Shown: positions 1 to 64,000 of the stretch, one piece after another
Numbering within the stretch: the stretch's first letter is position 1
Layout: each line of letters starts with the position of its first letter
Source of the DNA: Tachypleus tridentatus
Taxonomy: Eukaryota > Arthropoda > Merostomata > Xiphosura > Limulidae
DNA: 64,000 nucleotides
NCBI RefSeq assembly: GCF_004210375.1
Contig: NW_027467782.1
Coordinates: 23,725,276 to 23,789,275, forward strand
Reading direction: 5' to 3'
Program-made: the position numbers and the translations under genes
Notes under the pieces: model-generated
What the model was told of the DNA's origin: nothing
The model's database searches: none
The model's input: only the letters and a program-made list of their open reading frames with translations

Positions 1-360
1 TACGTCACCGCTAGGAGAAACTTCTCTCGGTTTCATAATACATGAAAACTCAAAATTAACGTGCTGTATCGAGAAAGTGAGTTAGCACTTTAACATATTT
101 AAAAATTCATGTACAAACTTAATGGTAACCGAAACGTCACAAAATAAAACTACAATCTGCTATCTCACAGTAACTATACAACATTATCGACTTTTCAAAA
201 TGTTATGAGACCAGATTTAATTCTAAAGTAAACAATGCTTCAAGTTGTTGTTTGATCAACAGTTTTTCGACTTGCTTTCAAGTTTAATGACTCAGAAGTT
301 ACAGAATTCTTCTAAAGACTGGTGAAGGTAATGTTAGGTTCAATTGTTTTTTTGTTGTTT

Positions 361-624
361 TTAAATTTCGCAAAAAAGCTACTCGAGGGCTATCTGCGCC
401 AGCCGTCCCTAATTTACCAGTGTAAGACTAGAGGGAAGGCAGCTAGTAATCACCACCCACCTCCAACTTTTAGGCTACTCTTTTACCAACGAATAGTGGT
501 ATTGACCATAACAGTATAACGACCCCACGGCTGAAAGACGAGCACGTTTGGTGCGACCGGGATTCGAGCCCGCGACACTCGGATTACGAGTCGAACGCTT
601 TAACACGTTTGGCCATGCCGGGCC
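361..624 (-). repeat. tRNA(Thr-like)-derived SINE, near full length
   Basis: In antisense the tail (TTTCGC...GCTACTCGAGGGC) comes first and the tRNA-like head (GGCCATGCCGGGCC) last. A target duplication GTTAGGTTCAAT stands at 333-344 and 625-636, proving insertion as a unit. Confidence 0.9.
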
Positions 625-861
625 GTTAGGTTCAATAAATCACGGTTGTTTGAAGAATTTTATTTACGTTAACATAATATCTGATAAAACAGATATTAAA
701 AATATGTTATACTGTGTTACTCACTAAGTTTTTTTCTGAAAACTTAAAAACAATGATGTTCCAGAATTGTATGTTTGATGTTGAAAAAAAACCTAATTTT
801 AGGGACAAAGAAAAAGAACTTTTTTGTTTTATTTTTATATACGTATCACGTATTCTTAGAT

Positions 862-1210
862 TTAGTTTTAGTTCGACTGACCTTATGATTTGTCAAAAGT
901 TAAATGCTTCCAGAGAAAGTTCAGCTATTAAAACAACTCAACATTTCCGATAGCCGTGGGAGCATTATAATGTGACGGTCAATCCCACTATTCGTTGGTA
1001 AAAGAGTAGCCCAAGAGTTGGCGGTGGGTGGTGATGACTAGCTGCCTTCCCTCTAGTCTTAACTGCTAAATAGGGACGGCTAGCACAGATAGCCCTCGAG
1101 TAGCTTTGTGCGAAATTCCAAAACAAACAAACAAACAAAAGATTTAGTTCGACTGACCTTATGTGTCAGTTAAACTAAGTTCAGCTATTAAAACAACTCA
1201 ACATTTCCGA
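862..1210. repeat. Host segment present on both sides of a SINE
   Basis: The segment from TTAGTTCGACTGACCTTATG to ACAACTCAACATTTCCGATA occurs at about 866-951 and again at about 1144-1210, the second copy shortened by an internal loss. This is far longer than a SINE target duplication. Confidence 0.75.
951..1139 (+). repeat. 5'-truncated SINE of the same family
   Basis: The copy begins inside the body (AGCCGTGGGAGCATTATAATG) and ends in an ACAAACAAACAAAC tail. It is bordered by two copies of a host segment (see 862). Confidence 0.85.
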
Positions 1211-1308
1211 TAAAAATAGACGTAAAACACTGTAAGCATTTTAGCATTTTTGATTTTATTAAAATTGTGAACTAAAATTTTACAGTAGAAATACAATATA
1301 TACATAGA

Positions 1309-1480
1309 TTTTATCTAAAATTGTGAACTAAAATAGAATGACTAGAGCTGACAGGAACATTTCATATGTTACGTTGTTTAATTACACATTTTGTTTTATC
1401 TAAAATTGTAAACTAAAATAGAATGACTAGAGCTGACAGGAACATTTCATATGTTACGTTGTTTAATTACACATTTTGTT
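1309..1480. repeat. Tandem duplication, 85-bp unit, two copies
   Basis: The unit runs from TTTTATCTAAAATTGT to TAATTACACATTTTGT. Two nearly identical copies stand at 1309-1393 and 1394-1480. A partial third (ATTAAAATTGTGAACTAAAA) precedes them near 1258. Confidence 0.85.
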
Positions 1481-2737
1481 CGACTTGCAAAGCAAAAATT
1501 CGCCGAGTAATTTCATCACCAACTGAACAATATAAACAAGAATTATTTAAACACACATAACAGAGAAATATTATGACACGGGATTCATGGTTTCATAGTA
1601 GGGTGAATTCGGTTTGTCGGTTGATGGTATTAGCTTCTGCTGGTACATTTGGATTGTGAGTAGCTTCAGTTCGTGTTCCGAGCCAACTAGCTGCTTTCCG
1701 GGTTTATGATCTAGGCTCGCCAGACGATAAAATCGCAGGCTATTGCATATAGATCTCGTTTTTGATGTCCATTTTGGTTATTTTCCAGAGGGATGAAACA
1801 CGAAAGAACGACAACATAAAAGGGAAGTCCGGCCTCATTTGTAACAATAATAGTTTTTGTGCTTTTGACACCCTAACAGTGTCTGCCACTTATAATATCG
1901 TGAGCTGGTGTTTTCCGTATCCAGAATTGTGCAAGTTCACACATATCTTCTCCAATAACACGGACCAATTAAAGCTAGAATTTTTAAGTTACGATAGCAT
2001 GAATTCAGTAAATTAATTTAGAGTATTTGTCTTTCCGTTATGTCACCAAATATTAACACAGTTAACAGACCTTCACACCGTACATGTTGTGATCGTCCGT
2101 AAGTTAAAAGTATCTCAACCATTTTACTCAAACTCTATTATACTGATATATGATGGATTAACTAACACATTGATGGTTAAATGTGGTAAGTACATGTGTC
2201 TATACAAAATATGTGTTATTTTTAGAATAATTCATTTATAATAACTTGAGGAAGTACACAAAGAAACAAAACAAAACATGAACAATATGTGAAGTAAACA
2301 AGTGTAATAACATAACAACTAAGGCTGACGGTGGGAAACATATCAGAATCTATTAAATGTTTTACATACATATATACTATTGATAAATTATAAATAAAGT
2401 TGAACCTCAATGAAAAACAAAATCATTGTTTATTACAACCCTTGTCTTTTCAGAAAGTTCATTTCGCTCAGAACATTAAAGAACATTAAAAAGGCAGTAA
2501 GCTAACAGAACTCGTCGTCAACTCTTTGGCTACTCTTGAGTGATCTGTTGATGTATATGACTGTCACACTTAGTGTAGCCACGGCTACAAGAAGAAGTTA
2601 TGAACATATATTTTTTTTAAAAAAGTAACGTATGAAAATAATTAGTTTTTGAAACTGATAAAGTGGAGGCAGAATACAAAAAGAACAAATTACAATAAAG
2701 TCAAGACTAAGTAATAATGTGAAGTTAAAGTGTGTGT
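1481..2737. other. No gene recognised
   Basis: AT-rich sequence. An 84-codon frame at 1762-2016 lacks any recognisable domain or splice context. I see nothing else. Confidence 0.5.
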
Positions 2738-2938
2738 GTTTTGTTTTAACAAAGCCACATCGGGATATCTGTTTTGTTTTAACAAAGTCACATTGGAATA
2801 TCTGTTTTGTTTAAACAAAGTCACATCAGGATATCTGTTTTGTTTTAACAAAGTCACATCAGGATATCTGTATTGTTTTAACAAAGCCACATCAGGATAT
2901 CTGTTTTCTTTTAACAAAGCCACATCGGGATATCTATT
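2738..2938. repeat. Minisatellite, 33-bp unit, about 6 copies
   Basis: The unit AACAAAG(C/T)CACATC...ATATCTGTTTTGTTTT recurs at 2748, 2781, 2814, 2847, 2880 and 2913. Because 33 is a multiple of three, both strands stay open, which explains frames at 2690-2972; they are not genes. The unit equals the 3' tail of the SINE that follows at once (2939-3013). Confidence 0.9.
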
Positions 2939-3013
2939 AAGCCATCTGAGAGGAATTGAACTCCTGATTTAAGCGTTGTAAATCCGTAGACTTACCGCTG
3001 TACCAGCGAGTGA
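2939..3013 (-). repeat. Second tRNA-like SINE family (GTTCGATTCC-type B box), antisense
   Basis: In antisense: GAGAGGAATTGAACTCCTG, then TTGTAAATCCGTAGACTTAC and CGCTGTACCAGCG. The same order recurs at many sites in the window. Read forward it has a B-box-like GGTTCGATTCC and a TTTACAA loop (Val-like). The tail has been amplified into the 33-bp array at 2738. Confidence 0.75.
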
Positions 3014-3417
3014 GGGGCTGAAGTTAAAGTCTCTACTATGTAACTTGATGTTTATATGAAATAAGTTTGGACACGTTCATGTATTTTATTCAACTGGAAT
3101 TCAGAAATGATTTTTATGTCTTTTCAAAAGATCAGTAAAGCATAGTATTATATTAACTTTAAAAGTGAACCAGTACCTTGTCGCTATATTTAGACATGTT
3201 TACAGCTAAAGCAAAACAAGAACTGTTATTTATATCTATAGAAAACCAACAAGAATTTTAAGCAATGTTCACCTATTGTTATACTACTATGAAAGGATAG
3301 AAAGTTTAATGTATTTAAGAGAAAATGTCCAACATGGTCGCTGATGAAAAGCAGAATTTTGTTTTGAAATGTTAGGATATATTATAGGCTTTATCAAAAA
3401 ATGGCCATCTAAGGATA

Positions 3418-3808
3418 TTTGGTTTGTTTGGAATTTCGTGCAATGCTACACGATACTGGTATGGATGTAAGTCTAAAGTAATATATGTAAATAGACTTAG
3501 TGAACACATTGGATGTAAATCTAAAATAATTTCAATAAATAGCCCTAGTGAACACATTGGATGTTAGTCTAAAATAATATAAATAAATAGACTTAGTGAA
3601 CGCATTGGATGTAAGTCTAAAATAATATAAATAAATAACATAGTGAACATATTGGATGTAAGTTTAAAATATTATAAATAAATAACGTAGTGAATACATT
3701 GGATGTAAGTTTAAGATAATATAAATAAATAACGTAGTGAACATATTGGATGTAAGTTTAAAATATTATATATAAATAACGTTGTGAACATATTGGATGT
3801 AAGTTAAA
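3418..3808. repeat. Minisatellite, 47-48-bp unit, 8 copies, next to a SINE tail fragment
   Basis: The core TTGGATGTAAGTCTAAAATAAT recurs at 3463, 3511, 3559, 3607, 3654, 3701, 3748 and 3795. The first unit follows a 35-bp antisense SINE tail piece (GTTTGGAATTTCGTGCAATGC, 3424-3455). Confidence 0.9.
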
Positions 3809-3842
3809 GACGTATAATGGATGGAAAATTAAGCTTTCTTTC

Positions 3843-3945
3843 TTTGTTTGAGATAAAGTTTTCTGCAACCTGTTCACCACGGGTATCGAAATCCGGTTTC
3901 TAGCGCTATAAGTCCGTAGACATTCCGCAGTTCCACTGAGGGGTG
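3843..3945 (-). repeat. Degenerate copy of the second SINE family
   Basis: Recognised by CACGGGTATCGAA, GCGCTATAAGTCCGTAGACAT and CCGCAGTTCCACTGAGGGG in family order, antisense. Confidence 0.6.
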
Positions 3946-3979
3946 AAATTCTACGAATATAGCTTTAAAAATAAGAGAA

Positions 3980-4318
3980 CATTACAGACAATCATATAAC
4001 ATCACGAACAATCATATAACATTACAGACAATCATATACCATTACAAACAATCATATAACATTAGACAATCATATAACATTACAGACAATCATATAACAT
4101 TACAGACAATCATATAACATTACAGACAATTATATAACATTACAATCATATAACATTAGACAACCATATAACATTACAGACAATCATATAACATTACACA
4201 CAATAACATAACATTAGAGACAAATACAACATACAACAGTAACATAGACAATCATATAACATTACAGACAATCATATAACATTACAGACAATCACATAAC
4301 ATTACAGACAATCATGTA
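3980..4318. repeat. Minisatellite, 20-bp unit, about 16 copies
   Basis: The unit is ATTACAGACAATCATATAAC with small indels. It is contiguous, with no spacers. Confidence 0.92.
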
Positions 4319-4540
4319 GATTATATATGAAACAAGGAATAATATGTTTGTTTCTAATGCCTAGAAAAACAAGTTGTTACTGTTAGCCACCATTTGATAT
4401 TACAGGCAGAAAAACAAACTGTTTTTCAAAATACAGAATATGGAAATTAACGGAAAAATATTGAAGACGATACACAGAGAAAGAGTAGATACAGTAAACC
4501 TTGACAGATATAAGATGTTTGGATGTAAAGATAATCATTA

Positions 4541-5627
4541 AGATATAGTGACACATGATGAAGAAATGAAATACATGATGATAAAACTGGTATAAAATAT
4601 ATTGTTTAAAGTTTGAGACAGATATAGTGACACATGATGAAGAAATGAAATACATGATGATAAAACTGGTATAAAATATATTGTTTAAAAGTTTGAGACA
4701 GATGACACATGATGAAGAAATGAAATACATGATGATAAAACTGGTATAAAATATATTGTTTAAAGTTTGAGACAGATATAGTGACACATGATGAAGAAAT
4801 GAAATACATGATGATAAAACTGGTATAAAATATATTGTTTAAAGTTTGAGACAGATATAGTGACACATGATGAAGAAATGAAATACATGATGATAAAACT
4901 GGTATAAAATATATTGTTTAAAGTTTGAGACAGATATAGTGACACATGATGAAGAAATGAAATACATGATGATAAAACTGGTATAAAATATATTGTTTAA
5001 AGTTTGAGACAGGTATACATGATGAAGAAATGAAATACATGATGATAAAACTGGTATAAAATATATTGTTTAAAGTTTGAGACAGGTATAGTGACACATG
5101 ATGAAGAAATGAAATACATGATGATAAAACTGGTATAAAATATATTGTTTAAAGTTTGAGACAGGTATAGTGGCACATGATGAAGAAATGAAATACATGA
5201 TGATAAAACTGGTATAAAATATACTGTTTAAAGTTTGAGACAGGTATAGTGGCACATGATGAAGAAATGAAATACATGATGATAAAACTGGTATAAAATG
5301 ATAAAACTGGTATAATATATACTGTTTAAAGTTTGAGACAGGTATAGTGGCACATGATGAAGAAATGAAATACATGATGATAAAACTGGTATAAAATATA
5401 CTGTTTAATGTTTGAGACAGATTGATGGCACATGAAAAGAAATGAAATTGATGATGATAAAACTGGTATAAAATATACTGTTTAAAGTTTGAGACAGGTA
5501 TAGTGGCACATGATGAAGAAATGAAATACATGATGATAAAACTGGTATAAAATATATTGTTTAAAGTTTGAGACAGGTATAGTGACACATGATGAAGAAA
5601 TGAAATACATGATGGTAAAACTGGTGT
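4541..5627. repeat. Minisatellite, 79-bp unit, about 13-14 copies
   Basis: The unit starts GTGACACATGATGAAGAAATG and includes ACTGGTATAAAATATATTG and GTTTGAGACAG. Starts at 4550, 4629, 4704, 4783, 4862, 4941 and onward show 79-bp spacing with occasional 73-75-bp units. Long minus-strand frames here (up to 193 codons) only translate the repeat. Confidence 0.95.
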
Positions 5628-5887
5628 AAAGTCAGTAGTACGAGTGCACAAATCTTGAACATCTCGTAAAGTTTAATTCGTCAACGTTCTCAATCGATTT
5701 AGTTCTGAAATTTAACACTAATTGTTAAAGACACTTTCTGAAATGTCTCTGAAACAGATAAAATATAACAATAAACAAGATTTAGTGAATATATATTTTA
5801 TATACGTTTTATTTCAGTTGTGGAATATTCGATTTAAAATGTTTCATTACAGTTAGAGTTATAAAACCCATTCAACCGTAACTCATG

Positions 5888-5978
5888 TTGTTGTTTTTTC
5901 AGAGAAAACTACGTTGGGCTGTATGAGGAGAATCGAACCTCGTATATCAGTTTAGACATTTCGCTGTTCCACGTGTAA
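5888..5978 (-). repeat. Degenerate copy of the second SINE family
   Basis: The antisense order AACTACGTTGGGCTGTATG, GAATCGAACCTCG, TTTAGACATTTCGCTGTTCCA matches other family members. Confidence 0.55.
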
Positions 5979-6524
5979 CCTCTAAATCGATCGATTGATC
6001 TCTAATAAGTAGACAGAAACTGTTTAAACAGAGTGTACAATATTCCTTGAGTTTACATCCTCTCGTAACACGCAAGAGAAACAAAATGATAAAATGTTCG
6101 CAGACCTTAACTGAATATTTACATTGGTTACAGTAAATCATTGATGTTTGTTTGTAGAGACGATTCATCATTTGGAAGAATTACAATCACAAAATATATT
6201 TCATTTTATTCTAAATTATAGCCATATATCTATAGTTCAAGTGTTGTGAAATCTAATGTGAATTGTAAATATTCTGTTAAATGTAGTTACAGTATAGGGA
6301 GTTATGTTGTGATTCAGCTATGTTACCTATACATATTCACGCGTTATCAACCGGGAACTGTTCAGTAGTACAAATACACGATTCTTTGTGATATTGTTTA
6401 AAACATAGCATGAAAGTCCTAAGTAACAGGACCTTTAAAAACGTATTGTTTGAAAACCATGTGCACATCATGACTTCATTATTCTTGGCCAATATCTACA
6501 ACGTATTGTTTCAAGCAAGCAAAT

Positions 6525-7130
6525 GCACAATACCAGGTAAAAAGATGTATAGAACGAAGTTAATACACAATACTAGGTAAAGGGATGTATAGAACGAAGT
6601 TAATACACAATACTAGGTGAAGTGATGTATAGAACGAAGTTAATACACAATGCTAGGCAAAGGGATGTAAAGAACGAAGTTAATACACAATACTAGGTAA
6701 AGAGATGTATAGAACAAAGTTAATACACAATGCTAGGTAAAGAGATGTAAGAACGAAGTTAATACACAATACTAGGTAAAGAGATGTATAGAAGTTAATA
6801 CACAATGCTAGGTACACAAAAAGATGTATAGAACGAAGTTAATACGCAGTACTAGGTAAAGAGATGTATAGAACAAAGTTAATACGCAGTACTAGGTAAA
6901 GAGATGTATAGAACAAAGTTAATACACAGTACTAGGTAAAGAGATGTATAGAACGAAGTTAATACACAATACTAGGTAAAGGGATGTATAGAACGAAGTA
7001 TGGTAAGGGGGTGTAGAATGAACTCAGTACACAATACTAGATAAGAGAGTGCAGAATGAAGTTAATACACAATACTAGGTAAGAGAGCGTAGAATAAAGT
7101 TAATACATAGTGTTAGGTGATGGAGTGTAG
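6525..7130. repeat. Minisatellite, 40-bp unit, about 15 copies
   Basis: The unit is TAATACACAATACTAGGTAA plus AGGGATGTATAGAACGAAGT, repeated at 6561, 6601, 6641 and onward. It degenerates after 7000. Confidence 0.93.
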
Positions 7131-7664
7131 AATGTGGTTACAACACTGGATTATGAACAGATTTATGAGGCTTAAGATGTTATCCTTTAAGATTTCCACA
7201 CTACCAGTAGGCACGAATCCATAATGTTAAAGGTTTACTTGTTAATTTCTATCCAATTCGAAATTCACCGTGCAGTTTCACAAGTTATCATTGCAATGAA
7301 ATAGGTGTATTATATTAAAAATCGTCTTAGAACAAATTAATTCTAGTAAGAGATTCCCAAGGTGCGAATGAAAGAAATAATATAAGAAGGTTTTACTCGT
7401 ATTTCTAAATTATATTAGAGAAATGTAATCGAAAGCATTATGAGACCTGAACTGTCTCATGTGATTGCTAAGATAAAAGAAGATATAACTTTATTTCAGA
7501 ATAATATGCCCATGGTAGCAGTAATATAATAGAATGATATGATATTCAACATTATATAATCAAATTACTTAGGCGATCTTGACTGACAGTGTGACGTGTA
7601 CGTTAAATCATCAAATTATTTACGGTATTCTGACAGAAATAACCTTTTACCTTTGTGTGGAAGT

Positions 7665-7795
7665 TTTGTTTGCTTGGTAATGTTTAGAGCAAAGCCAATT
7701 TAGGCTATCTGTTGTATCTACCACCGGGAATCGAACCTTGGATTTTAGTGTTGAAAGTCAGTGATATTGAAGCCGTCCCACCAGAGGGACAAAAT
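7665..7795 (-). repeat. Copy of the second SINE family
   Basis: GCAAAGCCAATTTAGGCTATCT, ACCACCGGGAATCGAACCTTG and a degraded tRNA-like 3' part, antisense. Confidence 0.6.
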
Positions 7796-7799
7796 AATA

Positions 7800-9415
7800 A
7801 AAGAAAATATAGCAAAGAATTATGGACAGTTTTATCACCTCGAAAAACAGAAAAAAGGCAATACATATATGAGTTAAAACACTTTAATTTATTAATATAT
7901 GTTTATGTTTGTAAAGTTAACGATATTTTATCCTAATTATGTGAACATTTTTAGTAATCATATCTTCTTTATGAAAAGCATTGTAAATGCCTTAACAATT
8001 TATTTTGCATGATTCCCATCATTTGCTAGTAACCCTAGTTTGGTGCAATGTGGAGAAAATTAATATTGATAAAGTTAAGTAAACAAACTTACAAGGAATG
8101 ATTGCGTTGAAAACAGCAAATCCAAATCTTTGACTAATTATATTAGTTTGTTTTAGCCTAAAAACAAGCCGAAAACAAAAATAAATTATAAAAATAACAA
8201 ACAAAATAAAAAACGCTGCACTAAATGAAAAGATCCCAGGATACAAGCTATAATGTGGGATATAAAATGTACCCTAGATTTTGGAGGTAACTGAAGAAGT
8301 AGGCCCCACACTATGGTGGGGATACACCGTCTTAACCTCCACCAGTCTCACATAAAGAAAGAAAATAAAGGAATAGCAATAGATATAGAAATAGAAAAGA
8401 GAAATTGGGAGAGCAAGATGTGGGTGCTGAAGCCCACAACGTCCCACATCCATATCACCCTTCACTGCCTGCAGGGAGTTATGGGAAGGTGACTGATTTC
8501 CAAAGTAAAGAAGAAAATAATGAATTGAAAAATAAATATAAGGTAAGAATAAGAAAAAGAAACAAACAATCTGTAACAGTTTCATCAACTGACATTCACA
8601 CCTCAACTTAGTCAACAATAACTTCATCTCTGAGAAATACATTGCTAGTATTTACACTTCATAATGATCCACGATGACTCTACCATTGCACTTTACAGCT
8701 CACAATGGTTAACACTAACTTCTAAACCTTTTTCGTTGTTATCTGCTAAAAATGTTCAGTATAGACTTTTTTTATCTAAGTGAAACATTAGCTAAATAGG
8801 CGACTAATTCATTTTCTCAGGTAGTTATTATTTATCACGCATGCGTTGATCACAATCGATCAAATCTACTAAACAGGAGCCATTTTGAATAAACCAGCGC
8901 CATCTTCAGGCAGACTGTGAGTGTCATATTTCTTATTATCATTAACCAATAAACTCCATAATTCCTCCATAGCCTATTTGTATTGATTCAAGAAAGTTAC
9001 GGTTTGATGAGCCAACAGAAAGTCTCATTCATTTATTACCCTGGTTTTTTTGACGATTTCCAAATCCCATGTAATTAAATTAATACTTCCTACAATAAAA
9101 GTTAGAAATTGAAGAATTAACAAAATGTATAAAAGTGGTCTTTACAAATTCACGTTTCCTTTCAAAGAGAAACTGATAGTTCAAATGAAATACATACTGT
9201 ATAAACTTACAAAGTGGTTTGGCATGAAAATGGGTTAAAAATTTACAATTATAGAATTGATTTTCTCGAAAAATCACAAACTAATTAAAGTTATCAAGAG
9301 CATATATTTAAAAACAACTGCAGGCAACAGTCTAGTCTTTCAAAATTACATGGAATTTATCAGTTGCTTGCTGAGTATAAGATACAAATGAAAGTCTGAT
9401 ATTGTTTCATCCATA
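7800..9415. other. No gene recognised; possible repeat at 8275-8500
   Basis: AT-rich. The stretch 8290-8490 is richer in G+C and holds purine-rich runs with CCCACATCCATATCACCC. It could be the 3' end of a LINE on the minus strand, but I could not identify it. Confidence 0.35.
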
Positions 9416-10710
9416 CACTTACCATTCGTAAGGCAAGTGTTAAGATAAATACCTCGGTCACACACCCATTCAGTTTAAATGCAGGCGTGCCCCAAGGGTC
9501 TGTACTCAGCCCAGTACTTTATAATATATATATTAATGACGTAACTTTTCAGAAAAAAAGTTCAAAAACATTAAACTTAACCTCAATAAAACTAACATCA
9601 TCTTCACAAAGTCTATCACTTTTCTAGGCCTTACCATGACTCACAACCTATCTTGGACCCCACACTTTCAGAAAATCGCTACCCGAGCAAGTAATAAAAT
9701 TTTCTCTCTTAAACGTATTAGTGGCCCCAACAAAGGCTGTTGTCCCAAAATTATTCTCGCAATATACAAAGCATTCATTAGACCCCTTTTCGAATATGGT
9801 AGTGCAGCCACATGTAACATGACTGAAGGACAATACTCAGTGTTACAAAACCTGCAAAACCGCACCATTAAAACCGCTTACCGCCTCCCCAACTATACTA
9901 CCGCAACATACCTCAACTTCCTAACTCAACTATTACCAATTCAGGATCGATTCATCAAACTTACCAAACGATACTACACTAAAGCTACTGACAGAAACTC
10001 CCAAACTCGCCAATTATTCCGACTGGCAGACACACCTCAAAGTATACTTCACCATTAAACTGGACTACTAACCACAGGGACCAGTACTAACCATTACCGA
10101 TAAAACAGACAATGCTGTGTTACCCATTTATATGTCATTAATGTTTTTACATTCCAGGTTGGGCACTGGGTTGGTATTGTTTTTCCGCGCCCACCCAGTG
10201 AAAGTGGTTTTCTCCGGGTACTCCGGTTTCCCCCACATTTCTCGCCATTTGATTTATAGATCCCCCGCACCCTAGCTCTGAAAGGACCTTCTGTCTCTCT
10301 TCCTCTCACTCTCCACACTATCCTCTTTCCTATCTCTCTCTCCATATTTTATTCTCTTTCTTTCTCTCTCTCTCTCTCCCTTTCTCTGTCCCTCCTTATG
10401 TCACTGGTTCCTTTAAGAATTTGTGACCTGCTGCAGCTTGGTCTCCCTGCTCGTGGTCATGATGATTTCCGTCCAAAGTGTACCAGTCCAGCTCTCCCGC
10501 TCCTCAACTTTCCAATATTATCGTTATTTTCTGTAATACATCATTCAATTCGTTTTTTCTACCTTTCTCCTCACGACACATCTTACCTTATACGCGTGTG
10601 GGGCTGAAGAGAAACAAAAGTTTCTGAGCGCCCCAGGTTTGCCTTAAGGGTCTCCTTTAAGGACTTTAAAACCTAAACTACTACTAAGTCAGAAATAAAT
10701 AATAAATAAG
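9416..10710 (+). mobile_element. 3' end of a non-LTR retrotransposon (LINE, Jockey/CR1-like)
   Basis: The reverse transcriptase motif AGVPQGSVLSPVLYNIYIND is followed, after a deletion that removed the YADD region and a change of frame, by a 140-codon C-terminal stretch. That stretch holds FLGLTMTHNLSWTPHFQKIA, IYKAFIRPLFEYGSA and LQNLQNRTIKTAYRLP. The 3' UTR holds a CACTGGGT/ACCCAGTG hairpin, a CTCCGGGTACTCCGG motif, a CT-rich tract (10290-10395) and an AAATAAATAATAAATAA end. It is 5' truncated and inactive. Confidence 0.88.
10291..10395. repeat. CT-rich low-complexity tract
   Basis: Imperfect (CT)n/(TTTC)n run inside the LINE 3' UTR. Confidence 0.85.
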
Positions 10711-10729
10711 TAATCCATACCCGGTTGAC

Positions 10730-12185
10730 CTAGTTTCCAGATATTTTTCGTTGCTTCAGCGTCTCTGACATTTGTGTTTCTTCGATATGTTGCAGAACTT
10801 TTTCCGAATTGTTCTAGCGAACCAAGTTTGTTTAGAAAATTTAAATTAATATTTGAACATATAAACATTTACATTGCAAAGGCCTATTATATACCTTTTC
10901 CAAAAGCGAGCAATCTTTGGTTACATCAAGATATCTACGAAATGCTAAGCTCTGTCATAAAGAAGTTCTGATAAATTCTGTTGTACTTCGACTTCATATC
11001 TCATTGATTGTCACATTAGTTGCCAGTTTGCATATTCAAAACGGTTTTGGTGTGGTTTATTCATTCCTATAAACTGAAGAGTATGATAACTCTAAATTTC
11101 AAAGGCAGCCTGGCACTGATACAATACCAATAATATCACGAGTTCTTCTTCATCATTTCCCTGAAATATCCCTTGCAGCTCATCTTTAGTATCAATTAAT
11201 AAAATAAGATTAATGTTCCAAGAGTATCCTATTGGTGTTACTATAAACATATTCAAAGATTGTATCGATCTACTTAGCATGTTGAATTTGGCGATATCAC
11301 TTATAAGACTGGAGTCGTGATTAATTGGATCAGTGTATAGACGTACAAATGTTCCAATGGTTTGTCTTTAGAATGCGTGGGATTTATGGTAATATTCATA
11401 GGAATTAGAGGTAGATATGTTTACCAATCATATTTCCACATGGACAAGTCCTCCCATAAAATTATGAGAATCTGATTTCATGTTCTTTCGAAAGTAATAA
11501 ATTGTTCACTTTAGATTATTTGGAAATGAAGCCTCAATGTTATATAAAAATGATACTGCTCACGTGGATTTATATTGTGAGTATTTTTAACACAATTGTA
11601 AGCAGTCTATTTCGTGCATTTATTTTGTTGAGAAACGCACTTGAAGATAATTAGTTTAGGAAACATTCTGAAATGAGTTACTTAAAACTTTTTATTACGA
11701 GATTCAAATAATATTCAACATTTTTAGGTTATAGAGCGACTGGGAAGGATATTTGAAGTAACTAGTAAAGGGAGAAACCTCAGTCAACAACGCGATAATC
11801 ACCCTGTGAATAACCCTAATCCAAAAAAAAGAATTAACAACAAAATACTTTCATTCTGGTAAAAAAATAGAAAGCAAACACAATACTAATGTCGTATATA
11901 AATTACATGATAGTAAGTCTCATGTATTTTAAGTCGGGGAAGTAACACCATAACTCTGAAAAATCTTTTTAAAAAATTGCACCTCAGGTAAGTATATCAT
12001 TCGTAACATTTACTTACCAAAGAGGAAATTCAACATCATAAAACAATAAACCTAATAATTCCTTCTAATACAAGAGTAAAACCACTCTAAACCTATGCAA
12101 AGTAAAACACTTTTATACCTATACTTAAAACTTTTATTAAATATTGTTGTGTGTATTACAACTTGAAGATGGGACTCTTAAATTA
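10730..12185. repeat. About 1.45-kb segmental duplicate, partner at 32455-33855
   Basis: The two segments lie in the same orientation and share a long series of ordered matches: CTCTGACATTTGTGTT, TTGCATATTCAAAAC, CCAAGAGTAT, GGATCAGT, CTCAGTCAACAA, ACAATACTAATGTC and TAATTCCTT. In the partner the segment is intron 1 of the receptor gene. A minus-strand trace near 11092-11290 (YSWNINL...DTKDELQGIFQGNDEEE) is matched in the partner by similar residues spread over several broken frames. Some coding sequence of unknown family was therefore part of the duplicated unit. Confidence 0.7.
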
Positions 12186-12214
12186 TAACATGTAAATCAT
12201 TAATCGCGTTTCAA

Positions 12215-12280
12215 TACTCATGGTAGGGATAACACAGATATCACATTGTGTGGCTTTCTGCTTAATTCTAAACAAATAAG
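12215..12280 (+). repeat. Tail fragment of the second SINE family
   Basis: ACTCATGGTAGGGATAACACAGATATCACATTGTGTGG-type tail, sense orientation. Confidence 0.45.
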
Positions 12281-12301
12281 TCGACCACTTCTTCACTGTA
12301 C

Positions 12302-12428
12302 CTCATGTGTGTGTGTGTTTTTCTTATAGGAAAGCTGCGTCGGGTTATATGCTGAATACACGGAGAGGAATCGAGCCCCTGATTTTTGAGTTGTAAATCC
12401 GTAGACTTACCACTGTATTCAGCGAAAG
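12302..12428 (-). repeat. Copy of the second SINE family
   Basis: TTATAGGAAAGCTGCGTCGGG, AGAGGAATCGAGCCCCTGA, TTGTAAATCCGTAGACTTAC and CACTGTATTCAGCG in family order, antisense. Confidence 0.75.
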
Positions 12429-12495
12429 TATGCAATACTCTGTATAATTTGTATACAATATATATCCCAAATCATGAATATTAGAAGCTAGTAGG

Positions 12496-12818
12496 CCCGG
12501 AATGGCCAGGTGGGTTAAGACGTTCGACCCGCAATTCGCGGGTTCGAATCCATGTAGCACCAAACATACTAACCCTTTCAGCTCGGTAGCAGTTCCTAAT
12601 TTAGCAGTGTAAGACTAGAGGGAAGGAAGCTAGTCATCACCACCCACCGCCAACTTTTGGGCTACTCTTTTACCAACGAATAGTGGAATTGACCGTCATA
12701 TTATAACGACCCCACGGCTGAAAGGGCAAACATGTTTAGTGCGACGGGGATTCAAACCCGCGACCCTCGGATTATGAATCGAACGCCTTAACCCACCTGG
12801 CCATGCCGGGCCATTTCT
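12496..12818. repeat. Inverted SINE composite: sense head joined to a nearly complete antisense copy
   Basis: 12496-12587 is the tRNA-like head in sense (GGCCCGGAATGGCCAGGTGG ... CCTTTCAGCTCGG). 12588-12818 is an antisense copy ending GGCCATGCCGGGCC. The two heads form a potential hairpin. An AT microsatellite follows at 12820-12843. Confidence 0.85.
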
Positions 12819-12819
12819 C

Positions 12820-12843
12820 GTATATATATATATATATATATAT
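12820..12843. repeat. (TA)n microsatellite
   Basis: Uninterrupted TA run after the SINE composite. Confidence 0.9.
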
Positions 12844-13869
12844 AGCTTTATGTACTGTTATCTGTATTCATAAACAACATTACGAATCTTGTTGTCTTTA
12901 CGATCTCTAGTGATAACGATAGGCCTCGTCTGTAATGATATGGTCGATCACGTGTTGTTTTTATAAATGAGATTATAATTAAAAGTTTTAATTCAAATAC
13001 CTTTTAACTACCGGTTTTTTTTGTCGTATTTAGTCCAATTCAGACACTAAATCATAAGAAGTGTAAAATCATTTAGAGAGGAATAAGGGCAAAGGATATC
13101 TTCGTTTGAAGTGGTTCTTCAACTCTTTTATTATCGGAAAACCTTCTTTGCTTCACTAACCTCTGCATTAATACCCATGCTATATATATTTTATGATAAA
13201 AATCACGTAAACTGCATATAGTATCAGGCTGGACATGCAAATGGCGTTTTGGGAAATATTTTGTCTCTCATTATTATTGGTATATAGCAGTTGATGCGAT
13301 TTGTTAATATAAAAAAAGTTGTTATTGCTGTTAATCACATTAGTGTTTTAATCTTACTGATACTATTTAGTGTTAATATGTTAGTATGTAATAATAGCTG
13401 GATTTCATTACCTAAAGAGCTGTTCTCAACTGTATTCTCGCCAAGGGCAGAGCGCTGAATGCCCACTGTATCGAATTGTACTTATCTCAGAAATCTATGT
13501 TACAAAATAAAAAATAATGGTTAAAAATTAATTAGTTATCATAGTCATTCACGTTTTTAAATCCTTATTACAAAAAAAATACACATCTGTATAAAAAAGA
13601 CGTGTAGTAATTTTAGTTTCCTAATTCTGTTTGTTCGGTCATACGCTGCATTGTTACATTTTCAACATTTACTCTGTAGTTATTACATGAGTGTGAACCT
13701 TAATATCAATATAGAACATTGAGAAATCTTTTTATCCAAGACTTTAGCACCTCATACTTTGAGGGCTAGGATACTCATACCATCAGCATAATTAAACAAT
13801 TATATAAAAAAGTATAAAAAATTATATAAAAAAGTTACACTGGATAAGTATATCGTGATGTGTTTGTTT

Positions 13870-14080
13870 TGTTTTCAGTTTTCGTAAAGTTACACAAGGG
13901 CTACCTGCGATAGCCGTCCTTTCTTCAACAATATAAGAGTGGAGGGAAGGTAGTTCGTCATCACCTCCCAGCACCAACTTGCTAACGAATAGTTATATTG
14001 CACGTCACATTATAACTCCACCATCTCTGAAAGGGCTAGCATGTTTGGTGTGACGGAAATTCAAACCTAAACCGACTACA
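13870..14080 (-). repeat. Diverged SINE
   Basis: TACACAAGGGCTACCTGCGATAG, GAGGGAAGGTAG and AAAGGGCTAGCATGTTTGGTG in antisense order. Much older than the other copies. Confidence 0.8.
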
Positions 14081-14104
14081 TGTTCCGACTTTACGCATGT
14101 CTAT

Positions 14105-14395
14105 CTCTTTATTTGAAGTTAAGGTACTTTTGCACCCAGCATCTTAACATGTCCATTTCTCAGTTAAATTACCAATGAACCGAGAACAAAAGCATCCAAA
14201 ACTTAAGCATAAATCATTTAACAAACTAGTAATATAAGTAATGTCAGCTTTCGTTAATGTACTTTTTGTTACTGTAACATTTCAGTTTTTTGAAACGTTC
14301 TTTCATATTTCTATAAATGTTTAATTTAATAAATATCCTCATAGATACTTCTCTTCATCTTTGAAATGTGTTTTGGGTTCGTAGAGTGACATCCA
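14105..14395. repeat. Segmental duplicate of 37552-37795
   Basis: Shared landmarks in order are CATTTCTCAGTTAAA, TTTTTGTTACTGTAACA-like, TATTTCTATAAAT and TCTTCGTCTTTGAA-like sequence. Both copies are preceded by a SINE in antisense orientation, so that SINE may predate the duplication. In the second copy the segment lies upstream of the receptor's first exon. Confidence 0.6.
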
Positions 14396-14865
14396 CATAA
14401 CTTATATATTGTTTTACTTTAATTATCTGTTTGAGTAAAGAAGCATCATTTCGAATGAGAGTTTGGTTGTTAGATATCCAACTCCTCTAATCACTACAAA
14501 CTTCATAAAGCAACAATTTGGCCAAGCTACTACTACTGCCATCAGACTGTTATGTAAATTTAAGTTTTTTTTTCTTTCGAGTCTTCAACATAATGTACTT
14601 CGTGATCACGAGAAATCTACTTGATGTAACAATGTATTTCAATACTGCTAGTGTGGGTATTAAAACTTTTATTAAAATAAAGAAGACAACAAAGCTTCAA
14701 ACTTCTTAGTTTGAATAAATTTCTTTGTACAATTAATTGATATATTATGCGCATAATGCGATAAGTTGCCATGTCGGAGATACCCAGTGATTTAGGCTTA
14801 ACAGACCGTAATTTTGAACCAAAAAACATTGGTAAGGTAATCAGTCCACACCATTTACCGTCTGA

Positions 14866-15140
14866 AGAGTTTTTCTTAAAGAAAAAGTGGGATTGACTGT
14901 TACTATTATGACGCACATACAGCTGAAAGAACGAAGCATGGTCAGTAGTACCACTTCTCAAACACAAGACCCAAATTAAATAATAACATGATCATAAGAA
15001 CGTGAGAATCTAACATTTTGTTCGTTACGAATAGCCCAAATGTTGGTGATGTTTGGTGTTGATAAGTTGTTTTCCCTCTAATCTATCACTTCAAAGTCAG
15101 GGACTGATGACACAGATAGTCATCGCTAAATTAAAAAAAC
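14866..15140. repeat. Two SINE relics (antisense middle part, then sense 3' part)
   Basis: 14866-14962 holds AGTGGGATTGACTGTTAC and CTGAAAGAACGAAGCATG, an antisense body. 15015-15140 holds AATAGCCCAAATGTTGG, TTTTCCCTCTAATC and AGGGACTGATGACACAGATAG, a sense 3' half. A frame through the first part at 14617-14967 is a by-product. Confidence 0.6.
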
Positions 15141-15775
15141 CAATCAATCTGTGAGGTCTTACTACCCGATATGGATTATATCGCTTCCTTACAGACCCTT
15201 CATACCGAAGATGTAATACTGTATAAAACAAAATGCAAGAAAACCTAGGGAGTGAAGTGCCCATAGCTCAGGACTTCAAGACTGACCTGCGATTCCAGAG
15301 CTCCACGTCATAGCTTTCAACAGGATAGTGAGGCCATTTTGGTAGGACTCTTCGAAGAACCAACTTGTGTGTCATTCATACGAAAACAGTGAGAATCATG
15401 CAGAAAAACAACAAACTTAACCCACGAATGCGAGGAATACGGGCTTAAACAGTAAAAGCATTTGCGGCCTATTGCTCACTTCTTTAAGCGAACTACCAGT
15501 AATCCAGACTATGGGACTGAGGGTTCTTGGTTAAGTCCAGTTACTACTAAACGAAATAATGCCCTGCACTTTGGTGCTGTGTTGGCATGCTATAAGAGTG
15601 ACAGTCAAACAAGAGTAGTTCAAGAGTCAAATATATATATCAATAAAGATTAGATTGCAGGAATTAGTGTTTAATTTACGTTATCTTAAAACTGAAACTT
15701 TCCACGAGGGAAGGCAGACAGTCAGTATATAGCTTCCTCCACTATCAATTGTGGTATCCCAAGTGGTCCTGGCCT

Positions 15776-16012
15776 GACTAGGTGGTTAAGGCGATCGACT
15801 CGTAATCTAAGTATCGCGGGTTCGAATCCCCGTCCCACCAAACACGCTTACCCTTTCAATCTTGAAGCGTTATAATATGTGACCAACTATTCGTTGGCAC
15901 AAGTGTTGGCGGTGGGAGGTGATGAGTAGCTGCCTTCCCTGTAGTCGTATACTACTAAATTTGGGACGACTAGCACAGATAGTCCCCATGTACTTTTACG
16001 GGAAATTAAAAA
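15776..16012 (+). repeat. tRNA-derived SINE
   Basis: The head is CTGGCCTGACTAGGTGG, with TCGACTCGTAATC and GGGTTCGAATCCCCGTC. The body and tail are complete but diverged. Confidence 0.88.
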
Positions 16013-16014
16013 AA

Positions 16015-17064
16015 AGGAAAAAGAATCACACACAATAATACACTCGTAGCTCTTAAATGTGATGTGTAATAAATTGTTTGCTTGTTTGTCATCAGATCCC
16101 AACATAGACCCTCTGATACAAAATATAACATCCTAATCATTAAATCACACCGAGCCTAACATTTTTCCTTTAACAGGAAATAAGTTTCTCTCTTTATTCT
16201 CTGTCGAGGTCTTTCTCTCACGTTATTACATAAGTTAGAGATATTGGGTTGCGCCTTTATTTATTTAAACTGAATCTACCTACAGATATAAGTTTAACAG
16301 TACTCTCATGCTTAAGCAATAAATAATTGCCACTATTCCTTAGCTAAGTGTATTCAGTCATAATATTTCATTATTTCACACCATCAAATATAGTATCTCA
16401 CATGAAGGCGGATGTATCAAAATAGTACCTCATAAACAGTCGAAGGTCTTAAATTAATACTTAGCCTGAAATCAGATGTATCAACATAATATCTCGTATG
16501 AAAGAAGATACATGGCTATAGTATCTCACATGAAGGAAGATATTTCTAACAGCAGTTTGGGCACACAAGCCAAACTTTACTGAAGCACTAAGGTAAGTAA
16601 TATAAATAACACTGCTGTTCAATAAAATGAGAAACAAAAAAGTGTTTTTTCTTTCAGTTTCTTGTATATTAAATCTAAAACAATGTATTTTTTATCATTT
16701 TATTCACTTACGATAAATACTTGATAAATCTTCACACAAAAATTTAGTAAATAATAGTTACTGTGAGGAAAAACATGTTTAATCATTATATAGAATGTCG
16801 GTAGGTAGTGCTAGCTATAACTGAAAATCTTGTTTGGTTTCATTCGTAAGGTTAATTAAACGTACTGACATTTGAACTTCCCAAAAAAAGCATTGAGCAT
16901 ACTTGACATTTTGAAATGTGGGAGAGATACAATTGAACACCTAACCCTGCTATTCAATTAAAAGATAGTCGGTATTGAGGTCAGATACTCTCCCACAACT
17001 GTATGATAAAATGATTAATTCCTGTTCCACATACTTTAAATATCAAGAACTGGAACATAACATG
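16015..17064. other. No gene recognised
   Basis: AT-rich. Short imperfect repeats of a CTCA(C/T)ATGAAG(G/A)AAG type lie at 16395-16545. Confidence 0.45.
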
Positions 17065-17745
17065 TATCTTTCCACAGAGCAATAAAACATCGAAATAAGA
17101 GCTAGCTTTACCATCCACCAAGGATATCTCACAGCTTCAGGTTTTGAAGCCCAGAGGAATGGCGCTTAAGAACCACTTCAGTTGAACCTTAAGAGAGAGA
17201 GTCGTATTTAAAACCGATTTACGTACTGTATCGATTACATGAAACCGAGAGAAAAATGAAAATATCAGTTATTAATAACAGAAAAATGTGTAATTCTTTA
17301 AACCTGACGATATCTTGATTTAACATCGTAAAAATGTTAATTAAATAAGTACGACATTTCTTGCATTTTTATATTAGATATTGATAATAAAGTATAAAAT
17401 CTGACTTATTCCACTTAAGTAAATTAAGTTTTATTTAATCCCAGAGTAACTTACTTTAAAAGATCGTTACTCACCTTTTGAAAGTATAAAACAAGAATGA
17501 AACTAGTTAATTCAACCTATACAAATCTTTATAAACAATACAGAAGTAAACCAGCTGGTATCTTTAACTTCTATTTACTAGCTTTTACAACACACTCTAC
17601 TAATTAAATTAATCACCTAGACACAGTTAGTTTCACAAGATCTCTCTCAGTTATATAACATAAGTATTTTGCTATGTAATAACTATAGCTATATAGTATG
17701 TAAAAGGGTTTCAGCTCGGTTTTCCTAAGGATACACCTTACTAGA
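17065..17745. repeat. Segmental duplicate of 29595-30115 (membrane exon plus intron)
   Basis: Clear similarity in the same orientation runs from the broken membrane exon through neighbouring intron sequence. Matching landmarks are the shared stretch TTTAAATACGACTCTCT-like in antisense, AATTCTTTAA, and ATGTAATAAC followed by CTATAT. Indels are frequent, so the duplication is old. Confidence 0.6.
17073..17187 (-). pseudogene. Decayed copy of the receptor's membrane exon
   Basis: This aligns with exon 4 of the receptor (29605-29713), including the pyrimidine acceptor (CTCTCTCTTAAG) and about 500 bp of flank. Its end reads LLFRCFIALC against LILMCLTALC in the better copy. It carries indels (115 against 109 nt), in-frame stops, and a donor changed from GT to GA, so it is not functional. 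It shows that at least one further copy of the gene once stood here. Confidence 0.65.
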
Positions 17746-18116
17746 CTACATTACAATAATATAACTGGTTTTATTATTCGAAAGTAGTTTTCACAATTAA
17801 AAGGGCTTTCGTCACCACTATTGCAGAAGATCAAAACAGTATTTCAATTTAGTATTTACTTTTAATATTGCAGACTGAGGGAAAATGTGAGTTGTTATAA
17901 ATACATATTGCCACGCTAATATTACTTAGTAATTTATAAATTTATATGTTTAATAATTTAAAATATTCTTTTAAAATTGAAATTCAAACAACACATGACT
18001 TAAAGAACTAATGTGCAGTTGACAACATGCCACTGCACTTGTGGTTTTGAATTTTTTAAAGTTTAACTTAAGTTGAAGATGAAATAAATAAGTGATACAA
18101 ATTGGGTAGCTCGAGT

Positions 18117-18240
18117 AGACCCTCTGTGACACAGCGGTATGCATTCGGGATTTACAACTATAGTGAGCAGGGTTTGATATCCATGGTGTGCTGAGAACAA
18201 ATACCGCATTTTGTAGCTTTGCGATTAATTACAAACATAA
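18117..18240 (+). repeat. Copy of the second SINE family, sense
   Basis: ACCCTCTGTGACACAGCGGTA, GGGATTTACAACTA, GGGTTTGATATCC and GTAGCTTTGCGATTAATTAC give head, loop, B-box-like region and tail in sense order. Confidence 0.65.
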
Positions 18241-18244
18241 TATA

Positions 18245-19923
18245 TAGATCAGAGTACTTCTCCAGACAATGTTAAAAAAAAAACAACAACACAAACTCTA
18301 CAAAATTCTTCACAGTCAATAAAGTCCTCTTCTAAATTGGTTTCATTATTTCTAAAATATCCAAGGTTTGACGTTATAAAACAATAAATATAAAACAAAT
18401 TAGTCGGTATGATTAATAAACTTCATATTCTCGCTCTAAGACGAATTACTTATTTCTACTTGTAATATATTTAACACATTAATCATAGTTATGTGTTTTC
18501 ATGAACATCTGTTGATTGTTCCAATATTTCGATCTTAATTAAATTAATTAATAAAGTTAACAGTCACCATCGTCTTACTAACAAATGAATGTACATTATT
18601 TATAATACTGTCTTTTACAAAATACAAATTATATTTTTTCCAAGTTCTCGGTTAATTTTAAGCTAATCCAGACAGTTTTCTCATGATAAAATCTAAATTA
18701 TGTTTTCCTTATTTGTAGATATTATTGGGAAATCAACTTCACATGAAACTTGTCCTTATTCTTAGTCTACACAAAAATCAACCAACGGTATTTAAGTTAA
18801 GAGTGTTTTGGTCTCTGGATCAAGGCATCCCACTGTACTTACACGCAACAATCCTTCACAGATTCAAAATTATCTTAATTAAAGCATAATATATACAGAG
18901 CTGTTCAATGTTTAATTCTGCACGCGTGTAAATAACTTATTTAATAAATAAAATTACTTTGATTCTCTACGTTCTCAGATTCTAAATATACTGCGGTATA
19001 CAGCATGCGAGAAGATGGAGCATGACAGACATCAGAATTTTAACGTTTCGTCTACAGTTGCCATGGCAACTGTGTAACACAAAACAAACCGAAACTGCAT
19101 CTGTTTCCCGTGATGTCGATTATAGAAAAATGAAAATAATCCACTTAACAAAGAAAACACACAGTAACAACTACAACGTTTAAAAACCAAAATCGAAGGT
19201 CACCACAACCTAAACGGGTAAAATTCCACGCAAACAAAGCTCAGTTTTACGATGTAACTACTGGCACGTTCCTTCTTTCAGACAGTTAAAATATGAAAAC
19301 AAAATGTGCAGATAAAAAATACAGTTGCCTTTTATGCTAAAACTCGAATCAAACTATATATAGTCAATGTGTTGTTAATAATGTGTACAGTAAAATATGT
19401 GACACTACACTATTAACGGTCTTGAGAAACATCTACACTTGGTTTTGAAAATCATCGTAATTTAAATTACCATTATTTTTTATCATCAGGAATACAAGTC
19501 GGATGAGAAGTAAGCAACAGTAAATTCATCAATAAAGAAGTGAATATATGCAATGTTTTACCATCAATAAAGACAAAACATGTACTTTGATAAACTGTAC
19601 AGATGTTAGTGTTTTTTGGTGAAAAGATAAGAGTGGATTCGAGTCCTTGCCAGTGAGATTATAGAGACAAAATTCGAATGTACACTACAGCAAGAAGAGA
19701 TATAATTATAGAAATTTATACTTTGGTGATTAAAGTTATAAAAATAAAGACCACAGGACAATTAAAGTCAGTAACGATAAAAAATGATTTAAATTTAACT
19801 AGACGATATATGTAAGAGAAAACTTAATCACACTATTGAAGAAAATGAAAGAAAACCTGTAAAAGGCTGAAAACACAAAGTAACGTAACAGCTCCACTAA
19901 ATTTTAAAGTAGTCATTAGTCTT
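18245..19923. other. No gene recognised
   Basis: AT-rich. A short inverted repeat (CAGTTGCCATGGCAACTG, 19055-19072) contains an 18-bp perfect palindrome. Nothing else is recognised. Confidence 0.45.
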
Positions 19924-19935
19924 TTCAATAGAAAA

Positions 19936-20237
19936 GGTCCGGCATGGCCAGGTGGGTTAAGGTGTTCGACTCAAGGTTCAGCATGGCCAGGTGGGATAAG
20001 GTGTTCGACTTGTAATCTGAGGTTCGAATCCCGGTTACACCAAACATGCTCAACCTTTCAGCCGTACCACCGTTATAATATGACGGTCAATCTTGGTAAA
20101 ATGTTGGTAAAAGAGTAACCCAAGAGTTGGCGGCGAGTGGTGATGACTAGCTGCCTTCCTTCTAGTCTTACACTGCAAAATTAGGGACATCTATCGCAGA
20201 TAACAATTAAGTAGTTTTGAGCGAAATTAAAAAAAAA
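19936..20237 (+). repeat. SINE with a duplicated head
   Basis: The head starts twice: GGTCCGGCATGGCCAGGTGG at 19936 and GGTTCAGCATGGCCAGGTGG at about 19974. One body and tail follow. The target duplication TTCAATAGAAAA stands at 19924-19935 and 20238-20249, so both heads went in as one unit. Confidence 0.88.
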
Positions 20238-20249
20238 TTCAATAGAAAA

Positions 20250-22128
20250 TTTAGTGCTTTCCAAAATACGCTACTGTTTTCTTCCAAAAGTCTCTAGGTG
20301 TCTGACGGATCGTATCTGTTTTTCAAAGATGTATAAATACTTTATCTGTGGGGGTTTTATGAGTTGTGGATATAAAGTTTACCACAATTATAGGAGCCAT
20401 ACAAATATATACATGACTCCAGCCTACGAATCTGAACACCTCCGGAAACAGTAATATTATTTGATGCCCACAGGTCTTACATCTCTTGCTATACATAGCT
20501 TTGTAGGATATCAGCTCTTTCGAAAAGAGTAAAGATAAACCCATTAGATGCCAATTGATATCTGCCCTGTTCAGCCGTGTGAATGTGTTATATTGCAAAC
20601 AGACACCATCAATGTCAACTGTTTGACAAAATTGTCCATTTTATTAGTCCATTGCTCTGTATGTTTCCTGCTAGGTGACTCAGGCTGCCGTGGTTATAAC
20701 AAGGAAGGAAAACAGTTTTTTTGTATTAAGATGGATACAACTTTTTTTAATATGGAAGATTTAAAAATATTTGTTGCTATCAGGTGTTTTTAAACTCGTA
20801 AATGTTGTTAAGTTTAAACGTCACACCAACAGTTCGCCTACAGGAAGCGATTATCATCATGGAAAACTGTACCAATCTTTTTTTCTAATCTTAATCACAA
20901 ATATAAAGTTAAGAAACTGCTGTAAAAACATATAAAACACGTTGAACACACAAATATCTGTGTAACGGATAATCAGGTCTGTTTTGTTTTTAACAAGCAC
21001 CAAATAATTGTTACTAAAGTTTTTAATAATCACAGATGAAATGATTAACAAAAGAAGGCTTGAAGGAAAGTCAAATGGTAATGGAATTCTAACAGTACAC
21101 CCACATTTCACTTGTAGCTGAAAACTAACTTTGTATTAGATGGAACAAAAAGATACACATAAAATTATATGTTCATAAAACTGTGTTAGTGGAGTCATTC
21201 TTAAAAAAAACATCTATAATCTTATTTATTTTGGTCGTAATTGTAGCAAAAATAGAAACTTCATCTATATTTTAAAACTATTTTAACATAACCAATCATA
21301 AAATAGTGGGAAAGAAGAAATTTAAAAGCAAAAATACTTTAATTTGATTGGTATTTGTATTTTTCTTTAAACCAGCCTTTCCCAGAAATTTGTAGAAATT
21401 TCTTGAGAGTAATACACAAAATTTCTTTTACGAAATCGCACTAGAACATTCTTGAAACTTCGAACGACGCGCTTGATTCATATAAAAACCGAGAGACAGT
21501 ATTACGTGAAGAATGTTGTTAGTCACTAACCATCAGAATGCAATATTAGAACTGTGATTAGCCCTAACTATTCGGAAAACTACACAATTTGGCTAGCAGC
21601 ATTTATAGATTTTTAACATTACAAGCAGTTTAACTTCAGTTAATCAACTTTACATTATTATTACTTCGAAAATGTTAAATATATTCGGCGGAAAAATTCA
21701 GCTTGTAAGGATGTGCAGCCTATCAAACTAAATAGCTTAAACGAGAAGTAGCACTATTAACGTCTACAAGTTTATAAAACTGTTGTATATAATCCATCAT
21801 TTGTAATAACTCTTTAGTGATAACGGTTTTCATAAATTATAATTTTGTATTAAAATATATTTATCTTAAAAAAGAACATTGTTTCTTTCAAACTTGTTAC
21901 AAAATATCATAAATTTAATACGTATTAACATTTATTTATCTTCTATTTTCAAATTCATATTTGTACTGATTTGAATCAGTAATACGTAAAGTAAGTAACG
22001 TAATAAAGAGGAGACTCGTCAAGGATAAAGAATAATACGTACCAAGTTGAATTTTATACACGTCATGTTCTGATAGAATCCAGAGATCTGATACACAAAT
22101 GTATATATTTAAAAACTGCTTGAATGTG
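20250..22128. other. No gene established
   Basis: AT-rich with isolated frames. One plus-strand stretch after a good acceptor-like CTGCTAG (about 20680) reads DSGCRGYNKEGKQFFC. It lacks a donor and is not called. Confidence 0.4.
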
Positions 22129-22455
22129 TTAAGAAAACTTATAAGAAGAGAAGCGAACAACTTTTCGACCTTCTTCGATCGTCGTCAAGCTCACAAAGAA
22201 AGGAAGAGGTAAGTGACTGATAGCTGACCACATGTGTGAAGAGAGTTGTGTAATTGAGAGAAGGAATGTAGAGGGCGTGCTTAGATGTTTGATGTTTATT
22301 TTGGGCTTGAGTTGCTGTATAAGTAATGCTTTGATTTTGAGTTTGTTTATGTTGGTTTCTTTATTTAGTAATTGGGTGTTTTTTATGGTTATATTGTTTT
22401 TATTTGATTTGAAGTGTTCGAAAACGTGTGAAGGTGATTTTTTGTGTTCTGTTTT
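22129..22455 (-). mobile_element. 3' end of a Penelope-like element
   Basis: On the minus strand the frame reads HVFEHFKSNKN, NTQLLNKETNINKLKIKALL and IQQLKPKINI. This is the end of the GIY-YIG endonuclease region of Penelope-like retroelements (H..HF.., LDKE.N..KLKIKEAL.IQQLKP). The 3' UTR at 22135-22200 carries GACGATCGAAGAAGGTCGAAA-type sequence, like the hammerhead-ribozyme core found in these elements. It is cut by a Tc1 transposon at about 22455. Confidence 0.75.
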
Positions 22456-23892
22456 TAGACTCAACCACTCATTTGAGAAGAGCTTCCAAAGATGAAAATA
22501 ATAAAAGTGAAAATAAAAAACACAACTTTATTACCATACTCAAACGAAGCGTTAATAGGTAAATACGTAACGAAATTTAATCATTTGTGTTCAAGCATTA
22601 GCGTTCTCAACATCTCCCACTGACATCTCCTGTGTTAGATTGAGGAAAATATATGGCAAAGGCTGAAAACTTGACATAGTGTGAAAGTGGCAGAACTGTC
22701 AAGCTGCTAAAGCAAGGTCTCTCTCAACGTGCCATTGCTGGTGTGATTGAACGTAGTAAAACTACTGTTGCAAATATCTTAAAAGACCTTGACCGGAACG
22801 AGAATTTCAAGTGGTCGACCAAAAAAATTTCGCTTACGTTGAGCACTGGGATTCGACGGTTTATCCAGCAAGACAACACCAGCCAATCGTAGAACCAGAT
22901 TAAGGCCCTATCGGACGCAGAATGCAGCTCAAAAACAATAAGACGGCATTTACAAGAGAAAGGCTTTAGAAAACGTAAACGTGTTCAAAGGCCACGCCTC
23001 CTTCCACACCACAAAACAGCTCTTTTAAACTTTGCTGAGAAGCACCAAACATGGGACGTAGAAAAGTGGACAAATGTTTTGTTCTCTAATGAGAAAAAAT
23101 TTAACCTGGGTGGTCCAGATGGCTTCAAACGTTATTGGCACGACAAGGATATCTCACCGAAGACATTTTCTACACGACACAGTGAAGGAGCTTCCATCAT
23201 GATCTGGGGTTCTTTCTTCTTCCATGAAACAATGGAGCTTCAGGTTATACAAGGGCGTCAAACAGCAGGTGGCGATATTGGCAGTCACCATTATTGACTG
23301 AATACCCTCGCTTGTGTAAAAATGACTGGATCTTTCAGCAGGACAACGTTGAAATCCACAATACCCGCAGGACAAAGGATTTTTTCATGGCGAATAACGC
23401 GTTTCTTTTGGACCATTCAGCGTGTTCGTCCAAACTGAACCCCAATGAAAATGTTTGGGGTGGATGGCAAAGGAAGTCTATAGAAATGAACGTCAATTTC
23501 AAAAGTGCATGATTTTCGTAAAGTCATCTTCACCACTTGGAATAACATTCCAGTCAGCCTTCTGCAAACGTTTCTGTCAATCATGCCAAAGCGAATGTTT
23601 GAAGTTATTCGCAATGACAGCCGTGCAATTCACTACTGAGACCTCTTGTTGGGCATTTTCTATCCTGTTTAGGACTTCTTTTTGGTATGGTCTTAAACAT
23701 TTGACCAGCTAGTATTTAGGCTTATTTCATAGTGTTCACATTTTCCCTATTAAATGCTAAAAATGTTGTGTTTTTTTTCCTTTTCTTATTTCCATCTTTC
23801 GAAGCTCTACTCAAATAAGTGGTTGAGTCTAACAACGCAAAATGCATATTTTTTATTTATGTTCATTGGCCTTAAGATTTTGGCTAGCAGCG
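22456..23892 (+). mobile_element. Tc1-type DNA transposon, left end shortened
   Basis: The right end is complete: antisense of CTGCTAGCCAAAATCTTAAGG at 23892, next to TA. The left end starts inside the terminal repeat (AGACTCAACCACTCATTTGAG) and lacks about 60 bp. Comparison with the end fragment at 60429 shows terminal inverted repeats near 200 bp. Confidence 0.9.
22653..23639 (+). pseudogene. Broken Tc1 transposase
   Basis: An ATG at 22653 opens a paired HTH region (LKQGLSQRAIAGVIERSKTT, VANILKDLDRN). The catalytic part follows with FSNEKKFNLGGPDGFKRYWH, IMIWGSFFF, ELQVIQGRQTA, a DNVEIHN region, SKLNPNENVW and a C-terminus ending SRAIHY. About 329 codons span, near the usual 340. Stops and frameshifts occur in several places (early at MAKAENLT, around the IRRFIQQD region, after 23290 and near 23450). 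The conserved SDEKKF Asp is Asn here. It is inactive. Confidence 0.88.
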
Positions 23893-23894
23893 TA

Positions 23895-25330
23895 TATATT
23901 TTATCTACATGTGGTTTTTCTCGTCATTAAGATGATAAAAAAACGATTAACTTTGCTTACACAATGTACAAAATAAAGGTGCTGAAGAAGTTAAGGAAAA
24001 TAGATATTTATTGTTATTTACGTTTGTGAGTATATTAATTACAGTTAGATTAGAGCTTAATGTTCAGAATCGATTGTTAGACACAGTTTTTAACATGGAT
24101 TATCATGTTCATAAGATCTCAAAGACACTCCTAAATTATGTCGCCGTCATAATTTAGTTTATGAAAAATGTCCTTAATGAAAAGAGAAGCTCTCTTATAA
24201 ATCAGGTGAAATAACCTCGAATGTTTCTTTTGAAGTGATTGATGAAACATAAAATACAAAGGTGTCATCACGAAAAGTATAATAAATAATCTTAGGTGTG
24301 TGTTTTTAGGCTCATAAAAACGAAGTGAAGGTATTTTTGTTTGTTTCATAATTTTAGCGTAAAGCTGAGCAAGTACTTTGTGAGCTCAGCAGTTTTGTAT
24401 TTTGAACTAGAGAAAAGACAGCTACAAAAAGGTATTCATTGTCAACTGTTTTACAAATATTGGAATTTTACTGTCCCTCTTGTAGCGAATCCATTTTCCT
24501 AAAGTGTGAGAGAAATTTTTTAACAGCGGGATGCGAATAATAAACCCTCCAGGTACGCTAACACCAGGACGTGCTCTCTCAGTGAATAAAGAAACGATAA
24601 ATTAAATAATCGAACTCCGATTTTGTGTTAATCAACTAAAAAAATGTACTTTACGAAAGCGCGAGAACCTTGATTTGTTTGTCTACTGTGAATTATACAT
24701 TTGTGGAGAAATGAGAAAATGTACCTAAGGTAAAGAAAAATAAAATGGGAGAATACTTCATTTCTAAGATTTTTTTGTTTGATTTGTTATTTTCATTATG
24801 AAAAATGATATTTTTCTACAATATATTGTATAGTGTACATAAATACCTAGATGTATTTATAGCCTGTACTTAATAGTTTAGATGATACTTTTGAATGATA
24901 ACTCGAGTATTAGAATAAATTAGTACTTGAAATATCTGAAACTTATTAACGTTATTCTTCGTCAATAGTCTTTGATATAACTAGACGTGCAAAATAAAAT
25001 ATAAAAGAAAAATAATCATATGAAATACAAAACAAAGAAGCTTTATTGAATTTAATTTTGATAACTGTACAAGTCAAAAATACAATAAATAAAATACAAT
25101 TCAAATTTTGAAGCATAATAGGAAGATAATTTTGTTCAAGGTAAGTGGAATACGTCATTATTTGAATATGATTATGTTTTGACTGATGGTAAGGGAGCAA
25201 CCTAATTATTTAAGTATAAATGATAAACGTTTCTACGAAAGTGGATTACTTAATTTTATTGTAAATATAATAATATATTTTTTGTATTATCAAATTGGAC
25301 GACATTTTTCAAAATTTTCATAATTTATTA
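23895..25330. other. No gene recognised
   Basis: AT-rich. Frames at 24131-24349 and 24952-25200 have no domain or splice support. Confidence 0.5.
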
Positions 25331-25558
25331 ATTGGCTAGGTGGTTCGGACGCTCGTTCCATGATCTGAGGGTCACATGGTCGAATCGACGTCACACATAC
25401 TCGCCCTTTCGTCGGTAGGGAAGTTATAAAGTCATGTTAAATACCACTATTTATTTTAAAATAGTAGTCCTACAATCGTCGGTGGGTCTTTAACTGCTAT
25501 ATTAAGGACGACTAGCGGAAATAGCCCTCGTATAGCTTAGCGCGAAATTCAAACAAAA
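25331..25558 (+). repeat. Diverged SINE
   Basis: TTGGCTAGGTGGTT, ATGATCTGAGGGTC, TCGCCCTTTCGTCGG and TAGCCCTCGTATAGCTTAGCG in sense order. Confidence 0.8.
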
Positions 25559-25559
25559 A

Positions 25560-27980
25560 TTATTTATCAACTGACATTTTCTGATCAGGCAGTTGATCAA
25601 TAAAATAGAAGCTCCCTCTTTTGCAGTTATTAGATTTGTCCACTATTCCTGACAATTCTCTTAAAAATAATGAAATTAATATTTAATCAAATATGAAAAT
25701 TATTAGAAATAACCACTTTATAATGAAGCATCTGATTTTCTGAATCTATCCTCCTATGTTTAATAGCATGATGGCAGTCTTTGGTAGTTAAAATATTAGA
25801 ATTATTCTGCACTATGTATCAGTACTGCTATTAGTTGAAAATTGTTTTCCAGAAAAATATAGTTCATGAGAGAATAGAAATCTGAAGTTTTCGTGATTGT
25901 GGATATTCTGCATCGGATTTAAAAGGACGGTTTAGTTTTAACATTTCTTTCTTAAACTAATAAAATATTCGTTTTATCGTGTGATGAATTGTATTAAGTT
26001 TTTGTCCGACATTTTCTGTCAGGACGAATTAATTAAGATCAAACAACCACGAAATTAAAATATCTTCGACTCCAGCCACTAGAGCAACAACAAAGTTACA
26101 GGCAGAGCACGTGTATTGAATTTGATGATAAGAAAATTCTAGTTGATTATTAACTTACACGACCTTCCTATGGAAGACTGGCGTCCTTTTCAAAAAACAA
26201 AACATGTCTCCATGTTATCAGATGTTGGAGGAAGAAGTCTTAGAGAACCTGACCCTCCAGGGTATGTACCCAAACACCGACGACATTCATTCATTCATTA
26301 TCAGATGATGGAAAGAGTCTTGTTCCTTATGCAGAGGACACGCTATACATGCACGTGAAACACGTGAACTAGTTAACTATGGTCGAGAGTCAGTTAAGCT
26401 ATCTTTATTTAGAGTTCCAGCACATCTGATAGACACAAAGTAAAAATGTATTTCAACTTTTAGTTTATTGATTTCAGGCATAAACTGTAACAATCAGTGT
26501 GACGCAACCTCTAACAGCTACACGTCACTCTGAAAGATGACACATGTCAATAATACTTTAATAACCGAAAATGGTGCATGTAAATTATATCTTAACAGTG
26601 TTACACGTTAATCACTGAGTACCATTTGAAAACGATAAATATAAACTGTAAGATAAGAACAGAATATGTCATAGGCATATCACAACAATTCTACTGAAAA
26701 TGTTGTATAATTAATACGTAATCCAACATGTAGACAAAGCACAAGAAAATTATCAATGTGTAATAATTGAAGAACCAATACGTGGCTTAAGCGAAGTAAT
26801 CAACTATGTCAAACACATTAAACGTAGAAATTGAAGAAGTTCATGTAGATCATACATTTCAGTAAAAAAAAAATGTTGCATGTAAATCTCAGTGTAACAA
26901 CTGTGAATTGCTGGACTATATTATGACAGTAAATTTACTTAGAGCTATATTACAAACAATATAAACAAACACACAATTATTACCGAAATGAGCATTTAAT
27001 GTATAATAGCTGTTACATTTAAATGGGCGAAAAATATGTATACAAACATTTCGTTACTTTTGATTTAATATTATAAACAAGTTTTAACATTATATATTGT
27101 AATAAGTAAATGCTGCAAAAAAGGAAATGATAAAAAACATGAAAAAAACGCTTGTGAATTGTTGAACTAAAGCCACAGTCTCTTAAATTTCAATAATAGT
27201 TATGAATGTTCCGATAAAATGTTAAGACTAAGTTTTTAGAGTTTATATTTAATTTACTTGAACATAAACGTAAATAGTTAAATTACCATGTAAGTTTCTG
27301 ATAACCCAATAATATCAATGATACTGAATTTAAAAAGTTTGTGCAATTTTGTAAGTATCAATCCCATTCGTGTAACTGTATAGTGTGGAGGTAAAATCCA
27401 TCTTGATTTCTCTTAACTCTAGAGTGAACATATTAACAATGGCTGTTTTATAAATTCGTTTATTAATTCTATTTCTCAGTTTTGAAGAAAAATCAGGTTT
27501 GTTTCCGAACTTTTCCAATGATAAACGTATCTTGGCTGTCAGAATTTTCAATGAGAATAACAACCTTTTTTTTTTCGATGTCCTTGTTTACTATTTGGTT
27601 TAACGATAATAAGTTCATCGTAATTGTTCACATTTCTAGGAAACAGAGGTCGCTGGATATATTCTTTAATAGCTTTTCCTTGTTTTGACGCTGGTGTTTC
27701 TCTCTGAAGATGTAGAATATAGTTATGTTTAGTGGTGCAACACTCAAAATTTGAGCAATAATTTTACTATAACATGCATAAAACCAAATAAATGTTTCTA
27801 TAAAAATTATAAATTATGAAATTGGTTTCAGTTATCTCATAAATGTTTTCTGGAAACTAGAAAACTATTTCAAACATTGTTTCACGCAGTGAATAAAGAA
27901 TGATATACAGCAGACAATAGCTTAAATACTGTTTTCCATTTATATTTTACACGTTCACAAAGGATAACTAGATTGTTTAT
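25560..27980. other. No gene established
   Basis: A 71-codon plus frame at 26143-26358 stands out by higher G+C (DVGGRSLREPDPPGYVPKHR) and has a donor-like GGTATGT inside it. No domain is recognised and no partner exon was found. Confidence 0.4.
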
Positions 27981-27982
27981 AT

Positions 27983-28255
27983 TATTGTCTAGACAAGATG
28001 AAAGTACGGTAACAATTAAATGTCAAGTGTTCCACTCAATTTATTGTTATATAACTAGACAAAATGAAAGTGCGGTTATAATTAAACGTCAAGTGTTCTA
28101 CTCAATTTATTGTTATATAACTAGACAAGATGAAAGTGCGGTTATAATTAAATGTCAAGTGTTCTACTCAATTTATTGTTATATAACTAGACAAGATGAA
28201 AGTACGTTTATAATTAAATGTTAAGTGTTCTACTCAATTTGTTGTTATATAAATT
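27983..28255. repeat. Tandem repeat, 66-bp unit, 4 copies
   Basis: The unit, with CTAGACAAGATGAAAGT and AATTAAATGTCAAGTGTTC, recurs exactly every 66 bp (anchors 27991, 28057, 28123, 28189). The length keeps a frame of 22-residue repeats open on the plus strand, which I regard as incidental. Confidence 0.92.
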
Positions 28256-29278
28256 AAACATGAAAAGTTATGTGATCTGAAGTTCAAACGACTGGTTATT
28301 TACCTTATGTTACAGAGAGAAACAGTTTTCAAACTGTCTTATTTTTTTGCAACTTTGGAATAAATCACGCACCTTATAGCATTTTAAAACAATCAATAAA
28401 CTTAGTAAAGTCCAAAAGAAGAGAACTGGATATTTCACTAAATGTCTTTCAGACCAATGAAAGTTGGCTGACAGTCAAAATAAGAAAAAAAACTGTTGTA
28501 AAATGTCTCAAAGCGTCATTGACAAGATATAGTAGAACCACTTGCAACAAAATGGCACAAATACACTGGTACTTGGCTAAGAAGGTCCCAATCCACCTTT
28601 AAAGCAGGTTGCCGTTATATACCGATTATGTGTAACCTGATAATATCTGAATCAGATGTTCAAAGCTCCAACATGACGTCATTTCATTGTACATACAGTT
28701 AAAAAACGAAATAAAGTGAGCAATATGAGCGGAAATGATATATTATGGTGCCACTAACGTACAAAATAATTCGCTTTTATTATCAGTAATGGTAGTATGT
28801 ATGTGAATAAAAAATTACGAAAGGGCATTCTGATCTTTATGTTTTCCATATGTTATTAATGCTATGGACATCAGTAAAGGTAATGCGAACTTCTTACACA
28901 ATCATATATTGTTATGATTGGCTCTGTGTTCAGTTTAATGGATGGTAATTGTCTTCCAACATGTACTAAGATTGAAGAAGAGGTGATTCATCAATTTAAC
29001 TAGCATATAGACTTATTAGACCTCAATGGTATCGAACATGTATAAGTCTATTTTGGAGAAAAAAAATTGCACGCATTCAAACGACTCTGAACATTAAAGA
29101 TTCTCTGAACGCATCTTTTTTTTTTAACTGTAAAAATGTGAATTTACTTGCATCAAATATTAATTATTACGTAAGATGAATAAGAACTTAATTGAATTTC
29201 GAACCAAAGTATTCCTTTCTTCAAGGTCGTTTTCATATATCGTCTCCAGGGTTGTTCGTTTGGTCACTCTTTTCTTTC
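28256..29278. other. Downstream flank of the receptor gene; no other gene seen
   Basis: It probably contains the receptor 3' UTR (minus-strand AATAAA near 28774) and a second TGACGTCA at 28674-28681. No frame is supported. Confidence 0.4.
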
Positions 29279-29480
29279 TTAGTATATTAGTTTTGTCTTC
29301 TTAACATTCTTTTCAGAGACCTTCTTCTCACATTCAGGGATCAGTGGCATAGCCTCCAAAATATCCAATTCATCAGTGGTTATCTTTTCATCACCAAGCT
29401 GTTTGTGTTCGACACGGTTTTTCAAAACATTCCGTTCTTCCCGAGGTTTATATTTCCAGGTGTAGAAAAAACAAAGTACG
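29279..29480 (-). CDS. Exon 5: end of membrane helix, cytoplasmic tail, stop
   Basis: After the acceptor ATGCAG the exon completes the helix (VLCFFYTW) and then turns charged at once (KYKPREER), as expected for a stop-transfer sequence and type I topology. It runs 66 residues to a TAA at 29281-29279. The tail is Lys/Glu-rich, holds the acidic dileucine EAMPLI and ends KKTKLIY. No signalling domain is seen. The nearest AATAAA on this strand is about 500 bp downstream, near 28774. Confidence 0.72.
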
Positions 29481-32400
29481 CTGCATGATCATTACAGAAA
29501 ATAAATAAATAAGAATCACGTGTTTCAAGTCCATTAAAATACATATTGTAATTAAATAAGCTATGGATAATGCGTCACAGTTAAAACTTACAGTCGTAAC
29601 TTACCACAAAGCAGTAAGACACATCAAAATGAGTGCTGTTCGCCAAGCACATCTTGGAACTGTAGATTTTGAAGTCAAGTGAAGCGTAGCCTTCGAAACC
29701 ACTTCAATTCGATCTTAAGACAGAGAGTCGTATTTAAAATCAGTTTACGTACTCCACCGGTCACGTAAAACAGAAAAATAAAACTTCAAATGTAAGTTAA
29801 CAATAATAGTAATGTGTATAATTCTTTAAGTTCAACAATAATCTTCATTAACATATTAAAATTTCAATTAAATAAATATGAAATTTCTTACACTTATAAT
29901 ATATTTTCATATTAAACATTGATAACAACCTTTACAATTTGCCAACTGTAAATATACATTTTTTCTTTACACGTTAAACAGATAATTAGCAAAGAAAAAT
30001 GACGCCTGTTATATTATTTGAGCTCCTTACTAGTAGACAAGTAGTACAGTTATGTAATAACAATAACTATATAGTTATATAACATAAAATCAGTCAGGTT
30101 TTCCAACATATTTACATTAATAGACAATACAACAAGAAACCTACTGACTTTCCCTGCCAAACACACGTGATCACACTATACAAGAAAAATCTAGACATTT
30201 TCTTTACGATAATGTACATATTATACAACTCAGTATAACACAGTGAGTTAAATCAACTTAGATTCATTAAAACTGTAAAGATGTATAACACAAATTAAAC
30301 AAACTGTCTTTCCATTGACTACTTAATAAAGTCAGTTTGTTTAATGGGTATTCACTTACTGTGTTAAGTTTTATAATTAACAGCTTCACTTATTATGGTG
30401 CATAATTATATTTTACTATAGAATCGTATCCACTGAATGGTAGTTTCTGCGTCTTTACAACACTATTAAAACAGTAATTTTACAAATTTCTCTTTACTCT
30501 AAATTTCCCAGATAAATAACGATACCATTTTGACTACAAACACTGAACGTCGTACGTCACTGCTCATGAAGTTTTTCGTTTACTTGGTAACAATTCTTTC
30601 TAATAGTTTTATTGAGTACTCATGAGACACTGCTAACGTTTTGATAATCCAATGTTGTTATAATCGTATTTTAAAACATTTGTTTTGTATTTGGACAAAT
30701 TACTGTATTTTATTACAAAAAACGACATTATGCACACAAAATAAACATATTAAACATAGATTTGGGACATACACTGTTTTAGTTAAATATCTTTACGTCT
30801 TTTTAGTAATAATGTGACGCACACAGATGTGATATTGAGACACCGTTATATTTGTTTGTTTTTCAATTCCGCGGATAGCTGAACGAGGACTTTCAGCGCT
30901 AGCCGTTCCTAATTTTGAAATGATATACTGGAGGTAAGACAGCTATTCAATACTATTTGTCGTAAATGTTTGAGCTCATCTTTAAAAACGAGTAGTAGGA
31001 TTTCCAAGTAAAAGCAAAGTTTTTTAATGCATTAAAAACCATGAAAGTTATGAAGAAGTATCGTATTATAACAATCTGCATGAACAAAAATAAACATTTT
31101 TAAAATGTTAAGGAAACAATAAAAGAAAACTTTAAAACCCTTTTGTTCCATTACTTCTACAAAGATCTTTATTATCAGCTCCTTCTTCATCAGTAATTTC
31201 GTCATCAGGACAAGGTATACAGGCGTCACCAGCAAAAAGATGCCATGTAAGTCCCTCCTGGACACGGCAGGCAGTGAGTTTGGAATCCATTGTCATAGTG
31301 ACCAGGAGGACATGGATCTAAAAGCGTTAAAAGTACAAAACTAAACATTTATTTACCCAGTGTTAATTTTATTGTTCTAACAACGTCTTTAGTATCAAAA
31401 AACATATGTGTTGAACTAAAATTCCATATTTTTAAAAGTCTTTCATCTATTTGTGTTTAATGTGAACAGTTTAAAGTAATTGAGTATCATATATACTTAC
31501 AACACCTGTTAACATCTCTTTGGTATCCACGAGTACAGTTGAGATTCTCGGCTGGAACATACACTGGAGAAAACAACAGAGAGTTAATATTTTTATTAGC
31601 ACGTTTTGTGTCACCGTTGGAATTTTAAGGTTTTTCACAATAATATTAAAAATAAATAATGTTGTAAAATAACAACATTAATGTTACTTTTCGTGAGAAA
31701 AATAAAACGTGTCAAAACAGTTTCTTAACAGTAGACTTTTGTTTCTTTATGTACTTCCTAATGGAGTTAACTAATGAAACTAATCACACAAACTTGGAAG
31801 TTTATGAAATTACACACGATCTTTTTTTTATGTTTTTCTATAGGTACATTTGATTTCCGTTGGTGTTTCCCTTGCAAAATTCTTATTTGTCACAGTTAAA
31901 CGTTGAACTGTTGTTATTGTTTATGTTAATATCAGTTATGAAAATACAGGTTATTTTGGGAATATTACGTTCGTAAAATGTATCAGTGTATGATTGTGTC
32001 TTGCAAACAACAAAATATCAAATAATATCCTTATAATGCAGAAATTGGATGAAATGCATTCCGAGAAAATTTTTCATTTAAATTTAATATAAAACCAAAT
32101 CCTTAATTTTTTGCGGATTTATCAAGATAAATAATATAGCGATCTAACACCTTTCACTGTAAATTTATAGTATTGTTTATTCAAAATACGTTCTCAAAAA
32201 ACTTCGTAGATATGATTTGTATCTTTAGAGTACAAAAGATTTTGCTTCAACATTCACAAGTTGAGTTCATTATATCAAAATAACTTTGGAGCCTCATCAC
32301 TTCTCTCTACAGGTTTACCATAATCCATCTAGTCTCTGATCACATAGAAATCTATAATTCTTACATCAGTGAGGTGACTGGTGTGTCTGTGTGTACAATA

Positions 32401-35400
32401 ACATGCATATCTATCTAATTACTCAGCGGTTAGAAGACTGAGATATTTTTTTACGTACCATCGCCTGGGACACTTCAGCGGTTTTTATCTCTGACATTTG
32501 TGTTCGTACGACTTGTTGTAGGTCTTTTCCGAATTATTCTGGCAAACCAAAATTATTTCTTCGATGCTCTTACGTACAATAAATATCTTTGTTTCGAAAA
32601 ATTTAAATTCTCATTTGAATATATTTTCATGATATGGGCATATAAAAATTTACATTGGAAAGGTCTGTTACATACCTTTCCCAAAAGCTACCAATTTTCG
32701 GTTACATCACACCATTTAAGAAATGTTATATCAGATTGAGTCACATTATATGACAGGTTGCATATTCAAAACTGTTTTGATATGGCTTACTAATCCCTAT
32801 AAACTATAAAGTATTATTGCTATGAACATCAGTGGCAGCCTCTGACTAATACTGTATGTTTATTACAGGAGTACCGATAAGATTACGCATTCGTCTTCAT
32901 CACTGCCCTGAAATAACTCTTTTCAGGGCATCTTTAGCATCAACTAATGGAATGTGATACATCTTCCAAGAGTATATTATGGCTGTCAATATCAACATCT
33001 GCACCTTGGAGTTGGACAATATCACCCATTACTGGAGTCCTGATTAGATGGATCAGTATATGGACGAACAAAGAGTGTAGTATTGATGGTAACATTTAAA
33101 GTAATTATATGTGGATATGTTTACCAATACTTATTCATACCACACTCCAACATCGACATTTCCTATCATTAAAATTAAGAAAAACTGATTTCATGTTATC
33201 TCTAAAGTAATAATTCCTTGTAAGTACTTTTAACATTATTGTAATAATCTATTTCATGCATTTATATTTCTGAGGAACCCACTTGAAGCTAATAAATTTT
33301 GCAGACGTTCTACAATGGGTAATTTAAAACTTTTTATTACAGAATTCATATATAGTTCGATGTTTCTAGGTTATAAAGCGACTAGGAAGGAGATTTGAGA
33401 TAACGGTGATATAGAGAAACCTCAGTCAACAACACGATACCCACCCTGTCAATAACCCCAAATACAATAAACAAAATACTTAAATTCTTGTAAAAAAAAT
33501 AAAGCAAATACAATACTAATGTCATTTATAAAATACTTTATGGCAACTTCCACGTATTTTACGTCAGAGAAACAAGCCCGAAACTCAAAACAACATTCAT
33601 GTAACACAAAAAAAATAGAATTTCACGTTTTTAAATTTAACACTGCAACTCAAATAAATATACTACAGGTAACATTTAAATTCCAAACAGAGAATCCAAC
33701 ATCATTAGACGATAAACCAAATAATTCCTTGTAATACAAGAGCAAACACACATTAAACCAATATAAAGAAACACTTTTATATCTATATTAATAAAATTTA
33801 ATAAATCTTGTTCGATGTATTATAGTTTGAAGATGATACTTTTAATTTTCAAGATTTTATAATTTACAAAATATTCTGAGAATACTAAGAGTAATGCAGA
33901 TAGTATTAATAGGAAATTACACGAAGGTTGTTAAAACTATAATATGAAAATAAGACAGTTCAATTTTCATTACAATTAAATGATATAAAAGATAACGTAT
34001 CGTTTTATGAACGAAATCGATAAAAACACAATTTAATTAACGTAGATGGGAGTATTTTAAAATTCCTATCTGGTGCAGTAACAACAGTTTGATCAACAGA
34101 GACAATTCTATAAAGAAATTATTTACTTTGTAGGTGAAAAAGGGCCCGGCATGGCCAAGCGCGTAAGGCGCGCGAATCGTAATCCGAGGGTCCGAGTTCG
34201 CGCCCGCGTCGCGCCAAACATGCTCACACTTTCAGCCTGGGGGTGTTATAATGTGACGGTCAATCCCACTTTTCGTTGGTAAAAGAGTAACCCAAGAGTT
34301 GGCGGTGGGTGGTGATGACTAGCTGCCTTCCCTCTAGTCTTACACTGCTAAATTACGGACGGCTAGCACAGATAGCCCTCGAGTAGCTTTGTGCGAAATT
34401 CCAAAACAAACAAACAAATTGAAGGTGAACAAACGAATAATATGAATTATTTGAATCAACCAACTGAAAACCATGATTAGAAAAGTCTTCAGATCATTGG
34501 TAAGTATCACTAATATATCAATTCATAGAGAAAAACAAAATAAAATATACAAAACAAGAGCTGAGATGTTAGTTTTCAAAGACAAAATTCAGAATAATTG
34601 ACAGTAGTTAGCTTTTACAGTGGAAAACAGTAGATCGGAGTTAGCTATGTTAGTACAAGCGCTGTATGTGACCGCAAATAGAAAGTTAAGTTCTTGCTTT
34701 CTACTCTAAGTAAGCTATCAAATCTATTAAGCAAAAGATTACCTCACACTTATAGTTTGTGGCCCCTACACATAGTTATCAGATTTTCATTTATTACACG
34801 TGGACTGACATTACTACAGCTACAATTAGAGGTACCTTGAAAATGTTTGAATAAATTGAAAAGAAATACACTTATTATAGCTGTAATAATATCAGTCCAC
34901 GTGTAATACATGAAAATCTGACAACTATATGTAGGGACCACAAACTGTAAGTATGAGGTAATCTTCTTTCACTTTTGTCTAATATATTTGATAGCTTACT
35001 TGGAGTAGAAAGCAAGAACTTAACTTTCTAATTAACTGTAGAGAATGAAAAGCTTTTCGAATGATCAAGCACACATAGTTTTTCTTATAACAAAACCACA
35101 TCGGGCTATTTACTGTGTCCACCGAGGGCAATCGAACTCCTGATCTTAGCGTTGTAAATCCATAGACTTACCGCTGTCCCATCGGGAGACTATTTCATTA
35201 AAACAATAACTCCATGAACATAGTTATTTAATGTTAAGTGTTAACTGATTTTATCTGTTGTCAGTCCAAAACTGGTTGCTTATCAGTTCGATTATAAGAC
35301 TATAATCGTAAAGTTTTTTAATTAATGATTAAATGGTACAATAGATTATATTACACGTTTTAAGCTGTGAGTTTTGTTTCTATTTTTCTCTGTAAATATG

Positions 35401-36645
35401 CACTCTACTTAAACTAAAGACATACTTATACGACTTGGATTTAAATTTATTCATAAAGAATGTGAAAAACAACGTATTTGCGAGTCATTTGAAAATACTG
35501 AACCACAAGAATAATAGAATCAATTTAAAAGAAAACACCAGTTTTAATAAATGAAGTTTTAATTAAAATTCCTTTTAACCAAAGATTTGTTATATTTTTT
35601 TAAATTACGATGGTTTGTTTGTTTTGAATTACGCTCAAAACTACACGAGGGCTATCTGCGCTAGCCGTCCCTAATTTAGCAGTGTAAGACTAGAGGGAAG
35701 GCAGCTAGTCATCACCACCCACCGCAAACTCTTGGGCTACTCTTTTACCAACGAAAAGTGGGATTGACCGTCACATTATAACACCCCCAGGCTGAAAGTG
35801 TGAGCATGTTTGGCGCGACGGAGATGCGAACCCGCGACGCTGAAATTACGAGTCGCACGCCTTAACACGCTTGGCCATGCCGGATCCTGACAGCATCTGA
35901 ATCAATATTTACATGTATTTATACTAAATTTATACAAAAATATTTAGAAATACTTTTTCGAGATTTGCGACTGTAATATAAATCCCTTTCACGTATCAGC
36001 CCTCAAATATATTCTACCATCATGTTTTCGTTATACACGCTCCCAAGTCACAAGAGCAAAGTTTGAAGACAATAGGCCTTTTCCATTTACTTTAGGCATA
36101 AGCAATCAGAAAATAACATTTTTTGCCCAGGAACATGAAAAGGTAAAAAATTTTCTTACATAGTGTAATCTTACGTATACGCAGGCAATTAATTTTTAAA
36201 TCAATACACATGGTGTGTGAAATATCAAACGAAAAGGTTATGGCTGAAAGAAATTTAAAAGCAAGATGGACGATATCAATTTAGATGCTATTTCTGTTAA
36301 ATTAGTACAGTTTAATAAATGAAAATATGGTCTAAAAAAAAACACCATGAATTTACCTCTGACATCATGTTTGTAATCACCTTCACGATTTTTGCATGTG
36401 TAAATTCCCGCGTCTTCAAATTGGATGTGGGTTAGCACTAATTTGCCACCGTATTTTATTTGCGTTCTCTCACTATTAATAACTTTTTCTTTGAGATTTG
36501 AGTACCAAATAACTGGTTCTTCTCTCGCTTGGTTTGAACATATTAATGTAAGAGTAGAACCACGTTCAATTTCGTAGACGAATGTAAAACCTGAAACAAG
36601 CAGGAAACTAGCGAAAATATAAAATAATTGAGTGTAATTAGCCAT
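29279..36645 (-). CDS. Putative type I membrane receptor: signal peptide, one Ig domain, GCC2/GCC3-type Cys domain, TM, short tail (5 exons)
   Basis: Five exons on the minus strand join into about 274 codons: 36645-36357, 31563-31501, 31317-31155, 29713-29605 and 29480-29279. Every intron is GT-AG, and junction phases agree (1, 1, 1, 2). The order is signal peptide (1-19), V-like Ig domain (about 25-96), Cys-rich repeats of CPxGxY/CxPCP type (about 106-171), Ser/Thr-rich stalk, one hydrophobic helix (about 197-216) and a basic/acidic tail (217-274). Expected role is a cell-surface receptor or adhesion protein; the ligand is unknown. The tail has no kinase, TIR or YxxL motif but has the acidic dileucine EAMPLI (250-255), which usually directs endocytosis or lysosomal sorting. 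Odd point: exon 3 is 163 nt where 162 is needed; the surplus base lies in a T5 run and shifts the frame. It is therefore a recent pseudogene or an assembly indel. Ig plus GCC2/GCC3 plus TM is not a family I can name. Further exons could have been missed in the long first intron. Confidence 0.72.
29595..30115. repeat. Segmental duplicate of 17065-17745
   Basis: This is the better-kept partner: it includes functional-looking exon 4 of the receptor and part of the preceding intron. See the entry at 17065. Confidence 0.6.
29605..29713 (-). CDS. Exon 4: stalk and first half of the membrane helix
   Basis: The acceptor follows CTCTCTGTCTTAAG and the donor is GTAAGTTA. The exon has 109 nt, phase 1 in and phase 2 out. 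It encodes a Ser/Thr-rich stalk (SKATLHLTSKST) and then a hydrophobic run TALILMCLTALC that is completed by exon 5. A homologous but broken exon lies at 17073-17187, and the intron flanks are similar too, which supports this being a real exon of a duplicated gene. Confidence 0.72.
30116..31154. other. Intron 3 of the receptor gene, with an antisense SINE fragment
   Basis: 30853-30960 is an old antisense SINE (GAGGACTTTCAGCGCTAGCCGTTCC, then GGAGGTAAGACAGCTA). The rest is AT-rich intron sequence. Confidence 0.6.
31155..31317 (-). CDS. Exon 3: GCC2/GCC3-like cysteine repeats, one surplus base
   Basis: The acceptor is TTTTAG and the donor GTAATGG. The first half reads YPCPPGHYDNG...CLPCPGGTY and the second half reads GDACIPCPDDE...DLCR, the C-x-x-CP-x-G-x-Y pattern of GCC2/GCC3 domains (SCUBE, SVEP1 and Eph-type cysteine domains). 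The halves lie in different frames. The exon is 163 nt and the surplus base is in the T5 run near 31222-31226. With one T fewer the spacing between GTY and the next Cys is eight residues, as in the family. Either this copy has a frameshift mutation or a homopolymer was miscounted. Confidence 0.75.
31501..31563 (-). CDS. Exon 2: start of GCC2/GCC3-like Cys domain
   Basis: A pyrimidine-rich acceptor ending CCAG lies just upstream and a consensus donor GTAAGTAT just downstream. The exon has 63 nt, phase 1 in and out, and encodes 21 residues including NLNCTRGYQRD and a final Cys. NCT is a possible N-glycosylation site. The C-x-x-G-Y spacing is that of the repeats found in ephrin-receptor-like cysteine domains and continues without break into exon 3. 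Confidence 0.75.
32455..33855. repeat. About 1.4-kb segmental duplicate, partner at 10730-12185
   Basis: This lies inside intron 1 of the receptor gene. On the minus strand, near 32870-33060, broken frames give IIYSWKMYHIPLVDAKDAL and FQGSDEDECVILSVL, which align with the trace in the partner. The origin of that coding trace is not recognised; it could be a lost exon or a decayed mobile element. Confidence 0.7.
33856..34142. other. Intron 1 sequence, nothing recognised
   Basis: AT-rich, between the duplicated segment and a SINE. Confidence 0.5.
34143..34418 (+). repeat. tRNA-derived SINE, young
   Basis: Full head GGCCCGGCATGGCCAAGCGC, body and ACAAACAAACAAA tail. The target duplication TTGTAGGTGAAAAA-like stands at 34128-34142 and again at 34419-34433. 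Confidence 0.92.
34679..35030. mobile_element. Foldback (long inverted repeat) element inserted at TA
   Basis: Two arms of about 145-160 bp (34681-34830 and 34870-35028) are reverse complements with few differences. The outer ends are GAAAGTTAAGTTCTTGC and its complement, flanked by TA on both sides. The spacer is about 40-60 bp. No coding sequence. It fits a non-autonomous MITE. Confidence 0.85.
35085..35192 (-). repeat. Well-kept copy of the second SINE family
   Basis: TATAACAAAACCACATCGGGC, CCACCGAGGGCAATCGAACTCC, GCGTTGTAAATCCATAGAC and CCGCTGTCCCATCGGG: the best antisense example of the family in this window. Confidence 0.8.
35617..35887 (-). repeat. tRNA-derived SINE, full length, antisense
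   Basis: The tail (GTTTGTTTTGAATTACGC) comes first and GGCCATGCCGGATCC last, with the complete body between. Confidence 0.92.
36357..36645 (-). CDS. Exon 1: signal peptide and V-like Ig domain
   Basis: The ATG at 36645 opens MANYTQLFYIFASFLLVSG, a typical secretory signal. The Ig fold follows: B-strand Cys36, Trp47 in VIWY, and the F-strand motif DAGIYTC with Cys84. The spacing fits a V- or I-set domain. The exon ends after one base of codon 97 at a GTAAAT donor (36356-36351). The frame is also open upstream of this ATG to 36768, but the signal peptide fixes the likelier start. An acceptor-like CAG just before the Ig part (about 36593) leaves open that the signal peptide sits in an alternative exon. 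The Ig resembles receptor first domains (PVR/VEGFR-like style), but no family is claimed. Confidence 0.8.
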
Positions 36646-36744
36646 TGAAATCTCTCTGCACTGTACTCTTTGTAAGTCACTTTCTGTATTGTTTCTAAGT
36701 GAAATATCAGTGTTACTATGCGCATAATAGTATTCTTGTTTGAA

Positions 36745-36752
36745 TGACGTCA
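36745..36752. promoter_or_regulatory. Palindromic CRE-like site TGACGTCA upstream of the receptor start
   Basis: A perfect TGACGTCA lies about 100 bp upstream of the ATG of the Ig exon. This octamer binds CREB/ATF-type bZIP factors in animals. Position fits a proximal promoter or 5' UTR, but chance occurrence in 64 kb is quite possible: a second copy sits at 28674-28681 with no gene assigned to it. Confidence 0.3.
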
Positions 36753-37246
36753 TGAACTGAAGTAACATTGTGAGGTAGAAAAACGTTTTACTAACAATAA
36801 TGATTGCAAAGTTTATTGTTTTCTGTAGTGTGAAAGACGCTTGAACAGAGAAATTATATTCATGTTTATGTTATGCATAATTTAGATTTAATAAACAATA
36901 ACAACACTTGCCTAAGAGTTCAACTTGAAATTTAGGTAAAAGCAAATAAAATTTATACGAAATTTTTCTATGCAATTTCTTCTGACAATACAAATCTTAG
37001 TCGGCATTTATGATATAAACCATAATAAGACTGCTAACAGATGCCTTATGATACATATAAATTATAATTGAGTAGTTATAAACCTACAAACATTGTAACA
37101 ATATTTAAATTAAAAAATCAGTTAAAGAATATTCACATATATAACTTATGTGACAAATACTGCATTCCATGGTGTTATATAGGGATTAATGACTACAATT
37201 AGCTGTATTAATATTTTGTTCTTCAAAACTAATAAGATTTCAATAG

Positions 37247-37550
37247 TTTGTTTTTTGAATTTCGCACAAAGCTACTCGAAGGCTATTTGTGGTAGTCGTC
37301 CCTAATTTAGCAGTGTAAGACAAGATGGAAGGCAGCTGGTCATCACCTCCCACAGCCAACTCTTGGGCTACTCTTTTACCAACGAATAGTGGGATTGATC
37401 ATCACATTATAACGCCACCACGGCTGAAAGGCGAGCATGTTTGGTGCGACCGGGATTCCAACGCGCGACCCTCGGATTACGAGTCGAACGCCAGATAGCC
37501 CTCGAGTAGCTTTGTGCGAAATTCCAAAAAACCCAAACCAAACCATGCTT
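37247..37550. repeat. Inverted SINE composite: antisense copy followed by a sense tail
   Basis: 37247-37491 is an antisense copy that stops inside the tRNA-like head (GAGTCGAACGCC). It continues at once into the sense tail CAGATAGCCCTCGAGTAGC ... CCAAACCAAACC (37492-37550). Confidence 0.88.
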
Positions 37551-37551
37551 C

Positions 37552-37795
37552 TAGATTTTTAACTTGTTCATTTCTCAGTTAAACAACCAAAAACTGAGAA
37601 GAATAGCATGCAAAACTAACGTATAACTCAATTACAAGATAGTACATGAATGAAATCCTTTGTTAAATGTAATTTTTGTTACTGTGACACTTCGGTTTTG
37701 GAAACGTAGACTTATATTTCTATAAATCTTCAATTTCATAAATATCTTGTTACGTATTTCTCTTCGTCTTTGAAGTGTGTTCTTGGATATTAAAG
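37552..37795. repeat. Segmental duplicate of 14105-14395
   Basis: This is the partner of the segment at 14105. Similarity stops near TCCACA (about 37803), where the Tigger-like element begins. Confidence 0.6.
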
Positions 37796-37804
37796 GAGGT
37801 CCAC

Positions 37805-39229
37805 AGTGCAGCTTAACAGTATGGGGTTCACTATAATGGGGCTTTATTTATATACGTATAAGTCTTTGGGCCCTTTTTATGGCTGACATTTTAATTAATA
37901 TTTCTGAAAAGATGTCTACGAATTTGTGTCATTCGCTTATTCTAGGTCTTTCTGCAAGCCTATACAATGCGCATGCACATTATATACTGCACAGTATAAA
38001 TCTGAGCATCACTTGCTGTCAGCGGCAGTTCAGTTTTTTCATGTTAAGAACGTGTGTACACTTTTTTACAGAGATCCCTTTATTATGCGTGAGAAAAGAA
38101 TGTGTGATGATACCGAGCCAAAGAAACCTAACTAGCACGAAACAAAGGAATAAATGAACCATCTGTAAGACTGTTCAATGAAAGAACCAGTAAAACAGTA
38201 TTGAATGGCTACCAACTGTTTTGCCTCGAAAACAATCGTAAAGAAAAGGAGCTCTCTAATGGTGAATATGGAACGTCTGCTATCAATATGATTAGAAGAT
38301 TGTAATCAGAAACGAATTCCTTTAAGTCAAATGGAAATTCAAACGAAAGCTACGAGCCTTTTAAACGCCTTAAAAGAGAACGATGGAGAATGGGGAACTA
38401 ATGAAATATTTTCGGCAAGCCGTGATTGGTTCTTTTGTTTTAAGCAAACACTGGTTTCCATAATGTTCGTATTGCAGGCGAAAGTTCAAGTGTAGACAAA
38501 GATGCTGCTGAAAAATTTCCAAATGAATTTATAGAAATTATTAAAAAAGTTCGGTACAAAGATAACCAAATATGAAACGGGTTTATTTTGGGGAAAATAT
38601 GCCTTCTATAACTTTCCTATCAGAAAATGAAAAAAACTTGGCCATGTTACAAGCGTTAAAAGATCGTTTAACACTTGTTAGGCGGAAATGGATCTGGCGA
38701 TTTTAAATTAAAACCTGTGTGCTTGTGTATCGTGCGGAAATCCCCCGAACACTAATCAGCTGTGCAAAGAAGACTCTCTCAGTTGTTTGGCGATGAAATA
38801 AAAAAAGCATGGGTCACAAAACCTTTGTTTGAAGACTGGTTAAAAAAGTTATTTTTTGTCCTGCAGTTGAACATTACTGCACAAGAAAACAACTTGAACT
38901 TTAAAGCCATCCAACGGGACTTTGTGACTTTAATGAAAATGTCAAAATTCATTTTCTTCCACCCAATACAACATCTCTACTGCAATTAATGAATTAAGGT
39001 GTCATTGCGACGTTTAAAGCTTATTATTTGAAGCGAACTTTTCTCAAGCAATAAAGGCTACAACTACAGAAGCTGCACTATCTTCGACTAAATTCTGGAA
39101 AGATTACATCATCAGAAGTGCTATCGAGAATATCAACGAAGCGAGAGTAACATGAGATCAATATGGAAGCACGTTCTGCCTGATTGTACAAGCTTTAAAA
39201 ATTTTCCACTGGCTGGTTGAGGCTGAAAA
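37805..39229 (+). mobile_element. Tigger1-like (pogo superfamily) transposon, first part
   Basis: The transposase relic includes MERLLSIWLEDCNQKRIPLS, MEIQTKATSLLNALKEN, FSASRDWFF, HNVRIAGESSSVDKDAAEKF and PNEFIEIIKKV. Further on come GGNGSGDFKLKPVCL, KKAWVTKPLFEDWLKK, GVIATFKAYYLKRTF and STKFWKDYIIRSAIENINEA. These are the landmarks of TIGD1/Jerky-type DDE_1 proteins. Many stops and frameshifts are present and the N-terminal DNA-binding part is shortened. A SINE splits it at 39230; a few bases of it continue after 39518. Confidence 0.85.
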
Positions 39230-39505
39230 GGCCCGGCATGGCCTAGCGCGTTAAGGCGACGACTCGTAATCCGAGGATCGCGGGTTCGCGCCCGCGTCGC
39301 GCCAAATATGCTCGCCCTCTCAGCCGTGGGGGCGTTATAATGTGACGGTCAATCCCACTTTTCGTTGGTAAAAGAGTAGCCCAAGAGTTGGCGGTGGGTG
39401 GTGATGACTAGCTGCCTTCCCTCTAGTCTTACACTGCTAAATTAGGGACGGCTAGCACAGATAGCCCTCAAGTAGCTTTGTGCTACTCAAAACAAACAAA
39501 AAAAC
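39230..39505 (+). repeat. tRNA-derived SINE inside the Tigger1-like element
   Basis: Full head GGCCCGGCATGGCCTAGCGC, body and AACAAACAAAAAAAC tail. The target duplication TGAGGCTGAAAA stands at 39218-39229 and 39506-39517. Confidence 0.95.
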
Positions 39506-39544
39506 TGAGGCTGAAAAAAATGTATAGAACAAATATATTGTAGA

Positions 39545-41170
39545 GAAAAGTTAATTGCCACTTGACAGCAGTAGAAAGAACTTCGGTCTACTAGATTTAA
39601 TGAATGGGCTGTACAAGGCACATATATGGCAAACTTATTTTCTTCTAAAATCTTTTGCTGCATATCCTTATAACCCCCAGACATGTTAGCAGCATTGTCA
39701 TAAGACTGACCCCTATATTTTGTAAAATTAAGTTTGCAAACTTCACGTAATTACTGCAATACCTGGTTTGCCATTTCATCAGTCATATGACTTTTTAGTT
39801 CCAGAAAGGTTAAAAGCATTCAATAGGCTGCCCATTTTTAAGTATCGAGTACAACTCTTAACTGATCTATATGTGATAGATCTGGCGTCGAGTCAACTGA
39901 CAAGCTAAAATAACCAGAAGAAGTTACTTTATCAACAACGAATGTGTGGACCTTCTGAACCATTGGTTCAATGTGTTCTTCACAGGCGGTTTTGGACAAG
40001 TATGAAGGATTTCCTTTTCCAGAATTTCCATATTTATAAATGTGTCCTGCTAAAATGGATCAAACTGACTTTTGAGCTCAAGTAGCTCTAAAAATTCCCA
40101 TTCTGCAGTGAACCAAATTTTATCTGTTCAGTGAAAAGCCAGGCTACGTTCAGCTAACGTACAAATAACAACTATTGCGTGCTCCAAGACATGTTCCCAG
40201 TAATCGCACTCTTCTTTTAATTTGTTTTTCCAACTCTTGTTGCAAGCCTAAACCTTGTCTGTAAGTTAAGTATGTTAGCTAGAGTCTCGGTGAGTAGTGC
40301 TTCTTTCATGATGATCAATTACAATAGTATTTCGCCAGTCACTGAACCCTTCTATTTCAACAAAACACGAGGAAAATTTAGGGACAAAGAGTCGATAGTA
40401 AATACAATAACCACTCTCTCTTGTGTTACTCACCATTGGTTTTTACCCCAAAGAAAAGTTTTGCAAACAGTATTTCATTGGTTTGCTACTACTAAAATCC
40501 AGCAAGATTTAACAAATGACCCATTGTGGTGTTAACAGTCAGTGGGTCCACAAGCAATCCAATAAGCCACATCAGCAGCAGAGAAATCGAGCCACAACCC
40601 TGGATCTTTTGCTTTAGTTTCTTCATCTTTTGTAGACTGAAGCATTTTACCATAGTTCAGCAATTTTCATTTTCAGAAATTATTTCAACTTTAAACTGTC
40701 TTATAGAGCAACTTGCATCAACATTAACACGAGAGATATCTGGAGAATTTACAAGCATAGTAAGATCAGTTGTGAAAGCTGTTCCAGTTGAGCAAGCCTG
40801 TGACACCTCAACGTCACCATGATGTTCTGATCTTCAAGTGGACAAAGTGGTACTTGTAGGTGTGAAGCTTGGTTCAAATTTAATCATGTCAGAGTCAGAT
40901 ACAGTACAAGTGACTTCTCATGGTTTTGATGTGGAAGATCTTGTTGTGTAAGTTCAGTGAACAAATTAGTCTGCTATCTAGTCTTGGCCACTAAATCCAA
41001 AGCCTTTTGTTGGTTCTCTTTTGCCAGTTTTTTCTTTTGTGCACCACTTAAATGAACATGTTTCATCTTGCAGTCTGAAAAATACAGAAAAAAAACCACA
41101 AAATAATACGGATCATATATAATTATAATGATAAGAAAAACACTGAAATTTATAAAGAAAAACATTCGTA
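39545..41170 (-). mobile_element. Decayed hAT transposon (ZMYM1-like transposase)
   Basis: Minus-strand landmarks in order are KMKHVHLSGAQKKKLAKENQ near the N-terminus, EGFSDWRN, HHERSTTHRDS, NGNF..LLELKSQFDP, VDSTPDLSHIDQLRVV-like residues in broken frames, KNGQPIECF, MSGGYKDMQQKILEENK and VPCTAHSLNLV. This is the order of ZMYM1/TTF-hAT transposases. Stops are frequent and no terminal repeats were found. It abuts the Tigger1-like element. Confidence 0.82.
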
Positions 41171-41741
41171 AGACAGTCAAACATACTAAACTCTAGGTCT
41201 ACATTTAGACAAAGACTGTCAGAAAGTTATCCTAAGGTCCAGGTCCATCAGCACATAAACATGAATTCATAAATACATTTATTGACTTGCTGTATTATGA
41301 TATGTTGAAAACCATTCATGACTGGCCTCAATCTATTTTAGAAAAATTAATTTTCAGTCATTGCAAAAGTTTCATTTCGGTTGTTGTTATGGTAGCTGAT
41401 TGCAAGAAGCAATGTCAAAGGCTAGAGTACTTTAATCCTAATATCTGAAGAATGAGTTGTAACCTCAACTTTTCTTTTGAGCTCAGATTTGACCTGGGAC
41501 TATTAGATGAGCCAACAAACCATGCATCAACAAAATAGGCATATGTCTGAAACTTTACTTACATGCCTGGATGCGAAGGCAAATTCAAAACGACAGCCTT
41601 ACACTGGGAATAGTCCACTTCATTATTCCATGCTACAGTAGCGTTTCCAGTGTACTTACACTAAACTAGTTACAGTATTTAGGCCTAACGTTATTGTCAC
41701 TCAGTTCTCAGATAACATTAACGTTAGGCCTAATGCTGATA
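41171..41741. other. No gene recognised; small inverted repeat at the end
   Basis: TAGGCCTAACGTTA (about 41680) and TAACGTTAGGCCTA (about 41719) form a hairpin of 14-bp arms just before the MITE. Confidence 0.55.
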
Positions 41742-41971
41742 CAGGGTGGCCCGTAAGTTCCTACCCATCCATATGTTATTATGTTATATTCAATTACGCA
41801 TGTATTATGTATTCGTTTCTTTTTTTCAGAGAAATATGGCCGATGTAAGCCCATTTATACTTGAAAATGTCTCACAGAACATGGCGTCGCATAATATTAT
41901 GCAGCGAGAATGAGGGACAGTACACAGATACATCAGATATATGGATGGGTAGAGACTTACGGGTCACCCTG
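41742..41971. mobile_element. MITE, 230 bp, with about 33-bp terminal inverted repeats and TA duplication
   Basis: The ends CAGGGTGGCCCGTAAGTTCC and (antisense) CAGGGTGACCCGTAAGTCTC continue into CTACCCATCCATAT on both sides. TA flanks at 41740-41741 and 41972-41973. The inner sequence has no intact frame. It fits a deletion derivative of a Tc1/mariner-type element. Confidence 0.9.
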
Positions 41972-41974
41972 TAC

Positions 41975-43490
41975 ATTGCAAATGAGGCCACTAACGTTAA
42001 GCCTAGTACTTAGTACTAACCTTGCTCACATGAACTTGTTCAGTTTATGCACTATTTTCAATCCTAAATTGATTTTCTTGATTTTTCAGTTCTTTACATT
42101 ACCTTCGTATGACCACGATGACACATTACTGTACTACTAGTAGTAGTATGGTATAAACATAGCAATGTTAAGAACCTTGTTATCGAACAAGTCGAACGAA
42201 GTCTTACGTAATTTAACCTAAAAGATCAAATTATCGCCTTTAGACTGCTCCGATCTTTCAATTGTTTTCCCAGCTTTTCAGAAATGTAATACAACACATA
42301 GTGATCTGAATTTATAGTCACAAAATAGTTGAATTACACCTGAAAGTTTGTCTTCGTTGTATTTGTGTTTCTGTCTCGGATTGTTCGTTCGTCTCATAAA
42401 AAAAATATCACCAGAAGGCACCCTTGTACTTATCTCCTTAGTAAATCTCAGCTTCAGATTTGCTTATATTATTACATAATTACAAGGGTATACATACATG
42501 CCCAAATGCTCTTACAGGTTACATGTAATATATGAACGGTAGCATTGCTACAGTAGCATTCCTTTCTAAAATTTTTCTTGGTATGATAAATTACAAAACA
42601 TGTACTCACAAACAAAGGTTTTTAACAGCAAGCTATTTGAAGCCAAAAAACTTCCGGCTCAGAAAACTTCAGTGAAAAACACACTTATAAAGCAATTCTA
42701 AGGCAAATAAAACCAAAACAAACAAGACAATATAAGGCACGAAAACAAAACCGAAAAAAACATTAAACTAGCCACGTCTCTGAACACATCTGTTACCATT
42801 TCGTTTGACTTATATTTCTGTGGTATTATTCTCTTTTGTTTCTGTAGATGTGACTGAATAAAGCAGTAAAAGATAAAACAAAACAGTTCCACTGCCTATA
42901 ATTTCTTATAAATAGCCACAGCAGAAGAAATGATTGAGAAAAATATTTCATCTGCAAAGTTAGATAGACATCATAACATGTGATCATCTTTTACCTGAAG
43001 TTTTATCAACATTTTGTACCGCTCTTTACAGTAATCTTTCGCAAATCAATTACTTCTTACTTCAGATACATAGTTTGGTAGATTCTCGAAACTTTAGTCA
43101 CTAACCGAGCCAAAGAAAACTTTTTTAACAATGCAGAGTAAAATCAAGCACGGTAGATAAGAGCAATTACAAAAAAAAATCAACAAAAGTTGAGTGTGGT
43201 AGTGAAAGAGATAAGGGCATTATAACTAAGGGGAAATCTCTGTGGTTATCCCTTCCATTGTTGCCCTAATCATGTGCGTATTTTGCGTAATGGTTAATCC
43301 AGGGCTGCTTTAGTTGATTGTTAAGCCTTTATAGCATGTGATTTTACGTATGAATGATGATAATACTAATCTTTAGAGGAAGTTAAACTTGCAAGTTTGT
43401 TGCAGGGATTCAGTTCATTTTTTGCAGAGAATTTCCTTTATACTTTGTTTTAAACTTTTGATTTGAAGTTCTTCTGTGATATATTTGAAT
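41975..43490. other. No gene recognised
   Basis: AT-rich, no domain or repeat recognised. Confidence 0.45.
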
Positions 43491-43501
43491 TTTTGGTCTG
43501 G

Positions 43502-43614
43502 TTGTTGTTTTGTATTAAGGACAAAGCTACACAATGGGCTATGCTCTGCTCATCACGAAACCAAGTTTTTAGTGTTATAATTCCGCAGACATACCGCTGA
43601 GCCACTGGGGGGCT
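43502..43614 (-). repeat. Copy of the second SINE family with target duplication
   Basis: ACAAAGCTACACAATGGGCTA, TTTTTAGTGTTATAATTCCGC and ATACCGCTGAGCCACTGGGG, antisense. TTTTGGTCTGG stands at 43491-43501 and 43615-43625. This proves retroposition of the second family. Confidence 0.88.
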
Positions 43615-44110
43615 TTTTGGTCTGGAAGTATACTTTTATTTTTAGGAAGGTTGGTGTCAATTTTTCTAATCTGCAAGTTTTGTAAACGTTAAATTTCGCA
43701 TCATATTTTTTTGTAATTAAATAAATTTCTTATTTTCTATTTCGCCATAACAGAATCAGATTCTTTCGATAAAGCTTACGTTGGTTAGTGGTAACTTTAG
43801 GCTTAGCTGTTTCTTTGTTTTGTTTTTTTAAGATACGTCAAACGGAAGTTATGCTGTAATTTTTATTTTAAAAGATTAGATATAAATATATACTCAGTAC
43901 TCTCTTTGGCGAAATAAATTATTTTCGCTACCTTTCACAATACTCACAATAATATATCAATTATTAGGCCTATATTAATCGTAAGGCCTTCCACGACGAT
44001 TAACTTCCCTTTTTACTTTTCTTTGGCCTATTTCCGTTTCGTAACATCTCATCTGCTAATTTTTGTCTGTTTCTCTACTTTGACCATTCCAATAAAACTA
44101 TTTATTTATC

Positions 44111-44155
44111 TTTAGCGCAGATAGTCTAGTTGTTTTGCGTCATGAAACAGAAAAC
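44111..44155 (+). repeat. SINE tail fragment (third type)
   Basis: AGCGCAGATAGTCTAGTTG and TTTTGCGTCATGAAACA match the better copy at 47450-47515. Confidence 0.45.
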
Positions 44156-44458
44156 CAAACTATTTATCTTTGTCACACCTAATCGTCTGTTTTCTCTATT
44201 CTACACATCAAAAAATTTCACGCGACACTCGATAATCTCTGCATCAATGAGTTACAAACAATGTGTACGACCCCTATCGAGTTTCGTAATTAAATTTGTC
44301 ATAATGTTTACTTTAAATTAATTTATTGTGACTCTCATGTTACAAATAAAGCTAAACAATCATTAAGTATTTATTCTTAAAATAAATTGTATAATTTATT
44401 TGATAAACATATAATCTTACGTAATTATATACATATATGACTTATCCCACGTTACGTG

Positions 44459-44701
44459 CCCCGGCATTGTCAGGTGGTTAGGGCACTCGACTCGTAATCT
44501 GACAGTCACGGGTGCGAATCCACGTTAAACTAAACGTGTTCACTCTTTCATTCATAGGGTGTCATTATGGTCAATCCCACTATTCGTTTGAAAGAGTATC
44601 CCAGGAGTTGCTTTTCCTCTTGTCTTACTCTGCTAAATTAGGGACAGCAAGCGTAGATCGTTTTCGTATAGCTTTGAGCAAAATGCAAAACAAAGAAACA
44701 A
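44459..44701 (+). repeat. Diverged SINE
   Basis: CCCGGCATTGTCAGGTGGTTA, TCGACTCGTAATCTG, and a shortened body and tail. Confidence 0.85.
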
Positions 44702-45017
44702 ATCTACTTAACGTAATTACAACTTCATAAATAGAGTATCATATTATCCAGTGTTTGTTATGTTATTAGAGGCAATATTACCCACTTTCATTCACATCAT
44801 TCTTGGATTTGTATGCAACTACTTGAGCATCTGCATGATATAAGGTTCTACTCACATTTCATTGGGAAAGTATTTGACATATTATTTGTTACTGGGGCCC
44901 TTATCTTCACTTCTAGTGTTTTTAACTGAGATGCCCCATGTTATTATTACTTCATCAACTAACACAACACTAACATCCTCTGACTCTGAGGTTTCTGTTT
45001 ATTTATCTGTTCCTCCT

Positions 45018-45297
45018 CAGTTTTTGTTTTTGTTTTTGAATTTCGCACAAAGCTATTCGAGGGCTATCTGTGCTAGCCGTCCCTAATTTAGCAGTGTAAG
45101 ACTAGAGGGAAGGCAGCTAGTCATCACCACCCACAGTCAACTCTTGGGCTACTCTTTTACCAACGAATAGTGGGATTGAGCGTAACTTATAACGCCCCAC
45201 GGCTGAAAGGGCGAGCATGTTTGGCGCGACGTGGATGCGAACCCGCGACCCTCAGATTACGAGTCGCACGCCTTAACACGCCGGACCGTTCTTCGTC
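45018..45297 (-). repeat. tRNA-derived SINE, full length, antisense
   Basis: GAATTTCGCACAAAGCTATTC to GCACGCCTTAACACGCC, complete body. A frame through it at 45170-45589 is spurious. Confidence 0.92.
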
Positions 45298-45537
45298 AAA
45301 AGGCATTCAATCTCACTTGAGTTATCGGTTTTTATTTTGTAACAGATTTACTATTGCACATTTAGTGTTGTACCTTCGCTTCTTCCAGTGTAATTTTATA
45401 TTTTCTTATGACGTTTACTGTGGGCTGTTTAATTCACAAGTTCTGCCTGTTCTCGAAATTAATAGAAGATTCTCGATTGAAAGAATCAACAAAGTAAAAG
45501 GTGTGTATGTAATGCTAGCGATTGACAATATTGACAA

Positions 45538-45760
45538 CCACTTTATTCGTTGGTTCAAGAGTAGCCCAATAGTTGGCGGTGGGTGGTGATGACTAGCTGC
45601 CTTCCCTCTAGTCTTACACTCCTAAATTAGGGACGGCTAGGTGCAGTGGGCTAACAACCTACTCACTTAAAAAAAAAAAATTGTTTCGGAAACCGCAGTG
45701 ATTACGGCCCTATGTTCCTTAAGGAATTGAGTGGCAGATGACGATGATGAATGTTTCGCT
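45538..45760 (+). repeat. Truncated SINE body followed by another repeat tail
   Basis: 45538-45647 is the SINE middle (ATTCGTTGGTTCAAGAGTAGC to AGGGACGGCTAG) joined to an A-rich run. 45680-45745 (CGCAGTGATTACGGCCCTATG, GAATTGAGTGGCAGATGACG, ATGATGAATG) looks like a LINE 3' end of another family. Confidence 0.6.
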
Positions 45761-46035
45761 CACTTTTCCATAATAATTTATAAAACTGTACATAAATAAA
45801 ATTACAGCTTTTGAAAACTAACTTCCCTTCTAATCTATTTCGTGGTTATTTAAAACAGTTTTTTGTCAAAAGATATCAAATTTTAATTTATTCATTTGCT
45901 TGTTAGTATTTTTCTGAAATCACAAACATGGCTCTAATTTATTTCAGAAACCTTCATTAAGACTCATTTCTTCCCAAAAGAGTGTATTTATGGTACATTG
46001 CTAGATATGAATACACAATCGATGTTCAAATGTTA

Positions 46036-46168
46036 TTTTCTCAGTGGCTAAGTGGAAAGTATGAGGGCTCATAACTTTCAAAATCGGATTTTGATACTCG
46101 TGGTAGGTAGAACGCAGATAGCCTGTTGTGTTGTTTTGTACCTACCAACCAACCAACCAAACAATGAA
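46036..46168 (+). repeat. Copy of the second SINE family, sense
   Basis: TCAGTGGCTAAGTGGAAAG, TTTTGATACTCGTGGTAGG, ACGCAGATAGCC and a CCAACCAACCAACCAAACAA tail. Confidence 0.65.
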
Positions 46169-46434
46169 GATTTATTTTATTTTTCATAATGTATATTTAA
46201 TGCTTATTTATAATTAAAAAATATGTAAATATAACGTCATACAAAATCTAACCACTATGTAACGCAAAGGTCTTTTATAGACCATAGTTCATTGATTAAT
46301 ACCGAAAAATAAGGATTTTCAATAGGAAATATACAGCTTTCGGTTATCACAATTTAGATAACTTTAGTGCAAATGGTGAGTTTAAATGTTTTATTTTCTG
46401 GTTGCCAAACTTTCTTGGTCGTTTAGAATGTCTT

Positions 46435-46452
46435 TTTTTTTTTTTTTTTTTG
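46435..46452. repeat. T homopolymer
   Basis: Uninterrupted run of about 18 T. Confidence 0.9.
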
Positions 46453-46799
46453 CAAAAGACAAAATTTAATATGCCGAGTGATGTAGCCAACTCAACAATG
46501 TAATTCAGGACCAGGTTATTCATACTCTTAGAAAGAGAATTTATATTTTTGCTGTACTTTGTTGGCCCTAGTGTGATGCATGTAGAAATAAACATAACCT
46601 CGACCATTAAAGCATAAACATCAGCATAAAGATACGTTTGTAATCAAATGGACAGTTGATCCGAAATAGAATCATAAGGGGACCAACAAAACAAAAACGA
46701 AGTTAGATGTCAGAATAGAACTTTTTAGAAGTTAGTTTTCCCAATACCATATTCTTCTATGTTGTATGGTCTTACTGTCTCTCTCAGTACCATAGTGAA

Positions 46800-47880
46800 C
46801 CATGTAATACTAACATTAAAGCTGAGTAAGAAGCCACATTATCGACAAAAGTTTTATTGTTGCATTAGAAACATGTTAAATCTTCTGGAATTAGACTGCA
46901 GTCTGAAGCACTAGACACAATACATGACGTTTTGGAATAGTGTGGGATCTCTTGGTCCATCCTGGCTCTTACATCCTCTAATTTAAACTATAAATGTTAA
47001 TGAATAAATTTTTAGAAGTCTTAAAGCCAACACTTATTCATATACTTATCAAGCTTTCTGTTAAACTTGTTTAAATTTTCTGCTCTATAACATCCAAAGA
47101 AAACCCACTTCAAAGGCCAACTATCTTGTAAGAAAATTAAAGTTATCTTAGCTGAAGGTGACTTCTACTCTGCCAGTATCCACTAAGTAACTTGAAACCA
47201 GGATTGGAAAGGCTAACTCCAGTTTACTGATGGTGGTTTTTGTACTTATCTGTTAGTCTTCCTGGTGAGTTATGATTATTACAGTCATGCTACAGAAAGT
47301 CCTTTACAACTTTGAATCACTGCAGTTTTGACATTGTAGACTAGATGTAAACATTGGTCTAATGCTATTTGTTGTTTTTTTTTAACTTTGTTTTGTTTTA
47401 CCTTGATTTCCTTTAATGAATTTTACTAAATTTACTTTTACCTTTTTACTGGATGTTTGGCACAGATAACCTGGCTGCTTTGTGCCATAAAACATTAAAT
47501 CAACCAATCAACCAACCTGCCAGTGTTTATACTAAACTCCTTTTGCCCTACTTTTCTCACTGTTAAGTATGAATAAAGATGATGCATCAACATTATCAAT
47601 TCCCTTTACAATCTTTAACACCTCAATCATATCACATCCCTCCTCCAATTCTTTTCCAAGAGAAAGCAGTACAAGAGTTTTCAGCCACTCCTCATATGAC
47701 AACTCCTCCATCTCTTTTGTACTTTAATTATTAAAAAGTCTTTAACACTATATTTGAAGGAAATTTTTGTCACACATCATCTTTGTTTAACCATATTTCA
47801 GTTATTACCATAATATCAAAATCTTTCATTCCTACTAATGCTCTAAAGTTATTTATTTTATATCTTTTTTTTTCTGTTAT
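46800..47880 (-). mobile_element. Internally deleted CR1-like LINE, split by a SINE
   Basis: In antisense it reads from an endonuclease piece (LRALVGMKDFDIMVITEIWL, near 47740-47830) directly into the far C-terminus of the reverse-transcriptase ORF. That part holds EMEELSYEEWLKTLVLLSLG, DMIEVLKIVKGIDNVDASSL and later NLNKFNRKLDKYMN. Nearly all of the reverse transcriptase is missing, so a large deletion joined the two parts. A third-type SINE piece lies at about 47360-47515 in sense (GCACAGATAACCTGGCTGCTT, AACCAATCAACCAACC tail). Confidence 0.8.
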
Positions 47881-48059
47881 TATGATTGTAAGAAATAAGT
47901 CTACCCTTCTAATTACTTCTATACTAATTTCCTCAACTAAACTTTTCTCTGCCTCTTATTTATTTTTCATTAGTTTATCGTGGGCCTCACCACTATCTAG
48001 TCATGTTGTGTATGTCACGAGTAACAATAAATATGAATTTAATGAATTTTAGTATTTAG

Positions 48060-50390
48060 GTGAGACTTTCCAGATTTTGAAACAGAGTAACCAAAGAGCA
48101 AATAAACATGTGGCTTCTATCACCATTTTAACTTCACTGCATACTTGTGAAGATTTTAACATTCAACTCATAGTCAGAAACTACATACGTCAAAGTTTTA
48201 GGATTCTTCTACAGTAGATGTCTGTGATTTGTTAGTGATAAATTTGAAAATAACATGCAGCAAGCAATCCAGTTATTTTAAAATTATATATTTAAAACAA
48301 GTTAAATGTACCTACAAGAATTCTCTAGACTATGATGACTACAGTGGTATATTAAATGTGACAGTTCTCTTCATGTTAAAAGTCCACTTAGGCTGATTAA
48401 ATTATTTTAGAATCTATTTCACAAGCTGAACTAACTTAGAATACCATGTTACAAGTTATTCTCTATATTTCTATCAAACTGTTAAATTCATTTTTAAATA
48501 TCAACCAGTTTCAAAATGAGTATTGTGATAGATTTTTTAATGGTACAGTATGATAATAAAATGAATTAAATATGTTAAAATAATTCACCCAGAAAGTTCA
48601 AAGAATACAGGTATTTCATTCAAAGTTAAATACTTATTTTAGTGTTGGCCTTTTGTATACTTTGTATTGTACCTCAGTGTTATTACTATATCCTACTTGA
48701 GTTAGAGTAATGAAGTTTTATTAAATCTGTACCAGATCAGGTTAGAAAAACTACTTTCTTTACCAAGAAATGTTTAAGATACATATATAATACAGACCCA
48801 TAATGAAGCAACAGTTCCATTACTTAGTAAATTTATCTAAAACCCATATTGAGTTACATTGTCCTTTATGAGCAGAAATATATCAAACAGCTTTACAACT
48901 TTCAACAAGAAACATATTGAAACATGTTTAGAATCAGAAAGAATAATCAGGTTTGTTATTCTTCTGAGAACAAAAATATAAGAGAATGTTACTTAGGAAA
49001 TATGACTGGTTAATTGGTGTTTATTAATTTTAGCTAAAGAGACCCACAAAACATTTGCAATAAAATTAATATAATTATTGTAACAGTACTTCTTTAAATA
49101 CTAGAGTAATACAAAAGAACTCCTATCACATACACCAAAATTCTAAGTCCATTTGTCTTAGGCCTGACATTTGTTAATCATTTATTTTGCATACATCCTT
49201 TCTGCTATAAAGAAATAAATTATCACTGTAATTTATGTATATTTTTTGGTTTAATTGAGTTAGGGCTGAACTTTACCATACTCAAAACAATAAATAAACT
49301 TACCATGTTGTATGACTTATTAATGTTAGACCTTTTTAAAACTTTGATTAGCTTTTAATATGTATTACTTCAAAATGTTGACTGAAGTATATTTACACCT
49401 GCCTTTTGTTTATATCTTTTAAAATGAAGTGCACATAAAGTTTTAGAACAGTATTATTATAAGATAATTTAATATTACTTAATACATTTTGTTAGAATAT
49501 TTGTTTTATGTGGAAATAAATGCAAGTTAAACATCTGTGCAATGTGGCTAATTGTATTTCTATTTGTTGTATTAAGATGTGTCTCATTTTAACATTTAGA
49601 AATTTATATTAGTAATAAAGTTTTTTTTTAACTGTAATGTTAGTGCAACTTATAGCAGTTTAAATATATTATAAGAATTTTTATATTGTATTCAAACTCA
49701 GGTTTTTATAGTTGAAAGTGATTGATAATTTGTTTTATTCTCAGAATTACACTTTCATGTAGTTGTAAAGTTATACACTTTAATATTAGTAAGACAGTAG
49801 GAAATTGCTTTTGGCAATGTTTTGAATAATATTTTAGTTGGTATTTCTCAAGTTAAATTTATTTTGTTTGTGTTCTGGATGGAATTAACTAGTGTATTGA
49901 TATTTTCAAATATATATTTCACAGATGAGAATGAGTTTTCAATGTTGTAGTGTGGTTAGAAGATGAAGAAATAAGGTTTTATTAGATTGAAGACAGAAAA
50001 GAGTTAAGAAATATTAAATCATTCAAACTGGGAAAGTGTGCCTAAACAAGTGTGTACATGTTTGTATGTATATTAATTGATAGGTACTTATATCTTTAAT
50101 TTTAGGAACTGCTCTGGTAATTTGTTTTCTAGCAAGTAATATTGAGATGCTATTTCAAAGACATGTTTTTCTGTTGAAGGTTGTGGAATAAATGAACTTA
50201 TTAAGTAAATCCTAAAATCATTAATAGATTACTCTCTGTTTTATAAATACAATTTTAAGCTATTTTTGCATCTTGAATTTGTTGACTACAAAATCACATA
50301 AAGCTTTAAACAGAAACACTGTCAGTGATGCAATTATTTTCTTTTTTTTACTGTTTAGGTTTCCTGTGTAGATTACACTACATATATGAA
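48060..50390. other. No gene or repeat recognised
   Basis: AT-rich, with no long frames on either strand and no known repeat. It may be intron or intergenic DNA. Confidence 0.5.
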
Positions 50391-50395
50391 AACTG

Positions 50396-51632
50396 TGAGG
50401 TCATTCAATAAGTAATATCATTTTAACACTAAGATTTAAAAGGAAGAAAAATAACTCAAATAACAACTTTAATCAATTACATATTTTTCATCTCTTCTCA
50501 ATAACAGTCTGGAAATGTATCAAAATATTTTCAATATCACACTTATAAAAATCAAGTTGTTTTGAAATATAAAAGGTACAAGAGTTACTTTTTAACAAAT
50601 CATAGAAGTAAACTGTTTTTCATTCAGATGACGTGAATGAAAATATCATAATCTGAAGGAGCAAGATCAGGAGAATGGAGAAGTTTCTTCCAGCTAAGCT
50701 GTTCAATTTTTTTAAAAGTGACCCTAGCGATGTTAGGATGTGCATTGTTATGGTGGAAAACAACTCCTTTCTGATTTACCAAAGCAGGTATCTTTTATTT
50801 ATTTTTTAGTGCAGCATTCAGTTAATCCAGTTTCTGCCAGTGTCTCTCAGCAGTTATTGTGTGATCTGTTTGTAACAACTCAAAGAGTATTACACCACCT
50901 GAAGTACAGGTTCACTTTTGACTGTGGTGTAGCTGGTTCTACTGCATTAACCCACTGTTGGCAGTGCATGACATTTTGATAGAGTATCCATTTCTTATCT
51001 CCAGTCACTAAATAGGTGGTTCAAAAATGAAGCTTGAAGTTCATGAAAGTGAAGAGATGTGCAGATGTCTACTCATTCTTTCTGATTATAAGCTGACAAC
51101 TCATGTGTTACCCATTTTCCAAACTTTAAAACTCTACCAAGTTGCAAATGTTGATGGACAATGGAAGGAGATGAATTAAGTTTCTGGGCTAATTTTTCAA
51201 CAGTTACAGCACAATCTTTCTCAAGTGTTGCTAGAAGCAGGTCATTATTGAACTCAACAGGGCTCTCAATGCGAGCTGCATCCGTCAAACTGTAGTCACC
51301 AGTTTTAAACTTATGGAACCATCTTTGACACTTCCCTACATTCAGAATGTCATTGTTGTACACATCTTGAATGGTTCTTCAGTAGAACTCTTTCATTTTC
51401 TGAAGTTGTAAAACATTATATTCCTTATGTGCTCTTCTGATACCTCCATGATAATTGGGGCTTCTAAAATAAATAAAACAAAAATTAGTAAAAAAACAAA
51501 TTGGTTTACTCTGAATGTTATTATTTCATCCCATATAACTTGTGTGACTTTGAGAATAACTTCATTTAGCCAAAAAATATGCATTTAAATTTATCCTATC
51601 CCAAAAAATGACATTACTTATGGGATGACCTA
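50396..51632 (-). mobile_element. mariner DNA transposon with both terminal repeats, inactive
   Basis: The ends GAGGTCATTCAATAAGTAAT (left) and the antisense of ATTACTTATGGGATGACCTA (right) form inverted repeats of about 27 bp. The length of 1.24 kb is normal for mariner. Confidence 0.88.
50430..51463 (-). pseudogene. Broken mariner transposase
   Basis: It starts MEVSEEHIRNIMFYNFRK (51463 downward). The DNA-binding part follows in another frame (KCQRWFHKFKTGDYSLTDAA, EKDCAVTVEKLAQKLNSSPS, LGRVLKFGKWVTHEL). The catalytic part has VTGDKKWILYQN, matching TGDEKW with the first Asp kept. At least one stop after NFRK and later stops and shifts break it. The end near the second catalytic region (HHNNAHPN, SPDLAPSDY) is still recognisable. 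Confidence 0.85.
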
Positions 51633-51682
51633 ATATGTGTATAAAAAAAAAACTATTACATGCAAAAAGAATATTAATAACT

Positions 51683-51716
51683 TTTACACACACACACGTG
51701 TGTATATATATATACA
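51683..51716. repeat. (CA)n/(TG)n/(TA)n microsatellite
   Basis: ACACACACACGTGTGT followed by TATATATATATAC. Confidence 0.85.
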
Positions 51717-51719
51717 TGT

Positions 51720-52725
51720 TACTGTTTGTTTATGGTAGTTGGAATCACTATCTACTAGCTCCTTTTTTATGCATTTTTCAGTAGCAAATATTTCTATCAT
51801 GCATTTTATTCTCAAATATCTGAGATATATAAAATAAGTAAATTACTGTGAGTTGCACATCTTTCATATCAAACTTACCAATTTGTGTTGCTGTGAATGA
51901 AATTTACTACATAATGTCTTGAGGAGGAAGTTACACTAGAACATGTCATATGATACAGTTTTGAAAGTTCAGGAAAATGACACACCTACAATGTCATGCA
52001 TTATGAAAATAATGATGAAAGTTGGGTGTTAAGTAAATTTTCATAAAGACCATTTATGGATATTTATAGAAATTTAAAGATATCATTTCACCTTTTATAA
52101 TATTTGCTGAGATGAGTGAAAGAAAAATGAACAAATCAACTAAAAAACATGTACATTCTAAATGTAAGTGATACCATTATCAGTACTGGTAACTTGTAAT
52201 ATAAAACATTTTAAAAATGGTGATGATAAAGTTTAAATTGTTTATAATAATTAATGGAGAATTTCACTAATTGTTTGAGAAACAAGTAGAAAATCTTATT
52301 TTTTGTTCTTCAAGTTAAGTTCCAAAGTAAAGAACATTCTGTAATATCTTGTATCACTGATAAAATTGGGAATTATTCAAGAAATTACAGTAAGACTCTT
52401 GTAAGACTGTTAATGAGTCGAGAGTTAATTTTTGTAATGTTATTTTTTTTATGCTTTTTATGATAAAGCATATGTAACATTTTTGTCAGTAGAAATTTCA
52501 AGCTTGAAAACATTTTCTTACAGAGGAATGGTTAAGTATGAATCCCTATAGATTCTTTCACAATGCAAGTCAAATTTACAGTACACTTACTTTGTCATTG
52601 TTTATACAAATTGTGTTGGTAAAAAGTTGTAGTTTAATGTTATATACTCTTTATTTATCAGCCTGTCTTTATAATGCTCTTCCCTGTAACATATGTTAAA
52701 CTTGTAATACAGAAGTGTGGAAATG
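51720..52725. other. No gene recognised
   Basis: AT-rich, no frame or repeat of note. Confidence 0.5.
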
Positions 52726-52727
52726 TG

Positions 52728-54170
52728 TTAGGACAAAGTCAAAAATAGATCTAAGGTTGTCTCAAAAGAACAATAGAAGGTGAATCCCACATTAAACATC
52801 AATATTTTATTGTTATTCTAACTTAGCACAACTGAAATATAGTTAGAGTGATTGATTAAGGAAACAGTTAACATTTTGTTGTCTCTCTTTTGCTTTAATT
52901 ACTATAGATGGTTTTTTAGGTATTGCTGCAAGATATTTAATAAGAGTGTCCTTTGAGATTTTACTCCAAGTGTCTCTGATACACTCATATGAAGCTTTTT
53001 TGGAAGTAACTTTTGATTTGTCAAGTTTTCAATCTATCAAATCCCAGATCTGCTCAATTAGGTTGAGACTGCAACTCTTTGGGGGGGCAGTTACATCATT
53101 TGAATGATTTCACCAACAGCTTTCATCGCTAAGTAAATTTTTCTACATTGGTTGTATGAGTATTTGAGGTTATTGTAATCTTGGCAGTAGAGTCCTTTAC
53201 CAATAATATGCAAACTACCATGTATACCCTACTTGATCAATACTGCATTGGACTTGTGCTGGTCTATTATTCCATTTATTTTGTAGATATTTTCTATCAC
53301 CTCAGCAGAAAAATGTCCCCAGATCATCACACTGCTTCTATCATGCTTTATGGCTGGTGCTATGCATTGAGATAAGTATCTTTCTACTATCTTCAGCCAG
53401 ACATATTACCTACACTTTGACCCAAATACTTCAAACTTGGACTCATCCATCCATAACAGCTCTTTCCAATTATAAGCAGTCCATTTTTTGTATTTTTCAG
53501 AAAATTTAAGTCTCTTGCCAATATTTGAATATCAAAGTAAAAGCTTTTTAACTGAAACACAACCAGATATTACATTATCAGTGTGTCTTCTTGATTCTTT
53601 AGATCTGAACACCTGTCATTTTATATATGTTCATTTATATCACTTTGACATCAGTGGCAGTCTTTCCTTTGTACTGAAGGCAGAATGAACAAAGATACCT
53701 GACATCAGTATCATTGAGTTTAAGTGTTCTGCCTCTATGTTCAAATTTTCCTGTCTTGGCCTCAAGGGTGTGTTTGACAGTGTTTTGGGAACAATTGAAG
53801 TCTGCAGAATTTGGAGAGTCCAGAGAGAATCAAATAAAGGTCTTATGCAAATTCTCTGATCTGTGCTTTTGTGACTGTGGTATGACAACAAAACTTAATA
53901 TATACTGTTAAACCCTGTTTTTCATTCCTGAAGTCTAGGACTTATTTACTTATTCTATCTGATACTGTTGCTGTCAAGTTCTCTTTTAGTTTGTGATTTT
54001 AAACATTCTACAAACTTTCTGTGGATGTAGAAAGTATATTTTATCATTATGTACATTAGTATTTTGGAGATTTAAAGTTGCTAATTCAAGAATGCTGGAC
54101 ATTTGAGATGATCTTATTCAAATTAGGTATAATTAAGCTATAACATCATTCCTGAAGTTTAGGACTTATC
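52728..54170 (-). mobile_element. Second, different Tc1-type transposon, inactive
   Basis: The transposase is on the minus strand (next entry). One possible end begins TTAGGACAAAGTCAAAA at 52728, but no clear inverted partner was found. TTCCTGAAG(T/C)(T/C)TAGGACTTAT occurs twice on the far side (about 53923 and 54148), so the boundary there is uncertain. Confidence 0.7.
52840..53860 (-). pseudogene. Broken Tc1 transposase
   Basis: Landmarks in order are QNTVKHTLEAKTGKFEHRGR, LKLNDTDVRYL (HTH), SVKKLLL, GKRLKFSEKYKKWTAYNWKE, LLWMDESKFEVFGSK (first Asp kept), SSVMIWGHFS, NAVLIKQGI and LIEQIWDLID. The C-terminus is KLDKSKVTSKKASYECIRDT, WSKISKDTLIKYLAAIPKKP. Several frame changes and stops. It is only distantly similar to the element at 22.5 kb. 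Confidence 0.85.
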
Positions 54171-54800
54171 CACATTATAACAAATACATCAAATAAGTAA
54201 GTAAATTTATGACTAATTATCCTTTTTCCTTTTTATATTGAAAATAATATTTTACATAATTTATAACATTTTTATTTGGATGCAATATTAAGTATACAAA
54301 AGTAATGTTTAAACACCAAAAACAAATACTGTGTGGAATACATAATAGCCTATAAGTTACACTGCTAACTGATTTACCTTTTTGCTTTTCAAATGAAATT
54401 AATATACTCATGCTATTGCTACTTAGTAGCTCTATGTGGCTCCCCAATGGTATGTCTGCAGACTTATACCACGAGAAACCTAGTTTTGATACAGTGGTGG
54501 GCAGAGCAGATTTAGTACTACATGTCATAAGAGTACATTCTGACTGCATAAAAGGTGTTAACTGTGTAATGCGTAAATGTTATGAAGTTATGTTATTACT
54601 AAGCATATGCTACACATTATTTGGATATTATCAAACTACCATATCACCACGTGGAGTTTATGCTGGTTTCATTTTATTTATTTAGTTTTTGTGAACATCC
54701 AGCTTTCCACATTTGCTCAATTTCTGTCTTAATCATGTGAGGCTGACAATATGGAGGTAAAACTAGTTAGATGCTGTACCCTCCAATGTTATTTTTATCT
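54171..54800. other. No gene recognised
   Basis: A 110-codon minus frame at 54217-54549 has no known domain. I see no repeat. Confidence 0.4.
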
Positions 54801-54808
54801 TACTTCCC

Positions 54809-55290
54809 TCAGTACCTCTGAACACCAAGGTAAATTACATGATAACACACCTTATGATTTGTGCCAGGTACTGGTTGTGTGTGTTGTTGTGGCTGCAATT
54901 GTTCCTCTCTCATAAAGTGGCCTTCAATGATATTCCATTTAATATTTGGATAAGCTACGTTAGATTTGTGCTGTCCTTTCTTTGGATGTTCTATATAAGT
55001 ACAGTTTCCTTTCTCTATTCTCATACAGGATGTAACAATTAGAAACAATGTTCTCATCCTCCTCTGACTCATTGTTTTCATCTGCAGTCTCCTGATCAAG
55101 CCAGTGAACTAAGGGTTTGTCTGAGATGTGTGGACACAGCTGATAAATGTGTTCTATGTACATTGCATTGGATCTGTGTAGTTCATACATTAAGGGGCTA
55201 ACTTTGTCAGAGTATTGTACATACCAATATAGCCACATCGATACTGTTTTCATGCTTCTGGCATGTACTACAGTCATTCTCAGTCATTAC
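54809..55290 (-). other. Unidentified coding-like sequence
   Basis: Two overlapping minus-strand frames (105 and 96 codons) lie in more G+C-rich sequence. They have compositions unlike random AT-rich frames: KTVSMWLYWYVQYSDKVSPL, HIYQLCPHISDKPLVHWLDQ, then an acidic run ETADENNESEEDEN in one frame, and FMREEQLQPQQHTQPVPGTN in the other. It looks like a frameshifted transposon ORF or a lost gene. I do not recognise a family. Confidence 0.35.
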
Positions 55291-56080
55291 ATTGGGACAT
55301 CAGTTCTTTTATTCTATGATCTTAACACAAGTTAATTTTCCTGCAACATTTATATTCAATGTACTATTATCTCTTCATCATCCTACATATTTCTCCTTTA
55401 TCTGAATCATTCTTTCCTCCTCAAAACAATAGTAGCTAGTGAGGATAACTCATTGATCTACCTTCCTTCCATTAGTAACCTTTATCACATGTCTGATCCG
55501 TAAAGACTGTGTCCTACATGTGATCTTCAATGTTTCATTGCTCACACAACTGTCATCTGTAGTGCTTGTTCCCCTCTCTTTATACCTTGGCAACTATTCT
55601 GTTTGTGATATTTCTCATTTCAGCTTCACCAATGGGGACAGGGCTTTTGATTCAGTTGGTTTATTTGTCTCTTTTTGTTGTCGTCCTGTACTTTTTGTTT
55701 CATATTTATTCTCATCATATTTGATGTCTTACCTTTTCTCTTGTATTTCATCTTTATCATCCTCTGGAAGAACTTCTTCAACTGCACTAGTTGACTACTT
55801 CTAATACATTCGTCTCTCGCTGTTTGTATAGTATCACCATTTCATCCTCATTGGGCTGTCTTCTTTGATGTGTAGCCACTCTTCGAATTTCCATGTGACT
55901 TTGGCTAGGTAAGTTATTTTTTATTATTATTAAATTTTTCAGGGGCCTTATTTTCCTTTTGATGGTAATTACTTGTTGTTATTAATGTTATTGCATCTTT
56001 TGAACTTGAAGTGTAGACATTTTGCTCCTCACCCTATCACTGTATGGATGTTAGTTCCCAGTAACATGGGTTTTGGATGT
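55291..56080. other. No gene recognised
   Basis: Continues the moderately G+C-rich stretch. A 94-codon plus frame at 55520-55804 is hydrophobic and Ser-rich without a domain; the minus strand shows basic broken frames. Confidence 0.35.
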
Positions 56081-56411
56081 ACAGTAAACTCTCATTGTAA
56101 CAAAGTCGTAGGGACCAAAGAGAATTGTTCGTTACAAAAGAAGTTCGTTAAAAAGGATTTTTTTTTCATTCACTAGCCAAGTCTGGTAATGGTAGACCCT
56201 ATAACTGACGGCTGGTGCAGTACCGGTAATTGGATTAAAGACTCAGAAGTCACACGTGTGTAAACACTTAAAACACATTTAATGAATTTCAAAAGGACAA
56301 TTAACAGCACTTGTAAAAAAAAAAAGCATGTAAAAAAATAACATTCATAATATAGACATATGTAATTATAATGTACAGGATACAAACACCAGCAAGAACG
56401 TCTAACTGGAG

Positions 56412-58073
56412 TCACTTGAAATATTGCACAATGCTTTTTTGCGAACTGCTGTCCCTCTGGCACTTGGTCACAAAACGCTCCATCATGTTTAATTGAGAGA
56501 TAAACTGTCCTGCGTTAGCCTGGTGTTCAAGATATCTCTGAAGTTGCAGGCACATCTCACGAGCTGCAGAATGTGTTGGGATGGGGGGTTCCTCATTGTC
56601 GTCATCTTCACTGTCATTTTCTGGTGTCTGTTTATTTTGCACCATGGCCACAATATAACTGTCTGTCAGGGGTGCGCTAGTGATCAGATCATTATCAGCA
56701 GTCTCGTAGTCCTCTGCTGTGCCATCCACCGTAAACCCAGTGTCATTCAGCCGTGTCAAGAGCTGGTCCAATGGTATGTCATCCTCGGGGGTCCTCACTG
56801 TTTTCTGCTGGCTCTGGAGAGGAGAAGCCACAAGTTCTGAAGCAATTGGCTATGGTTGATTGCTTTACCAATGACCAGGCAGAGCGTAGCAGTCGCATGG
56901 CTTCAAGCACAGTCACAGTGAAAACACTTTTATTGTCTATTGAATCAATAAGACGCTGTAGCAGTAGGGTGCGGTAATGATGTTTTAGATTGGCGATGAT
57001 GCCTTGGTCCATGGGCTGTGTCTTGCTTGTGGTATTGGGAGGCAGGAACACCAGCTTGATGGCCTTAAGTCCAGTGGGGTTGGAGTGGGCGGGGCAGTTG
57101 TCAATTATCATAAGGACCTTTCTTTTCTGCAGCACAAACTTTCGGTCAAGTTCTCTCAGCCACTCGGTGAATATATCTGATGTCATCCAAGCTCGCTTGT
57201 TGGCTTTGTATGGTGTTGGCAGGGTTTTGACATCTTTGAAGCAACGCGGTTTTGCTGCCTTTCCTAAAAAAAAAAAGAAAGAAAATGTACATGGTTAATG
57301 TCTTGAAATTAAAAATGAAACATTTACAAGTCAATAATCTGAAGAAAATCATAAAATAACAACTTCTATAGAAAACACAGGAAAGTATTTTTACCTGCTT
57401 TTGACACTCACCTGTGACAAGTAAAGGAAGCTTCTCGGTGCCGTCCATATTGGCGCATACCAAAACAGACAGCCGCTCCTTCGCTCGCTTCCCGCCGTGA
57501 CAGGAGTCTCCCTTGATAACAAGAGACTTGTCTGGCAGAAGTTTAAACAATAAGCCAGACTCATCTGCGTTGAAGACATCCCGTGGGCTGTAGTTTTCTA
57601 GCAGGCGTGGCAGTGCTGTTGATGTCCACTGGTTTGTTTGCTCTGGTTCTACACTACCAGACTCACCACAGATCGTATGAAATTGAATGTCGTGTCTTTT
57701 TTTTTAATCAGGTTAACCAACCATCACTCATGCAAATGTCAGTGATTCCCATTTGATCAGCAAGTTTTTTTGCCTTTGCTTGCATAACAGGCCCAGAGAT
57801 AGGAACATTCTCTGATCTGGCATTTTTGAACCACAGAAGCAATGCCGCTTCTAGGTCAGAATGTTTTGCAGTTCGCATGCATTTTCTATTGGGACAAAAG
57901 TTGTCTCGAGAAGATAATATGGCCTCTTTATTTTTCAACCATGCTGACAAAGTGTTCAGAGGCACATCAAATGCTTTTGCTATTTCTGTTTTTGTTTTAA
58001 CTTTTTTTTCAACTTCTTCTATTGCTGCAATTTTAGTTTCTATCGATACAAGCTTGTGCTTCGCCATGATCAA
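56412..58073 (-). pseudogene. Tigger transposase (CENP-B-type), two small breaks and one probable intron
   Basis: The start is MIMAKHKLVSIETKIAAIEE (58073). The HTH regions KTEIAKAFDVPLNTLSAWLK and NVPISGPVMQAKAKKLADQM lead to SDGWL. The DDE_1 domain follows with RDVFNADESGLLFKLLPDKS, CHGGKRAKERLSVLVCANMD, LMIIDNCPAHSN, LVFLPPNTTSKTQPMDQGII and NLKHHY; all three acidic residues are present. A C-terminal acidic region (TPENDSEDDDNEEPPIP) ends SIVQYFK. The frame breaks twice, once at the A9 run near 57700 and once at the C5 run near 56785. A sequence from GTGAGTGT (57413) to a T-rich AG (57266) behaves as an intron: removing it gives VTGKAAKPRCFK, the family consensus. It is inactive as read, but little damaged. 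Confidence 0.88.
57266..57413 (-). other. Probable spliceosomal intron inside the Tigger transposase
   Basis: The donor is ACAG|GTGAGTG and the acceptor TTTCTTTTTTTTTTAG|GAAAGG. The 148-bp insert is AT-rich and has a pyrimidine tract, and splicing restores the conserved VxGKxxxPRCFK block in frame. Read through, the insert adds a hydrophobic non-conserved stretch. Confidence 0.7.
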
Positions 58074-58655
58074 TGATTAATGATCTGTTTAAGTTGACTG
58101 TGATTAGCCTTTATAGGCCACAGCATGCAGGCTGCCCAGGCATAATCTACTCAAGCCATAATCTGAAAATTTTATATCTAAGCTAATTTTTTGCTGGGAA
58201 GGCGGGTGAGTTGGGGCGGGCAGGGGTTTAAAGTGTTATTGACTATAATTGTTGTAAAAACATTGCTAGGCTAATCTACTACTCCATCTGCAGTCCGCTA
58301 TTTCTCAAGTGTAAGATTTTGATGGTGGCACCACACATTGTTGCGCGGAGACTGACTAATTGCACTTGCTAGCGGCGTAGCGGGTGGTCGGCAGCCGTGA
58401 CAATTAATTTAGGGAAGAAGAGAAAAATAAATATCTTTGTACCTGGTTTGATACAAAGGATGTAATATTGATGCTTTTCACACCCTAGGGACTATAATTA
58501 TACATCGTTACAAGCCGACACTTCGATACATGCAGTTCGGTTCAAGGGGTTTTTGTTACTATGTATTTATATGGACAGTTGGCCGGACCAGTCAGCAACT
58601 TCGATACAAGTGATATATTCGTTTCTAGCGACTTTGAAACAATGAGTTTACTGTA

Positions 58656-60218
58656 GTTGGCTTGCTGAGTGTGGTCTGTTGTGCGTTATTCACTGTACTT
58701 CTGGAAGCAGTTCCATTGTTTTTTCACACACCACTTGGACACTGTTTTCCATCCACATGTACCACAATTTTTGTCAATGGACAATGAGTTCAACTGTAGT
58801 ACAGTCTCTCACATCAGTTCTTTGCATCTTATTCTTTTGTTTCCAGACGTTTTCCTTCTATGGTTTCAAAGGATTCTTCCTTTATTTTGTTGCTCTGGTT
58901 CTTTTGCCTATGGAATATGAATTCTAGGTACTTATGTGAACATATGTATAATATTATAATTTATTGATACTAAAATTGTATTTTCGATAGGTATTTAACT
59001 CCTTTCACACATCTCACTTTCTTGTTTAAAGCAGAATCTTCCAATTTGTGGCAAAACTCGTTGTGATATTCTGGTAAAATTCAGTAGAAGAAATAACATG
59101 GGTAACCCTGAATATGTGACAGTTTTACTGGTTCAGGGTTGTCCTGATAATTTGCATGAGACACGCATTAGAATAAGTCATTTCTGATGGAGGGGAGGAA
59201 GAAGGCTTGTGTGTAAGAATGTTGTTTTACATATAGAGGGCAGCAATGCATGTGAATAGCTATTTATATAAGAAAAGGTAAGTAGTGCATGGAAATGCAT
59301 TTTCAGTAGAGAAAGTAATGACATTTATAACATTATTACACTATATGTGATGAAGAGGGGGAAATGTATGTGCTGCTTAACATATTCCTGATGTATTGAA
59401 AATGTGATTTAAATCATAAAATATAGAAATGTTCAATATAAGTAACACCTTGCCATTTTCTAACCTACCAAGGAATTAAAAAAATACAGAATAACAAGTG
59501 GAAAGTTTGATATATATCACACAAATACAGCTGTTTCATTTTACTTCAACATAAGTTTGTGTTCAAAAATAACCATTTAAGTCCCAGCAAAAATACTTAC
59601 ATAGTTCATAAAGTTAAAACTTTGAAACTGAATAACTGCACATTTTGATTGAAAGAGAGCATTTAGTAACTTCTGTAAAATAAAATAACAGTGTATAAAG
59701 ACATCAGTACCTTGTGAAATTGTAAAGCATATTTGATCATACACAAATTTACAAGATTTATAGAGCAGAATAATCAATAGTGTCATTGATATTCTTATAC
59801 TTAAAAACATACATTTACTTCAATGGATTAATTCACTCATGAATGATTAGCTGAAAATATTCTAAAATCGTCACGTTACTAGTACACCTTGATTGTAACA
59901 CCAGAATCACTTCCAAAAAGTTATTTATGTTATTTTAACAAGTGGTGCTTACATGTGTCAATTTCACTTATTGTTTATTTTTTATTGATGCTTTATGGTA
60001 GTCTTCATATAATGAAAGACATTTAGTTATGTATGATATTGTGTTTCCTGTATAATAAGGTATGCATACAGTTTTATTATTGTACAAATATTTTAAACAG
60101 GTGATTTTCCATTGTGCATTTGTTTTTTAAAGCGTAATAATTGTATCACTAGAATCTGGTAATGTCTTTGCATTCGAGTACATTACAGATTCTGATGATA
60201 TTTCTTTAATTGTTTTAG
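58656..60218. other. No further gene recognised
   Basis: AT-rich. It should be intron sequence upstream of the decayed PAK exon. No other kinase exon seen. Confidence 0.45.
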
Positions 60219-60405
60219 TGGTTCAGCAGGTGTATATAAAGCAATAGATAGAGGAACTTAGTTGTAAGTTGCTGTTAAGATGCTTTATCTAACTGAGCAA
60301 CCTAATAAAGAATGTTTAATTACTGAACTGTTAATATTGTGTGATGTGAAACATCCGAACATTGTGAACTATGTGGATAGTTACCTTGTAAGAGATGAAC
60401 TCTTG
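60219..60405 (+). pseudogene. Isolated, broken exon of a group I PAK (p21-activated) kinase
   Basis: After an acceptor TTGTTTTAG the exon reads GSAGVYKAIDRGT, then VAVKMLYLTEQPNKECLITE, LLILCDVKHPNIVNYVDSYL and VRDELL. This matches the N-lobe of PAK1/3: Gly loop, catalytic Lys in VAVK, the QQPKKELI-like helix, and HPNIVNY.DSYLVGDEL. Two in-frame stops flank the Leu before VAVK. The exon ends at a non-canonical but known donor form, GCAAGT. Because intron borders remain, this is a relic of a duplicated, unprocessed gene rather than a retrocopy. No other PAK exon is visible nearby, and a Tc1 end follows 24 bp later. Confidence 0.8.
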
Positions 60406-60428
60406 GCAAGTGTTCTTAGTGTTACATA

Positions 60429-60704
60429 CACTGCTGGCTAAAATCTTAAGGCCAATGAACATAAAGAAAAAATATGCATTTTGCATTGTTAGACTCAACC
60501 ACTTATTTGAGAAGAGCTTCAAAAGATGAAAATAAGAAAGAGGGAAAATAAAAATAAAAACCTTTTTTAGCATTTAATAGGGAAAATGAACACTATGAAA
60601 TTAGTCCAAATACAAGCTGGTCAAAAGATTAAGCCCACACTGAAACGAAGTGATAATCAGTAAACACGTAACGAAATTTAGTCATTTGTGTTCAAGCATT
60701 AGGT
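60429..60704 (+). mobile_element. Left end of the same Tc1 family as 22456-23892
   Basis: It starts at TA with CACTGCTGGCTAAAATCTTAAGG. About 200 bp match the antisense of the right end of the 22.5-kb element, and the next part matches its left inner region (TTTGTGTTCAAGCATTAG). The rest of the element is missing. Confidence 0.85.
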
Positions 60705-61900
60705 ATCCAGACAGAACAGAACCTTCCCTGGGAGGTCCCCCTCACCACGTACATGAATCCACACTGAGGGGTCCTGGAAAATAGAAGTTGGAAAACAAAT
60801 GTCAGGGGAACCTTATATATGTAAAAAATGGCTCGTTTGGGTTGAGAAAATATTTTACGTAGAGGAGCGAACAACGTTTCGACCTTCTTTGGTCATCCTT
60901 TGTGAACCTGACGATGCCGTTTTAACATATATTTCTCTACAAGTGGGTTTTCTCGACATCACTGATTATTATTTCATCAGGGGAACCTTCTCCTTTATTC
61001 CAGAGGTTGGTGTTCTCCAAGGAGGGGTAATTAGCCCTATTCTGTTCATCAATATGCCCTTAAAACACCCAAACTTGGAGTATGCATCACAATTCGCGGA
61101 CGATGTTGTGGTCTGAAAAAGTGCTCCCACCCCATCCATAACAGCGACAAATCTACAACTGTTGTTAGATAATATAGAAGAATATTGTCAGAAATATTGT
61201 GTTAAACCAAACTTACCAAAATCAATTAGTTACATTCACAAACAAAACATAAAAGAGATCCTTCCAAATTATACACGAGCAAAACACTTCTCCAGACCAC
61301 AACAAACCTGTTAGATTTAACCTTCAATATGAAACTAACATGGATGAAACATGCAAATAACATATTTAAAAAAACTGGAAACGCACAAGTTATGCAAATA
61401 ATCTAACCGGCAAAAACCAAGGAACCTCACCAGACAACATAATAAAAATCTACAAAACATATTCACGACCTACTATCGAATGTGCATTTCCAGTATGGTT
61501 AAGCATGGGACTGAAACACATAAATAAAATACAATCAATACAAAACTTAATAATTACTGCAGCATACAAAGTCTGTTGTGGTACATTGTGAAAATTTATG
61601 TACAAATATACAAACCACAGCCAACAGACTCTTGCATAGTTCTCTAAATTACTTTTAAAAAATTGACAAAAAAACGATTACTGTGTGAACTTGATCACGA
61701 CTATAAAAATGATGAAAGTAGACCAAAGTATTAAAGTTAAAAATACATTTTATACTCTAAAAATAGTCAAATTTCCTTTGTGTAACCTGCAAAACCTCCT
61801 AATTGAACACCACTCGTTTTTAAACATTCCAAACCAAAATTGTGAAACAATCACAGCTATAATACACTTTTTGTTCTGCTACTACAATAAGAAAATGTAA
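60705..61900 (+). mobile_element. LINE fragment (reverse transcriptase), interrupted by a short insertion
   Basis: LENRSWKTNV leads, across an insertion at 60817-60975, to IPEVGVLQGGVISPILFI and YASQFADDVVV (the FADD catalytic box). Broken frames continue with NLQLLLDNIEEYCQKY, LTWMKHANNIFKK, IYKTYSRPTIECAFPVW and INKIQSIQNLIITAAYK. The polyprotein end (about 61900) and an AT-rich 3' region follow. Stops and shifts are many. It is a different subfamily from the LINE at 9.4 kb. Confidence 0.82.
60817..60975 (-). mobile_element. Penelope-type 3' fragment inserted in the LINE, with 13-bp target duplication
   Basis: TCAGGGGAACCTT stands at both borders (60804-60816 and 60977-60989). The 159-bp insert contains AACGTTTCGACCTTCTTTGG and TCCTTTGTGAACCTGACG-like sequence, shared with the 3' UTR of the Penelope-like relic at 22135-22200, and CTACAAGTGGGTTTTCTCGA. 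In antisense GACCAAAGAAGGTCGAAAC has the stem II/GAAA layout of a hammerhead ribozyme, though the CUGANGA box is degraded. Confidence 0.75.
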
Positions 61901-63339
61901 GATTGTGTGATTATTACACATTTAGTCAATAAACTATAAAAATTCAGAATGGCTATTTCAGTCACATGTAATCGAAAATTATACACGAATGGTTTACGTT
62001 TTTTTCAAATTCAAGTGCTTCACTCACATCCTGCTTCCTTCCCACCAACACTTAATTTAAGCACTTTATGTACATATATGCTTTTTATGTTTGATTTCCT
62101 TTATTTTTCCATGGATATACTTATATGTACACACACACACATACTATTGTTCAGCATTCTTTACGCGCCTTGCAAGTTTATAAGTCTTTAATCCTTTATG
62201 AGTTAACGTTCGTTGTTTTTCACGTGTAAATAATATAAATAAGCTATTCTACTTTTAAAATTATTATTTTTCACTGCCTTTTTTTCTTCAATATCTATGC
62301 CTATGTACATAATACACATGGTTAAATTCTTGTATTTTAAAATAAGTTCCTTTTTTGTTAAACGTTTTATGTATTTAAAATATTAGTATTGTTGTCGAAG
62401 TTCAATCATTGAGTTTAATTCTGTTATACAATATATATTGCTGTGTTATTAACTGTTTAGCTTTAAGTTTTAATTTGTTGATTGCTTCTATTTCACTCTT
62501 GGTAAATGCACAATCAACAGTGCAGTGTTATTTCATACATTGATGTTTACAGTCATTTTCACGTTTCTTTTCAAATTTGTTGTTTCTATTGTGATTTCAA
62601 CATGTTACATTTAATCTAAACTTCTTGTATTAGAAGGAATTTCCACTTTTATAGCATTGTAAATATTTGTTTTTCCTTATATGTTACTTAATGCAAGTTT
62701 TAGCATCTTTTATTGTATTTAAGTTGAACAAGGATTTTTGATTTCTATTAGAATTATTTTTAGTTTCATGAGAACATCATATGCGAGTCGTTTCATGGGC
62801 TGCATTGTAACATGTTAATTGGGGATAAATGTAAATTAAAGTTGTCTTGAAAACAAGCCTAAAATAAGGGGACAAGAGTGTTGAAGTATGCAAATATTAT
62901 ATACCTAACTTTCCTGTAATTTACATTTCACTTCATTATATTTAAAACATTCAAAACTGTAGCACATTGAGTCACATGACAAACTAAGCTTAAAGCATCA
63001 CTTCTTGTAGAGTTTCTGTTTAAGGAACTCATTTACTGTTTCATGGAATAATTGCATTGCATTTTATTTTACCTTGTGCACAGAGAACCACCAAGCAAAT
63101 ATAACACGAAGCACAGACATCTCTGCATTCTTGTTTCCATTTTATGCTTGGTAGGCAACACACAGATTGTTTTGTAATAGTCAAAACGTGTTGTGAAAGT
63201 TTCCTGTAGCTTTGTAACGTTCTCAAAGTTGTTGATTCTGTCAATCATGTTTTTCTTTTATTTACACATTTTATTTAAGCACCGCTTCCATTAATCACAG
63301 ATGGCCAATGCTTTTAATTTTGCTTTATAATGCAATTGT
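61901..63339. other. No gene recognised
   Basis: AT-rich; a short ACACACACACACAC run at 62131. No supported frame. Confidence 0.5.
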
Positions 63340-63445
63340 TTGTAGTTAAGCACAAAACCACACAATCTTTGTGCTTTTGCCACCATAGGTATTACAGCTC
63401 AGTTTTGAGCTTTGTAAATCTGCAGACATACCACTTTACAAAGTA
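63340..63445 (-). repeat. Diverged copy of the second SINE family
   Basis: TAAGCACAAAACCACACAATC, CACCATAGGTATTACAGCTC, TTTGTAAATCTGCAGACATAC in antisense family order. Confidence 0.55.
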
Positions 63446-64000
63446 ATAATAGTTACAAATATTTGCTTTTCATCATTTCTTGTGCGTATGTTTTTCCCGC
63501 TGTAAATTAATTTTAAAAAATAGCTACACACGTCTTTCAGAAAACTAAATCCAGCATCAATAGTTTTGCACAGATCACAGTCTGTATGCTATAATTAAAT
63601 TTCAGATTATCACAGTTGCTTCCACTGGATTTGTGGTGCATTGTTTATAACTACTTAATATTAACAAGAAAAGCATATGCTCTGTGAATTTGTACCAAAT
63701 TTATTTAACAAGGGGCTATTTTTACATATGTAGTACACACAAAACAAGATTATTGTGCAGAAATATACAACTGTTCATTTAAACGTAACTTCATAAATTG
63801 AAGACTTGGAAAAATCATGATTTAACAATTAATCAATTCTCCCTTTATTCTATTCAAATCAGCTTCCAAATCTTTTGAATAATATAGCATTACTGTTATA
63901 ATATAGTTAAAAAAAACATGATTTTCCTATGTCATTAATGAAGAACTGAAACAAACATGAAGTTATAATACATATGTAAACATTGAAAACGAAATCCTTT
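63446..64000. other. Nothing recognised
   Basis: AT-rich sequence to the window end. Confidence 0.5.

What the first reader, a model, noticed from the sequence alone, without database searches (positions are those of the whole stretch)
29279..36645. Compact Ig + GCC2/GCC3 cysteine + TM receptor with no named family
Five exons found by reading both sequence and splice sites give one phase-consistent protein: signal peptide, one V-like Ig, cysteine repeats of ephrin-receptor type, membrane helix, short tail. Seen: Cys/Trp/DxGxYxC of the Ig, repeated CPxGxY and CxPCP, hydrophobic helix split by an intron. Known: these domains occur in surface receptors. Inferred: the combination and small size may mark an undescribed chelicerate receptor family.
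Basis: partly seen in the sequence, partly recalled or inferred. Interest (0 to 1): 0.8.

Follow-up and report, generated by a model that had tools for sequence, protein, structure and literature searches.

The report
Broken copy of large Ig-receptor family
This stretch of a horseshoe crab genome holds one damaged copy of a cell-surface receptor gene that exists in roughly two hundred copies, some of them intact, whose outer and inner parts appear to have been swapped between copies during evolution.

Summary
The five exons, their order and their splice sites are real, but the window copy is not one open protein: exon 3 carries a frame break that stops translation before the membrane helix. 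Siblings show what the gene is. It belongs to a large dispersed family in a horseshoe crab genome (probably Tachypleus tridentatus). An exon-3 pattern occurs 231 times, two Ig-exon types 118 and 51 times, two tail types 91 and 113 times; reversed-pattern controls gave 0. Of 20 copies examined, 11 are open through helix into tail and 9, window included, are disabled. Intact siblings pass Pfam cut-offs for Ig_3/I-set and Ephrin_rec_like. Ig side and tail side do not share one history: held-together clades are rejected (p-AU 1.6e-4 and 6e-6), and Ig exons only 75% identical in DNA sit upstream of exon 3 sequences 98% identical. Best reading: a segmentally duplicated, recombining family of single-Ig surface recognition receptors, with the window copy a pseudogene. 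Expression, ligand and presence outside this genome were not testable. Immune function is inference. No description of the family appeared in the listings of nine open-library paper searches.

The parts
36357..36645 (-). Exon 1: signal peptide and single Ig_3/I-set immunoglobulin domain (type g1)
   Evidence: Open frame of 96 codons plus one base, GT donor; Pfam Ig_3 4.4e-9, I-set 6.6e-8; identical 96-residue protein at 4 genome places including the window; 118 places with the g1 pattern at up to 2 mismatches
31501..31563 (-). Exon 2: start of the cysteine-rich part (YVPAENLNCTRGYQRDVNRC)
   Evidence: AG/GT borders, phase consistent; found in 19 of 20 fetched copies, not in L030
31155..31317 (-). 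Exon 3: Ephrin_rec_like (GCC2/GCC3) module, carrying the frame break of this copy
   Evidence: Two frames needed to read it; in frame in 19 of 19 other fetched copies that hold it and in 4 of 4 exon-3 copies tied to g2 Ig; 231 genome places by pattern at up to 3 mismatches
31236..31240 (-). Run of T around which the reading frame breaks
   Evidence: First-frame match ends at 31238, second-frame match begins at 31236; the exact 19-base string with five T is at 4 places: window, C19:18513498, C19:23998254, C5:59038495
29605..29713 (-). Exon 4, type A: linker and most of the membrane helix
   Evidence: AG/GT borders; type A in 7 of 20 copies, window included; strongest hydrophobic segment in siblings L029 and L035 is TALILMCLTALCVLCFFYT, encoded by exons 4 and 5
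29279..29480 (-). Exon 5, type A: end of the helix and cytoplasmic tail
   Evidence: AG acceptor and stop in the frame of the second half of exon 3; 91 genome places with the tail-A pattern at up to 3 mismatches; tail shorter than in L032, L035 and L046
17088..17159 (-). Decayed remnant of a type-B membrane-helix exon from another family member
   Evidence: 71% identity over 24 residues to the type-B exon 4, E 1e-9; frame shifts and stops around it

Best explanation
The window holds a broken copy (pseudogene) of a large horseshoe crab gene family. Intact members encode single-pass membrane proteins: signal peptide, one I-set-type Ig domain, one Ephrin_rec_like cysteine module, a membrane helix and a cytoplasmic tail of type A or B. 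SHOWN: the exon set and its order, the multicopy state, two Ig types and two tail types, open frames in 11 of 20 copies examined, and mosaic histories between the 5' (Ig) and 3' (tail) modules. INFERRED: copies multiply by segmental duplication of long stretches and exchange segments by unequal recombination or gene conversion, so that different outer recognition heads are joined to different inner tails. INFERRED: the Ig binds a ligand at the cell surface, the disulphide-rich module is a stiff stalk, and the tail, in which no kinase or other domain was found, works through adaptor or co-receptor binding. The most likely setting is immune or self/non-self recognition on haemocytes or epithelia (about 0.35 for this last step alone).
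For: Exons, junctions and the frame break. Copies. Colinearity: 76 of 100 listed g1 Ig exons have a tail exon within 14 kb downstream on the same strand, 2 of 100 upstream; for g2, 11 of 51 and 1 of 51. Open siblings: 11 of 20. Pfam on siblings L033 (first 358 residues) and L035: Ephrin_rec_like 4.4e-9 and 4.9e-10, Ig_3 about 3.5e-8. Helix. Across 32 Ig exons of both types C36, W51, G84 and Y86 of the Ig core are invariant. Variants within types favour synonymous changes: 69 synonymous to 130 nonsynonymous, omega 0.63, p 0.002 (exons 1-4). Mosaicism: identity profiles; short and long Ig each with type-A and type-B 3' exons, all four combinations seen; AU rejection of one tail-A clade on the 5' tree (1.6e-4) and of one long-Ig clade on the exon 2-3 tree (6e-6); exon 1 of L029 and L067 74.6% identical in DNA while exon 3 of L035 and of L063, the latter 4 kb from L067, is 98.1%. 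Long duplicated flanks, main blocks 92-99%.
Against: No transcript evidence was available. Nine of 20 copies are disabled. Exons are not more conserved than introns over the family as a whole: 5.6% coding against 4.2% non-coding substitutions relative to L029, the coding figure raised by the A/B difference in exons 4-5. Each exon's omega taken alone is at best weakly below 1, and exon 4A is 1.11. The second Ig cysteine is lost in 2 of 12 g2 exons (L061, L068). No known signalling motif was identified in the tails, and no ligand or cell type is known. Part of the tree signal may come from insertions caught in the aligned blocks (long branches L035, L042, L046). For g2 most copies (40 of 51) have no listed tail downstream.
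Confidence: 0.6

Rival explanations
1. The family is largely a passenger: an old receptor gene caught in a spreading network of segmental duplications, with one or a few working source genes and nearly all other copies inert, the window's included.
For: Dispersed on many contigs with strong excess on one 69.8 Mb contig, 45 of 100 listed g1 Ig exons against 3.2 expected by length; long flanks duplicated too; 9 of 20 copies disabled; coding substitution rate not below non-coding.
Against: 11 of 20 copies still open; pooled omega 0.63, p 0.002; Ig core residues C36, W51, G84 and Y86 invariant across two deeply split Ig types.
Confidence: 0.27
2. An amplified family on a special chromosome (C19 as a sex-linked or otherwise recombination-poor unit), acting in gamete or mate recognition rather than immunity.
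For: C19 holds 45 of 100 listed g1 Ig, 41 of 100 listed tail B and 19 of 91 tail A, with about 3 expected each; near-identical copies megabases apart on C19.
Against: Nothing here identifies C19 as sex-linked; none of the 20 titles listed (of 26 papers) is about horseshoe crab sex chromosomes, and these papers were not read for it; more than half of the listed copies lie on other contigs.
Confidence: 0.07
3. The window copy is a working gene and the frame break is an assembly error in a T run.
For: The break lies in a homopolymer run; the other exons of the window copy are open in a consistent frame; the near-identical sibling L031 lacks it.
Against: The same string with five T is present at 3 further places, two of them on C19 with the same preceding bases, which fits an inherited change; disabled copies are common in the family.
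Confidence: 0.06

Closest known systems
Chelicerate shortened Dscams (sDscam alpha/beta/gamma), PMC5775551, passages seen
   Same: Chelicerate-expanded Ig surface proteins with a membrane helix and cytoplasmic part, diversified through their N-terminal Ig
   Different: sDscams have three Ig domains and FNIII repeats, and alpha/beta have tandem 5' cassettes; here there is one Ig, no FNIII hit, an Ephrin_rec_like module, and dispersed gene copies each with their own downstream exons
Eph receptors (Ephrin_rec_like / GCC2-GCC3 module)
   Same: Share the cysteine module; weak sequence match to Ephrin type-B receptor 2 (E 0.08)
   Different: No ephrin-binding domain, FNIII or kinase hit
ELAPOR1-type proteins and other GCC2/GCC3 proteins (SCUBE, SVEP1; these two recalled)
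   Same: Cysteine module of the same kind; TNFR_ELAPOR1_6th matched below its cut-off; ELAPOR1 chain at E 0.09
   Different: No Ig domain and a larger multi-module ectodomain in those (recalled)
ApLRRTK of Aplysia, PMC4200351, passages seen
   Same: GCC2_GCC3 region in the ectodomain of a single-pass receptor
   Different: LRR motifs rather than Ig outside, tyrosine kinase inside
Large invertebrate immune gene families such as sea urchin 185/333 (PMC1988830, search listing only) and snail FREPs (recalled)
   Same: Large families of similar, diversified genes
   Different: Different domains; those are recalled as secreted effectors, this is a predicted membrane receptor

Membership tests
Immunoglobulin superfamily, I-set/Ig_3 | Ig domain above the Pfam gathering cut-off | tested here: met
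   Window exon 1: Ig_3 37.2 bits (cut-off 30), I-set 32.9 (23.7); two siblings alike
Immunoglobulin superfamily, V-set | V-set score above cut-off | tested here: not met
   22.6 bits for exon 1 and 19.2-19.8 bits for two siblings, against a cut-off of 26
Ephrin_rec_like (GCC2/GCC3) module | PF07699 score above cut-off | tested here: met
   Intact siblings 36.4 and 39.5 bits, cut-off 23.1; of the window's pieces on either side of the frame break the first gives 23.6, just over, and the second 18.0-18.6, below
Single-pass type I membrane protein | N-terminal hydrophobic leader and one internal hydrophobic helix followed by basic residues | tested here: met
   Hydropathy on three siblings: leader from residue 8, helix from 197-199, then KYKPREER or NKKARGK; in L033 a third hydrophobic stretch near residue 384 lies where the true end of the exon is unsure; no dedicated predictor and no experiment
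Eph receptor | Ephrin-binding domain, FNIII repeats and tyrosine kinase | tested here: not met
   None found in two sibling proteins, L033 to residue 358 and L035 whole
Chelicerate sDscam | Three Ig plus FNIII repeats; tandem 5' Ig cassettes in alpha and beta | tested here: not met
   One Ig, no FNIII hit; Ig exons lie kilobases upstream of their own exon 3 and tail
Expressed receptor family | Spliced transcripts across exons 1-5 | not testable with these tools
   No RNA-seq held
Chelicerate-wide family | Homologues with the same domain order in other chelicerates | not testable with these tools
   No other animal genomes searchable; a viral-contig scan found no relative

The most novel reading that the evidence does not exclude
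Horseshoe crabs carry an undescribed germline repertoire of a couple of hundred single-Ig surface receptor genes in which recombination between dispersed copies joins different Ig heads and different tails to a near-constant cysteine stalk: a modular recognition system separate from Dscam, FREPs and lectins, used for immune or self/non-self recognition.
Probability: 0.25. Interest if true: 0.8.

Novelty: new variant of a known kind. Interest (0 to 1): 0.52.

Why it matters
Horseshoe crabs rely on innate immunity alone, and the recognition families surveyed in the T. [quoted passage not shown] A family of some 200 Ig receptor genes, about half of the 20 sampled copies intact, with heads and tails exchanged between copies, would be a new receptor repertoire in an ancient arthropod lineage. 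It would also be a natural test of how much diversity segmental duplication and conversion can make without somatic rearrangement. If it is instead mostly inert, it is a clear case of receptor genes carried along by a duplication network. RNA-seq data would help decide between the two.

Tried and rejected
Rejected: a lone compact receptor gene (the window copy is broken and one of many); a V-type Ig (V-set below cut-off); an Eph receptor or sDscam (features not met); viral cargo (in a scan of viral contigs 2 stretches matched a pattern and neither encodes a relative; flanks are duplicated genomic DNA). Led nowhere: the single-sequence fold of exon 1 gave mean pLDDT 50.9 and was not used for a fold search; NCBIfam gave no family; nine paper searches listed no description of the family (the library holds open-licence papers only, and searches listed 20 of 25, 12 of 112 and 10 of 451 papers); the sex-chromosome search did not identify C19. 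Strong positive selection on the Ig was considered: between the two Ig types the ratio is 0.62 in the Ig part and 2.28 in the first 20 columns, the signal peptide; the latter rests on very few sites and is not claimed. The first version of that count included three bad rows (L024, L025, L026, five-codon scraps, two of them from the wrong strand) and was redone without them. In one search exon 3 of L029 was taken one base too long, and short A/B misalignments add to its counts of frame-shifting indels, so those counts are not used. Splice dinucleotides were canonical in 159 of 159 cases, but exon ends had been located with the help of those sites, so this is not an independent test; the equal exon lengths are the better evidence.

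Full report
WHAT WAS CHECKED. The window is bases 23725276-23789275 of contig C19 of a 2.17 Gb genome in 205 contigs. The genome encodes coagulogen (PF02035), and the coagulogen exon peptides fetched differ at one aligned residue of 162 from the coagulogen of PDB entry 1aoc. 1aoc is recalled as Tachypleus tridentatus, so the source is a horseshoe crab and probably that species.

THE OBSERVATION. The joined reading nevertheless stops after residue 147, because exon 3 can only be read in two frames. The 19 other fetched copies that hold exon 3 are in frame at that point, and so are 4 of 4 exon-3 copies tied to the second Ig type. The exact 19-base string with the five-T run is found at 4 places genome-wide: the window, two other C19 places with the same preceding bases, and one on C5. 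That pattern favours an inherited change over an assembly slip, although recurrent homopolymer error is not excluded and the near-identical sibling L031 lacks it. The window tail also ends early compared with L032, L035 and L046. The window copy is therefore best called a pseudogene of an otherwise real gene.

THE FAMILY. The Ig exon found 150 places by protein search, 150 being the number of candidates scored out of 388. Pattern counts, which the tool gives whole, are 231 exon-3 places, 118 Ig exons of the first type (g1), 51 of the second type (g2), 91 tail-A and 113 tail-B exons, at 2 or 3 mismatches allowed; each reversed-pattern control gave 0. Order is kept: of the 100 listed g1 exons (of 118), 76 have a tail exon within 14 kb downstream on the same strand (40 A, 36 B) and 2 have one upstream; of 51 g2 exons, 11 have tail A downstream, none has a listed tail B, 40 have no listed tail, and 1 has a tail upstream. 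Zero-mismatch exon 3 lies within 12 kb downstream of 37 of 100 g1 and 17 of 51 g2 exons, against 4 and 2 upstream. Tail-B places were listed only to 100 of 113 and exon-3 places only to 100 of 231, so these are lower bounds.

INTACT AND BROKEN COPIES. Twenty 10-kb copies were fetched. L030 shows only the Ig side within its stretch. Of the remaining 19 plus the window, 11 are open through the membrane helix and into the tail (L029, L032, L033, L034, L035, L036, L037, L041, L045, L046, L047; L036 and L047 run to the end of the fetched stretch). Nine are disabled: window in exon 3; L044 in exon 1; L039, L040 and L043 in exon 4; L031, L038, L042 and L048 in exon 5. Exon 5 of L043 was outside its fetched stretch. 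The copies were chosen mostly among the closest matches, so this ratio is not a genome-wide estimate.

WHAT THE PROTEIN IS. Sibling proteins L033 (first 358 residues) and L035 pass Pfam cut-offs for Ephrin_rec_like (4.4e-9, 4.9e-10) and Ig_3 (about 3.5e-8), with I-set next and V-set below its cut-off. Nearest solved relatives by sequence are contactin-1, NCAM2, contactin-2 and Robo2 for the Ig (2.9e-11 to 6.7e-7), and a mastigoneme-like protein, thyroglobulin and, weakly, TNFR superfamily member 9 for the cysteine part. One strong internal hydrophobic segment follows, then basic residues and a tail. The two tail types differ at many positions but share a block KI(T/S)xxELDILEA; type B has a 12-residue insert, with YTKL in 5 of the 6 aligned and YTKR in L047. 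No kinase or other domain was found in the tails.

MODULAR HISTORY. Identity to L029 along the gene changes in blocks: L048 is 91.0-96.5% in 500-base bins up to 6 kb and 95.8-98.8% beyond, while L033 and L034 are 98-100% over the first 5 kb and fall to 87-88% before a different tail. Short and long Ig variants each occur with type-A and type-B 3' exons. On a tree of the Ig block the tail-A copies are rejected as one clade (p-AU 1.6e-4); on a tree of the exon 2-3 block the long-Ig copies are rejected as one clade (p-AU 6e-6). Few inner branches of these trees are well supported (4 of 16 and 2 of 17 starred). The g1 and g2 Ig exons are 74.6% identical in DNA and 53.8% in protein (L029 against L067), yet exon 3 of g1-type copy L035 and exon 3 located 4 kb from L067 (L063) are 98.1% identical; other cross pairs are 93-96%. 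Exchange between copies, by unequal crossing-over or gene conversion, is the simplest cause; which of the two was not tested.

SELECTION. Counting each variant once over exons 1-4, 69 synonymous and 130 nonsynonymous changes give omega 0.63 (p 0.002 against neutrality, variants treated as independent). Single exons range from 0.36 to 1.11, and only exon 4B reaches p below 0.05 alone. Against L029, coding substitutions are 5.6% and non-coding 4.2%; indels are 3.4 and 6.0 per kb. Pairwise ratios within g1 and g2 are 0.52 and 0.49, and between them 0.62 in the Ig part. This is weak constraint: it fits a mixture of working and dead copies and does not prove that many copies work.

SURROUNDINGS. 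The flanks are duplicated as well; only the best candidates were scored in these searches. Main blocks match 38-50 kb at 92-99% (12 candidates scored), 16.5-28 kb at 94-97% (3 scored), including C9:124616-124625 kb next to a family member on C9, and 50-64 kb at 92-99% (15 scored). C19 is 3.2% of the genome but holds 45 of 100 listed g1 Ig exons, 41 of 100 listed tail B, 28 of 100 listed exon 3, 19 of 91 tail A and 10 of 51 g2 Ig exons. A decayed type-B helix exon lies at 17088-17159 of the window.

INTERPRETATION. The best-supported account is a segmentally duplicated, recombining family of single-Ig surface receptors, with the window copy dead. That these proteins sit on the cell surface follows from leader plus helix. 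That the Ig recognises a ligand and the tail recruits partners is inference from domain knowledge. That the setting is immune or self-recognition is a guess by analogy with other large invertebrate families. The main rival is that nearly all copies are inert passengers of duplication.

LITERATURE. In the main text of the T. tridentatus genome paper (PMC7011531, passages) the words immunoglobulin and ephrin do not occur; it reports 117 Dscams and 42 FREPs, and whether some of those 117 are this family could not be checked. In the mangrove horseshoe crab paper (PMC7210998, passages) neither word occurs. A review of invertebrate Ig proteins (PMC11999971, word search only) has no occurrence of horseshoe, Limulus, ephrin or GCC2. 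Nine searches listed no description of the family; the library is open-licence only and several listings were cut.

Noticed in passing
window 56080-58655: A 2.6 kb DNA transposon with CENP-B_N, HTH_Tnp_Tc5 and DDE_1 domains spread over several reading frames; 95-97% identical stretches at 8 further places.
   Followed up: partly
window 22893-23294 and 51076-51378: Fragments of Tc3-type (HTH_Tnp_Tc3_2) and Mos1-type (HTH_48) transposases.
   Followed up: partly
L069-L073 (C8:46378500, C12:33711830, C10:109571870, C8:91824160, C3:66897520): A second multicopy Ephrin_rec_like exon family (VPCPPGQFRSKKQEECVPCPKDHYSDYFGSYKC...), related to but distinct from exon 3. Whether it too has an Ig exon upstream is unknown.
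   Followed up: partly
genome-wide, exon 3 against Ig counts: 231 exon-3 places but only 169 Ig exons matching the g1 or g2 pattern, so some 60 copies may carry a further or more diverged Ig exon or have lost theirs.
   Followed up: no
contig C19 (69.8 Mb): About fourteen-fold excess of g1 Ig exons on one contig (45 of 100 listed); the nature of C19 is unknown.
   Followed up: partly
L029-L048, first bases of the intron after exon 3: Reading through the exon-3 donor gives a short end SN(G/E)TKGF then stop in 17 of 19 fetched copies in frame there, which could give a secreted form by intron retention; untested.
   Followed up: no
window 3462-7133: Dense minisatellite arrays with periods of about 20 to 310 bases.
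   Followed up: no
C7:19216972-20544518 and C11:42928882-42964722: Further coagulogen-like (PF02035) exons outside the main coagulogen locus on C11 near 9.0 Mb.
   Followed up: no
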